From positions 1 through 35,106 of the forward strand of contig RFHA01000036.1 in the NCBI GenBank assembly GCA_003696565.1: 35,106 nt of DNA, written 5' to 3'. Numbering within the stretch: position 1 is the stretch's first letter; each line of letters begins with the position of its first letter. Below are positions 1 through 35,106 of the stretch, piece by piece. A program made the translations under genes and the position numbers. Below the pieces are notes generated by a model. That model was not told the DNA's origin. It did not search any database and saw only the letters and a list, made by a program, of their open reading frames with translations. This stretch comes from Chloroflexota bacterium (GTDB lineage Bacteria; Chloroflexota; Anaerolineae; Aggregatilineales; Phototrophicaceae).

Positions 1-2
1 AA

Positions 3-21
3 GCTGCTTGCTCTAAGCAGC
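3..21 (-). terminator. Candidate hisS terminator hairpin at the window edge
   Basis: A perfect 7-bp stem (GCTGCTT / AAGCAGC) with a 5-nt loop lies about 120 bases beyond the hisS stop. Read on the minus strand the hairpin is followed by T residues, but the window ends there, so the U-tract cannot be confirmed. Confidence 0.3.
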
Positions 22-68
22 TCAAAAATTCAGCACATGATAAAAAGAATATCCCAACGATCTATGCC

Positions 69-95
69 AAATGTTCATACCACCAAACATTTTTT
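69..95 (+). terminator. Hairpin with T run facing the plus strand
   Basis: AAATGTT and AACATTT form a 7-bp stem around a 10-nt loop, and the plus strand continues into a run of Ts. It could terminate a plus-strand gene lying left of the window and converging on hisS. No such gene is visible here, and the stem is AT-rich, so this may be chance. Confidence 0.25.
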
Positions 96-144
96 CATCT
101 GCCACCACCACACAACAGAATGGTTATCTTGCTATGCAGCATAC

Positions 145-1485
145 CTATGATCTGGCAGTTAAAAACGCTTGTACATGTTCCGCAACATCTGCACGGGGCA
201 CACTGATTTCTTCTCCGTCTTTCAAGCGTTTTAGTTTGACAACCCCTTGCGTTACCTCATCAGGACCGATCACAGCAACCAATGGAATTCCTTTTTTATC
301 AGCGTGGTTGAACTGCTTGCCAAGTTTCTTGCCTTGCATATCCAATTCCGTATTGATCCCAGCATCCCGTAATTGTGTAGCTAATCGCGCTGATTCGCGC
401 TTGGTATTCTCATCAAACACTGTGACATAAACTTGAACCACTGTCCCGCCGATCTCTGCCGGGTACAAGTTCAAAATATCCATTAGATCAATGATCCGTT
501 CAATACCCAGTGAACCGCCAGTTGTGGGTAGGCTTTCCCGCCGGAATAAACCAATTAGATCGTCGTAACGCCCCCCACCGGTAACGCTGCCCAAGTTTGG
601 CTCTGTGATAATTGTTTCATAAATTGGTCCCGTGTAATATCCCAAACCCCGCACCATTGTCAAATCAAAATCGTAAAATTCAGCAGAAACGCCCAAATCA
701 TCCAGGTTCTCTGCTAACTGACGCAGGTCATTTAGGCTGGTTTGTGCTTCTGGCAAATTCCCCAAGATGTTATCTAAATAATCTAAATTTGCCTCGCCGG
801 AACGTTGCTCAGTAATCAACTTCATCATGCGGCTGACTACACTCGGCGCAATGCCACGTGCTTCGAGTTCTTTTTGTACACCATCTGCACCAATTTTGTC
901 GAATTTGTCTACACTGCGGTATAAATCTGCTAATTGGTCATCTGGTACACCAGAGTATTGCCCTATAGCCGTTAACATTCTGCGATGGTTGATCTTCACG
1001 GTGAATTGCTTAAATCCAAGCTGACGTAACGCGCGTACTTTAACAGCAACAATCTCTGCATCCGCACTCATATCAGCCACGCCGACAATATCCACATCGC
1101 ATTGATAGAACTCACGGTATCGCCCTTTTTGTGGACGTTCCCCCCTAAACACTGGTGCAATTTGATACCGTTTAAACGGGAAATTGAATTGATTTTCATA
1201 TTGTGCTACGACCCGCGCTAATGGTACTGTTAGGTCGTAGCGCATCGAAAGCTCATCTTTATCGCTTCGCCCATGCTTGGCACTGAAAATTAGATTCTCG
1301 GCATCTTCACCGTATTTGCCGTATAACGTCTCATTCAATTCGATAACAGGGGTTTGCAATGGTTCAAAGCCATATAACTCAAACACCTCGCGCACAGTTT
1401 TGATAACATATTCGCGCTTGAGCATCTCAGCAGGTAAAAAGTCACGGAATCCACGTGCTGTACGCGGCTGAATTTTATTGCTCAT
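145..1485 (-). CDS. hisS: Histidine--tRNA ligase (HisRS)
   Basis: Class II aminoacyl-tRNA synthetase that charges tRNA-His in the cytoplasm. It is 446 aa, normal for bacterial HisRS. Visible marks are MRYDLTVPLAR near residue 81, the class II motif 2 arginine segment FRGERPQKGRYREFYQCD at about 113-130, the HisRS signature GLGYYTG near residue 285, the motif 3 region GGGRYDDL, and a C-terminal anticodon-binding domain from about residue 345. Two ATG codons are adjacent. The second is chosen because GGAGG then sits 4 nt upstream, against only 1 nt for the first, which would add one Met. The gene has its own promoter and a structured leader encoding a His-containing peptide, described separately, so regulation by histidyl-tRNA supply is likely. 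Confidence 0.97.
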   Translation of the reverse strand: MSNKIQPRTARGFRDFLPAEMLKREYVIKTVREVFELYGFEPLQTPVIELNETLYGKYGEDAENLIFSAKHGRSDKDELSMRYDLTVPLARVVAQYENQFNFPFKRYQIAPVFRGERPQKGRYREFYQCDVDIVGVADMSADAEIVAVKVRALRQLGFKQFTVKINHRRMLTAIGQYSGVPDDQLADLYRSVDKFDKIGADGVQKELEARGIAPSVVSRMMKLITEQRSGEANLDYLDNILGNLPEAQTSLNDLRQLAENLDDLGVSAEFYDFDLTMVRGLGYYTGPIYETIITEPNLGSVTGGGRYDDLIGLFRRESLPTTGGSLGIERIIDLMDILNLYPAEIGGTVVQVYVTVFDENTKRESARLATQLRDAGINTELDMQGKKLGKQFNHADKKGIPLVAVIGPDEVTQGVVKLKRLKDGEEISVPRADVAEHVQAFLTARS

Positions 1486-1516
1486 CATTCCTCCAAATTA
1501 ATCGGTTCTCAACATG

Positions 1517-1545
1517 AAAAAAGCGCAGACCACCGTCCGCGCTTT
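1517..1545 (-). terminator. Intrinsic terminator in the hisS leader (attenuator)
   Basis: On the minus strand AAAGCGC and GCGCTTT pair, followed after one mismatch by three more pairs, around a 4-nt loop. Six Ts follow. The T run ends only 31 nt before the hisS start codon, which leaves no room for a separate promoter after it. Transcription of hisS must therefore pass through it, as expected of an attenuator rather than an ordinary end-of-gene terminator. Confidence 0.7.
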
Positions 1546-1570
1546 AATAGCTAAATCAGCGTGGCGTTGG

Positions 1571-1606
1571 TTAGGTACAATTTAACTGCACATGATGATA
1601 AGCCAT
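1571..1606 (-). CDS. Putative hisS leader peptide, 11 aa with tandem His codons
   Basis: A short open frame reads MAYHHVQLNCT then TAA. It starts with ATG, has a clean GGAGG 8 nt upstream, and has two consecutive His codons (CAT CAT) at positions 4-5. It lies between a consensus-like promoter and the leader terminator of hisS. Two 7-nt arms (GCGTTGG at 1618-1624 and CCAACGC at 1564-1570, minus strand) flank the frame exactly. The first overlaps its Shine-Dalgarno and the second begins right after its stop. Translation is inferred, not shown. The likely role is to sense histidyl-tRNA by ribosome stalling, as in classical his-operon attenuation. Confidence 0.6.
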   Translation of the reverse strand: MAYHHVQLNCT

Positions 1607-1638
1607 ACTAAAGCCCTCCAACGCTTTTATGATCACCG

Positions 1639-1667
1639 ATTTTAAGCCGTTCTGAATGAGATTGCAA
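1639..1667 (-). promoter_or_regulatory. Sigma-70-type promoter for the hisS leader
   Basis: TTGCAA and TAAAAT are separated by 17 nt on the minus strand, just past the stop codon of the DinB-family gene. Predicted start of transcription is near 1632, giving a leader of about 147 nt that contains the His peptide and the terminator. Confidence 0.6.
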
Positions 1668-2258
1668 CTAGGCGTTTTGTGCTTTTGCCTGTTTAGCTTG
1701 CCGGATCACCTCTTTAATTTGGTCATAATGTCCCACTTCGTGCCATAAGCCAAATAAAAAGGCTGCTGGGGCGTTCATTTGCCCAAACTTTTCAATAAAT
1801 CGCTCAGAAACTTGTCGGTAGACATCTAAAAATGGGGCATCGGGCCATGTATCCAAATAAGCCAAGCGGATCCGGCGGCTTTCTTCTAATCGTTGTACAC
1901 ACTGGGCTTTTGTGGTGATGTCCCGCCAGGGAGTTTCATAACGCGGGCGTTCTTGTGCTGCAATACCCCGTGCCAAAAGCGAACTGAATGCTGCCCCTTC
2001 TTCACTACTTGCAGTGACATGGGCAATTAGGTGTGCGATGTTCCAGCCAATATGTTGTTCGCCTTCAGCAGCATATGGATCGTTAGCATCTGGGTCAATT
2101 GGTTCAAACACTACATCCTCATCTGTCAGGTCTTCAATGAGCTTAAGCAAGTAATCAATACTTTCATTTGTCGCACGGCGTAAGTCATCAATGGTATATT
2201 GAGCAGCAAACGCCAATAATTTCATCTCGTCATTATCTATTGGGCTAAAATCAATCAT
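1668..2258 (-). CDS. DinB-family protein (putative metal-dependent four-helix hydrolase/transferase)
   Basis: The 196-aa protein has the DinB/YfiT-like four-helix pattern. There is a first helix rich in aspartate and arginine, a central GWNIAHLIAHV segment at about residues 71-81 whose histidines fit the metal-binding positions, and a C-terminal HEVGHYDQIK segment near residue 173. Members of this superfamily are often metal-dependent thiol transferases or of unknown function, and the substrate cannot be read from sequence. The start is supported by GGAG 9 nt upstream. It is transcribed away from the 2414 gene across a short intergenic region with several dyads, and hisS downstream has its own promoter. 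Confidence 0.75.
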   Translation of the reverse strand: MIDFSPIDNDEMKLLAFAAQYTIDDLRRATNESIDYLLKLIEDLTDEDVVFEPIDPDANDPYAAEGEQHIGWNIAHLIAHVTASSEEGAAFSSLLARGIAAQERPRYETPWRDITTKAQCVQRLEESRRIRLAYLDTWPDAPFLDVYRQVSERFIEKFGQMNAPAAFLFGLWHEVGHYDQIKEVIRQAKQAKAQNA

Positions 2259-2289
2259 TTATTGTTACTCCATTAATTGTGATAATACA

Positions 2290-2358
2290 TGCCATTTTGA
2301 CAACGCTGATTATCAGAACCTTACGAGGTTAACGGTAAATCAGTAGCATAAAATGGCA
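2290..2358. promoter_or_regulatory. Dyad-rich divergent intergenic region
   Basis: Between the divergent DinB-family and 2414 genes lie an outer inverted repeat (TGCCATTTT at 2290-2298 with AAAATGGCA at 2350-2358), a perfect palindrome CTGATtATCAG at 2306-2316, and AACCT-TACG-AGGTT at 2317-2330. A TTGACA at 2297-2302 could be the -35 of the rightward gene, but I see no good -10 at 17 nt. Operators are possible but unproven. Confidence 0.35.
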
Positions 2359-2413
2359 ATCAATGGTAAAACTATGCAAAAATCTAATGGTTGTTAGATA
2401 AGGACATTCACCT

Positions 2414-4465
2414 ATGCTCACGCCTGTAGAACAAATGTTGTTTATTTTTTTGGCGTTGTTATCCATCGGGGCGACTTATCACGGATTCCGAGAAGTTTGG
2501 TTAATCATCAATCGTGGTGAGGGGCAGCTTCATCTGGATAATTTGCCAAAACGTGCTTTTAATGCTTTAAGGATTTACATAACACAAAGTACAACACTTA
2601 AAACTCGTCGTGTTTCTAGCTTGTTTCATCTAGGAATCGTCTGGGGATTTACTTTTTATTTCCTGATTAATGTTGTTGATCTCTTAATTGGGTTCATCAG
2701 TGGCTTTGATGAAACACTCAAAGATTTTGGCATTCTCTACGATATCTATCGTCTTTTGGGGGATGTGTTAAGTGTCGCGGTATTGGTCGGTGTGGTATAT
2801 TTCGTTTTACGGCGTTTGTATCTGCCAAGCAAAAAAGAGCTGACCTATCATGATAACGTACTGCTGCATCCCAAAGTTAAAGAGGGGCGTATCCTCACAG
2901 ATTCACTGATTGTAGCCGTGTTTATTCTTGTCCATGTTGGGGCGCGCTTTTTAGGGGAGGCGGTTGTTGTTCAGCAACATGGTGAGGCGGATTTGTGGAT
3001 GCCGTTTGCATCACTTGTCTCAATCATCTTTGCTGGCATGAGTGCAGATGGCTTAGAAATGATGCGGCATCTGTTTTGGTGGTTGGCATTGGGTGGGATT
3101 TTGCTATTTACTCCTTATTTCCCATATACCAAGCATTTCCACTTAATTATGGCACCGCTCAACTTCTTGACCCGTCCGCAACGTACCTCTTTAGGTGAGA
3201 TGAGTCCGGTTGATCTTGAAGATGAGGACAAAGAACAATTTGGTGCAGAACGGCTAGAACACCTGCACAAAACGCAAATTTTTGATGCCTTCGCTTGCAT
3301 TATGTGTAATCGCTGTCAGGATGTGTGCCCAGCCTATGTGACCGGTAAAGAGCTTTCTCCCTCCGCTTTGGAAATCAATAAGCGGTATGCCATTAAAGAT
3401 CAGATGGTTGATCTCTCTAATGGCGAAGCCTCACTGAACCCGTTGATGGGGTCTGCTATTAGTGAATCAGCTGTGTGGGCATGTACGTCTTGTGGAGCAT
3501 GTATTGATATTTGCCCGGTTGGCAACGAACCCATGTTTGATATTTTGGAAATCCGGCGGGATGCAGTTTTGATGAAATCAGAATTCCCCGCAGAACTTGG
3601 CGCAGCATTTACTGGTATGGAACGGCAGGGCAACCCTTGGCAAATTGGTGAGTCACGTTTCCGTTGGGCAAATGGGCTAGAGTTTAGCGTTCCAACTGTG
3701 GAAGAAAACCCAGATTTTGAGATACTTTATTGGGTAGGATGTGCTGCTAGCTATGACCCACGTGCCCAATTGACAGCGCGCGCTTTGGTCAAAATTCTAC
3801 ACGCCGCTGGGGTTAACTTTGCCGTTTTGGGTGATATGGAAACATGCACCGGGGATAGTGCCCGGCGCGCTGGTAATGAATTCCTTTATCAAGAACTCGC
3901 CATGACCAATGTGGAAACCCTCAATGAAGTAAACCCGCCGCGTATTGTGGTCACTTGCCCGCATTGTTTCCATAACTTGGCTAAGGAATATCATCAGTTT
4001 GGCGGGCATTATGAGGTTGTTCATCACACTGAGCTAATCGATGAACTGATCGCTGCTGGCAAAGTACCCATTGATGCACATCCTAAACGCATGAGCAATG
4101 TAACATTCCATGATCCATGTTACTTAGGGCGGCATAACGGCGTGTTTAATCAGCCGCGTCATGTGTTGCAGCGTGTTACAGATAATGAATTGATTGAAAT
4201 GCCACGTAATCGTCAAAATTCCTTCTGTTGTGGGGCTGGTGGTGCGCAATTCTGGAAGGAAGAAGAACATGGCGAAAAAGCTGTTAACGTTGCTCGCTAT
4301 GAAGAAGCAATTAAGTCCGGTGCAGAAGTGATGGCAGTTGGATGCCCCTTCTGTATGCAGATGTTTGAATCCGCCCAAGCTGAACATCCTGATGGTCCTG
4401 TTGTTAAGGATGTTGCAGAACTAATTGCTGATCGAATCACCCTCGATCAACCGACAGTAGATTAA
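2414..4465 (+). CDS. Membrane-bound iron-sulfur reductase, EtfD/EMO (HdrD-like) family
   Basis: The 683-aa protein joins a membrane part resembling the NarI cytochrome b subunit to a heterodisulfide-reductase-like part. About six hydrophobic helices fill residues 8-237, with histidines (TYHGF, LFHLG, LVHVG) suitable as heme b ligands. Two [4Fe-4S] motifs follow: C295, C298, C301, C305 and C357, C360, C363, C367, each ending in CP. Two CCG-type domains carry cysteines at about 443 and 569, CCGAGG near 605, and GCPFC near the end. Characterised relatives pass electrons from electron-transfer flavoprotein to menaquinone, which would suit the acyl-CoA dehydrogenases further right. That role is inferred, because no etfAB is in view. 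An AAGGA lies about 9 nt before the ATG. Confidence 0.85.
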   Translation: MLTPVEQMLFIFLALLSIGATYHGFREVWLIINRGEGQLHLDNLPKRAFNALRIYITQSTTLKTRRVSSLFHLGIVWGFTFYFLINVVDLLIGFISGFDETLKDFGILYDIYRLLGDVLSVAVLVGVVYFVLRRLYLPSKKELTYHDNVLLHPKVKEGRILTDSLIVAVFILVHVGARFLGEAVVVQQHGEADLWMPFASLVSIIFAGMSADGLEMMRHLFWWLALGGILLFTPYFPYTKHFHLIMAPLNFLTRPQRTSLGEMSPVDLEDEDKEQFGAERLEHLHKTQIFDAFACIMCNRCQDVCPAYVTGKELSPSALEINKRYAIKDQMVDLSNGEASLNPLMGSAISESAVWACTSCGACIDICPVGNEPMFDILEIRRDAVLMKSEFPAELGAAFTGMERQGNPWQIGESRFRWANGLEFSVPTVEENPDFEILYWVGCAASYDPRAQLTARALVKILHAAGVNFAVLGDMETCTGDSARRAGNEFLYQELAMTNVETLNEVNPPRIVVTCPHCFHNLAKEYHQFGGHYEVVHHTELIDELIAAGKVPIDAHPKRMSNVTFHDPCYLGRHNGVFNQPRHVLQRVTDNELIEMPRNRQNSFCCGAGGAQFWKEEEHGEKAVNVARYEEAIKSGAEVMAVGCPFCMQMFESAQAEHPDGPVVKDVAELIADRITLDQPTVD

Positions 4466-4478
4466 CCTATCGCTTAAA

Positions 4479-4512
4479 ATGGACGGGTATCATTTGGTTG
4501 GTATCCGTCCAT
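4479..4512 (+). terminator. Terminator-like hairpin after the EtfD-like gene
   Basis: ATGGACGG at 4479-4486 pairs perfectly with CCGTCCAT at 4505-4512, just past the stop codon. The following T-rich stretch is broken (GTCTTATTTGC), so termination may be weak. Confidence 0.5.
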
Positions 4513-4572
4513 GTCTTATTTGCTTTTGGTGTTATACTTTTATAAAAAGTGTTAACAAGTGAGCAAGTAACC

Positions 4573-5832
4573 ATGAAGCGATTGACCCTACTTCTTCTCT
4601 GCTTATTGCCCATTATTGGGAGTTATGCGGATAATCACCCTCAATCTTCCCAATCATGTCCAGAGGTTGTACAAACAGCATTACAAGCTGCTGATGCGCT
4701 TTGTGAGGCTACAGGGCGTAACCAAGTTTGTTATGGGAACATTCAACTAGAGGCAGTTCCACAAACTGATGTGACGGATTTTCAATTTAGCCAGATTGGC
4801 GATATTGAAGATGTCACTGATTTAGCCTCATTACGCTTAAGCCCAATGGATACCACCACTGGTGAATGGGGTGTGGCTTTGATGCGCCTTCAAGCTAACT
4901 TGCCTGATACACTCCCAGGGCAAAATGTAACATTTATTTTGTTTGGGGATGTTGAACTGACCAATGCTGTCACTCAAGATGATATCCTTTCAGGTAATTA
5001 TAGCCCAATGCAAGCTTTCTATTTGCGTACTGGTATCGGTGATGCCCAATGCGAAGAAGCCCCACAAAGCGGGATGCTCGTCCAGACACCAGAAGGGGTT
5101 GGGCAGATCAGTTTTGTAATTAATGAGATTGAAGTTCAACTTGGGTCAACGGCATTTTTCCAGGCTGGTACTCTAGACAGCTTGCAAGTCGCAACGTTGG
5201 AAGGTGCGGCAACACTCAAAGTTGCTGATAATGTGTATCCAGTTGTAGCGGGCACACGTTATGGCGTTGAGTTATTGGCTGATAGCCGGCGATTTGTACC
5301 AGTGCCGGATTTGCCAACCGCCTATGAACCTGAATTAATACAAAGCCTTCCGTTAGGCTTGCTAGATCGCCCGTTTGAAGTACAGCCCCCACTCGATAAA
5401 AATCAATTGGAAGAAGTGCTAGATCGCCTTGAATCGGGTAAGCCCCTGTGTGGTGATGCCGATTTCCTACCATCTTGTGATCACTTATCAGAAGATGCCG
5501 GTGGAACACCGTGTATTATGCCGGACGAATCCGGTAATTATCCACCAGGGTCAGATACCACACGTCCGCTGTGCGATATTAATTTAAGAACTGGTGGAGA
5601 TTACAATTGGTGTGTGGTAGAACCTGGTCCAGATGATTCACCATTAGGAGAACATGAAACACGTCCAATTTGTCCACCACCAGGTGAGCATCCTGATTGT
5701 ATTATGCCCCCACAGCCTGGGGTTGAACCACCTCTTGATGATGGTCGTCCGTTTTGTAATGAGATATATCATGAAGATGACCAACGTGATGATGAACATC
5801 GAGACGATTCTTCTAGTGGAGATGATGACTAG
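4573..5832 (+). CDS. Secreted FecR-like protein with Cys-paired C-terminal repeats
   Basis: The protein is 419 aa if started at the ATG that gives a classic signal peptide (MKRLTLLLLCLLPIIGSYA, cleavage near residue 19). A GTG eight codons upstream would bury this signal. The central part resembles FecR-type extracellular domains: VQTPEG near 170, then hydrophobic strands ending in VVAGTRYGVEL near 227. The last third is unusual, with three tandem repeats that each start with C[IV][MV] and end with RPxC (C314/C334, C347/C367, C376/C395), and then a very acidic Asp/Glu/His tail that could bind cations. Function is unknown. It is probably exported and stabilised by disulfides. Confidence 0.7.
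   Translation: MKRLTLLLLCLLPIIGSYADNHPQSSQSCPEVVQTALQAADALCEATGRNQVCYGNIQLEAVPQTDVTDFQFSQIGDIEDVTDLASLRLSPMDTTTGEWGVALMRLQANLPDTLPGQNVTFILFGDVELTNAVTQDDILSGNYSPMQAFYLRTGIGDAQCEEAPQSGMLVQTPEGVGQISFVINEIEVQLGSTAFFQAGTLDSLQVATLEGAATLKVADNVYPVVAGTRYGVELLADSRRFVPVPDLPTAYEPELIQSLPLGLLDRPFEVQPPLDKNQLEEVLDRLESGKPLCGDADFLPSCDHLSEDAGGTPCIMPDESGNYPPGSDTTRPLCDINLRTGGDYNWCVVEPGPDDSPLGEHETRPICPPPGEHPDCIMPPQPGVEPPLDDGRPFCNEIYHEDDQRDDEHRDDSSSGDDD
5512..5757 (+). repeat. Three degenerate protein repeats bounded by cysteine pairs
   Basis: Within the FecR-like gene, three units begin C[IV][MV] (residues 314, 347, 376) and end RP[LIF]C (residues 334, 367, 395). Spacing between the paired cysteines is 20, 20 and 19 residues. 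The interior is rich in Pro, Gly, Asp and Glu. Confidence 0.65.
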
Positions 5833-5896
5833 TCAGGAGTGGGGTATATCAGGTACACTTTGACTGTTTGACGTGTATTGTGAGGAGTAATCCTGA

Positions 5897-7300
5897 ATGG
5901 CAAAAGAATATGATGTTGTGGTGGTTGGTGCTGGTCCTGGGGGATATGTCGCCGCGATCCGCGCTAGCCAGCTTGGCTTAAAAACTGCCATTGTTGAAAA
6001 GAAATATTGGGGCGGCGTTTGTTTAAATGTTGGTTGCATCCCTTCTAAGGCATTATTGCGTAATGCAGAACTAGCCCATATCTTCCGTGAACAAGCAGAA
6101 GAATTTGGCATTGTGGTGGAAGGGGCGGTTAAATTTGACTATGCTAAAGCATTTTCACGTAGCCGTGACGTTTCTAATCGTCTAACTAAGGGTGTGAAGT
6201 TCCTCATGAAAAAAAATAAGATTGATTCTTATGATGGATGGGGAACATTCAAGGATGCTCATACGATTGATGTCACATTGAACGACGGTAAGACTGAAAC
6301 ACTCAAATTCAAAAATTGCATTATCGCAACTGGGGCAACAACACGCCTTATCCCTGGCACACAACTCAGTGAACGGGTTGTGACTTATGAAGAGCAGATT
6401 ATGGAAGATCAGTTGCCTAATAGCATTATTATCGCAGGTGCTGGTGCGATTGGTGTTGAGTTTGCTTATGTGATGCATAATTACGGTGTGGACGTGACGA
6501 TTGTTGAATTTATGGATCGCATGTTACCCCTAGAAGATGAAGAAATCTCCAAAGAGTTGGAGAAAATTTATAAGAAAATGGGGGTGAAAATCCTCACAAG
6601 TACCAAAGTCGAAAAAATTGAAGATACTGGTAAGAATGTTAAGGTAACTGTCACCGGGCAAGATGGCAAACAGCAAGTGCTTGAGGCGGATAAGGTGATG
6701 CAAGCGATTGGCTTTGTCCCTCGTGTGGAAGGTTATGGGTTGGAAAAAACCGGCGTAAAATTGACTGATCGCGGTGCAATTGATATCAATGGTGCTATGC
6801 AGACCAGTGTTCCACATATTTACGCCATCGGTGATGTAACTGCAAAGTTGATGTTGGCGCATGTCGCTGAGAAAATGGGAGTCTTGGCAGCCGAACACAT
6901 TGCTGGGCATCCAATCCGCGAGATGGAATTTATTATGATGCCCCGCGCAACTTACTGCCAACCACAAGTTGCCAGCTTTGGATATACTGAAAAGCAAGCC
7001 CGCGAAGCCGGTTATGACATCAATGTGGCAAAGTTCCCCTTCCAAGCAAATGGTAAAGCACTCGGCTTGGGCGATGCAGTGGGGTTTGTTAAGCTAATCA
7101 GCGATAAAAAATACGGTGAAATACTCGGCGCACATATGATTGGTCCTGATGTGACTGAGCTTTTACCAGAGTTAACCCTGGCACGCTATGCGGAACTGAC
7201 ACCGGAAGAAATTGCCGGAAATGTTCATGCCCATCCTACACTCAGTGAGGCAATTAAAGAAGCTGCACATGGGTTAGAAGGGCATATGATTAACTTCTGA
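5897..7300 (+). CDS. lpdA: Dihydrolipoyl dehydrogenase (E3)
   Basis: FAD-dependent enzyme that reoxidises protein-bound dihydrolipoamide with NAD+, serving 2-oxoacid dehydrogenase and glycine cleavage complexes. Its 467 aa is family length. The N-terminal FAD fold has GAGPGG at 11-16, the redox disulfide is C42/C47 in [13 protein letters not shown], a second dinucleotide fold has GAGAIG near 180, and the catalytic His-Glu pair is in HAHPTLSE near residue 446. GAGGAG precedes the ATG by about 9 nt. sucC-sucD follow after a hairpin, so the three genes form a TCA-cycle neighbourhood, but no E1 or E2 gene is in the window. Confidence 0.95.
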
Positions 7301-7311
7301 TGAAAGTTTAT

Positions 7312-7335
7312 AAGGGCGGTCAAAAGATCGCCCTT
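7312..7335 (+). terminator. Terminator-like hairpin after lpdA
   Basis: A 10-bp stem (AAGGGCGGTC with GATCGCCCTT, one G-T pair) closes an AAAA loop. There is no clean T run after it, so partial read-through into sucC is possible. A TATAGT at about 7358-7363 could be the -10 of a separate sucC promoter. Confidence 0.55.
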
Positions 7336-7397
7336 CCACATTTAAAACTTGGCGGTATAGTTTGTTGAAAAAATCAGCATTCTGAGGAGAGACTTAA

Positions 7398-8549
7398 GTG
7401 GATTTATTTGAATATCAAGGTAAACAATATTTTGCCCGATATGGCATACCGGTATCACCAGGGGGCGTGGCAGATACAGTCGATGAGGCTGTCTCTGTTG
7501 CTGATCAAGTTGGTTATCCGGTCGTCGTTAAGGCGCAGGTGCAGGTTGGTGGGCGTGGTAAAGCCGGCGGTATTAAACTGGCGAATAATGAAGCTGAAGT
7601 TCGTCAACATGCCGGGGCTATCCTCGGTATGGACATTAAAGGACACACAGTACATCGCCTTTGGATTGAAAAAGCATCCGATATTAAAGAGGAATATTAT
7701 GCCTCTTTCACGTTGGATCGCAGCAAAAAACAGCATTTAGGGATGCTTTCTGCAAAGGGTGGGGTAGATATTGAAGAAGTTGCTGCCACTGATCCTGATG
7801 CGATTGCTAAAATTTGGGTGAATCCGGTTGCTGGGCTAGATGAAGCTACTGTCCGTGAGTGGGTAAAGGCGGCAAATCTTAACCCAGAAGCCAACGAAGG
7901 CGCAGTAGAGATATTACTTAAACTCTATCACTGTTATATCGAAGGGGATGCAACCCTCGTAGAAATTAATCCATTAATTCTTACACCAGATGGACGGGTT
8001 CATGCGCTGGATGCAAAGGTTAGCTTGGATGAAGCTGCCCGCTTCCGCCATGCTGACGTTTGGGATACGTTTGAAGGCTTGGAACCGCGTGATGAGCGTG
8101 AACGCGCTGCCTACGACTTAGGGCTACAGTATGTTGGGCTAGATGGCTCAGTCGGGATCATTGCCAATGGGGCAGGTCTGGCGATGAGTACAGTCGATAT
8201 TGTCAACCAAGTCGGCGGTAAACCGGCGAATTTTTTGGATATCGGCGGCGGTGCAAATGCTGATCACATGGCGAACGCCCTCAGTGTGATCAACCAGGAT
8301 GAAAATGTCCGCGCTATTTTTATTAATATCTTTGGTGGGATTACCCGCTGTGATGAAGTGGCAAAAGGTATCGTTCAGGCGATGCAGCGTGTCAATCTAA
8401 ATTCCCCGTTAATCGTACGCCTGGACGGAACCAATGCACAAGAAGGTCGTGCTATTTTACAACAACATGAATCTGAGCGGTTAATTATGAAGCCGGATAT
8501 GCTTTCCGCTGCTCAAACCGCTGTTGAAATTGCAGGAGGTAAAGCGTAG
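7398..8549 (+). CDS. sucC: Succinate--CoA ligase, beta subunit
   Basis: Beta subunit of succinyl-CoA synthetase, which links succinyl-CoA cleavage to nucleoside triphosphate formation in the TCA cycle. It is 383 aa. It begins with the typical LFEYQGKQYFARYGIPV and has the ATP-grasp glycine loop GGRGKAGG near 51-58, EINPL near 190, LDIGGGA near 281, and the CoA-ligase signature INIFGGITRCDEVA near 312-325. The start is GTG, chosen because GAGGAGA sits 7 nt upstream. Its stop codon shares one base with the sucD start. Confidence 0.96.
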   Translation: MDLFEYQGKQYFARYGIPVSPGGVADTVDEAVSVADQVGYPVVVKAQVQVGGRGKAGGIKLANNEAEVRQHAGAILGMDIKGHTVHRLWIEKASDIKEEYYASFTLDRSKKQHLGMLSAKGGVDIEEVAATDPDAIAKIWVNPVAGLDEATVREWVKAANLNPEANEGAVEILLKLYHCYIEGDATLVEINPLILTPDGRVHALDAKVSLDEAARFRHADVWDTFEGLEPRDERERAAYDLGLQYVGLDGSVGIIANGAGLAMSTVDIVNQVGGKPANFLDIGGGANADHMANALSVINQDENVRAIFINIFGGITRCDEVAKGIVQAMQRVNLNSPLIVRLDGTNAQEGRAILQQHESERLIMKPDMLSAAQTAVEIAGGKA

Positions 8550-9436
8550 TGGCTATCTGGGTAGATGAAAACACAACGGTTGTCGTTCAAGGGTTGACCG
8601 GAACACAAGGGCGGTTCTACGGCTTGATGAATCGCGATTATGGCACCAAAGTTGTTGCTGGAACAAATCCGCGTAAAGCCGGTACCGATGTCGATGGCAT
8701 TCCGATTTTTGCTACTGTGAAAGAGGCTGTAGAAGCCACTGGGGCAAATACATCTTTTGTGATTGTTCCTGCACAATTTGCGGCTGATTCCGTGTTAGAA
8801 GCCGCTGCTGGGGGTGTGCGTTTGATTGTTTGTGTAACAGAACATATTCCAGCGCATGACCAAGCACTCATGTATAACCGCCTTAAGCAAGATTACCCCA
8901 ATGTCCGTTTATTAGGTCCAAATTGTGCAGGTATCCTCAGCCCTGGCAAAGCGAATATTGGCTTTACACCAACAGCTGTTTCTAAGCCTGGTGGTCCGGT
9001 GGGTGTGGTTAGCCGTTCTGGCACATTGGCATATCAGGCATTGTATGAACTGTCTGCCTCGGGTATTGGTCAAACAACGTGTGTCGGGATTGGTGGTGAC
9101 CCTGTGCCTGGCACCAGCTTTATTGATGTACTGGCTGCCTTTGAACAAGACCCAGAGACTAAAGCTATTGTTATGATTGGTGAGATTGGTGGCTCCGCGG
9201 AAGAAGAAGCAGCGGAATTTATTAAAGACAATGTTACCAAGCCAGTGGTGGCTTACATTGCCGGTGTCACTGCACCTCCAGGGAAAAAGATGGGGCATGC
9301 TGGTGCTATTGTTTCCGGCGGCAAAGGCACCGCACAAGCAAAGATGGATGCACTTGCTGCTGTAGGGGCAAAAGTCGCACAAAATCCAACGGAAATCGGT
9401 GATCTTGTTAAGCAAGCATTAGCTGAATTAGGATAA
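8549..9436 (+). CDS. sucD: Succinate--CoA ligase, alpha subunit
   Basis: Alpha subunit of succinyl-CoA synthetase, 295 aa. It has the CoA-binding fold ([14 protein letters not shown] near 12-25), the GPNCAG motif near 124 and the phospho-histidine loop around [13 protein letters not shown], with the phosphorylated His at about residue 250. The GTG start overlaps the last base of the sucC stop, and AGGAGG lies inside the end of sucC, so translation is probably coupled and subunits are made in equal amounts. Confidence 0.96.
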
Positions 9437-9452
9437 ATGCATATATTCAGAA

Positions 9453-9477
9453 CGGGTGTGAGTTTACTTCACGCCCG
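9453..9477. terminator. Hairpin terminator between sucD and a convergent gene
   Basis: A 9-bp stem (CGGGTGTGA with TCACGCCCG, one G-T pair) with a 7-nt loop lies between two convergent genes. It is followed on the plus strand by CTTTGATT. It may serve both directions, though neither side has a strong T run. Confidence 0.5.
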
Positions 9478-9484
9478 CTTTGAT

Positions 9485-10099
9485 TCACTTTCCAAAAATA
9501 CCACCGCCAAACGTAAAGCGTACAAATGGTCGGCGCATGGGTGTGCCGATCACATGGCGTAAATACCCCGCACGGATGCCCAATACAACCCCTAGCCTGC
9601 CACCGACTTTGATTTCAATGCCAATGCCTGCCATGTAGTGCATTCCCCCGCTACCACTCGCGGCGACACTTTCCCCATCACGCTCTATAACTGCACCAGA
9701 CCCATCACCACCGATGCCAATAAGTGGGTAAATTCTAAGTCGTTTACCGCGTTTGAACATAAACCCATAGTTGAAAGACCCTTCTCCGCCGCCAACAATC
9801 AGATTTTGTCCTTCGTATCGCTGGATTTGACCCCCACCGCTGCCTTCTTGATCTGCCACAATACGATCTTTAACGCCATAAAACCCACCACCATGTGTAA
9901 TCACATTGACTGCACCACTTAAACGAGGTTTGCTGGTTGGGCTGGTAGACGATACATCTAAGGTTGTAAAGGTTGCACTGTAATAAGCTACTTTATCTCG
10001 ATATGCTGGGCTGAAAATAACAAGAGCCGTCCGTTTAATTGGTATAAAAACAAGCCATAGTGTTACGCGAAAAAGTGTTTTGAGTAAAAATGTAACCAC
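9485..10099 (-). CDS. Glycine-rich, beta-strand-like protein of unknown function
   Basis: I do not recognise this 204-aa protein. It starts with a hydrophobic segment (residues 3-30). From about 75 it consists of short amphipathic strands alternating aromatic and glycine residues, such as SFNYGFMFKRGKRLRIYPL and HYMAGIGIEIKVGGRLGVVL, ending in phenylalanine-rich FVRFTFGGGIFGK. This pattern resembles a small beta-barrel or a repeated-strand membrane protein, which would be unexpected in a monoderm. The N-terminus looks more like a membrane anchor than a cleavable signal. The GTG start has GGAGG 5 nt upstream. Confidence 0.6.
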   Translation of the reverse strand: MVTFLLKTLFRVTLWLVFIPIKRTALVIFSPAYRDKVAYYSATFTTLDVSSTSPTSKPRLSGAVNVITHGGGFYGVKDRIVADQEGSGGGQIQRYEGQNLIVGGGEGSFNYGFMFKRGKRLRIYPLIGIGGDGSGAVIERDGESVAASGSGGMHYMAGIGIEIKVGGRLGVVLGIRAGYLRHVIGTPMRRPFVRFTFGGGIFGK

Positions 10100-10131
10100 T
10101 TAAACCTCCGATGGTGTTGATCCACCCGTCT

Positions 10132-10177
10132 ATTATACAACCTTCCCGCTACAAAAAAAGTCGCTTGGGGTTATAAT
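10132..10177. promoter_or_regulatory. Divergent -10 elements
   Basis: TATAAT occurs on the minus strand at 10132-10137, toward the 9485 gene, and on the plus strand at 10172-10177, toward serB. Neither has a good -35. The plus-strand -10 overlaps an upstream ATG of the serB frame, which argues for the later serB start. Confidence 0.4.
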
Positions 10178-10208
10178 GCTAGGCGGCAGTTGGATGTGGA
10201 GCAGGTTT

Positions 10209-11057
10209 ATGATAGATATTCGCTGGACGAGTTTTGACCTCATTTTTTTTGATTGTGATAGCACCCTTTCTACGATTGAGGGTATTGATGAACTGGCAAA
10301 ACTCAAAGGGAAAGAGCTGCGTGTAGGCTTATTGACCCAGAAAGCTATGGATGGCGATTTAGACTTGGAAGAAGTGTATGGCAAACGTCTCCAGGCAATC
10401 CGTCCAACACGCGGACAGCTGAAAGCCATAGAAGAACGTTATTGGGAAACGATCGTGCCGGATGTGCAGGAAGTTATTAACACGTTGAAGTTCTTGCACA
10501 AAGAGGTATTCATCATCAGTGGCGGCTTGGCTGAGCCGGTTAAAGGATTTGGTAAACGGCTTGGTGTATCGCCAGATCATATCCGAGCGGTGGAACTGGA
10601 ATACAACGAACTTTCTGGTGATTGGTGGCGGTATCATGAACCACAGACACGTCATCGTCAAACGTATTTGGATTATGACGAAGGTCCTTTAACAGTTACT
10701 AGTGGAAAACCGCAAATTATTAAAGAATTAGCTGGTGAACGCCATGGGCGGCGGTTGATGGTCGGTGATGGCTCATCGGATTTAGCGACTCGCTCTGTTG
10801 TGGATTTATTTGTTGGGTTTGGTGGGGTGGTCTCTCGTGAAAAGGTCAAGCGTGAAGCAGAGGCGTTTATTGAGAGTTTGTCGCTCGCTCCTATTTTACC
10901 TATAGCAGCGGGTCCGTCAGGCTATAGTCGGGTAAAAGGCACTGTTCATCAGGCGGTATTTGAACGTGGTATTGAGTTGGCTCTTTCTGGTGCATTGACT
11001 TTCCATAATCAAGAGATGCGCCAGGCATTTGAAAAGGCGTTTACACATGCAACCTAA
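10209..11057 (+). CDS. serB: SerB-like HAD phosphatase (putative phosphoserine phosphatase)
   Basis: Likely the last step of serine synthesis, phosphoserine to serine. It is 282 aa from this start. HAD motif I is FDCDSTLS with the nucleophile Asp near residue 16, motif II is the Ser of IISGG, the conserved Lys is in TSGKPQI, and the acidic motif is GDGSSD (GDGxND is more usual). The ATG is chosen for the GGAG 8 nt upstream. An ATG 11 codons earlier falls on the predicted -10. It overlaps the next gene by 11 nt and is two genes before serA. About 50 extra C-terminal residues beyond the core are unassigned. Confidence 0.8.
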   Translation: MIDIRWTSFDLIFFDCDSTLSTIEGIDELAKLKGKELRVGLLTQKAMDGDLDLEEVYGKRLQAIRPTRGQLKAIEERYWETIVPDVQEVINTLKFLHKEVFIISGGLAEPVKGFGKRLGVSPDHIRAVELEYNELSGDWWRYHEPQTRHRQTYLDYDEGPLTVTSGKPQIIKELAGERHGRRLMVGDGSSDLATRSVVDLFVGFGGVVSREKVKREAEAFIESLSLAPILPIAAGPSGYSRVKGTVHQAVFERGIELALSGALTFHNQEMRQAFEKAFTHAT

Positions 11058-11697
11058 AGCAATTATTTTTGATATGGATGGACTGCTCGTTGATTCTGAG
11101 CGTGTTTGGTATATGGCGGAAGATGAGTTTATTCAATCCTTTGGGCATGTTTATACCCCAGAGGCACGCGCTGCTATCATTGGAATGCGTGTAGATGAAT
11201 TTTTGACGAAACTCAAGGAAATTTATCAACTAGAGCCGAGCGTTGAAGAACTGAGCGATGATTTACATGAGCGTGTTTTACGCCTGATTCCCCTGGAAGT
11301 TAAACCTCAGCCCGGTGCAAATGAAATTATCGAGTATGTGCTTAAACATGATATCCCCCACGCTATCGCTTCTAGTTCATCGATGCGAGTGATTAATGCA
11401 ACGCTTGAAGCGCAGGGGTGGGGAGATAAGTTTAAAATCCGTTGTACAGCAGATGATGACAAGAATGGTAAGCCTGCCCCAGATGTTTATTTGCGGGCAG
11501 CACGCCTATTAGGTGTTGAGCCTAAGGATTGTTTGGCTTTAGAAGATAGCCCAAATGGCGCACGGGCAGCCGTGGCTGCTGGTATGACGTGCTATGCTGT
11601 GCCAGATAAATCTCACAGTACACCACAAGCGTTTGATGGGATTACGCCTTATGTGTTTGATTCGTTATATGATGTATTGGAGCGTTTGCAACAATGA
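11047..11697 (+). CDS. HAD-superfamily hydrolase, beta-phosphoglucomutase-like
   Basis: The 216-aa protein has motif I FDMDGLLVDSE, a helical cap region, motif II SSS near residue 112, a lysine in NGKPAPDVYLRAA, and motif III LEDSPNGARAA. This is the subfamily of beta-phosphoglucomutases and small sugar-phosphate or phosphoglycolate phosphatases, and the substrate cannot be told from sequence. The ATG overlaps the end of serB by 11 nt, and its stop overlaps serA (ATGA), so it is translationally coupled in the serine operon. A TTG six codons earlier is possible but has no better ribosome site. Confidence 0.85.
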   Translation: MQPKAIIFDMDGLLVDSERVWYMAEDEFIQSFGHVYTPEARAAIIGMRVDEFLTKLKEIYQLEPSVEELSDDLHERVLRLIPLEVKPQPGANEIIEYVLKHDIPHAIASSSSMRVINATLEAQGWGDKFKIRCTADDDKNGKPAPDVYLRAARLLGVEPKDCLALEDSPNGARAAVAAGMTCYAVPDKSHSTPQAFDGITPYVFDSLYDVLERLQQ

Positions 11698-13289
11698 CGT
11701 TTCATATTGTTGTCGCAACAGATATCACCGATGAAAGCTTAGCCTGGTTAAAAGAGCAGCCTGATGTGACAGTTCAACAGGTGCCGCCAGCGTTACCAGC
11801 CGTGCGAGAAGCCATCAAAACAGCTCATGCTATTATTGCACGGGAGGATTTGCAGCTAGATTCCGCACTCCTTGAACAAGCTACTGAGTTAAAACTCATT
11901 GCACGCCCTGCCACAAGCATTAGTGGGGTGGATGTTGATTTTGCTACCAAGCGTGGCATCATCGTCATGAATGCGCCAGGTATTAGTGCCCTGGCAGCTG
12001 GTGAGCATACGATCATGATGATGTTGGCACTTAGTCGGCGTTTGATACAAGCCCACAATGGGATGCGTTCAGGATATTGGTTGTTAGACCGCAAACGGCA
12101 AATTGGGACGCAATTGGCTGGCAAAACGCTGGGTATTATTGGGTTAGGGCGTGTAGGGAAAATTGTTGCGCATCGTGCTTTAGCGTTTGGCATGACGGTT
12201 TTAGCCTGTGATCCATACTTGAGTGAAGAGCAAGTTGGTGATGACCGCATTATTTTATGTGGAATGCGTGATTTATTGTCTCGTAGTGATTTTGTGACCC
12301 TACACGTGCCGCTGACGAGCGAAACACATGGTATGCTTAATGCAGAACGCATCCGCCAAATGAAGCCTGGCGCACGATTGATTAATACCGCTGATGGCAA
12401 GTTATTGGATGAGCAAGCTGTGGTAGACGCGCTTAAAGATGGGCATTTAGCGGGTGTAGCGGTGGATGTTTATGCAGAAGAACCCCCTTATAATAGCCCG
12501 CTTGTGGGATTAGATAATGTCATTCACACGCCACATATTAGCGATAACACGATTGAGGCAACACAGGATTTATCGATTCAAATTGTCCAACAGATGTTAG
12601 ATGCACTTCGTGATGTGGATTATCGTAATGTGGTGAATTTGCCTTTTCTGCCAGGTATGGATTTTGAGACGATCCAGCCATATCTTAAACTTGCTGAACG
12701 CATGGGGACATTATTGCATGTGCTAGCACGTCACCCTGTTAAACGGTTGGCTGTTGAATACCGTGGTGAAGAGGGGAGTGGTTTAGTCAAACCAATCGCT
12801 GTTGCTATTCTCAAAGGGTTGTTGATGCCAATTTTAGGGGATAGTGTAAGTTACATTAACGCGCCTGTCTTGGCTGTTGAGCGGGGTATTCAAGTATCAC
12901 AAGTTAAAGGATTGGCAGTTAGTGAATATACTAACTTGGTTTCTTGCCAGGTCACGCTAGAAGATGGTGAAGATATTTTCATCGCTGGCACATTGTTAGA
13001 TCGCAAAGTACCTCATATTATTCAAATCAACGAATATCGCATGAATTTTGTACCAGAGGGCTACTTGTTGTTGATGGGAAGCTATGATAAGCCCGGCGTA
13101 ATCGGGCGGGTAGGTACGTTAATGGCAAATGGCGATGTTAACATTGCAAGCTGGCATACTGGGCGTGCTCATCCTGGTGGCAACACATTAACCGTGTTAA
13201 CACTTGATTCGTTTATTCCGGAACCAGTTCTTGAAGAATTACGAAATCTTGAGTTTATCCGCCATGCACATCAAGTTCAGTTGTCATGA
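11694..13289 (+). CDS. serA: D-3-phosphoglycerate dehydrogenase-like protein, catalytic Arg replaced
   Basis: The 531-aa protein has the long SerA architecture: substrate-binding domain, NAD fold (GIIGLGRVGK near 147-156), intervening domain at about 320-450 and a C-terminal ACT domain (YLLLMGSYDKPGVIGRVG). It would oxidise 3-phosphoglycerate at the start of serine synthesis. The catalytic Glu (VYAEEPP) and His (HTPHIS) are present. The usual catalytic Arg of the N-x-ARG motif is not: the frame reads INTADGKLLDE, with Asp at residue 234. The N-terminal substrate loop also departs from RAGTGVDN (RPATSISG). It could be a paralog with another substrate, a regulatory subunit, or an enzyme using a different Arg. 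It is coupled to the upstream HAD gene. Confidence 0.85.
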   Translation: MTFHIVVATDITDESLAWLKEQPDVTVQQVPPALPAVREAIKTAHAIIAREDLQLDSALLEQATELKLIARPATSISGVDVDFATKRGIIVMNAPGISALAAGEHTIMMMLALSRRLIQAHNGMRSGYWLLDRKRQIGTQLAGKTLGIIGLGRVGKIVAHRALAFGMTVLACDPYLSEEQVGDDRIILCGMRDLLSRSDFVTLHVPLTSETHGMLNAERIRQMKPGARLINTADGKLLDEQAVVDALKDGHLAGVAVDVYAEEPPYNSPLVGLDNVIHTPHISDNTIEATQDLSIQIVQQMLDALRDVDYRNVVNLPFLPGMDFETIQPYLKLAERMGTLLHVLARHPVKRLAVEYRGEEGSGLVKPIAVAILKGLLMPILGDSVSYINAPVLAVERGIQVSQVKGLAVSEYTNLVSCQVTLEDGEDIFIAGTLLDRKVPHIIQINEYRMNFVPEGYLLLMGSYDKPGVIGRVGTLMANGDVNIASWHTGRAHPGGNTLTVLTLDSFIPEPVLEELRNLEFIRHAHQVQLS

Positions 13290-13362
13290 GACTCGTACAG
13301 TTTTGTGGTGGTCTGTCTGGTAAACTGAGACTAATGAATGGATCAAAATTTAGGAGGATACT

Positions 13363-14016
13363 ATGCGCCACAGCTTGATTCTGTTGGTGGCTTTAATCCT
13401 GGCAGCTTGTGGGTCTGGTGGGGATGAGCCTGCACCGACAACTGTATCTAACACAGAAACTTCCAGTTCAACACAAGTTCCACCAAATGTTACGCCGGTG
13501 GGGGCAGGAATCACAGATGAAGATTTGCAGACGTTGTTGCCTCCTGTTGCATCACCATTTGTGCCGCCTACCCAAACCCCTGCTAGTGAGGGTGCGTTAC
13601 CTGTTCCTTTACCACAAACATTGGTTGCTTCTGAAACAGAAGACCCAGAGCCAGGTGGAGAATTTAATTACATTTATTTCCGTCAGACTGGGGGTGTTAA
13701 CAACGAGTCGATTGTGATTGAAATTTTTGGTGATGGGCTGGTGATGTACAATGGCATAGAAGGACGCATTTCCCCTGAAGATGTGGCTAATCTTAACCAA
13801 GTAATTGATGACCTGAACTTTTTTGGCTTACAAGGGACAATGCTATCTGCCGCACCCGGTAGACCAGAAGTTTACTATTATCAGGTTTATATTGAACGCG
13901 GCAACCAGCAACGGACAATCAACTCTCAAGATGGTTTTATGCCACGAGAATATATCAGCTTTTTAAGCTTATTACAGCAATATGGTGCAGTGGCAAACTC
14001 TAACTCTAATTCGTAG
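13363..14016 (+). CDS. Lipoprotein of unknown function
   Basis: A 217-aa protein with a lipoprotein signal (lipobox LAAC, cysteine at residue 16). A Ser/Thr/Pro-rich linker runs to about residue 95, then a compact C-terminal domain begins YIYFRQTGG, with IEIFGDGLVMYNG and a helical SPEDVANLNQVIDDLNF. The domain loosely recalls small emfourin or DUF6438-type folds, but I cannot assign it. AGGAGG lies 6 nt before the ATG. Its last 11 bases overlap the 3' end of the convergent lipoprotein gene. Confidence 0.75.
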   Translation: MRHSLILLVALILAACGSGGDEPAPTTVSNTETSSSTQVPPNVTPVGAGITDEDLQTLLPPVASPFVPPTQTPASEGALPVPLPQTLVASETEDPEPGGEFNYIYFRQTGGVNNESIVIEIFGDGLVMYNGIEGRISPEDVANLNQVIDDLNFFGLQGTMLSAAPGRPEVYYYQVYIERGNQQRTINSQDGFMPREYISFLSLLQQYGAVANSNSNS

Positions 14017-15172
14017 CTAAACCTTGCACGTTCACAATGTAATTTGTGGGCGTGCCACCAATTTCTTGAATACGAAATACAAAATTAACACTTTCATCCG
14101 GTGCGAGTATACCTTGCATAACGGGTGTAAATGCTGCGGCAATTACGTTTTGACTAGCGTCAAAAACGGTGACCGTTGCTAACGGATCGCGCACTGGTTC
14201 ATCACCGGTATTGGTAACCACGCCTTCAATCACCAGTGTGCCATCATCTGCAATAGATGAACTATCTGTCCATGTCATACCATCCGCCCCAATAATACGG
14301 GGTGCGTTTGTTTCGGCTGGGTTCCAGGAATAATTTCCAAGGGTAAATAGATAACGAGTTGTGTTAGGTGGTTGTCCTTGCCCAAACCGCAAACTGAACG
14401 GTGCAAATTCCCCCGGCAGAATAGCATAGCCCATGACGGTATCCAGTGCTTCGGCTATACCTTGTCCATCTAGTGTTTGTAATTCTAAGCGTATTGGAAT
14501 ATCAAATAAGGGTTGAGAGCTATAATTTGCGATTTCCCCAGTGACGAAATAGACCCCTTGTGGGGTTGTCCAGGCGTGGATGTTTTCGACTTGTAAATCA
14601 CTAGATGTGACAAAACCTAAAGTGCTTAATGGGCTAGGTTCTAATGTTGCAGAGGGGTTTATATCAAGCGTATTGATAAGTATTTCAGCTTGTGCCTGTA
14701 GATTCGGGTCATCTGGGACAACAACCTCTAATACTGAGACAAAGTTTTCTGTCTGTTGAATAAATGTGTTGATTTGTTCTGCAAGCCCGCCGATTGTAAT
14801 ACGTAATCCACTCAGTCGCCAACTGCCATCCCCTACTGCTTGCCGATCTTGCTCACGATAGCGATCTTGCCGAATTTGTTGTTGATAGGTATTGATAATG
14901 CTCAAAATATCCATTGTTGTGTTGAGCTTAATCACAGCGATTCCAATAATAGGGGTGATTTCCCCTGGTGGGGTAAAGTGCGCGCTCACAAGGTCAGTAC
15001 GGTGTTGGGTATATACTGCCCAATCTGGCGGAACACGCACGCTAAACACGCCGCTAGGATGTGTATAGCGGATAGGCGAGAGATCAGGCGGTATTGGGGT
15101 TGGTGCAAACACAACTGCACCCTGACCGCATCCGGTTAATAGCAAAATCAGCAATAAAATCGTGTATCGCAT
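14006..15172 (-). CDS. Lipoprotein with PsbP-like and two FxLYD-like domains
   Basis: The 388-aa protein begins MRYTILLLILLLTGC, a lipobox with Cys at about residue 15. The ATG is preferred over one 12 codons upstream because AAAGGAA sits about 7 nt before it and the signal then starts at Met-Arg. Residues of about 33-175 (YTHPSGVFSVRVPPDWAV) look like the PsbP/Mog1-like fold common in surface lipoproteins. Two later domains (about 200-275 and 300-380) each have a conserved-strand pattern ending in a proline-rich loop (ILPGEFAPFSLRF; LAPDESVNFVFRI), as in FxLYD domains. Function is unknown, probably surface binding or scaffolding. Confidence 0.75.
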   Translation of the reverse strand: MRYTILLLILLLTGCGQGAVVFAPTPIPPDLSPIRYTHPSGVFSVRVPPDWAVYTQHRTDLVSAHFTPPGEITPIIGIAVIKLNTTMDILSIINTYQQQIRQDRYREQDRQAVGDGSWRLSGLRITIGGLAEQINTFIQQTENFVSVLEVVVPDDPNLQAQAEILINTLDINPSATLEPSPLSTLGFVTSSDLQVENIHAWTTPQGVYFVTGEIANYSSQPLFDIPIRLELQTLDGQGIAEALDTVMGYAILPGEFAPFSLRFGQGQPPNTTRYLFTLGNYSWNPAETNAPRIIGADGMTWTDSSSIADDGTLVIEGVVTNTGDEPVRDPLATVTVFDASQNVIAAAFTPVMQGILAPDESVNFVFRIQEIGGTPTNYIVNVQGLATN

Positions 15173-15241
15173 TGGCTTTTTCCTTTCGCCATAAACGATA
15201 TATGACACAGTTGTCTGATAGTTATAGTACCGAAGTCCTGC

Positions 15242-15271
15242 TTGAGTTTAGATTTTAACCCCTGCTATCCT
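15242..15271 (+). promoter_or_regulatory. Promoter with extended -10 and overlapping dyad
   Basis: TTGAGT, an 18-nt spacer and TATCCT preceded by TGC (extended -10) stand 38 nt before the small Cys-rich gene. ATCCT at 15267-15271 and AGGAT at 15278-15282 form an inverted repeat over the -10, possibly an operator. Confidence 0.5.
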
Positions 15272-15308
15272 GAGTATAGGATTAATTCCCGTCTGGAGAG
15301 AGAAGTTA

Positions 15309-15671
15309 ATGTACACCGATAATGAATTATTATTCCCATATGATGCTATTTCATCATTAAAAGATTTAAGAGGCGCACAGTGGTCAGAACTTGTAGAACG
15401 TGTCGCCACGCTTGACGAACACCATGAGGAAGTCCTGGCGTTTATGTTAATGATGATCCGCTTAAACGGTTGCTTATCTTGTGAAACAGATAGCTACCGC
15501 GCAATGCGTGGCTGTGTCGCTTGTGCCCATCAAACGTTGCGCCGTTTTAAGGGGACTGATCAAGAACTGTTTGCTTTATTTGAACAAGCTTTACATGATA
15601 TTCGGGTATTTTGTGATGAAAACCCATCTATAGACGTACTTTTTACTTCTGAACTGCGTAACTCGTATTGA
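15309..15671 (+). CDS. Small four-cysteine protein of unknown function
   Basis: A 120-aa protein, largely helical, with CxxC-x10-CxxC (C55, C58, C69, C72) in the segment NGCLSCETDSYRAMRGCVAC. The pairs could bind zinc or an iron-sulfur cluster, or act as redox thiols. The surrounding helices loosely recall AhpD/carboxymuconolactone-decarboxylase folds, but the typical AhpD pattern is not clear and I do not assign it. GGAGAGAGAAG precedes the ATG. The stop codon lies inside the -35 box of the infC promoter, so the gene sits directly before the translation genes and may be partly co-transcribed with them. Confidence 0.7.
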   Translation: MYTDNELLFPYDAISSLKDLRGAQWSELVERVATLDEHHEEVLAFMLMMIRLNGCLSCETDSYRAMRGCVACAHQTLRRFKGTDQELFALFEQALHDIRVFCDENPSIDVLFTSELRNSY

Positions 15672-15696
15672 CTCATACCGGTCACTATGTTAGACT
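15668..15696 (+). promoter_or_regulatory. infC promoter
   Basis: TTGACT and TAGACT are 17 nt apart, with TGT before the -10 (extended -10). The -35 overlaps the stop of the preceding gene. Predicted transcription start is near 15703, about 35 nt before the infC start. Confidence 0.6.
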
Positions 15697-15736
15697 TTAC
15701 CCTACTTACATCGCTTTATTGAGAGGACATTTAGCT

Positions 15737-16267
15737 ATATCATCTGATTACCGCATTAATCGGCAAATACGTGCGCGTGAGGTTCGTTTGATTCTTGACA
15801 TGGGTGCTGGTCAAACGGAAAACTTCGGCGTGGTTTCTATAAATGAGGCACTGGCAAAGGCTGAAGAGTATGGAATGGATTTGGTAGAGGTTTCTCCAGA
15901 TGCCAAGCCGCCCGTTTGTAAAATTATGGACTTCGGCAAGTTTCAATATGAACGCCAGCGCAAAGAACGTCGGGCACGTAAACAGCAAAAAAACGTTGAA
16001 GTTAAGGAAATACAGCTCACGCCAAAAATTGATGACCATCATCTCGGTTTTAAAGTACGGGATGCCCGTCGTTGGTTAGAGCAAGGGATGAAGGTCAAGA
16101 TACGCATGAAGTTCAAAGGGCGTGAAATTTCGCATCCAGATATTGGACGAGAACGTTTGGAAGCTGTGGCAGCTGATTTAGAAGATGTTGCGGTTGTTGA
16201 GCAAAAGCCAAACCTCGAAGGGCGGGCGATGTTGATGATTCTTGCGCCTGCAACAGATAAAAAGTAA
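15737..16267 (+). CDS. infC: Translation initiation factor IF-3, probable ATA start
   Basis: IF-3 binds the 30S subunit, prevents premature 50S joining and rejects non-standard start codons. The N-domain begins YRINRQIRAREVRLI. Typical segments are LVEVSPDAKPPVCKIMDFGKF, then the basic linker and the C-domain with EIQLTPKIDDHHLGFKVRDARRWLEQG and KFKGREISHP. No ATG, GTG or well-placed TTG exists at the conserved N-terminus. An ATA codon at 15737 has GAGAGGA 9 nt upstream and gives 176 aa, normal for IF-3. The frame is open 23 codons further up to a TTG, but those residues do not resemble IF-3 and include the promoter. A rare start fits the known IF-3 autoregulation. Confidence 0.93.
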   Translation: MSSDYRINRQIRAREVRLILDMGAGQTENFGVVSINEALAKAEEYGMDLVEVSPDAKPPVCKIMDFGKFQYERQRKERRARKQQKNVEVKEIQLTPKIDDHHLGFKVRDARRWLEQGMKVKIRMKFKGREISHPDIGRERLEAVAADLEDVAVVEQKPNLEGRAMLMILAPATDKK

Positions 16268-16281
16268 CGGAGTATAGTGAC

Positions 16282-16518
16282 GTGGGTAAAAAATATAAAC
16301 TCAAGACGCACAAGGCAACTGCCAAGCGTTTTCGTGTTACAGGTACCGGCAAGGTTGTGCGCACCAAAGGTGGTAAAAGCCACTTGCGTCGTCGTTCTTC
16401 AAAGCGAGTAAAACGTCAGTTCGATAAAACTCTGGAAGTAACACACACAGCCGATGCAAAAAAGGTCAAACGCTTGGCTCCCTATCTGGGTAAGTATAAA
16501 GCGAATCCACCTTCATAA
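16282..16518 (+). CDS. rpmI: Large ribosomal subunit protein L35
   Basis: A basic 78-aa protein with the L35 pattern: KLKTHKATAKRFRVTGTGKV, SHLRRRSSKRVKR and the ending DAKKVKRLAPY. Typical L35 is about 65 aa; here roughly ten residues (LGKYKANPPS) extend the C-terminus. The GTG start has GGAG 9 nt upstream. The gene lies 14 nt after infC in the classic infC-rpmI-rplT order. Confidence 0.95.
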   Translation: MGKKYKLKTHKATAKRFRVTGTGKVVRTKGGKSHLRRRSSKRVKRQFDKTLEVTHTADAKKVKRLAPYLGKYKANPPS

Positions 16519-16560
16519 TTTCGCATTTTGTCGGTAGAATATCAACCATAAACTGAAGCT

Positions 16561-16588
16561 TACCCGGAACAACTTCCGGGTATTTTTT
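16561..16588 (+). terminator. Strong intrinsic terminator between rpmI and rplT
   Basis: A perfect 9-bp GC-rich stem (TACCCGGAA / TTCCGGGTA) closes a CAAC loop and is followed by six Ts. The T run ends 17 nt before the rplT start, so rplT depends on read-through or on regulated antitermination. The gap 16519-16560 holds only a poor promoter candidate. Confidence 0.8.
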
Positions 16589-16605
16589 GCCAGGAGTAAA
16601 ATGCC

Positions 16606-16959
16606 ATGCCAAGAGCAAAAACCGGTATTGTTCGCCGCCGGAAACACAATAAAATTCGTAAGATGGTTAAAGGGCAGTGGGGGACGCGCGGCCGCTTGTT
16701 CCGTCGTTCCAACGAAGCCATGCTTAAAAGCCTGTGGTATTCCTATCGTGATCGCAAAGTGCGTGCGCGCCAAATGCGGAAGCTGTGGATTACCCGTATC
16801 AATGCTGCTGCTCGCTTGAATGGACTCAGCTACAGCCGCTTTATTTATGGTTTAAAGCAAGCTGGGGTGGAACTGGATCGTAAGTCATTGGCAGATATTG
16901 CCGTGCGTGATGCCAGTACCTTCACCAAATTGGCAGAACTCAGCCAGCAAAATCAATAA
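16606..16959 (+). CDS. rplT: Large ribosomal subunit protein L20
   Basis: L20, 117 aa, is essential for early 50S assembly. It has [16 protein letters not shown] at the N-terminus, the [16 protein letters not shown] segment and the globular C-domain with [24 protein letters not shown] precedes the start; an overlapping out-of-frame ATG lies 5 nt upstream. L20 represses its own operon in other bacteria by binding leader RNA. Here a terminator directly before the gene suggests control at transcription. Confidence 0.97.
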
Positions 16960-16960
16960 G

Positions 16961-16976
16961 TTATCCACTGTGGATA
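16961..16976. promoter_or_regulatory. Perfect dyad resembling paired DnaA boxes
   Basis: TATCCAC-T-GTGGATA starts 3 nt after the rplT stop, and the plus strand reads TTATCCACT. Each half differs by one base from the DnaA box TTATCCACA. It could be a DnaA site, part of the 3' stem of the rplT transcript, or chance. Confidence 0.3.
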
Positions 16977-16986
16977 TATTGTGTTG

Positions 16987-17008
16987 AGGGTCTTAAGTGA
17001 CCCTTTTT
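16987..17008 (+). terminator. rplT terminator
   Basis: AGGGTC and GACCCT form a 6-bp stem around TTAAGT, followed by a T run. It ends the infC-rpmI-rplT unit. Confidence 0.7.
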
Positions 17009-17042
17009 GTGTTTGAGATGTTTTGCCTTATAGGCGTGATAG

Positions 17043-17801
17043 ATGATTACAAGTACACAAAATGATAAAGTTAAGCTGGTTTATGGGTTACAAAATCGCC
17101 CACGTGCCCGCCGTAAAGAGCGCAAAATTGTTTTAGAGGGCACCCGCCTGATTCATGATGCACTCAATCAATCCTATCAGCCGGATTTTGTCCTGTATCA
17201 ACCGGAAAAAGTGGATTACCAGCTGATCGCACAACTTCAGGCAATCAATGCAGCATTAATACCGGTTAATGATGAGGTGATGCGGTATGTTAGCGACACA
17301 CAAGCACCACAGGGGATTGTCGCTGTTTTCCCTATGCCTATGCCCAAAATTCCCCAAAAGCCGCGCCGTGTGTTGATTTTAGATAGCATCCGAGAGCCTG
17401 GAAACATGGGGACGATTTTGCGCACAGCTGCTGCTGCGGGGCGGGATGTGATTATTTTAACCCCTGATTGTGTTGATCCATACAATCCTAAAGTGCTACG
17501 AAGTGGCATGGGGGCACATTTCCGTGTGCCAATTTTAGAAGCACAGTGGTTTGAAATCAAACAATATTGTGAATCGCTTGAAATTTATTTGGCAACTGGA
17601 AATGGTGATTTGCGCTATGATCAAGTCGATTGGGCTATACCACATGCTGTTATTATTGGTAATGAAGCGCATGGTGCTGGAACGTATGCCGATGAAGTTG
17701 CCACACGTCGCATTTTTATTCCAATGGCGGCACAAACCGAATCATTAAATGCAGCTGTTGCAGCTGGTGTAATTTTGTTTGAAGCAGCAAAATTACTCTA
17801 A
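17043..17801 (+). CDS. TrmH/SpoU-family RNA 2'-O-methyltransferase
   Basis: A 252-aa SPOUT enzyme that uses S-adenosylmethionine to methylate a ribose in rRNA or tRNA. It begins with a short substrate-binding domain (VKLVYGLQNRPRARRKERKIVLEGTRL). The knotted catalytic domain carries the three SpoU motifs: ILDSIREPGNMGTILRTAAAAG near 116-137, VIIGNEAHG near 202-210, and IPMAAQTESLNAAVAAGVILFEA near the end. The pattern fits the RlmB/TsnR/YsgA type, but the target nucleotide cannot be read. It follows the rplT terminator, has no convincing Shine-Dalgarno, and I see no clear promoter. Confidence 0.9.
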   Translation: MITSTQNDKVKLVYGLQNRPRARRKERKIVLEGTRLIHDALNQSYQPDFVLYQPEKVDYQLIAQLQAINAALIPVNDEVMRYVSDTQAPQGIVAVFPMPMPKIPQKPRRVLILDSIREPGNMGTILRTAAAAGRDVIILTPDCVDPYNPKVLRSGMGAHFRVPILEAQWFEIKQYCESLEIYLATGNGDLRYDQVDWAIPHAVIIGNEAHGAGTYADEVATRRIFIPMAAQTESLNAAVAAGVILFEAAKLL

Positions 17802-17827
17802 TTATTGCTAGCATTTTAACCAATTGC

Positions 17828-17855
17828 TTGACAGTTTTGTGGGATAATTTATAAT
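17828..17855 (+). promoter_or_regulatory. Consensus promoter of tetR
   Basis: TTGACA, a 16-nt spacer and TATAAT match both sigma-70 consensus hexamers. The -10 is overlapped by the dyad operator at 17852-17873. Confidence 0.8.
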
Positions 17856-17873
17856 CAAACTCAGATTAGATTA
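17852..17873. promoter_or_regulatory. Putative TetR operator, site 1 (autoregulation)
   Basis: TAATC at 17852-17856 and GATTA at 17869-17873 form a dyad with a 12-nt spacer, and an inner AATC-N7-GATT is also symmetric. Nineteen of 22 positions match the site before the phasin-like gene (27357-27378). It covers the -10 and start region of the tetR promoter, a typical place for autorepression. Confidence 0.6.
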
Positions 17874-17900
17874 TTTTCTTTCAACATAAGGAATAGTTTT

Positions 17901-18569
17901 TTGGCACGTAAACCCGCAGATCAATCGGTCAATCGGGAAGATATTATCGTCGCAGCAGCAGATGTTTTATATCGTAATGGGTATGAAGCCACTACGATGA
18001 AAGACATCGCTGCTGAGGTCAACCTAACAGCAGCTAGCTTATATCATCATTTCCGTAACAAAGACACATTGTTATTGGCAGTGCTAGAAGGTGGCTTAGA
18101 AGTCGTTATTGAACAGATTGAACCGGTTGCTAATTCTAATAAAACCAATGTCGAAAAACTCACTGAGATGATTCGGTTGCATATTTATTATGTGACACAG
18201 AACACCGCAGTGGGTGCCGCTATGGTCTTTGAAATTCGCCCCTTGCTAAACTTCCGTGTACCACCACGTAATGGCAACCAGTTTGGCGGTAGTGATTATG
18301 ACGAGTTTTTGGATCGTCGAGACCGCTTCTTCAAACGCCGCGCTTATTTTGAGGAACTATTTGTTCGAGTGATTGAAGATGGTGTGAAAAAGGGTGAGTT
18401 CCGCCAAGTTGACCCCAAAATTTTTACCAAAACGATGGTTGGTGCAAATAACTGGGTAGCTGTTTGGTATAAAGAGGGTGGTCGCTTAAGCGGTGATCAG
18501 GTTGCCCGCATGATCGCTGAGAATTTTGTGTGGTCTCTCCAACCTTACCGCTCTGCTAGCTTACCTTAA
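17901..18569 (+). CDS. TetR-family transcriptional regulator of the fatty-acid genes (inferred)
   Basis: The 222-aa protein has a TetR N-terminal helix-turn-helix (residues 12-60, with ATTMKDIAAEVNLTAASLYHHF and KDTLLLAVL) and a helical ligand domain. It starts at TTG with AAGGAA about 8 nt upstream. Directly after it come an SDR, two acyl-CoA dehydrogenases, fadN and fadA. TetR regulators in this setting (FadR of Bacillus, PsrA) commonly repress beta-oxidation and release DNA on binding acyl-CoA. A shared dyad in its own promoter and before the lipid genes supports this. The ligand is an inference. Confidence 0.88.
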   Translation: MARKPADQSVNREDIIVAAADVLYRNGYEATTMKDIAAEVNLTAASLYHHFRNKDTLLLAVLEGGLEVVIEQIEPVANSNKTNVEKLTEMIRLHIYYVTQNTAVGAAMVFEIRPLLNFRVPPRNGNQFGGSDYDEFLDRRDRFFKRRAYFEELFVRVIEDGVKKGEFRQVDPKIFTKTMVGANNWVAVWYKEGGRLSGDQVARMIAENFVWSLQPYRSASLP

Positions 18570-18570
18570 G

Positions 18571-18616
18571 GACACTCTTTTCCTGCTTGATAACATAGGG
18601 AATGAGTGTCTTTTTT
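18571..18616 (+). terminator. tetR terminator
   Basis: GACACTC at 18571-18577 pairs with GAGTGTC at 18604-18610, with extra partial pairing inside, followed by six Ts. It separates tetR from the SDR operon. Confidence 0.7.
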
Positions 18617-18622
18617 AATTTT

Positions 18623-18644
18623 TAATTTAACGAATGTTCATTTA
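18623..18644. promoter_or_regulatory. Putative TetR operator, site 4 (before the SDR operon)
   Basis: This stretch matches the phasin-gene site at 15 of 22 positions and the fadN site at 16 of 22, keeping TAAT, the AAC at positions 7-9, the central TT and the final TTA. It also contains AATG-TT-CATT, which resembles FadR-type half-sites. It lies 14 nt before the SDR start. Confidence 0.4.
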
Positions 18645-18658
18645 TTTTGAGGTGTGTA

Positions 18659-19480
18659 ATGGGATTATTGCAAAATAAAGTTGCAATTGTTACCGGAAGT
18701 GGACGGGGTATCGGTGCGGCAGTGGCGCAGCTTTTTGCTGAGCATGGCGCAAAAGTCGTTGTAACGGATATTGACCCTGTACCGGCGCAAACTGTGGTGG
18801 AACAAATTCATGCGAACGGCGGAACAGCTTTTGCCATTGGTGCAGATGTCACATCGGATGCGGATATTGAGGAATTGGTTGGGCAAACCATCAATACGTA
18901 TGGTGCGATAGATATTCTTGTGAACAATGCAGGTTATACCTGGGATGCAATGATGCATAAAATGACTGACCAACAATGGGAAGCGATGTTAGCCGTGCAT
19001 CTCACTGCACCGTTTAAGATTATCCGAGCTTGTATTCCATATATGCGCGATGTCGCCAAGACCGAGATTGAGACTCATGGCTCTGCACAGGCACGCAAGA
19101 TTATCAATATCAGCAGCACCAGTGGAACTCGTGGCAACGTTGGGCAAGCAAATTATTCGGCTGGTAAAGCTGGGGTTATTGGTTTAACTAAAACGCTTGC
19201 CAAAGAATGGGGACGTTTCAATATTCAAGTCAATGCCGTTGCCTTTGGTTATATTGAAACACGTTTGACGCAATCTGAAGCACAAGGCGCATTTACAGAG
19301 CGTGAGGGCGAAAAAATTAAATTGGGTATCCCAGATCATTTGAGACAGATGGCGCAATTAGCGATCCCAATGGGGCGGGCTGGCACACCAGATGAAGCCG
19401 CTGGACCAGTGCTATTTTTCGCCAGTGAATTATCAAACTATGTATCTGGTCAAGTTTTAGAAATAACAGGAGGTATGTAA
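18659..19480 (+). CDS. Short-chain dehydrogenase/reductase, FabG-like
   Basis: A 273-aa NAD(P)-dependent oxidoreductase. The cofactor loop is TGSGRGIG at 12-19, NNAG follows near residue 88, and the catalytic Ser-Tyr-Lys is ISSTSG ... NYSAGK with Tyr166 and Lys170. It is somewhat longer than FabG (about 245 aa) because of a loop after the fifth strand (DVAKTEIETHGSAQARK) and one in the substrate-lid region. The Asp after the second strand (VTDID) suggests NAD(H) preference. The ATG with GAGGTG 6 nt upstream is used rather than an upstream TTG. As the first gene of an operon with two acyl-CoA dehydrogenases it probably acts on 3-hydroxyacyl-CoA or a similar intermediate. Confidence 0.88.
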   Translation: MGLLQNKVAIVTGSGRGIGAAVAQLFAEHGAKVVVTDIDPVPAQTVVEQIHANGGTAFAIGADVTSDADIEELVGQTINTYGAIDILVNNAGYTWDAMMHKMTDQQWEAMLAVHLTAPFKIIRACIPYMRDVAKTEIETHGSAQARKIINISSTSGTRGNVGQANYSAGKAGVIGLTKTLAKEWGRFNIQVNAVAFGYIETRLTQSEAQGAFTEREGEKIKLGIPDHLRQMAQLAIPMGRAGTPDEAAGPVLFFASELSNYVSGQVLEITGGM

Positions 19481-19484
19481 AATA

Positions 19485-20576
19485 ATGGTTTCTTTTACAC
19501 CAACAGAAGATCAACAACTTTTAATTGAGACAATCCGCCGTTTTGCAGAAAATGACGTGCGTCCCACTGCGCATGAACACGATGAAGCCAGTGAGCCAAA
19601 CCCTGACGCGCTTAAAGTTGGCTGGCAAATGGGATTGATTCCATCCGCACTGCCAGAAGAACTTGGCGGCTTTGGAGAGATGAGTGCTGTAACAGGTGTG
19701 TTAGCCCTGGAAGAACTTGCTTTTGGTGAATTAGCCACCGCAATGCACTTGATGACTCCAGCCCTGTTTGCTTATCCTGTTACGTTATTTGGGACAGCAG
19801 AGCAGCGTGAAAATCTGCTACCGATGTTTTTGGAAGAAGATTTTGCCCCAGCAACTGCTGCCTTATTAGAACCTGGCATCAGTTTTGACCCCTACAGCCT
19901 CAAAACAACTGCATCTCCAACTGAGCAAGGCTTTGTATTAAACGGCATAAAGGCTTATGTTCCTCTGGCAGATTCTGCAACGCATATTTTGGTTTATGCT
20001 CGTAACACAGAAACTGGCAATCAAGAAGCGTTTATTGTCTCGCGAGATCAAGTTGAAATTGAACGCCGTGAAATGTTGATGGGTATACGCGCTTTACCGA
20101 CCTATCGCCTTAAATTGCATGATGTTACCGTTGCCCCAGATTCTCGTTTAGGGGGGGCTGTGGGCATTAATTATCAATTGATTTTGGATCGTTCTAACGT
20201 GGCGTTAGCGGCGTTAGCGGTTGGTGTGGCGCGTGCCGCTTATGAATATGCCAAAGAATATGCTAAACAACGTGTCCAATTTGGTAAGCCGATTGCACAA
20301 AATCAAGCAATTGCGTTTATGTTGGCAGAGATGGCAATTGAGGTTGATGCAACCCGCCTTATGGTATGGGAAGCCGCTTGGAAACTAGATCAAGGTGAAG
20401 ATGCCAGCAAGGACGCTTATTTAACACGTCAATATGCCAATAAGATGGTGCTGATGGTAACCGATAGCGGGGTACAAACGCTTGGCGGTTATGGGTTCAT
20501 CCGTGAATATCCAGCAGAACGTTGGCTACGGAATGGGCGTGGTTTTCCGACATTTGATGGTTTAGCAATTGTTTAA
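19485..20576 (+). CDS. Acyl-CoA dehydrogenase-like subunit lacking the usual catalytic Glu
   Basis: A 363-aa FAD flavoprotein of the acyl-CoA dehydrogenase fold: helical N-domain, beta domain, then C-domain with YAKQRVQFGKPIAQNQ near 263 and LGGYGFIREYPAERWLRNGR near 334. It ends early. Where the paired enzyme has YEG with the base glutamate, this one reads FDG with Asp358, and the helix position used by isovaleryl- and long-chain enzymes also holds Asp (LDRSN). It lies 4 nt after the SDR and 13 nt before a complete paralog. It may be the non-catalytic partner of a heteromeric acyl-CoA dehydrogenase, as in mycobacterial FadE28-FadE29-type pairs, or may use Asp. Confidence 0.88.
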   Translation: MVSFTPTEDQQLLIETIRRFAENDVRPTAHEHDEASEPNPDALKVGWQMGLIPSALPEELGGFGEMSAVTGVLALEELAFGELATAMHLMTPALFAYPVTLFGTAEQRENLLPMFLEEDFAPATAALLEPGISFDPYSLKTTASPTEQGFVLNGIKAYVPLADSATHILVYARNTETGNQEAFIVSRDQVEIERREMLMGIRALPTYRLKLHDVTVAPDSRLGGAVGINYQLILDRSNVALAALAVGVARAAYEYAKEYAKQRVQFGKPIAQNQAIAFMLAEMAIEVDATRLMVWEAAWKLDQGEDASKDAYLTRQYANKMVLMVTDSGVQTLGGYGFIREYPAERWLRNGRGFPTFDGLAIV

Positions 20577-20589
20577 GTGAGGTGTTGTG

Positions 20590-21864
20590 ATGGCAATTGA
20601 TTTCAAAATTCCAGAAGGTATTTTACAGACAAGACAGATGGTGCAATATATCGCAGAAACGACGATGCGCCCGTTTTCTCGTGAATTAGATGAGAATGAA
20701 CATCAACGTCCGACGGCGTTTGTTCAAGCGGTTTGGCCCATTCTCAGTGCACAACAGGCACAAGCATTGGCACGCATTGAACGCGAGCTTGAGTCTGGGG
20801 GAACCACCCCAGTTAAAGAGAAAACCAAAGAACGCATCAGCACTCACTATCTGAGCATGATGTATCTGGTAGAGATGCTCTCTTGGGGGGATGCTGGCAT
20901 TTATTTATGCTTACCTAGTGCGGCATTAGGCGGTTTTGCAATTGAAGCAGTGGGTACACCAGAACAAAAACTGCGCTTTTTACGTCGCTTTGCAGAAGGC
21001 GAGCCTTCTTGGGGGGCGATGGCGATGACCGAACCCAATGCCGGCTCAGATACATCTGCCATTCAAACGACCGCCGTGTTTGATGAAGAAACCCAAGAAT
21101 GGGTTTTAAATGGTGAAAAAATCTTTTGTACAAGTGGTGGTTTAGCCCTCAATGAAGGTGATGGCTTGGTAATGGTTTGGGCAACCGTGGATCGCAACGC
21201 TGGACGCAGCGGTATGAAATTATTTGTTGTGGAGGCTGGAACGCCTGGCGTGACGGTTGTCAAAGCGGAGAAAAAGCATGGTATACGGGCGAGTGATACT
21301 GTCGCAATTTCTTTTAATAACGCGCGCATCCCAGCCGATAACATTTTGGGTAGTCCAGAGGTCAAAGAAGGAAAAAGCGGTAAGGGCTTTAAAGGTGCAA
21401 TGGCAACCTTTGATGCCAGCCGTCCATTGGTCGCTGCTAGCGCGTTAGGAATTGGGCGTGCCGCTGTTGAATTTGTTAAAGAAAAATTGGCAGAAGAGGG
21501 CATTGAAATTCCCTATGGCGCGCCGTATCACAAGTTAACAGCAGTTCAGCGTGATGTTATGGAGATGGAAGCACAACTTAAAGCAGCACATTTGTTGACA
21601 TTGCGCTCAATTGCCATGTTAGATGAAAAAATCTCCAATCCGCTGGAGGCATCTATGGCGAAAGTAAAAGCAGGCAAAGCCATTACCTGGATTACACAAA
21701 AAGCCGTTGAATTATTAGGTCCATTAGGCTACAGCCGGGAAGTCTTGGTAGAAAAATGGATGCGGGATGGCAAAATTAATGATATTTATGAAGGTACCGG
21801 ACAGATCAATACACTGATTGTCGCCCGCCGTATTTTGGATTATACCCGAACGGAATTAGCATAA
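20590..21864 (+). CDS. Acyl-CoA dehydrogenase
   Basis: A 424-aa FAD enzyme that forms the 2,3-double bond of acyl-CoA and passes electrons to ETF. The flavin-binding segment is WGAMAMTEPNAGSDTSAIQTTA, the substrate-domain loop is NGEKIFCTSGG, and the catalytic glutamate is E401 in IYEGTGQINTLI. An extra segment of about 50 residues (near 40-85, charged and helical) lies between the first helix and the usual start of the domain. The ATG is used, with GAGGTG 5 nt upstream, rather than the GTG just before it. Electrons could go through ETF to the EtfD-like protein at 2414. Confidence 0.93.
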   Translation: MAIDFKIPEGILQTRQMVQYIAETTMRPFSRELDENEHQRPTAFVQAVWPILSAQQAQALARIERELESGGTTPVKEKTKERISTHYLSMMYLVEMLSWGDAGIYLCLPSAALGGFAIEAVGTPEQKLRFLRRFAEGEPSWGAMAMTEPNAGSDTSAIQTTAVFDEETQEWVLNGEKIFCTSGGLALNEGDGLVMVWATVDRNAGRSGMKLFVVEAGTPGVTVVKAEKKHGIRASDTVAISFNNARIPADNILGSPEVKEGKSGKGFKGAMATFDASRPLVAASALGIGRAAVEFVKEKLAEEGIEIPYGAPYHKLTAVQRDVMEMEAQLKAAHLLTLRSIAMLDEKISNPLEASMAKVKAGKAITWITQKAVELLGPLGYSREVLVEKWMRDGKINDIYEGTGQINTLIVARRILDYTRTELA

Positions 21865-21893
21865 ATTCGTTATCGACACATACTTAAATCATG

Positions 21894-21921
21894 TTGGTTC
21901 TACTAGCACGTTTGGTATAAT
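21894..21921 (+). promoter_or_regulatory. fadN promoter
   Basis: TTGGTT, a 16-nt spacer and TATAAT. The predicted leader is about 93 nt. The -10 merges into the TetR-like dyad at 21918-21939 in the same way as in the tetR promoter. Confidence 0.65.
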
Positions 21922-21939
21922 CAAACGGAAGTTAAATTA
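21918..21939. promoter_or_regulatory. Putative TetR operator, site 3 (fadN)
   Basis: TAATCAAAC at its left end is identical to the tetR site and stands at the same place relative to the -10. The right half is degenerate (ending AATTA for GATTA). Overall 17 of 22 positions match the tetR site. Part of the match is the -10 box itself, which lowers its weight. Confidence 0.45.
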
Positions 21940-21947
21940 AGATGTTT

Positions 21948-21984
21948 GTTGTTGGTTGTTTGTGAGGCGAATGAAACCAACAAC
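21948..21984 (+). promoter_or_regulatory. Stem-loop in the fadN leader
   Basis: GTTGTTGGTT and AACCAACAAC form a perfect 10-bp stem around a 17-nt loop. The loop carries GAGG and an ATG (21971) that opens a 26-codon frame ending at 22051, overlapping the fadN start out of frame. There is no T run, so this is not a terminator. An effect on fadN translation is possible. Confidence 0.5.
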
Positions 21985-22020
21985 TCAAATAAACTACGAA
22001 ATTAGAAAGGTGATAAAAAG

Positions 22021-24402
22021 ATGGTTTACGAAATCCGCAAGGCAGCCGTGATTGGCTCTGGAACAATGGGGGGCGGAATTGCGACACTGCTGGCTGGTGT
22101 TGGGGTGGAAACCCTGCTACTGGATATTCCTGCTCAGGGTACTCAACCAGGAGATCCCCCCGCTAAACGCAATCAAATTGTCTTGAACAACCTCAAGAAC
22201 TTAAAGAAAATGCGTCCGCCACAGCTATTTAGTGAATCCGTGATGGATTTAATCAGTGTCGGAAATATTGATGATGATCTTCACAAATTGGCTGAGGTTG
22301 ATTGGGTCATTGAAGTTGTCATTGAAAAATTAGACATCAAACAAAACCTTATGGCAAAGGTGGCAGAAGTTGTACGCCCAGACACCATTGTTTCTACCAA
22401 CACATCTGGTTTGCCCATCAATAAAATAGCTGAACATTTGGGGGAAGATTTTACACGCCGCTTTTTAGGAACACATTTCTTTAATCCGCCACGTTACTTG
22501 CATCTGTTGGAGGTGATTCCGCACGATAACACAGACCCGAACGTGGTGGAATTTATCGTCGATTTCGCCACACATAAACTTGGCAAAGGTGTTGTGATAG
22601 CCAAAGACAAGCCAAACTTCATCGGCAACCGTTTTATGTCAATGGTTGGGATGCAGGCGATGAATTACGCACTAGATCATGGATACACTGTAGAAGAAGT
22701 TGACGCGATTACAGGTCCATTGATTGGTCGCCCTAAAACCGCTACATTTAACTTGAATGACTTAGTTGGCTTTGATGTCGCTGTGTATGTAGCGCGCAAC
22801 CTGTATGATGCTATTCCTGATGACCCACAACGTGAAGTGTTGAACCACCCCCAAGCCAAAAAGATCGCAGATTACATGCTAGAAAACCAAATGCTGGGGC
22901 GCAAAACCGACAAAGGGTTCTATCAGATGCGCAAGGAAGGTGGCAAAAAAGAACTCTGGTCATTAGATTTGCAGACCATGGAATATGTCCCTCCAGCTAA
23001 TCCACAGTTTGATAGCGTTAATAAACACCGCAAGGTCAAGCCCACAGCAGAACGAATTCGCTTGATGTTGAATGAGGATGATCGTGCTGGGCAATATCTC
23101 TGGCATCATCATGCTTTTTATTTGGCGTATGCATCTAACCGTGTCCCAGAAATTACCGAGTCATTGGTAAACGTTGATAATGCTCAAAAATGGGGCTTTG
23201 GGCATGAACTAGGTCCATTTGAAATTTGGGACGCGCTTGGCGTAAAGGAAACCATTCCACAGTTTGAAGAAGCTGGTTATCCTGTTGCAGACTGGGTAAA
23301 AGAAATGGTTGCCAACGGTTATGAGACATTCTACAAGAAGAATGAAGCCGGTAAAGTAGTTGCTTATTATAGCCCACAAGTAAAAGACTATGTACCGCTG
23401 GAAAAACATCCATTAGAGATTACCGTTGCTGACCTCAAGGCAGATGGCAAAGAACTTGCTGGTAATGAGGATGGCTCAGTCTACGATCTTGGCGACGGTG
23501 TGCTACTTTGGGAATTCCACAGCAAGCAGAACACCATTACCGCTAAATTTGTGGAAATGGGGTGGAAAGCCCTAGACTTATTAAATGATGATGCGTATGT
23601 TGCTTTGGTTATCAGCAATGATGCAGAACGCTTCTCTATTGGTGCCAACTTAGCTGATGCCATGATGGGCGGCGTTGAGGGCATTGATGCCATGATTCGC
23701 GGGCTACAAGACCTAACGCAGGCTTTGCGCTATGCACCTAAACCCGTTGTAACAGCACCCTTTAACATGGCGTTAGGGGGCGGGGCAGAATTGATGATGT
23801 CTGGTACGGCGACTGTGGCTCATATGGAGCTTTATGCCGGCTTGGTTGAAGTAGGCGTTGGGTTAATCCCCGCTGGCGGTGGATGTAAGGAACTGGTGCG
23901 TCGCCTTGTCAATCCATTAGCAGAGCGTGCGGCATATGTGTTGCCAGGGATGCAAAAAGCGTTTGAAAATATTGCAACTGCCAAAGTGAGCGAAAGCGCG
24001 TTGATGGCGCGTGAAATGGGCTTCCTTGCGCCAGATGATAAAATCGTGATGAACCGCCGCTTCCTCATTGGCGAAGCAAAACAACATGCGCTTGGCTTAG
24101 CTAAAACATATATCCAGCGTAAGCCGGAGAAAGTTTGGGCTGCAGGTAAAGAAGTCTATGCTGCGTTATTACTAGCATTAGAGCAGTTCCGGGAAGGTGG
24201 TTATGCTACTGAATACGATGTCTTTATTGGCAAGAAATTGGCATATATCCTCACAGGAGGCGCATTAACAGAACCTCAATGGGTCGATCAACAGTTGATC
24301 CTGGACTTGGAACGTGAGGTATTCATGGAACTCATGATGCAAGAAAAAACACAAGAGCGTGTAATGTACATGCTCCAGAATAACAAGCCGTTGCGGAATT
24401 AA
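22021..24402 (+). CDS. fadN: 3-hydroxyacyl-CoA dehydrogenase / enoyl-CoA hydratase, FadN type
   Basis: A 793-aa two-activity beta-oxidation enzyme with the dehydrogenase first, as in Bacillus FadN. The NAD loop is GSGTMGGGIA near 12-21, the dehydrogenase catalytic His is in THFFNPPRYLHLLEVIP, and two C-terminal dehydrogenase domains follow to about 420. The hydratase/isomerase-like domain (about 490-680) keeps FSIGANLADAM, ALGGGAELMMSG and the acidic EVGVGLIPAGGG. AAAGGTG precedes the ATG. fadA follows 80 nt later, past a small GC hairpin near 24411-24427 without a T run, so both are probably on one transcript from the dyad-bearing promoter. Confidence 0.94.
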   Translation: MVYEIRKAAVIGSGTMGGGIATLLAGVGVETLLLDIPAQGTQPGDPPAKRNQIVLNNLKNLKKMRPPQLFSESVMDLISVGNIDDDLHKLAEVDWVIEVVIEKLDIKQNLMAKVAEVVRPDTIVSTNTSGLPINKIAEHLGEDFTRRFLGTHFFNPPRYLHLLEVIPHDNTDPNVVEFIVDFATHKLGKGVVIAKDKPNFIGNRFMSMVGMQAMNYALDHGYTVEEVDAITGPLIGRPKTATFNLNDLVGFDVAVYVARNLYDAIPDDPQREVLNHPQAKKIADYMLENQMLGRKTDKGFYQMRKEGGKKELWSLDLQTMEYVPPANPQFDSVNKHRKVKPTAERIRLMLNEDDRAGQYLWHHHAFYLAYASNRVPEITESLVNVDNAQKWGFGHELGPFEIWDALGVKETIPQFEEAGYPVADWVKEMVANGYETFYKKNEAGKVVAYYSPQVKDYVPLEKHPLEITVADLKADGKELAGNEDGSVYDLGDGVLLWEFHSKQNTITAKFVEMGWKALDLLNDDAYVALVISNDAERFSIGANLADAMMGGVEGIDAMIRGLQDLTQALRYAPKPVVTAPFNMALGGGAELMMSGTATVAHMELYAGLVEVGVGLIPAGGGCKELVRRLVNPLAERAAYVLPGMQKAFENIATAKVSESALMAREMGFLAPDDKIVMNRRFLIGEAKQHALGLAKTYIQRKPEKVWAAGKEVYAALLLALEQFREGGYATEYDVFIGKKLAYILTGGALTEPQWVDQQLILDLEREVFMELMMQEKTQERVMYMLQNNKPLRN

Positions 24403-24482
24403 GACAAGAGGGGGATTTTTCCCCTTCATATATTTATTGATCAAAAAGTGAAAATCAAGAAACAAAAATAGGAGATTTACTG

Positions 24483-25667
24483 ATGAGAGAAGCTGTTATT
24501 GTTGCTGGGTCAAGAACCGCCGTTGGTAAAGCAGTGCGTGGGTCAACGAAGAATGTACGCTCAGAAGACATGGCTGCAACGGTTATTCAAGATTTGCTTA
24601 AGCAAACAGAAGGTAAGCTAGACCCTAAGGAAATTGATGATGTGATCGTTGGATGCGCCATGACAGAAGGCTCACAAGGCATGAACTTTGGGCGTATCGT
24701 GGCTATGCGTGCTGGGCTACCGGTGGAAGTCCCTGCTCAAACTGTCAATCGTTTTTGTTCCAGTGGGCTGCAAACCATTGCCATTGCCGCGGAACGTATC
24801 ATTGCAAACGGGGCTGATATCATCATCGCCGGTGGGGCGGAAAGTATGTCGCTTGTCCCTATGACTGGACATCATCTTAGCCCAAATCCCTATTTAGCCG
24901 AACACAACCCAAACGTCTATATGGGAATGGGGCAAACGGCTGAGCGTGTCGCGGATGAGTTTAACATTTCCCGTGAGGATATGGATGAATTTGCTTATCA
25001 TAGCCATATGAAGGCTGCAGCTGCCCAGGATGCTGGTAAATTTGCTGAGGAAATTGTGCCCTTTGAATGGGAAGAAACCGTAATTGGCGAGGATGGGCAC
25101 CCAACTGTTAAAAAATTCGTGCTAGAGCAAGATGAGCATCTACGTCGAGAAACGACAATTGACGCACTTGCTAGTTTAAAGCCAGCTTTCCGTATGAATG
25201 GGCGGGTAACTCCAGGTAATTCCAGTCCGTTGAGTGATGGCGCGGCGGCTGTTATCGTCATGGAAGCCAAAAAAGCGCAGGAGCTTGGGTTAACACCCAT
25301 TATGCGCTTTGTTGGGTTTAATGTTGGTGGTGTTCGTCCTGAAATTATGGGGGTTGGTCCCATTGCAGCCATTCCTAAACTACTTAAGCGTACCGGCTTG
25401 AAACTCGATGATATTGATTTAATTGAACTCAACGAAGCCTTTGCCGCTCAATCATTGGCGGTGATGCGTGAGCTAGAAATGGACCCCGCGCGTGTCAATG
25501 TTAACGGTGGTGCTATCGCACTAGGGCATCCATTAGGCGCAACCGGGGCAAAATTGACCGTTCAGCTAATGCACGAAATGCGCCGCCAAAGCAGCAAGTA
25601 TGGCATGGTGACGATGTGTATAGGCGGTGGTATGGGTGCTGCTGGCATCTTTGAGTATCTAAATTAA
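24483..25667 (+). CDS. fadA: Acetyl-CoA C-acyltransferase (3-ketoacyl-CoA thiolase)
   Basis: A 394-aa thiolase that cleaves 3-ketoacyl-CoA with CoA, completing the beta-oxidation cycle. The nucleophilic Cys is C92 in NRFCSSGLQTIA, GGAESMS follows near 120, the His motif is in NGGAIALGHPLGATGAK near 340, and the second Cys lies in CIGGGMGAAG near the C-terminus. The ATG has AGGAG upstream. A strong terminator lies 15 nt after the stop. Confidence 0.96.
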   Translation: MREAVIVAGSRTAVGKAVRGSTKNVRSEDMAATVIQDLLKQTEGKLDPKEIDDVIVGCAMTEGSQGMNFGRIVAMRAGLPVEVPAQTVNRFCSSGLQTIAIAAERIIANGADIIIAGGAESMSLVPMTGHHLSPNPYLAEHNPNVYMGMGQTAERVADEFNISREDMDEFAYHSHMKAAAAQDAGKFAEEIVPFEWEETVIGEDGHPTVKKFVLEQDEHLRRETTIDALASLKPAFRMNGRVTPGNSSPLSDGAAAVIVMEAKKAQELGLTPIMRFVGFNVGGVRPEIMGVGPIAAIPKLLKRTGLKLDDIDLIELNEAFAAQSLAVMRELEMDPARVNVNGGAIALGHPLGATGAKLTVQLMHEMRRQSSKYGMVTMCIGGGMGAAGIFEYLN

Positions 25668-25681
25668 CATAATCAAAAAAC

Positions 25682-25708
25682 AAAGCCCGCATCAAGCGGG
25701 TTTTTTTT
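25682..25708 (+). terminator. fadA terminator
   Basis: CCCGC and GCGGG, extended by A/T pairs, form the stem around a 5-nt loop, followed by eight Ts. It closes the fadN-fadA unit. Confidence 0.85.
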
Positions 25709-25769
25709 ATATCCAATATGCTAAATACTAGCTGGAATCATTGCCATATCCTCAAAATTTCGCTATGTT

Positions 25770-25784
25770 TAATCACTTTGATTA
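25770..25784. promoter_or_regulatory. Perfect dyad upstream of lysA
   Basis: TAATCA-CTT-TGATTA stands 21 nt before the lysA ATG. It resembles the TAATC/GATTA half-sites of the TetR-like motif, but the spacing is much shorter, so it is probably a different site or chance. Confidence 0.3.
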
Positions 25785-25805
25785 GTTAGTGTAAACATAT
25801 ACCCC

Positions 25806-26996
25806 ATGTATCAAGAGATTTGTAATCAAGTTGGTACGCCAACTTATGTTTATGATTTAGAGCGCATTCGGCAAAATATAGACCGCATCCAAACTGCATT
25901 TAGAGAGCTATCTCCTCATATTCATTACAGCGCAAAAGCTAATGCGAACCTGACAGTGCTTAAGGCTATCCTGGCATGTGGCGTAGGAATTGATGCTGTC
26001 AGCGGTGGAGAAATCTATCGGGCGTTACAAGCGGGGGCATCACCACAACAGATCGTTTTTGCTGGTGTTGGCAAAACTCCGCATGAAATTCAGTTTGCAC
26101 TAGAACAGGGAATCGCTTGGTTCAATGTTGAAAATATTGAGGAACTATCCCATATTCAACACTTAGCAACCCAATTAGGGCGTGATAAAGTACAAATTGC
26201 ATTGCGATTAAATCCAGACGTAACTGCGGATACACATCCACATATTGCTACTGGACACGGTGAAGCCAAATTTGGCTTAACACAGCAGGTTGTTCGTCAA
26301 GTGCTGGATGAGCAGGTACGTTATCCTGCGCTCAATTTCCGTGGGCTTCACGTTCATATTGGCAGTCAATTGCATGACATTCAGGCGACTTGCCAAGCCA
26401 TACAAAAAGCCGTTGATTTGGCAAAAGATTATCCCAATATCGATACGATTAATATCGGCGGAGGGTTGCCGGTTGCCTACCAACCGGATGAAAATTTACC
26501 ACAATATGTTGACTTTGCTCATGCATTAAAACCTATTTTACAGGGGTACCAAGTATTAATTGAGCCAGGACGTTCGATCGTGGCGGATGCCGGGGTTTTG
26601 TTGGCGAGAGTTTTATATATCAAGCAGCAAGCAGGTAAAACATTTGTCATCACGGATGCCAGCATGACAGAGTTGATTCGCCCAGCTTTATATGATGCTT
26701 ATCATGCGGTTTTACCGTTAGTTGACAAAGCACGTTCATCACAACTTGTTACCGTCACTGGTCCCGTTTGTGAAACAACGGATATTTTAGCAAAAGATCG
26801 CTTGCTACCGATGATGCAACCGGGTGATTTAGTTGTTATTCAAACCGCTGGGGCATATGGGATGGTTATGGCGAGTCACTATAACGCGCGTCCACGCCCA
26901 GCAGAAGTAGCCGTTGAAAAAGGACACTGGTGGGTTATCCGCAGGCGTGAAACATGGCAAGATTTATTGGCGGATGAAGCGAACTATTTAAAATAA
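25806..26996 (+). CDS. lysA: Diaminopimelate decarboxylase
   Basis: PLP enzyme converting meso-diaminopimelate to lysine. It is 396 aa with fold type III features: the PLP lysine K44 in HYSAKANANL, HIGSQ near 184, NIGGGLP near 217, EPGRSIVADAG near 256, the active-site Cys in GPVCETTDIL and the C-terminal TAGAYGMVMASHYNARPRP. No Shine-Dalgarno is visible before the ATG (TATACCCC precedes it), so it may be leaderless or weakly translated. It stands alone between terminators. Confidence 0.95.
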   Translation: MYQEICNQVGTPTYVYDLERIRQNIDRIQTAFRELSPHIHYSAKANANLTVLKAILACGVGIDAVSGGEIYRALQAGASPQQIVFAGVGKTPHEIQFALEQGIAWFNVENIEELSHIQHLATQLGRDKVQIALRLNPDVTADTHPHIATGHGEAKFGLTQQVVRQVLDEQVRYPALNFRGLHVHIGSQLHDIQATCQAIQKAVDLAKDYPNIDTINIGGGLPVAYQPDENLPQYVDFAHALKPILQGYQVLIEPGRSIVADAGVLLARVLYIKQQAGKTFVITDASMTELIRPALYDAYHAVLPLVDKARSSQLVTVTGPVCETTDILAKDRLLPMMQPGDLVVIQTAGAYGMVMASHYNARPRPAEVAVEKGHWWVIRRRETWQDLLADEANYLK

Positions 26997-26998
26997 AA

Positions 26999-27016
26999 AC
27001 CCCGGCATGCCGGGGT
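26999..27016. terminator. Bidirectional terminator between lysA and the phasin-like gene
   Basis: An 18-base perfect palindrome (7-bp GC stem with CATG centre) lies between convergent genes. On the minus strand it is followed by a T-rich run, so it best serves the phasin-like gene; for lysA it is less ideal. Confidence 0.7.
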
Positions 27017-27035
27017 AAATTGGGTCAGAAGATCG

Positions 27036-27320
27036 TTATTTCTTTTCTTCTTCCTCTTTGGTTTCTGGTTTCATCCGTTCAATGGTTTCCACAACATCAT
27101 CAATGGCTGCATTGAACAGTTGACGATACCCTTCAACCATTTCTTTAAAAGCGGTCTTACCGTTTTCGCGGACAGCTGTTGGGATTAATCCTTGCAAGGC
27201 TTTTGCAGCTGCAACTGCTGCTTTTTTCTGATGGTCGATGAAGATATTCAATGGGGTGTTTTCATCAGTTGTTGCTGCGTCTTCCACTGCTTCTTCTGTT
27301 TTTGTTGTTTTTTCTGCCAT
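27036..27320 (-). CDS. Small amphipathic phasin-like protein (putative lipid-inclusion protein)
   Basis: A 94-aa protein without a signal peptide or membrane helix. An acidic Thr/Glu-rich head (1-25) leads to two amphipathic helices (about 30-50, HQKKAAVAAAKALQGLIP, and 55-85, FKEMVEGYRQLFNAAIDDVVETIERM), then a charged Lys/Glu tail. The size, the Phe/Tyr-x-x-h spacing and the coiled helices resemble phasins that coat storage granules. The context fits, with a wax-ester/TAG synthase and a lipase nearby and a dyad in its promoter nearly identical to the tetR operator. The assignment is by analogy only; no phasin signature is conclusive. Confidence 0.55.
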   Translation of the reverse strand: MAEKTTKTEEAVEDAATTDENTPLNIFIDHQKKAAVAAAKALQGLIPTAVRENGKTAFKEMVEGYRQLFNAAIDDVVETIERMKPETKEEEEKK

Positions 27321-27356
27321 AATTCTTACCGCCTATATGTGTTTGTCTGATGCTAT

Positions 27357-27378
27357 TAATCTAACACAGATTCGATTA
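27357..27378. promoter_or_regulatory. Putative TetR operator, site 2 (phasin-like gene)
   Basis: TAATC at 27357-27361 and GATTA at 27374-27378 form a dyad with 12-nt spacing, with an inner AATC-N7-GATT. It differs from the tetR site at only three of 22 positions. It starts 37 nt upstream of the minus-strand start codon at 27320, within the promoter region. Confidence 0.6.
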
Positions 27379-27421
27379 ATTTGCTAGAGTAAATTTGGGC
27401 AATTATGTATGAAATTTGTCA

Positions 27422-27973
27422 TTAACTGTTTAGTTCTTTCAAGTCAGTGGACATAATTAAGAGGTCGTGTGTGCGGTCATCCCGTGTTTTGATCCAATCC
27501 GCAAGGATAGCTGCTGGTTTAAAGTCTAAGTAGTCAACCATCCGCTGGGCGGCTTTGTCATCGGCTGCCATATGCACCATGACTTTTTCTAACCCCATAT
27601 CTTTTGCGAGTTGAGTTAACTCACGCGCGAGTTTTTGCCCTAAACCACGTCCACGATACGCACTACTCACCATGACACGCATTTCCGCAATATGACGATT
27701 CCAGAACAATTGATTGTAGTAAATTGTGCCGTATCCTATAATCTGATCGTTGTGTTCAATCAGCAATGTTTTAGCACGATCTGTCTCAATCTCATGAATC
27801 CAATCGTCAATGGCTTCTGGCTTTGTAATGTCACGCCGCATAAACCACAGATCAGCTTCATTCATTTTACTGGTAAAGCCGATCATACTATCACGGTCTT
27901 TGCGTTCCATAAAACGTAAGGTGAACTTTTCTCCACCAATGGTCATCTCTTTAGGATAATTTTTTTCTGCCAT
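27422..27973 (-). CDS. GNAT-family N-acetyltransferase
   Basis: A 183-aa acyl-CoA-dependent acetyltransferase. The GNAT core shows IGYGTIYYNQ, then HIAEMRVMVSSAYRGRGLGQKL near 96-117 with the acetyl-CoA pyrophosphate loop RGRGLGQKL, then GLEKVMVHMAADDKAA and RMVDYLDFKPAAI. The substrate is unknown. The short N-terminal extension MAEKNYPKEMTIGGEKFTLRF is family-like. GAGGA precedes the ATG. It lies 60 nt after the WS/DGAT gene, with a terminator-like hairpin between, so it may be read at a reduced level from that operon. Confidence 0.9.
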   Translation of the reverse strand: MAEKNYPKEMTIGGEKFTLRFMERKDRDSMIGFTSKMNEADLWFMRRDITKPEAIDDWIHEIETDRAKTLLIEHNDQIIGYGTIYYNQLFWNRHIAEMRVMVSSAYRGRGLGQKLARELTQLAKDMGLEKVMVHMAADDKAAQRMVDYLDFKPAAILADWIKTRDDRTHDLLIMSTDLKELNS

Positions 27974-28004
27974 AGTATCCTCACCAATTATTAAATATTA
28001 AAAC

Positions 28005-28025
28005 CGAGGCGCGTTGTGCGCCCCG
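28005..28025 (-). terminator. Terminator after the WS/DGAT gene
   Basis: GGCGC and GCGCC with two further CG pairs beyond a mismatch form the stem. The minus strand continues TTTTAATATTT. It ends about 30 nt before the GNAT start, so read-through or a promoter inside the short gap is needed for that gene. Confidence 0.6.
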
Positions 28026-28033
28026 ATCATTAC

Positions 28034-30109
28034 CTATGTAATTTTTTGAGCGCATTTGATCAGTTCTTGCGCAGATTGTGTAAAAGGCATTAAGCGGGCA
28101 ATAGACCCTTTTTTGAGCTTCAACTTGCGGCGGATAATCATCGCAAGCGGTTGAGCTTCTCCACGTAGAACTTTCATCCAATTTTCATGATTGCCTTCTA
28201 ACACAAAAGCAGCTTCTCTATGAGCTTGATTAACTGTTAAGCTGCGGGCATCTCGGCATTTTCCTTTGTGTAAATCCAATAGAACGGCGGTTGCCTGTGG
28301 AAAACCATTTTCCGGGGATGCCTCCATAATCATCGCCAATGAACCAGCTGTCCACTTGGTCGATGCATCATAATAAGCTTGGCTGTTATTTAACTCTTCC
28401 ATATAGGCTTTTGCCCAGGCATCGGAAAATAGTTTGGGCTTGCCTGCTGGTACTTGCGCTTCAGACGAATTGACGGATATTTCTTCCTCTGTTTTTACAT
28501 GGATATCTGTATTAGTCTCATCATGATTGTTTGGCGTGGATTGCACGGCTTCCTCATTATCGTCAGCTACTTCAACTTGTATTTCTTCCACTACTGCTAC
28601 TGCCGTGTTGTTGCTGGCATCCCCTTTAGGTAGTTTAGTCATAACAGGTTGTTTGATAGCTGGTTTTTTGGGTTCGCGCTCAATGTCAAACGGTTCCATT
28701 GGCTGCACTTTTGCGGCAGTACGAAGTTCCTCAAAAGCGGTTTGTAAGTGCTTTTGCACCTGCCGTACATCTGGCACAATCGCCTTATCAGAAACAAGCG
28801 TCATGGAAATTCGCTGGTTATAGCTGACAATGACGCATGCCAAACCCATAGAGGGATTGAGTGGGAAGAAGCCATAATTTTTAAGCAGTTTATGTCCACG
28901 TAAATAAACTGGGATCATCGGACCAGCGACGTTTGTACACCAAGTATGTGCCAATAACTGAAATGCCATTGGTGCGGCACCCCAAATAAGCGGCTGTATA
29001 AAGGATGGCGCAAGTGAGGGGAGCGTTAGCAACATATCTAACCCAATTGACAAGGATGATTCTTTCATCACTTTAGTATACTCGGTGACGGCATCTAACC
29101 GCTCCAGTGGGTCTTTAACGCTAAACGGTATATCAACAGGCAATACAGAAATGCGGTTGCCAAAATCACCTTTTTCTTTTTCCATGCGCATACTCACTGG
29201 TACGAGTACACGGAAAAATTCCTGCATGTTGTCCGGTTCAACTTCTTCTACATAGCGTTCAATTGCACCTGTTAAAACCGTTAGCATCACATCGTTAATA
29301 GATGCGCCACGATTAGACTTAATTGCCCGCACCTCTGCTAATGAGAACTCTACCCAAGCCAGTTCTTGCATCCCACTGTTTTTGCCGTTAATGGGTAATT
29401 TTCGGATAGGGCGGAGGTTATCATTAATCAGGTTTGCCATACCGTATAATGTCTTACGACGATGTTCTTTATCCAATAAAACACTGCCCAACGTCGTAAG
29501 GTCATGACCAATCTTTTTAAGCACTTGCCATTTATGAGGAAGGTCTTGTTTGATGGAATCAAGAATTAAGTCTATTTGTTCCGGTATGGGCGGGGGATCA
29601 TAAAGCGGTTTCTTTTCTAATGGTGTAATGTCTGGCGTTAAATCAAACAACAACGTAAATAACTCAACAGCCGCTAAGCCATCCACCATACAGTGATGAA
29701 CTTTGAAGAAAAACGCTGTTCGGTCACCTTCTAACCCTTCAATCATGTGAATTTCCCATAATGGTTTGGACCGATTCAGCATGCTAGAGAGCAAATGACT
29801 AACCAAAACCCTAAGTTGCTCTTCTGTACCTGGGGGTTCTAGATATGTTTTGAAAACATGGTTTTCAATATGAAAATCTGGATCAAACACCCACATAGGC
29901 TGCCCCATTTTTAAGGGAGCTTGAACAACTTTCTGCTGATAGATTGGCGCACGATGGATACGGCTATCAACGACCTTCAGCACTTCCTTAAAGTCAATTT
30001 TTCCTTCAAAAATTGAGACCGCACCAATATTCATTGGAGAAGTGGGGGTCTCAACATATAAAAAAGCAGTATCAACGGGTCCTAGTATCCTAATATTTTT
30101 CTCGTCCAC
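28034..30109 (-). CDS. WS/DGAT wax-ester/diacylglycerol acyltransferase fused to an SCP2 domain
   Basis: A 691-aa protein. Residues of about 1-455 are a bacterial wax ester synthase/diacylglycerol acyltransferase that transfers acyl groups from acyl-CoA to fatty alcohols or diacylglycerol. The active-site motif HHCMVDG is at 138-144, and SINDVMLTVLTGA and NVAGP-type segments follow. An acidic low-complexity linker (about 470-555) joins a C-terminal domain (557-691) that reads like a sterol-carrier/SCP2 lipid-binding protein: LLDLHKGKCRDAR, NWMKVLRGEAQPLAMIIRRKLKLKKG, AQELIKCA. The family is usually about 450-500 aa without this domain. The GTG start has GAGGAA just upstream. The gene starts 15 nt after the patatin gene, in one operon. 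Confidence 0.9.
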   Translation of the reverse strand: MDEKNIRILGPVDTAFLYVETPTSPMNIGAVSIFEGKIDFKEVLKVVDSRIHRAPIYQQKVVQAPLKMGQPMWVFDPDFHIENHVFKTYLEPPGTEEQLRVLVSHLLSSMLNRSKPLWEIHMIEGLEGDRTAFFFKVHHCMVDGLAAVELFTLLFDLTPDITPLEKKPLYDPPPIPEQIDLILDSIKQDLPHKWQVLKKIGHDLTTLGSVLLDKEHRRKTLYGMANLINDNLRPIRKLPINGKNSGMQELAWVEFSLAEVRAIKSNRGASINDVMLTVLTGAIERYVEEVEPDNMQEFFRVLVPVSMRMEKEKGDFGNRISVLPVDIPFSVKDPLERLDAVTEYTKVMKESSLSIGLDMLLTLPSLAPSFIQPLIWGAAPMAFQLLAHTWCTNVAGPMIPVYLRGHKLLKNYGFFPLNPSMGLACVIVSYNQRISMTLVSDKAIVPDVRQVQKHLQTAFEELRTAAKVQPMEPFDIEREPKKPAIKQPVMTKLPKGDASNNTAVAVVEEIQVEVADDNEEAVQSTPNNHDETNTDIHVKTEEEISVNSSEAQVPAGKPKLFSDAWAKAYMEELNNSQAYYDASTKWTAGSLAMIMEASPENGFPQATAVLLDLHKGKCRDARSLTVNQAHREAAFVLEGNHENWMKVLRGEAQPLAMIIRRKLKLKKGSIARLMPFTQSAQELIKCAQKIT

Positions 30110-30124
30110 GACTTCCTCTTTCCG

Positions 30125-31168
30125 CTATAGTTTGACTTCGTTCATAACCTTTAATGCGGCGCGCTCTCCGCTTTTAATAATTTTACGCTGAATTTCTGGG
30201 CTGAAGGAAAACTCTGGCGCAAGGAAAAAATCGATATCATCTTCTTCTGGCTGAATCCAAATGATTTTTTTGTTGAGTTTTTGCTCGTCATAAAACTCAC
30301 GCCAGCGATTGATGCGTTCGTTAAACATGGTAATGGTGGATTGCCGCAGCACATTCAACCACCCCATATCTCGCACGGAATGACCATTTTGTGAATGCAA
30401 TGGTTGATAGGTGTGGGAGATGATGATCTTATCTGCTAAGCTCACCCCGATATCTGCCGATAAGGTGCGCTTGATTTCACCATCAACATAATACTTCCCT
30501 TTAATCAGTACTGGCTCAAACATACCAGGTACCGCACTGGATGCTCTAACCGCTTTGTGAATTGGTACGTCCGTCATAAAATGATCTTCTTCGGTTTCAA
30601 AGTCATACAACCCATTAAATACGGCGCGTGTACGATAATCCAACGCTGTACCAGTAATATACAAATCAATTTCCATATCTGCAAAATCTGCTGATGGTAA
30701 TAGTGATTTGAATAAATTTTCAATTGCAGTTGAATCAAAAAAACTCGTAATTTGTTGACTATGGATTAAACGATCAATGGCTTCTGCTAAAATATCACGA
30801 TTAATCAGCCAGGGGAGGGACGCAATAAACTTTAAGCTAGAAACGCCCATTGTTAAGGTTTGGCGAGTTAGTTGGCGGTATCTTGGGCGAAACAACATGT
30901 TAGAAGTTAGCGTTCTAATCCACCGATCAAATTTAGGAACATAAACTTTTTTTTGATAAAGTGCTGTAATTAATGTATCAACACTAGCACCAGAAGCCAC
31001 AAATGCGCCCACCACAGAGCCGGCACTTGTTCCTACAATAGATGTGATATTTTCTGGTTGTAATGCTTTTAAAACACCCAGATGAAAATAAAATGCTTTA
31101 GTTGCACCACCACTTAAAACTAAGGCAGTACCTGGTTTTTTTTGTAAATACGGTATTTCTTCAACCAT
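30125..31168 (-). CDS. Patatin-like phospholipase/acyl-hydrolase
   Basis: A 347-aa serine lipid hydrolase of the patatin family, without a signal peptide. The oxyanion glycine loop is LVLSGGATKAFYFHLGVL near 17-34, the nucleophile elbow GTSAGS (GxSxG) is near 46-51, and the dyad Asp lies in YYVDGEIKR (the family D-G-G/A motif, here DGE). The frame is open 40 codons further upstream, but that stretch holds the promoter and operator. GGAG 7 nt before this ATG decides the start. It is first in an operon with WS/DGAT, so it may release acyl chains from lipid while its partner stores them. Confidence 0.9.
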   Translation of the reverse strand: MVEEIPYLQKKPGTALVLSGGATKAFYFHLGVLKALQPENITSIVGTSAGSVVGAFVASGASVDTLITALYQKKVYVPKFDRWIRTLTSNMLFRPRYRQLTRQTLTMGVSSLKFIASLPWLINRDILAEAIDRLIHSQQITSFFDSTAIENLFKSLLPSADFADMEIDLYITGTALDYRTRAVFNGLYDFETEEDHFMTDVPIHKAVRASSAVPGMFEPVLIKGKYYVDGEIKRTLSADIGVSLADKIIISHTYQPLHSQNGHSVRDMGWLNVLRQSTITMFNERINRWREFYDEQKLNKKIIWIQPEEDDIDFFLAPEFSFSPEIQRKIIKSGERAALKVMNEVKL

Positions 31169-31211
31169 TGAGATGCTCCAAATCGAAAGCCATGATGTGA
31201 TTTTAACACAT

Positions 31212-31220
31212 ATTATACCA
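31212..31220 (-). promoter_or_regulatory. Extended -10 promoter of the patatin-WS/DGAT operon
   Basis: On the minus strand TGGTATAAT forms an extended -10, about 44 nt upstream of the patatin start. The -35 region is occupied by a dyad (CGAATC-GT-GATTCG) instead of a consensus hexamer. Confidence 0.6.
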
Positions 31221-31221
31221 G

Positions 31222-31243
31222 TAATCGAATCGTGATTCGTTTT
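31222..31243. promoter_or_regulatory. Putative TetR operator, site 5 (patatin-WS/DGAT operon)
   Basis: Read on the minus strand it ends GATTCGATTA, identical over ten bases to the phasin-gene site, and matches that site at 15 of 22 positions overall. It contains the perfect dyad CGAATC-GT-GATTCG (31226-31239) across the -35 region. Confidence 0.45.
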
Positions 31244-31272
31244 TTTTATTTGTAAAAATGCTAGCTTGATAG

Positions 31273-31301
31273 TGGACGTTTTGACCATTTCACAGTAAAA
31301 T
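31273..31301 (+). promoter_or_regulatory. Candidate promoter of the CocE-type gene
   Basis: TGGACG, a 17-nt spacer and TAAAAT. The -35 matches four of six consensus bases. The predicted leader of about 80 nt includes the hairpin at 31342-31375. Confidence 0.4.
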
Positions 31302-31341
31302 AGAGGAAGTATGGTATCGCCACCTACATAAGTTTACGGGC

Positions 31342-31375
31342 AGCCTATCAAGCGATGGATAGGCTTCTCGTTTTT
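31342..31375 (+). terminator. Terminator-like hairpin in the CocE-type gene leader
   Basis: AGCCTATC and GATAGGCT form a perfect 8-bp stem with an 8-nt loop; a T run begins 5 nt later and ends about 13 nt before the ATG. The offset of the T run makes termination uncertain. Confidence 0.4.
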
Positions 31376-31388
31376 GGATTAATTTAGA

Positions 31389-33116
31389 ATGGATTGTGCG
31401 ATGAAACAAGTCAGGAATCCTGTACTATTTTTAGGGTTATTATTCCTGATCGCTTATCGATTTCGTCGATGGATCATCGCTCGTATCCTCAGGCTCCCTA
31501 ACCCAACCACAAATGTCAGTGTAAAAACTGGCTTACACATTCCAATGCAGGATGGCATCAAATTAGCAGCAGACCATTATATGCCATCATCTCCTGGAAC
31601 ATACCCAACTGTTTTAATTCGCTCACCTTATGGACGCAATGCTGATGCCAGTGTGTTTGGTTGGCTATTAGCCTTTATGGCGCAGCGTTTTGCTGAACGT
31701 GGTTATCACGTTTTAGTACAAGATGTGCGTGGACGGTTTGATTCCGAGGGGGAATTTGTTCCGTATTTTAATGAAAAACAAGATGGCTTAGATACATTAG
31801 CATGGCTAGAACAACAACCCTGGTTTAATGGTGATGTTGCTACCTGGGGGTCAAGCTATTTGGGCATTGTTCAGTGGGTCATTGCCGGTGATTCGCCTTC
31901 AATTAAAGCGATTGTTCCGGTGATTACCGGCTCCAATCTGCGTGAGATTCTCTATCCAGATGGCGCGTTTGATTTGGGTCTGGCAATGCGATGGTTATCC
32001 GTTTTTCATTATCTGGATGATTATCGTACCCGTCCATTGTTGTTTGCTTTGCGTATGTGGTCACAGATTGAACGCGGTATTCAACCCGCTTTTGAACATT
32101 TGCCAATAGGTGAGAGCGATGCGTTAGCCTTAGGCGAACCAGTTGCATTTTATCGCTTTTGGCTGGAACATGCTGATGAAAATGATGAAATTTGGCAGCA
32201 AGCAATGCGCGATATTGACGTTTCACGAGTTGATAAACCTGCCCATTTAATTGGGGGGTGGTATGATTTTTTCTTGCGGGCGTTACTTAAAGATTATGAA
32301 ACATTGCGTGCCAATGGGCATCAACCATACTTAACTATTGGTCCCTGGCATCATTTCAACGCTATGGTCAGTTGGGTTGATCTTCGAGAAGGGATTACAT
32401 GGTTTGATGCACACTTAAAGGGTGATGTCTCTCGGTTAAGACAAAAACCCGTACGATTATATGTGATGGGGATTAACCAGTGGCGTGATTATGACGAATT
32501 CCCACCCAAAGCGACACCCACACCACTTTATTTACGAGAAGCCAATGGATTATCACTACACCCTTGTGATTTGTCTGAATCATATGATACATACCGTTAT
32601 GATCCAACGAACCCCACACCAAGCGTTGGCGGAACAGTGTTTAGCCCCTGGGCTGGCGGTGCGCATGATAATCGTCGTTTAGAAGCGCGGGACGATGTGT
32701 TGATCTTCACCACGCAGCCATTATTACAACCAATTGAGATTATTGGACGAGTGACGCTACAACTCTATGTGCGCTCATCCTTGCAATATACCGATTTCTT
32801 TGGGCGTGTGTGTGATGTAGACCCATCTGGGCGTTCAACTAATGTATGCGATGGGTTGGTGCGAATCATACCAGGGAAGGGTGAACCACAACCTGATGGC
32901 ACATTGTGTGTTGAAATTGACCTGTGGGCAACAGCCTATCACTTCAAAAAAGGGCATGCTATACGGTTACAAGTTTCTAGTGGGGCACATCCACGTTGGA
33001 GCCGTAATCCTGGTACTGGTGAACCCATTGCAACTGCCAAAACCTGTAAACCGGCAGATCAAACGATCTATCATGATCAATCACATCCCTCAGCTGTGAT
33101 CCTCCCCATTATTTAA
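31389..33116 (+). CDS. CocE/NonD-family (S15-like) serine hydrolase, membrane anchored
   Basis: The 575-aa protein has one N-terminal hydrophobic segment (about 11-24), then an alpha/beta-hydrolase domain of the CocE/X-prolyl-dipeptidyl-peptidase family. The nucleophile is probably S156 in GSSYLG, the acid Asp is in GGWYDFFLRALL and the His is in GPWHHFNA. A C-terminal jelly-roll domain (about 345-570, with VTLQLYVRSS and LRLQVSSGAHPRW-like segments) completes the family pattern. Members cleave esters or amides, and the substrate is unknown. An in-frame ATG four codons later is an equally possible start, and neither has a strong ribosome site. Confidence 0.88.
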   Translation: MDCAMKQVRNPVLFLGLLFLIAYRFRRWIIARILRLPNPTTNVSVKTGLHIPMQDGIKLAADHYMPSSPGTYPTVLIRSPYGRNADASVFGWLLAFMAQRFAERGYHVLVQDVRGRFDSEGEFVPYFNEKQDGLDTLAWLEQQPWFNGDVATWGSSYLGIVQWVIAGDSPSIKAIVPVITGSNLREILYPDGAFDLGLAMRWLSVFHYLDDYRTRPLLFALRMWSQIERGIQPAFEHLPIGESDALALGEPVAFYRFWLEHADENDEIWQQAMRDIDVSRVDKPAHLIGGWYDFFLRALLKDYETLRANGHQPYLTIGPWHHFNAMVSWVDLREGITWFDAHLKGDVSRLRQKPVRLYVMGINQWRDYDEFPPKATPTPLYLREANGLSLHPCDLSESYDTYRYDPTNPTPSVGGTVFSPWAGGAHDNRRLEARDDVLIFTTQPLLQPIEIIGRVTLQLYVRSSLQYTDFFGRVCDVDPSGRSTNVCDGLVRIIPGKGEPQPDGTLCVEIDLWATAYHFKKGHAIRLQVSSGAHPRWSRNPGTGEPIATAKTCKPADQTIYHDQSHPSAVILPII

Positions 33117-33130
33117 CCCCAAAATTTCAA

Positions 33131-33152
33131 TAATCTAACTAATCTTATGTGA
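33131..33152. promoter_or_regulatory. Weak TetR-like half-site before the histidine kinase
   Basis: TAATCTAAC is identical to the left half of the phasin-gene site, but the right half is degenerate. It lies upstream of a TATAAT at about 33173-33178, the likely -10 of the kinase gene. Probably chance; recorded for comparison. Confidence 0.2.
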
Positions 33153-33219
33153 AATTAAGTTAGCTTGCTGTATAATCTATGTTAAAGGATGTTAAATAAT
33201 AACAAATTAGGTTTTCATT

Positions 33220-34734
33220 ATGGCTTCTCCACCAGATAATAGTCTTCCAACAAACATTGATTTCGCAACGGATGTTAAGTCTGACCGCCTGAATATATTG
33301 TGGCGGGTCACAGTTGGTATTTGTGTTTTTTTACTCATCGTAACGTTTACATTTGCACCAACAACGGATCTAAGTCCAACAATATGGGCTTTCCCGCCAA
33401 TTATTTTGATGGGCTTTTGTTTTGCGACCAATTTAGTATTAAAACGTCAGCATTTTGACACCGCGGCAATTGTCTACACCGTTGGATGGATAGCTGCTAT
33501 CACGATTGCGCTGACTGAGACGGACGATCAAATTGCGGAAATTGTTCCGTTTTTCTTTGTGCCAGTTGTTTTTATGGCTGGCTTGCTTTTGCGTCCTGTT
33601 TTAACGTTTTTGGTCGCAATCGTTTCTGCTGTTTTGACTGTGCTTGTACCGTTCTTAGCTGTCGGTGGCTGGGATTTGTTTGGCGCACATCCCATGATTG
33701 CCATCATTTTGATGTTTTTGAGTGCCTCTTTAGCGGCACAAGTTACCGGTGAACTATACGCTGTAACAGAATGGGCATTGTTGAACTATCAACGTGAACG
33801 TAATAGTAACTTTGAACTGTTTGAAAGCCGTAACGAACTCCGCCGCAGCCTCAAGCGGAGTCAAGTTTTGGGGGAACGTTTACAAGAGGCAAACCGTGAG
33901 CTTGAAGCAGCCAAAGAAGCTGCAGAAGCTGCTAAAAATTTCCGCGGGCAGTTCTTAGCCAATATGAGCCATGAATTACGCACGCCTCTCAATGCCATTA
34001 TTGGCTTTAGCGAAACCATGCTCAAATTCCCCATGATGTATGATGATGAACCTTTGCCGCAGGCTTATCATGCAGATTTGAATCAAATTTATACCAGTGG
34101 GCAACAACTTTTGCACTTGATTAATGATATTCTTGACCTGGCAAGGGTGGATGCTGGTAAGCTGGAAATTTACATGCAACGTGTCGAGTTGAATGATGTT
34201 ATTCAAATGGTTTTGGCAACAGCAAATGGGTTAATTGGGAGCAAGCCGATTGAACTCAAGACAGACTTACCCTCACCATTACCAGATGTTTGGGCGGATG
34301 AGGCGCGTGTACGGCAGGTTCTCTTAAACCTTTACAGTAACGCAGTCAAATTTACCGAACAGGGATCAATTACCCTCAAGATACAAACAACTGATGAGGG
34401 AGTGCAATTTAGTGTAACGGATACCGGTTCCGGTATACCCGAAAATCAATTAGAAGCGATTTTTGAAGAATTCAAGCAAGCTGAGGGGTCTGGTGGGCGT
34501 GACCCACGTGCCGGGTCTGGCTTAGGTTTGGCAATTTCTCGTCAGTTACTTGGGTTAATGAATGGGCGAATTTGGGCAGAAAGCAAAGTAGGAGAGGGAA
34601 GCACGTTCCATTTTGTGCTGCAACCCTATCACAAAGATAAAGTGACAACGATGGAAACAACAGTAATACCGAATGATACTGGCACTGTACCTTCACCGCT
34701 GAAATCTGAGACAAGCGAGGAGGCAACGACCTGA
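33220..34734 (+). CDS. Membrane sensor histidine kinase
   Basis: A 504-aa protein. Five or six hydrophobic helices (about 20-180) lack an obvious extracellular sensor domain. A coiled coil (about 195-238) follows, then the dimerisation domain with H-box FLANMSHELRTPLNAIIG (phospho-His H251), N-box VLLNLYSNAVKF near 368, and ATP-lid motifs TDTGSGIP and GSGLGLAISRQLLGLM. This resembles HisKA-type kinases of hybrid systems. The C-tail is Thr/Glu-rich and unstructured. Its stop overlaps the start of a response regulator by one base, so they form a two-component pair. The signal is unknown. Confidence 0.93.
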   Translation: MASPPDNSLPTNIDFATDVKSDRLNILWRVTVGICVFLLIVTFTFAPTTDLSPTIWAFPPIILMGFCFATNLVLKRQHFDTAAIVYTVGWIAAITIALTETDDQIAEIVPFFFVPVVFMAGLLLRPVLTFLVAIVSAVLTVLVPFLAVGGWDLFGAHPMIAIILMFLSASLAAQVTGELYAVTEWALLNYQRERNSNFELFESRNELRRSLKRSQVLGERLQEANRELEAAKEAAEAAKNFRGQFLANMSHELRTPLNAIIGFSETMLKFPMMYDDEPLPQAYHADLNQIYTSGQQLLHLINDILDLARVDAGKLEIYMQRVELNDVIQMVLATANGLIGSKPIELKTDLPSPLPDVWADEARVRQVLLNLYSNAVKFTEQGSITLKIQTTDEGVQFSVTDTGSGIPENQLEAIFEEFKQAEGSGGRDPRAGSGLGLAISRQLLGLMNGRIWAESKVGEGSTFHFVLQPYHKDKVTTMETTVIPNDTGTVPSPLKSETSEEATT

Positions 34735-35106
34735 TGAGAATTTTGTACGTGGAAGACAACATGGCAAACGTCTCTCTTGTCAAGCGCGTTGCTCGTAATC
34801 ATGAAGTTATCAATTATGTTGACGGTGACGAAGCTTTGGCAAATTTTGAAAGAGATAACCCTGATCTAGTTTTAATGGATATTCAACTTTCAGGGCGGTT
34901 AACTGGGCTGGATGTTGTGCGCACCCTGCGTGAGCGTGGGCATAAATTGCCCATTATTGCAGTCACTGCCTATGCAATGGTTGGGGATCGTGAGCGGTGT
35001 TTAGCAGCTGGTTGTGATGACTATATTGCTAAACCTTTGCCAATTCCCACATTGGTGGCTTTATTTGCCAAACGCGAAAAAGAGTTACAACAAAAAGCCC
35101 CAGAAG
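34734..35106 (+). CDS. Response regulator receiver protein, partial (cut by window end)
   Basis: The first 124 residues of a CheY-like receiver start at an ATG overlapping the kinase stop, with AGGAGG 10 nt upstream. It begins MRILYVEDN, the phospho-acceptor is D49 in LVLMDIQ, the switch Thr is in AVTAYA and the conserved Lys is in YIAKPLP. The frame is still open at the last base, after a charged linker-like helix, so an output domain or further receiver may follow. It is probably phosphorylated by the upstream kinase. Confidence 0.92.
   Translation, partial: MRILYVEDNMANVSLVKRVARNHEVINYVDGDEALANFERDNPDLVLMDIQLSGRLTGLDVVRTLRERGHKLPIIAVTAYAMVGDRERCLAAGCDDYIAKPLPIPTLVALFAKREKELQQKAPE

Follow-up and report, generated by a model that had tools for sequence, protein, structure and literature searches.

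We found that the window (the whole stretch of Chloroflexota DNA analysed here, 35,106 nucleotides) encodes a 691-aa protein that joins a WS/DGAT-type acyltransferase to a C-terminal SCP2 domain. A sequence-only reading had proposed this fusion; both domains were identified, and they lie in the same frame in 13 further MAGs. Its gene, on the minus strand, begins with GTG at 30109 and has its stop at 28034 (691 codons); the span 28034–30109 given by that reading was correct, and the strand, which it had not given, is minus. A good ribosome-binding site, AAGAGGAAG (AAAGAGGAAG over 30112–30121, minus strand), precedes the GTG start. Neither an Rfam scan nor a tRNA scan of the window gave a match.

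The sequence-only reading had taken the architecture to be undescribed, which did not hold: Galvan et al. 2023 report that some WS/DGATs of Bacteroidota (Polaribacter, Muricauda, Dokdonia and others), about 613 aa in length and next to an AGPAT/hydrolase gene, end in a PF02036 domain (PMC10351704); we found no functional test of them there. Those proteins share with the Chloroflexota fusions the order WS/DGAT then SCP2 and a longer-than-usual chain, but the Chloroflexota proteins are 664–796 aa long, with a long linker and a patatin gene upstream. For the Chloroflexota lineage of fusions, the patatin linkage and a counterpart in trans, a divergent SCP2 gene beside a WS/DGAT gene, we found no description in the open-licence papers searched.

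The two domains and their linker

Residues 9–462 make up a complete WS/DGAT. The WS_DGAT_cat domain (PF03007, residues 9–275, positions 29285–30085, minus strand, E 2.2e-53) scored 182.2 bits against a curated cut-off of 23.6, the WS_DGAT_C domain (PF06974, residues 317–462, positions 28724–29161, minus strand, E 3.5e-25) scored 89.2 bits against 20.7, and TIGR02946 was also above its cut-off (345.1 vs 309.95 bits). The sequence HHCMVDG was found where the earlier reading had placed it, at residues 138–144 (29678–29698, minus strand); it is the HHxxxDG active-site motif and was invariant in 14/14 fusion proteins. The best PDB matches by sequence were the WS/DGAT of Marinobacter aquaeolei (6chj, 9e-39) and AbWSD1 of Acinetobacter baylyi (7nxg, 9e-34), and the same two were the top Foldseek matches by fold (TM normalised to target 0.76–0.79). 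The likeness extends across the N-terminal 465 residues in sequence, fold and HHxxxDG motif, but both enzymes end after about 455–463 residues and carry no SCP2. The N-terminal part is a WS/DGAT-type O-acyltransferase, for which wax ester or triacylglycerol synthesis is predicted, and its gene was the sole PF03007 match found in the source genome (94% complete).

The C-terminal domain (residues 557–691, positions 28037–28441, minus strand) was borderline in the Pfam search: PF02036 scored 20.0 bits on the whole protein, below the cut-off of 21.3, and exceeded that cut-off on the isolated domain (23.9 bits) and in the genome search (23.8 bits). A chance Pfam match was ruled out by matches to Thermus SCP2 in sequence and fold. 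A phmmer search of the PDB with residues 555–691 recovered Thermus TT1886/SCP2 (1wfr, 2cx7) at E 1e-32, a profile built from 17 relatives reached it at 2e-43, and identity to TT1886 of Thermus thermophilus (2cx7, 1wfr) was 44–46%. Modelled alone from 35 sequences (pLDDT 94), the domain matched 2cx7 with a Z of 24.2 and an rmsd of 1.2 over 130 residues (Foldseek TM 0.90/0.95). The next fold matches, at Z 8–10, were other SCP2s, including the mosquito protein 1pz4 bound to a C16 fatty acid and the human MFE-2 domain 1ikt with its ligand. Because the PDB sequence matches and the fold matches of the model to 2cx7 agree, we assign residues 557–691 to the Thermus-type SCP2 domains, with predicted lipid or acyl-CoA binding, in line with the SCP2 similarity suggested earlier. 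The Thermus protein has the same full-length fold but is stand-alone; no paper on its function (TTHA1886) was found in the open-licence literature. As to the short motifs cited in support of SCP2, KGKCRDA (at 615) and AQELIKCA (at 680) were present, and KLKLKKG was present at 662 but in a single copy, not repeated.

The linker between the two domains (residues 471–556, positions 28442–28699, minus strand) is acidic, as had been noted (19 D/E vs 7 K/R), and is predicted to be disordered, with pLDDT mostly below 50. In the model of the whole protein (pTM 0.60) the linker was likewise disordered and the domain interface was not resolved.

Other enzymes of lipid metabolism or acyl transfer that carry an SCP2-like domain are the peroxisomal proteins SCPx (PMC4762939) and MFE-2, the alkylsulfatases SdsA1/Pisa1 and the Eis acetyltransferases; SdsA1, Pisa1, MFE-2 and Eis were among the fold matches of the C-terminal domain. 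In all of these the catalytic partner is a different one, and their SCP2-like domains are about 8–14% identical to the domain described here.

Distribution and phylogeny of the fusion

Scanning genome contigs and searching 61 related genomes, we recovered the fused open frame in 13 other Chloroflexi/Anaerolineae MAGs from separate assemblies. A further homologue (L013) is cut by the contig end, and each WS/DGAT match in the 61 related genomes was either fused or broken off at a contig end. Mean pairwise identity among the fusions was 58% for the acyltransferase, 57% for SCP2 and 20% for the linker, which changes fast, varies from 57 to 183 aa and has many A, P and E residues. Since both domains are complete and equally conserved next to such a linker, both are under selection.

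The phylogenetic spread of the fusion, which the sequence-only reading had proposed to follow, covers 14 Anaerolineae/Chloroflexi loci in a single acyltransferase clade: when 61 Chloroflexota WS/DGAT domains were placed in one tree, those of the 14 fusions grouped together with a support of 100, on a long branch (1.34). The tree of SCP2 domains joined the fused ones to three stand-alone SCP2s from that family (100/98; L024, L025 and L031), so a later split-off or copying of the domain is possible. These three may be the source of the fusion or copies split off from it; one genome (G025) holds both the fused and the stand-alone form.

Other long WS/DGAT frames of the phylum (560–705 aa) had no in-frame SCP2 match at the loci examined, and their extra length is therefore an unused upstream frame or another extension. 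Long frames around two SCP2 matches (L052 and L057) did not match the WS/DGAT profile; at L057 the stretch ahead of SCP2 reads as a low-complexity translation. No relative was found on viral contigs. Among the matches listed for plasmids there were WS/DGATs only, and no record had one place covering 80% of the query.

Gene neighbourhood and separate SCP2 genes

A patatin-like lipase gene lies 15 bp upstream of the fusion gene (30125–31288, minus strand), and the two genes likely share an operon. Its product carries the nucleophile motif GTSAG from residue 86 and the DG of the dyad (VDGE) from residue 268. A patatin-type gene was found directly upstream and on the same strand in 14/14 fusion loci (the window and 13 others), as well as at the truncated locus L013; near non-fused WS/DGATs a homologue was found at 1/46 loci (1.5–2.5 kb flanks), as a weak match on the opposite strand. 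Downstream of the fusion lies a GNAT acetyltransferase gene (27422–27973, minus strand); six of the 13 related loci with a fusion also have a homologue of it, and a related GNAT also lies close to two non-fused WS/DGAT loci of another family (L108 and L109). Two further features of the window concern the wider surroundings. A CocE/NonD-type S15 hydrolase gene (31389–33116, plus strand) is divergent from the patatin-WS/DGAT pair, with homologues also close to the fusion at L006, L007, L009, L010, L011 and L013. A beta-oxidation cluster (19485–25667, plus strand) lies a few kb away from the lipid synthase gene and comprises two acyl-CoA dehydrogenases, a Staphylococcus FadB-type HAD/ECH fusion and a thiolase.

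At 8 loci of a different Chloroflexota family, f79 (L079, L080, L090, L092, L093, L095, L097 and L098), a separate and divergent SCP2 gene of the stand-alone Thermus type adjoins one WS/DGAT paralogue. The WS/DGAT tree took in 7 of these 8 loci, without the one whose frame is interrupted, and placed their WS/DGATs in a clade separate from the fusions; the f79 SCP2s formed a clade of their own in the SCP2 tree. The sole member of that WS/DGAT clade without an SCP2 gene, L094, begins at a contig end. This suggests, without proving it, that Chloroflexota combined WS/DGAT with SCP2 on two occasions. At least two of the f79 loci (L093 and L098) have a MOSC-domain gene between SCP2 and WS/DGAT, and because of this companion the association with WS/DGAT could be fortuitous.

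Within the class, SCP2 of the Thermus type often occurs as a stand-alone protein; the profile matched in 218 of 396 genomes, fused ones included. Some of the sampled stand-alone genes adjoin an acyl-CoA synthetase gene and, in one case, patatin. In Anaerolineae, stand-alone SCP2 genes also adjoin an Fe-alcohol dehydrogenase gene at 5 loci (L040, L042, L043, L049 and L055) and an aldehyde:ferredoxin oxidoreductase gene at 2 loci (L041 and L048), hinting at a role with long-chain alcohols or aldehydes.

Possible roles of the tethered SCP2 domain

The most plausible role of SCP2, to which we give about even chances and which is close to the one proposed by the sequence-only reading, is that of a carrier on a tether: it would pass acyl-CoA or a lipid acceptor to the acyltransferase, and patatin would provide the acyl chains. 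The hydrophobic pocket of SCP2 would hold acyl-CoA or an acceptor of low solubility (diacylglycerol or a fatty alcohol), and the tethered domain would present this cargo to the His-His-x3-Asp-Gly active site, raising the local substrate concentration at the surface of a membrane or inclusion. As a lipase, patatin would free acyl chains from the lipids of the membrane or the store, and these would be activated to acyl-CoA and re-esterified into triacylglycerol or wax ester. Several observations argue for such a carrier: the equal conservation of the two domains around a linker that is not conserved, the fold match of the C-terminal domain to 2cx7 and, less closely, to the lipid-binding SCP2s 1pz4 and 1ikt, and the patatin gene upstream of every fusion locus, L013 included, against one of 46 non-fused loci. 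The separate SCP2 gene beside a WS/DGAT of a different clade at the 8 f79 loci points the same way, as do the stand-alone SCP2s next to acyl-CoA synthetase, Fe-alcohol dehydrogenase, aldehyde:ferredoxin oxidoreductase or patatin genes. An analogous pairing is reported for Burkholderiales/Betaproteobacteria, where an acyl-CoA-binding-protein gene adjoins WS/DGAT (PMC10351704). Against a carrier we counted the domain interface that the model did not resolve (pTM 0.60), the lack of a described function for Thermus SCP2 in open-licence papers, the MOSC gene that accompanies f79 SCP2 genes and the failure to identify a clear fatty-acyl reductase: the matches of the PF07993 search were generic, and the same search was positive in 14/14 control genomes.

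It is doubtful that the fusion in Chloroflexota has an origin separate from that in Bacteroidota and forms with patatin a self-contained unit for remodelling membrane into storage lipid, in which SCP2 would hand patatin-cut acyl chains directly to WS/DGAT. The conserved pair of patatin and WS/DGAT-SCP2 genes suggests that some Chloroflexota may turn membrane lipid into storage lipid. More generally, the fusion bears on how bacterial WS/DGATs, whose substrates are very insoluble, obtain acyl-CoA and acceptor. With a natural enzyme-carrier fusion and a trans version in a neighbouring family, substrate delivery becomes testable by removal of the carrier, and the fusion offers a model for engineering the production of wax esters or fat.

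Somewhat improbable, in our judgement, is that SCP2 leaves substrate delivery unaffected and instead binds a membrane or inclusion surface, holding the enzyme there, or moves the finished neutral lipid into the inclusion. A flexible tether of 57–183 aa would suit targeting and delivery equally, but the SCP2 fold is near-identical to that of the soluble Thermus protein and a domain serving only as an anchor should have diverged further, a point that is not decisive.

We think it unlikely that the enzyme makes no storage lipid and acylates another acceptor carried by SCP2, such as an unusual alcohol, a polar lipid or a secondary metabolite. The long branch of the fused clade among Chloroflexota WS/DGATs and the search for a fatty-acyl reductase, which identified no clear one, would fit this, as would AzeD and the NRPS condensation domains, which have the same broad fold and a different chemistry. 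It is opposed by the TIGR02946 score above the cut-off (345 vs 310 bits), by the invariant catalytic motif, by the Marinobacter and Acinetobacter wax synthases as nearest solved folds, and by the presence of a PAP2 phosphatase family member. Finally, an assembly or frameshift artefact joining two genes, which the sequence-only reading had itself raised, has a negligible probability, as we found nothing in its favour and the same frame runs uninterrupted through the separately assembled fusions of 13 other MAGs.
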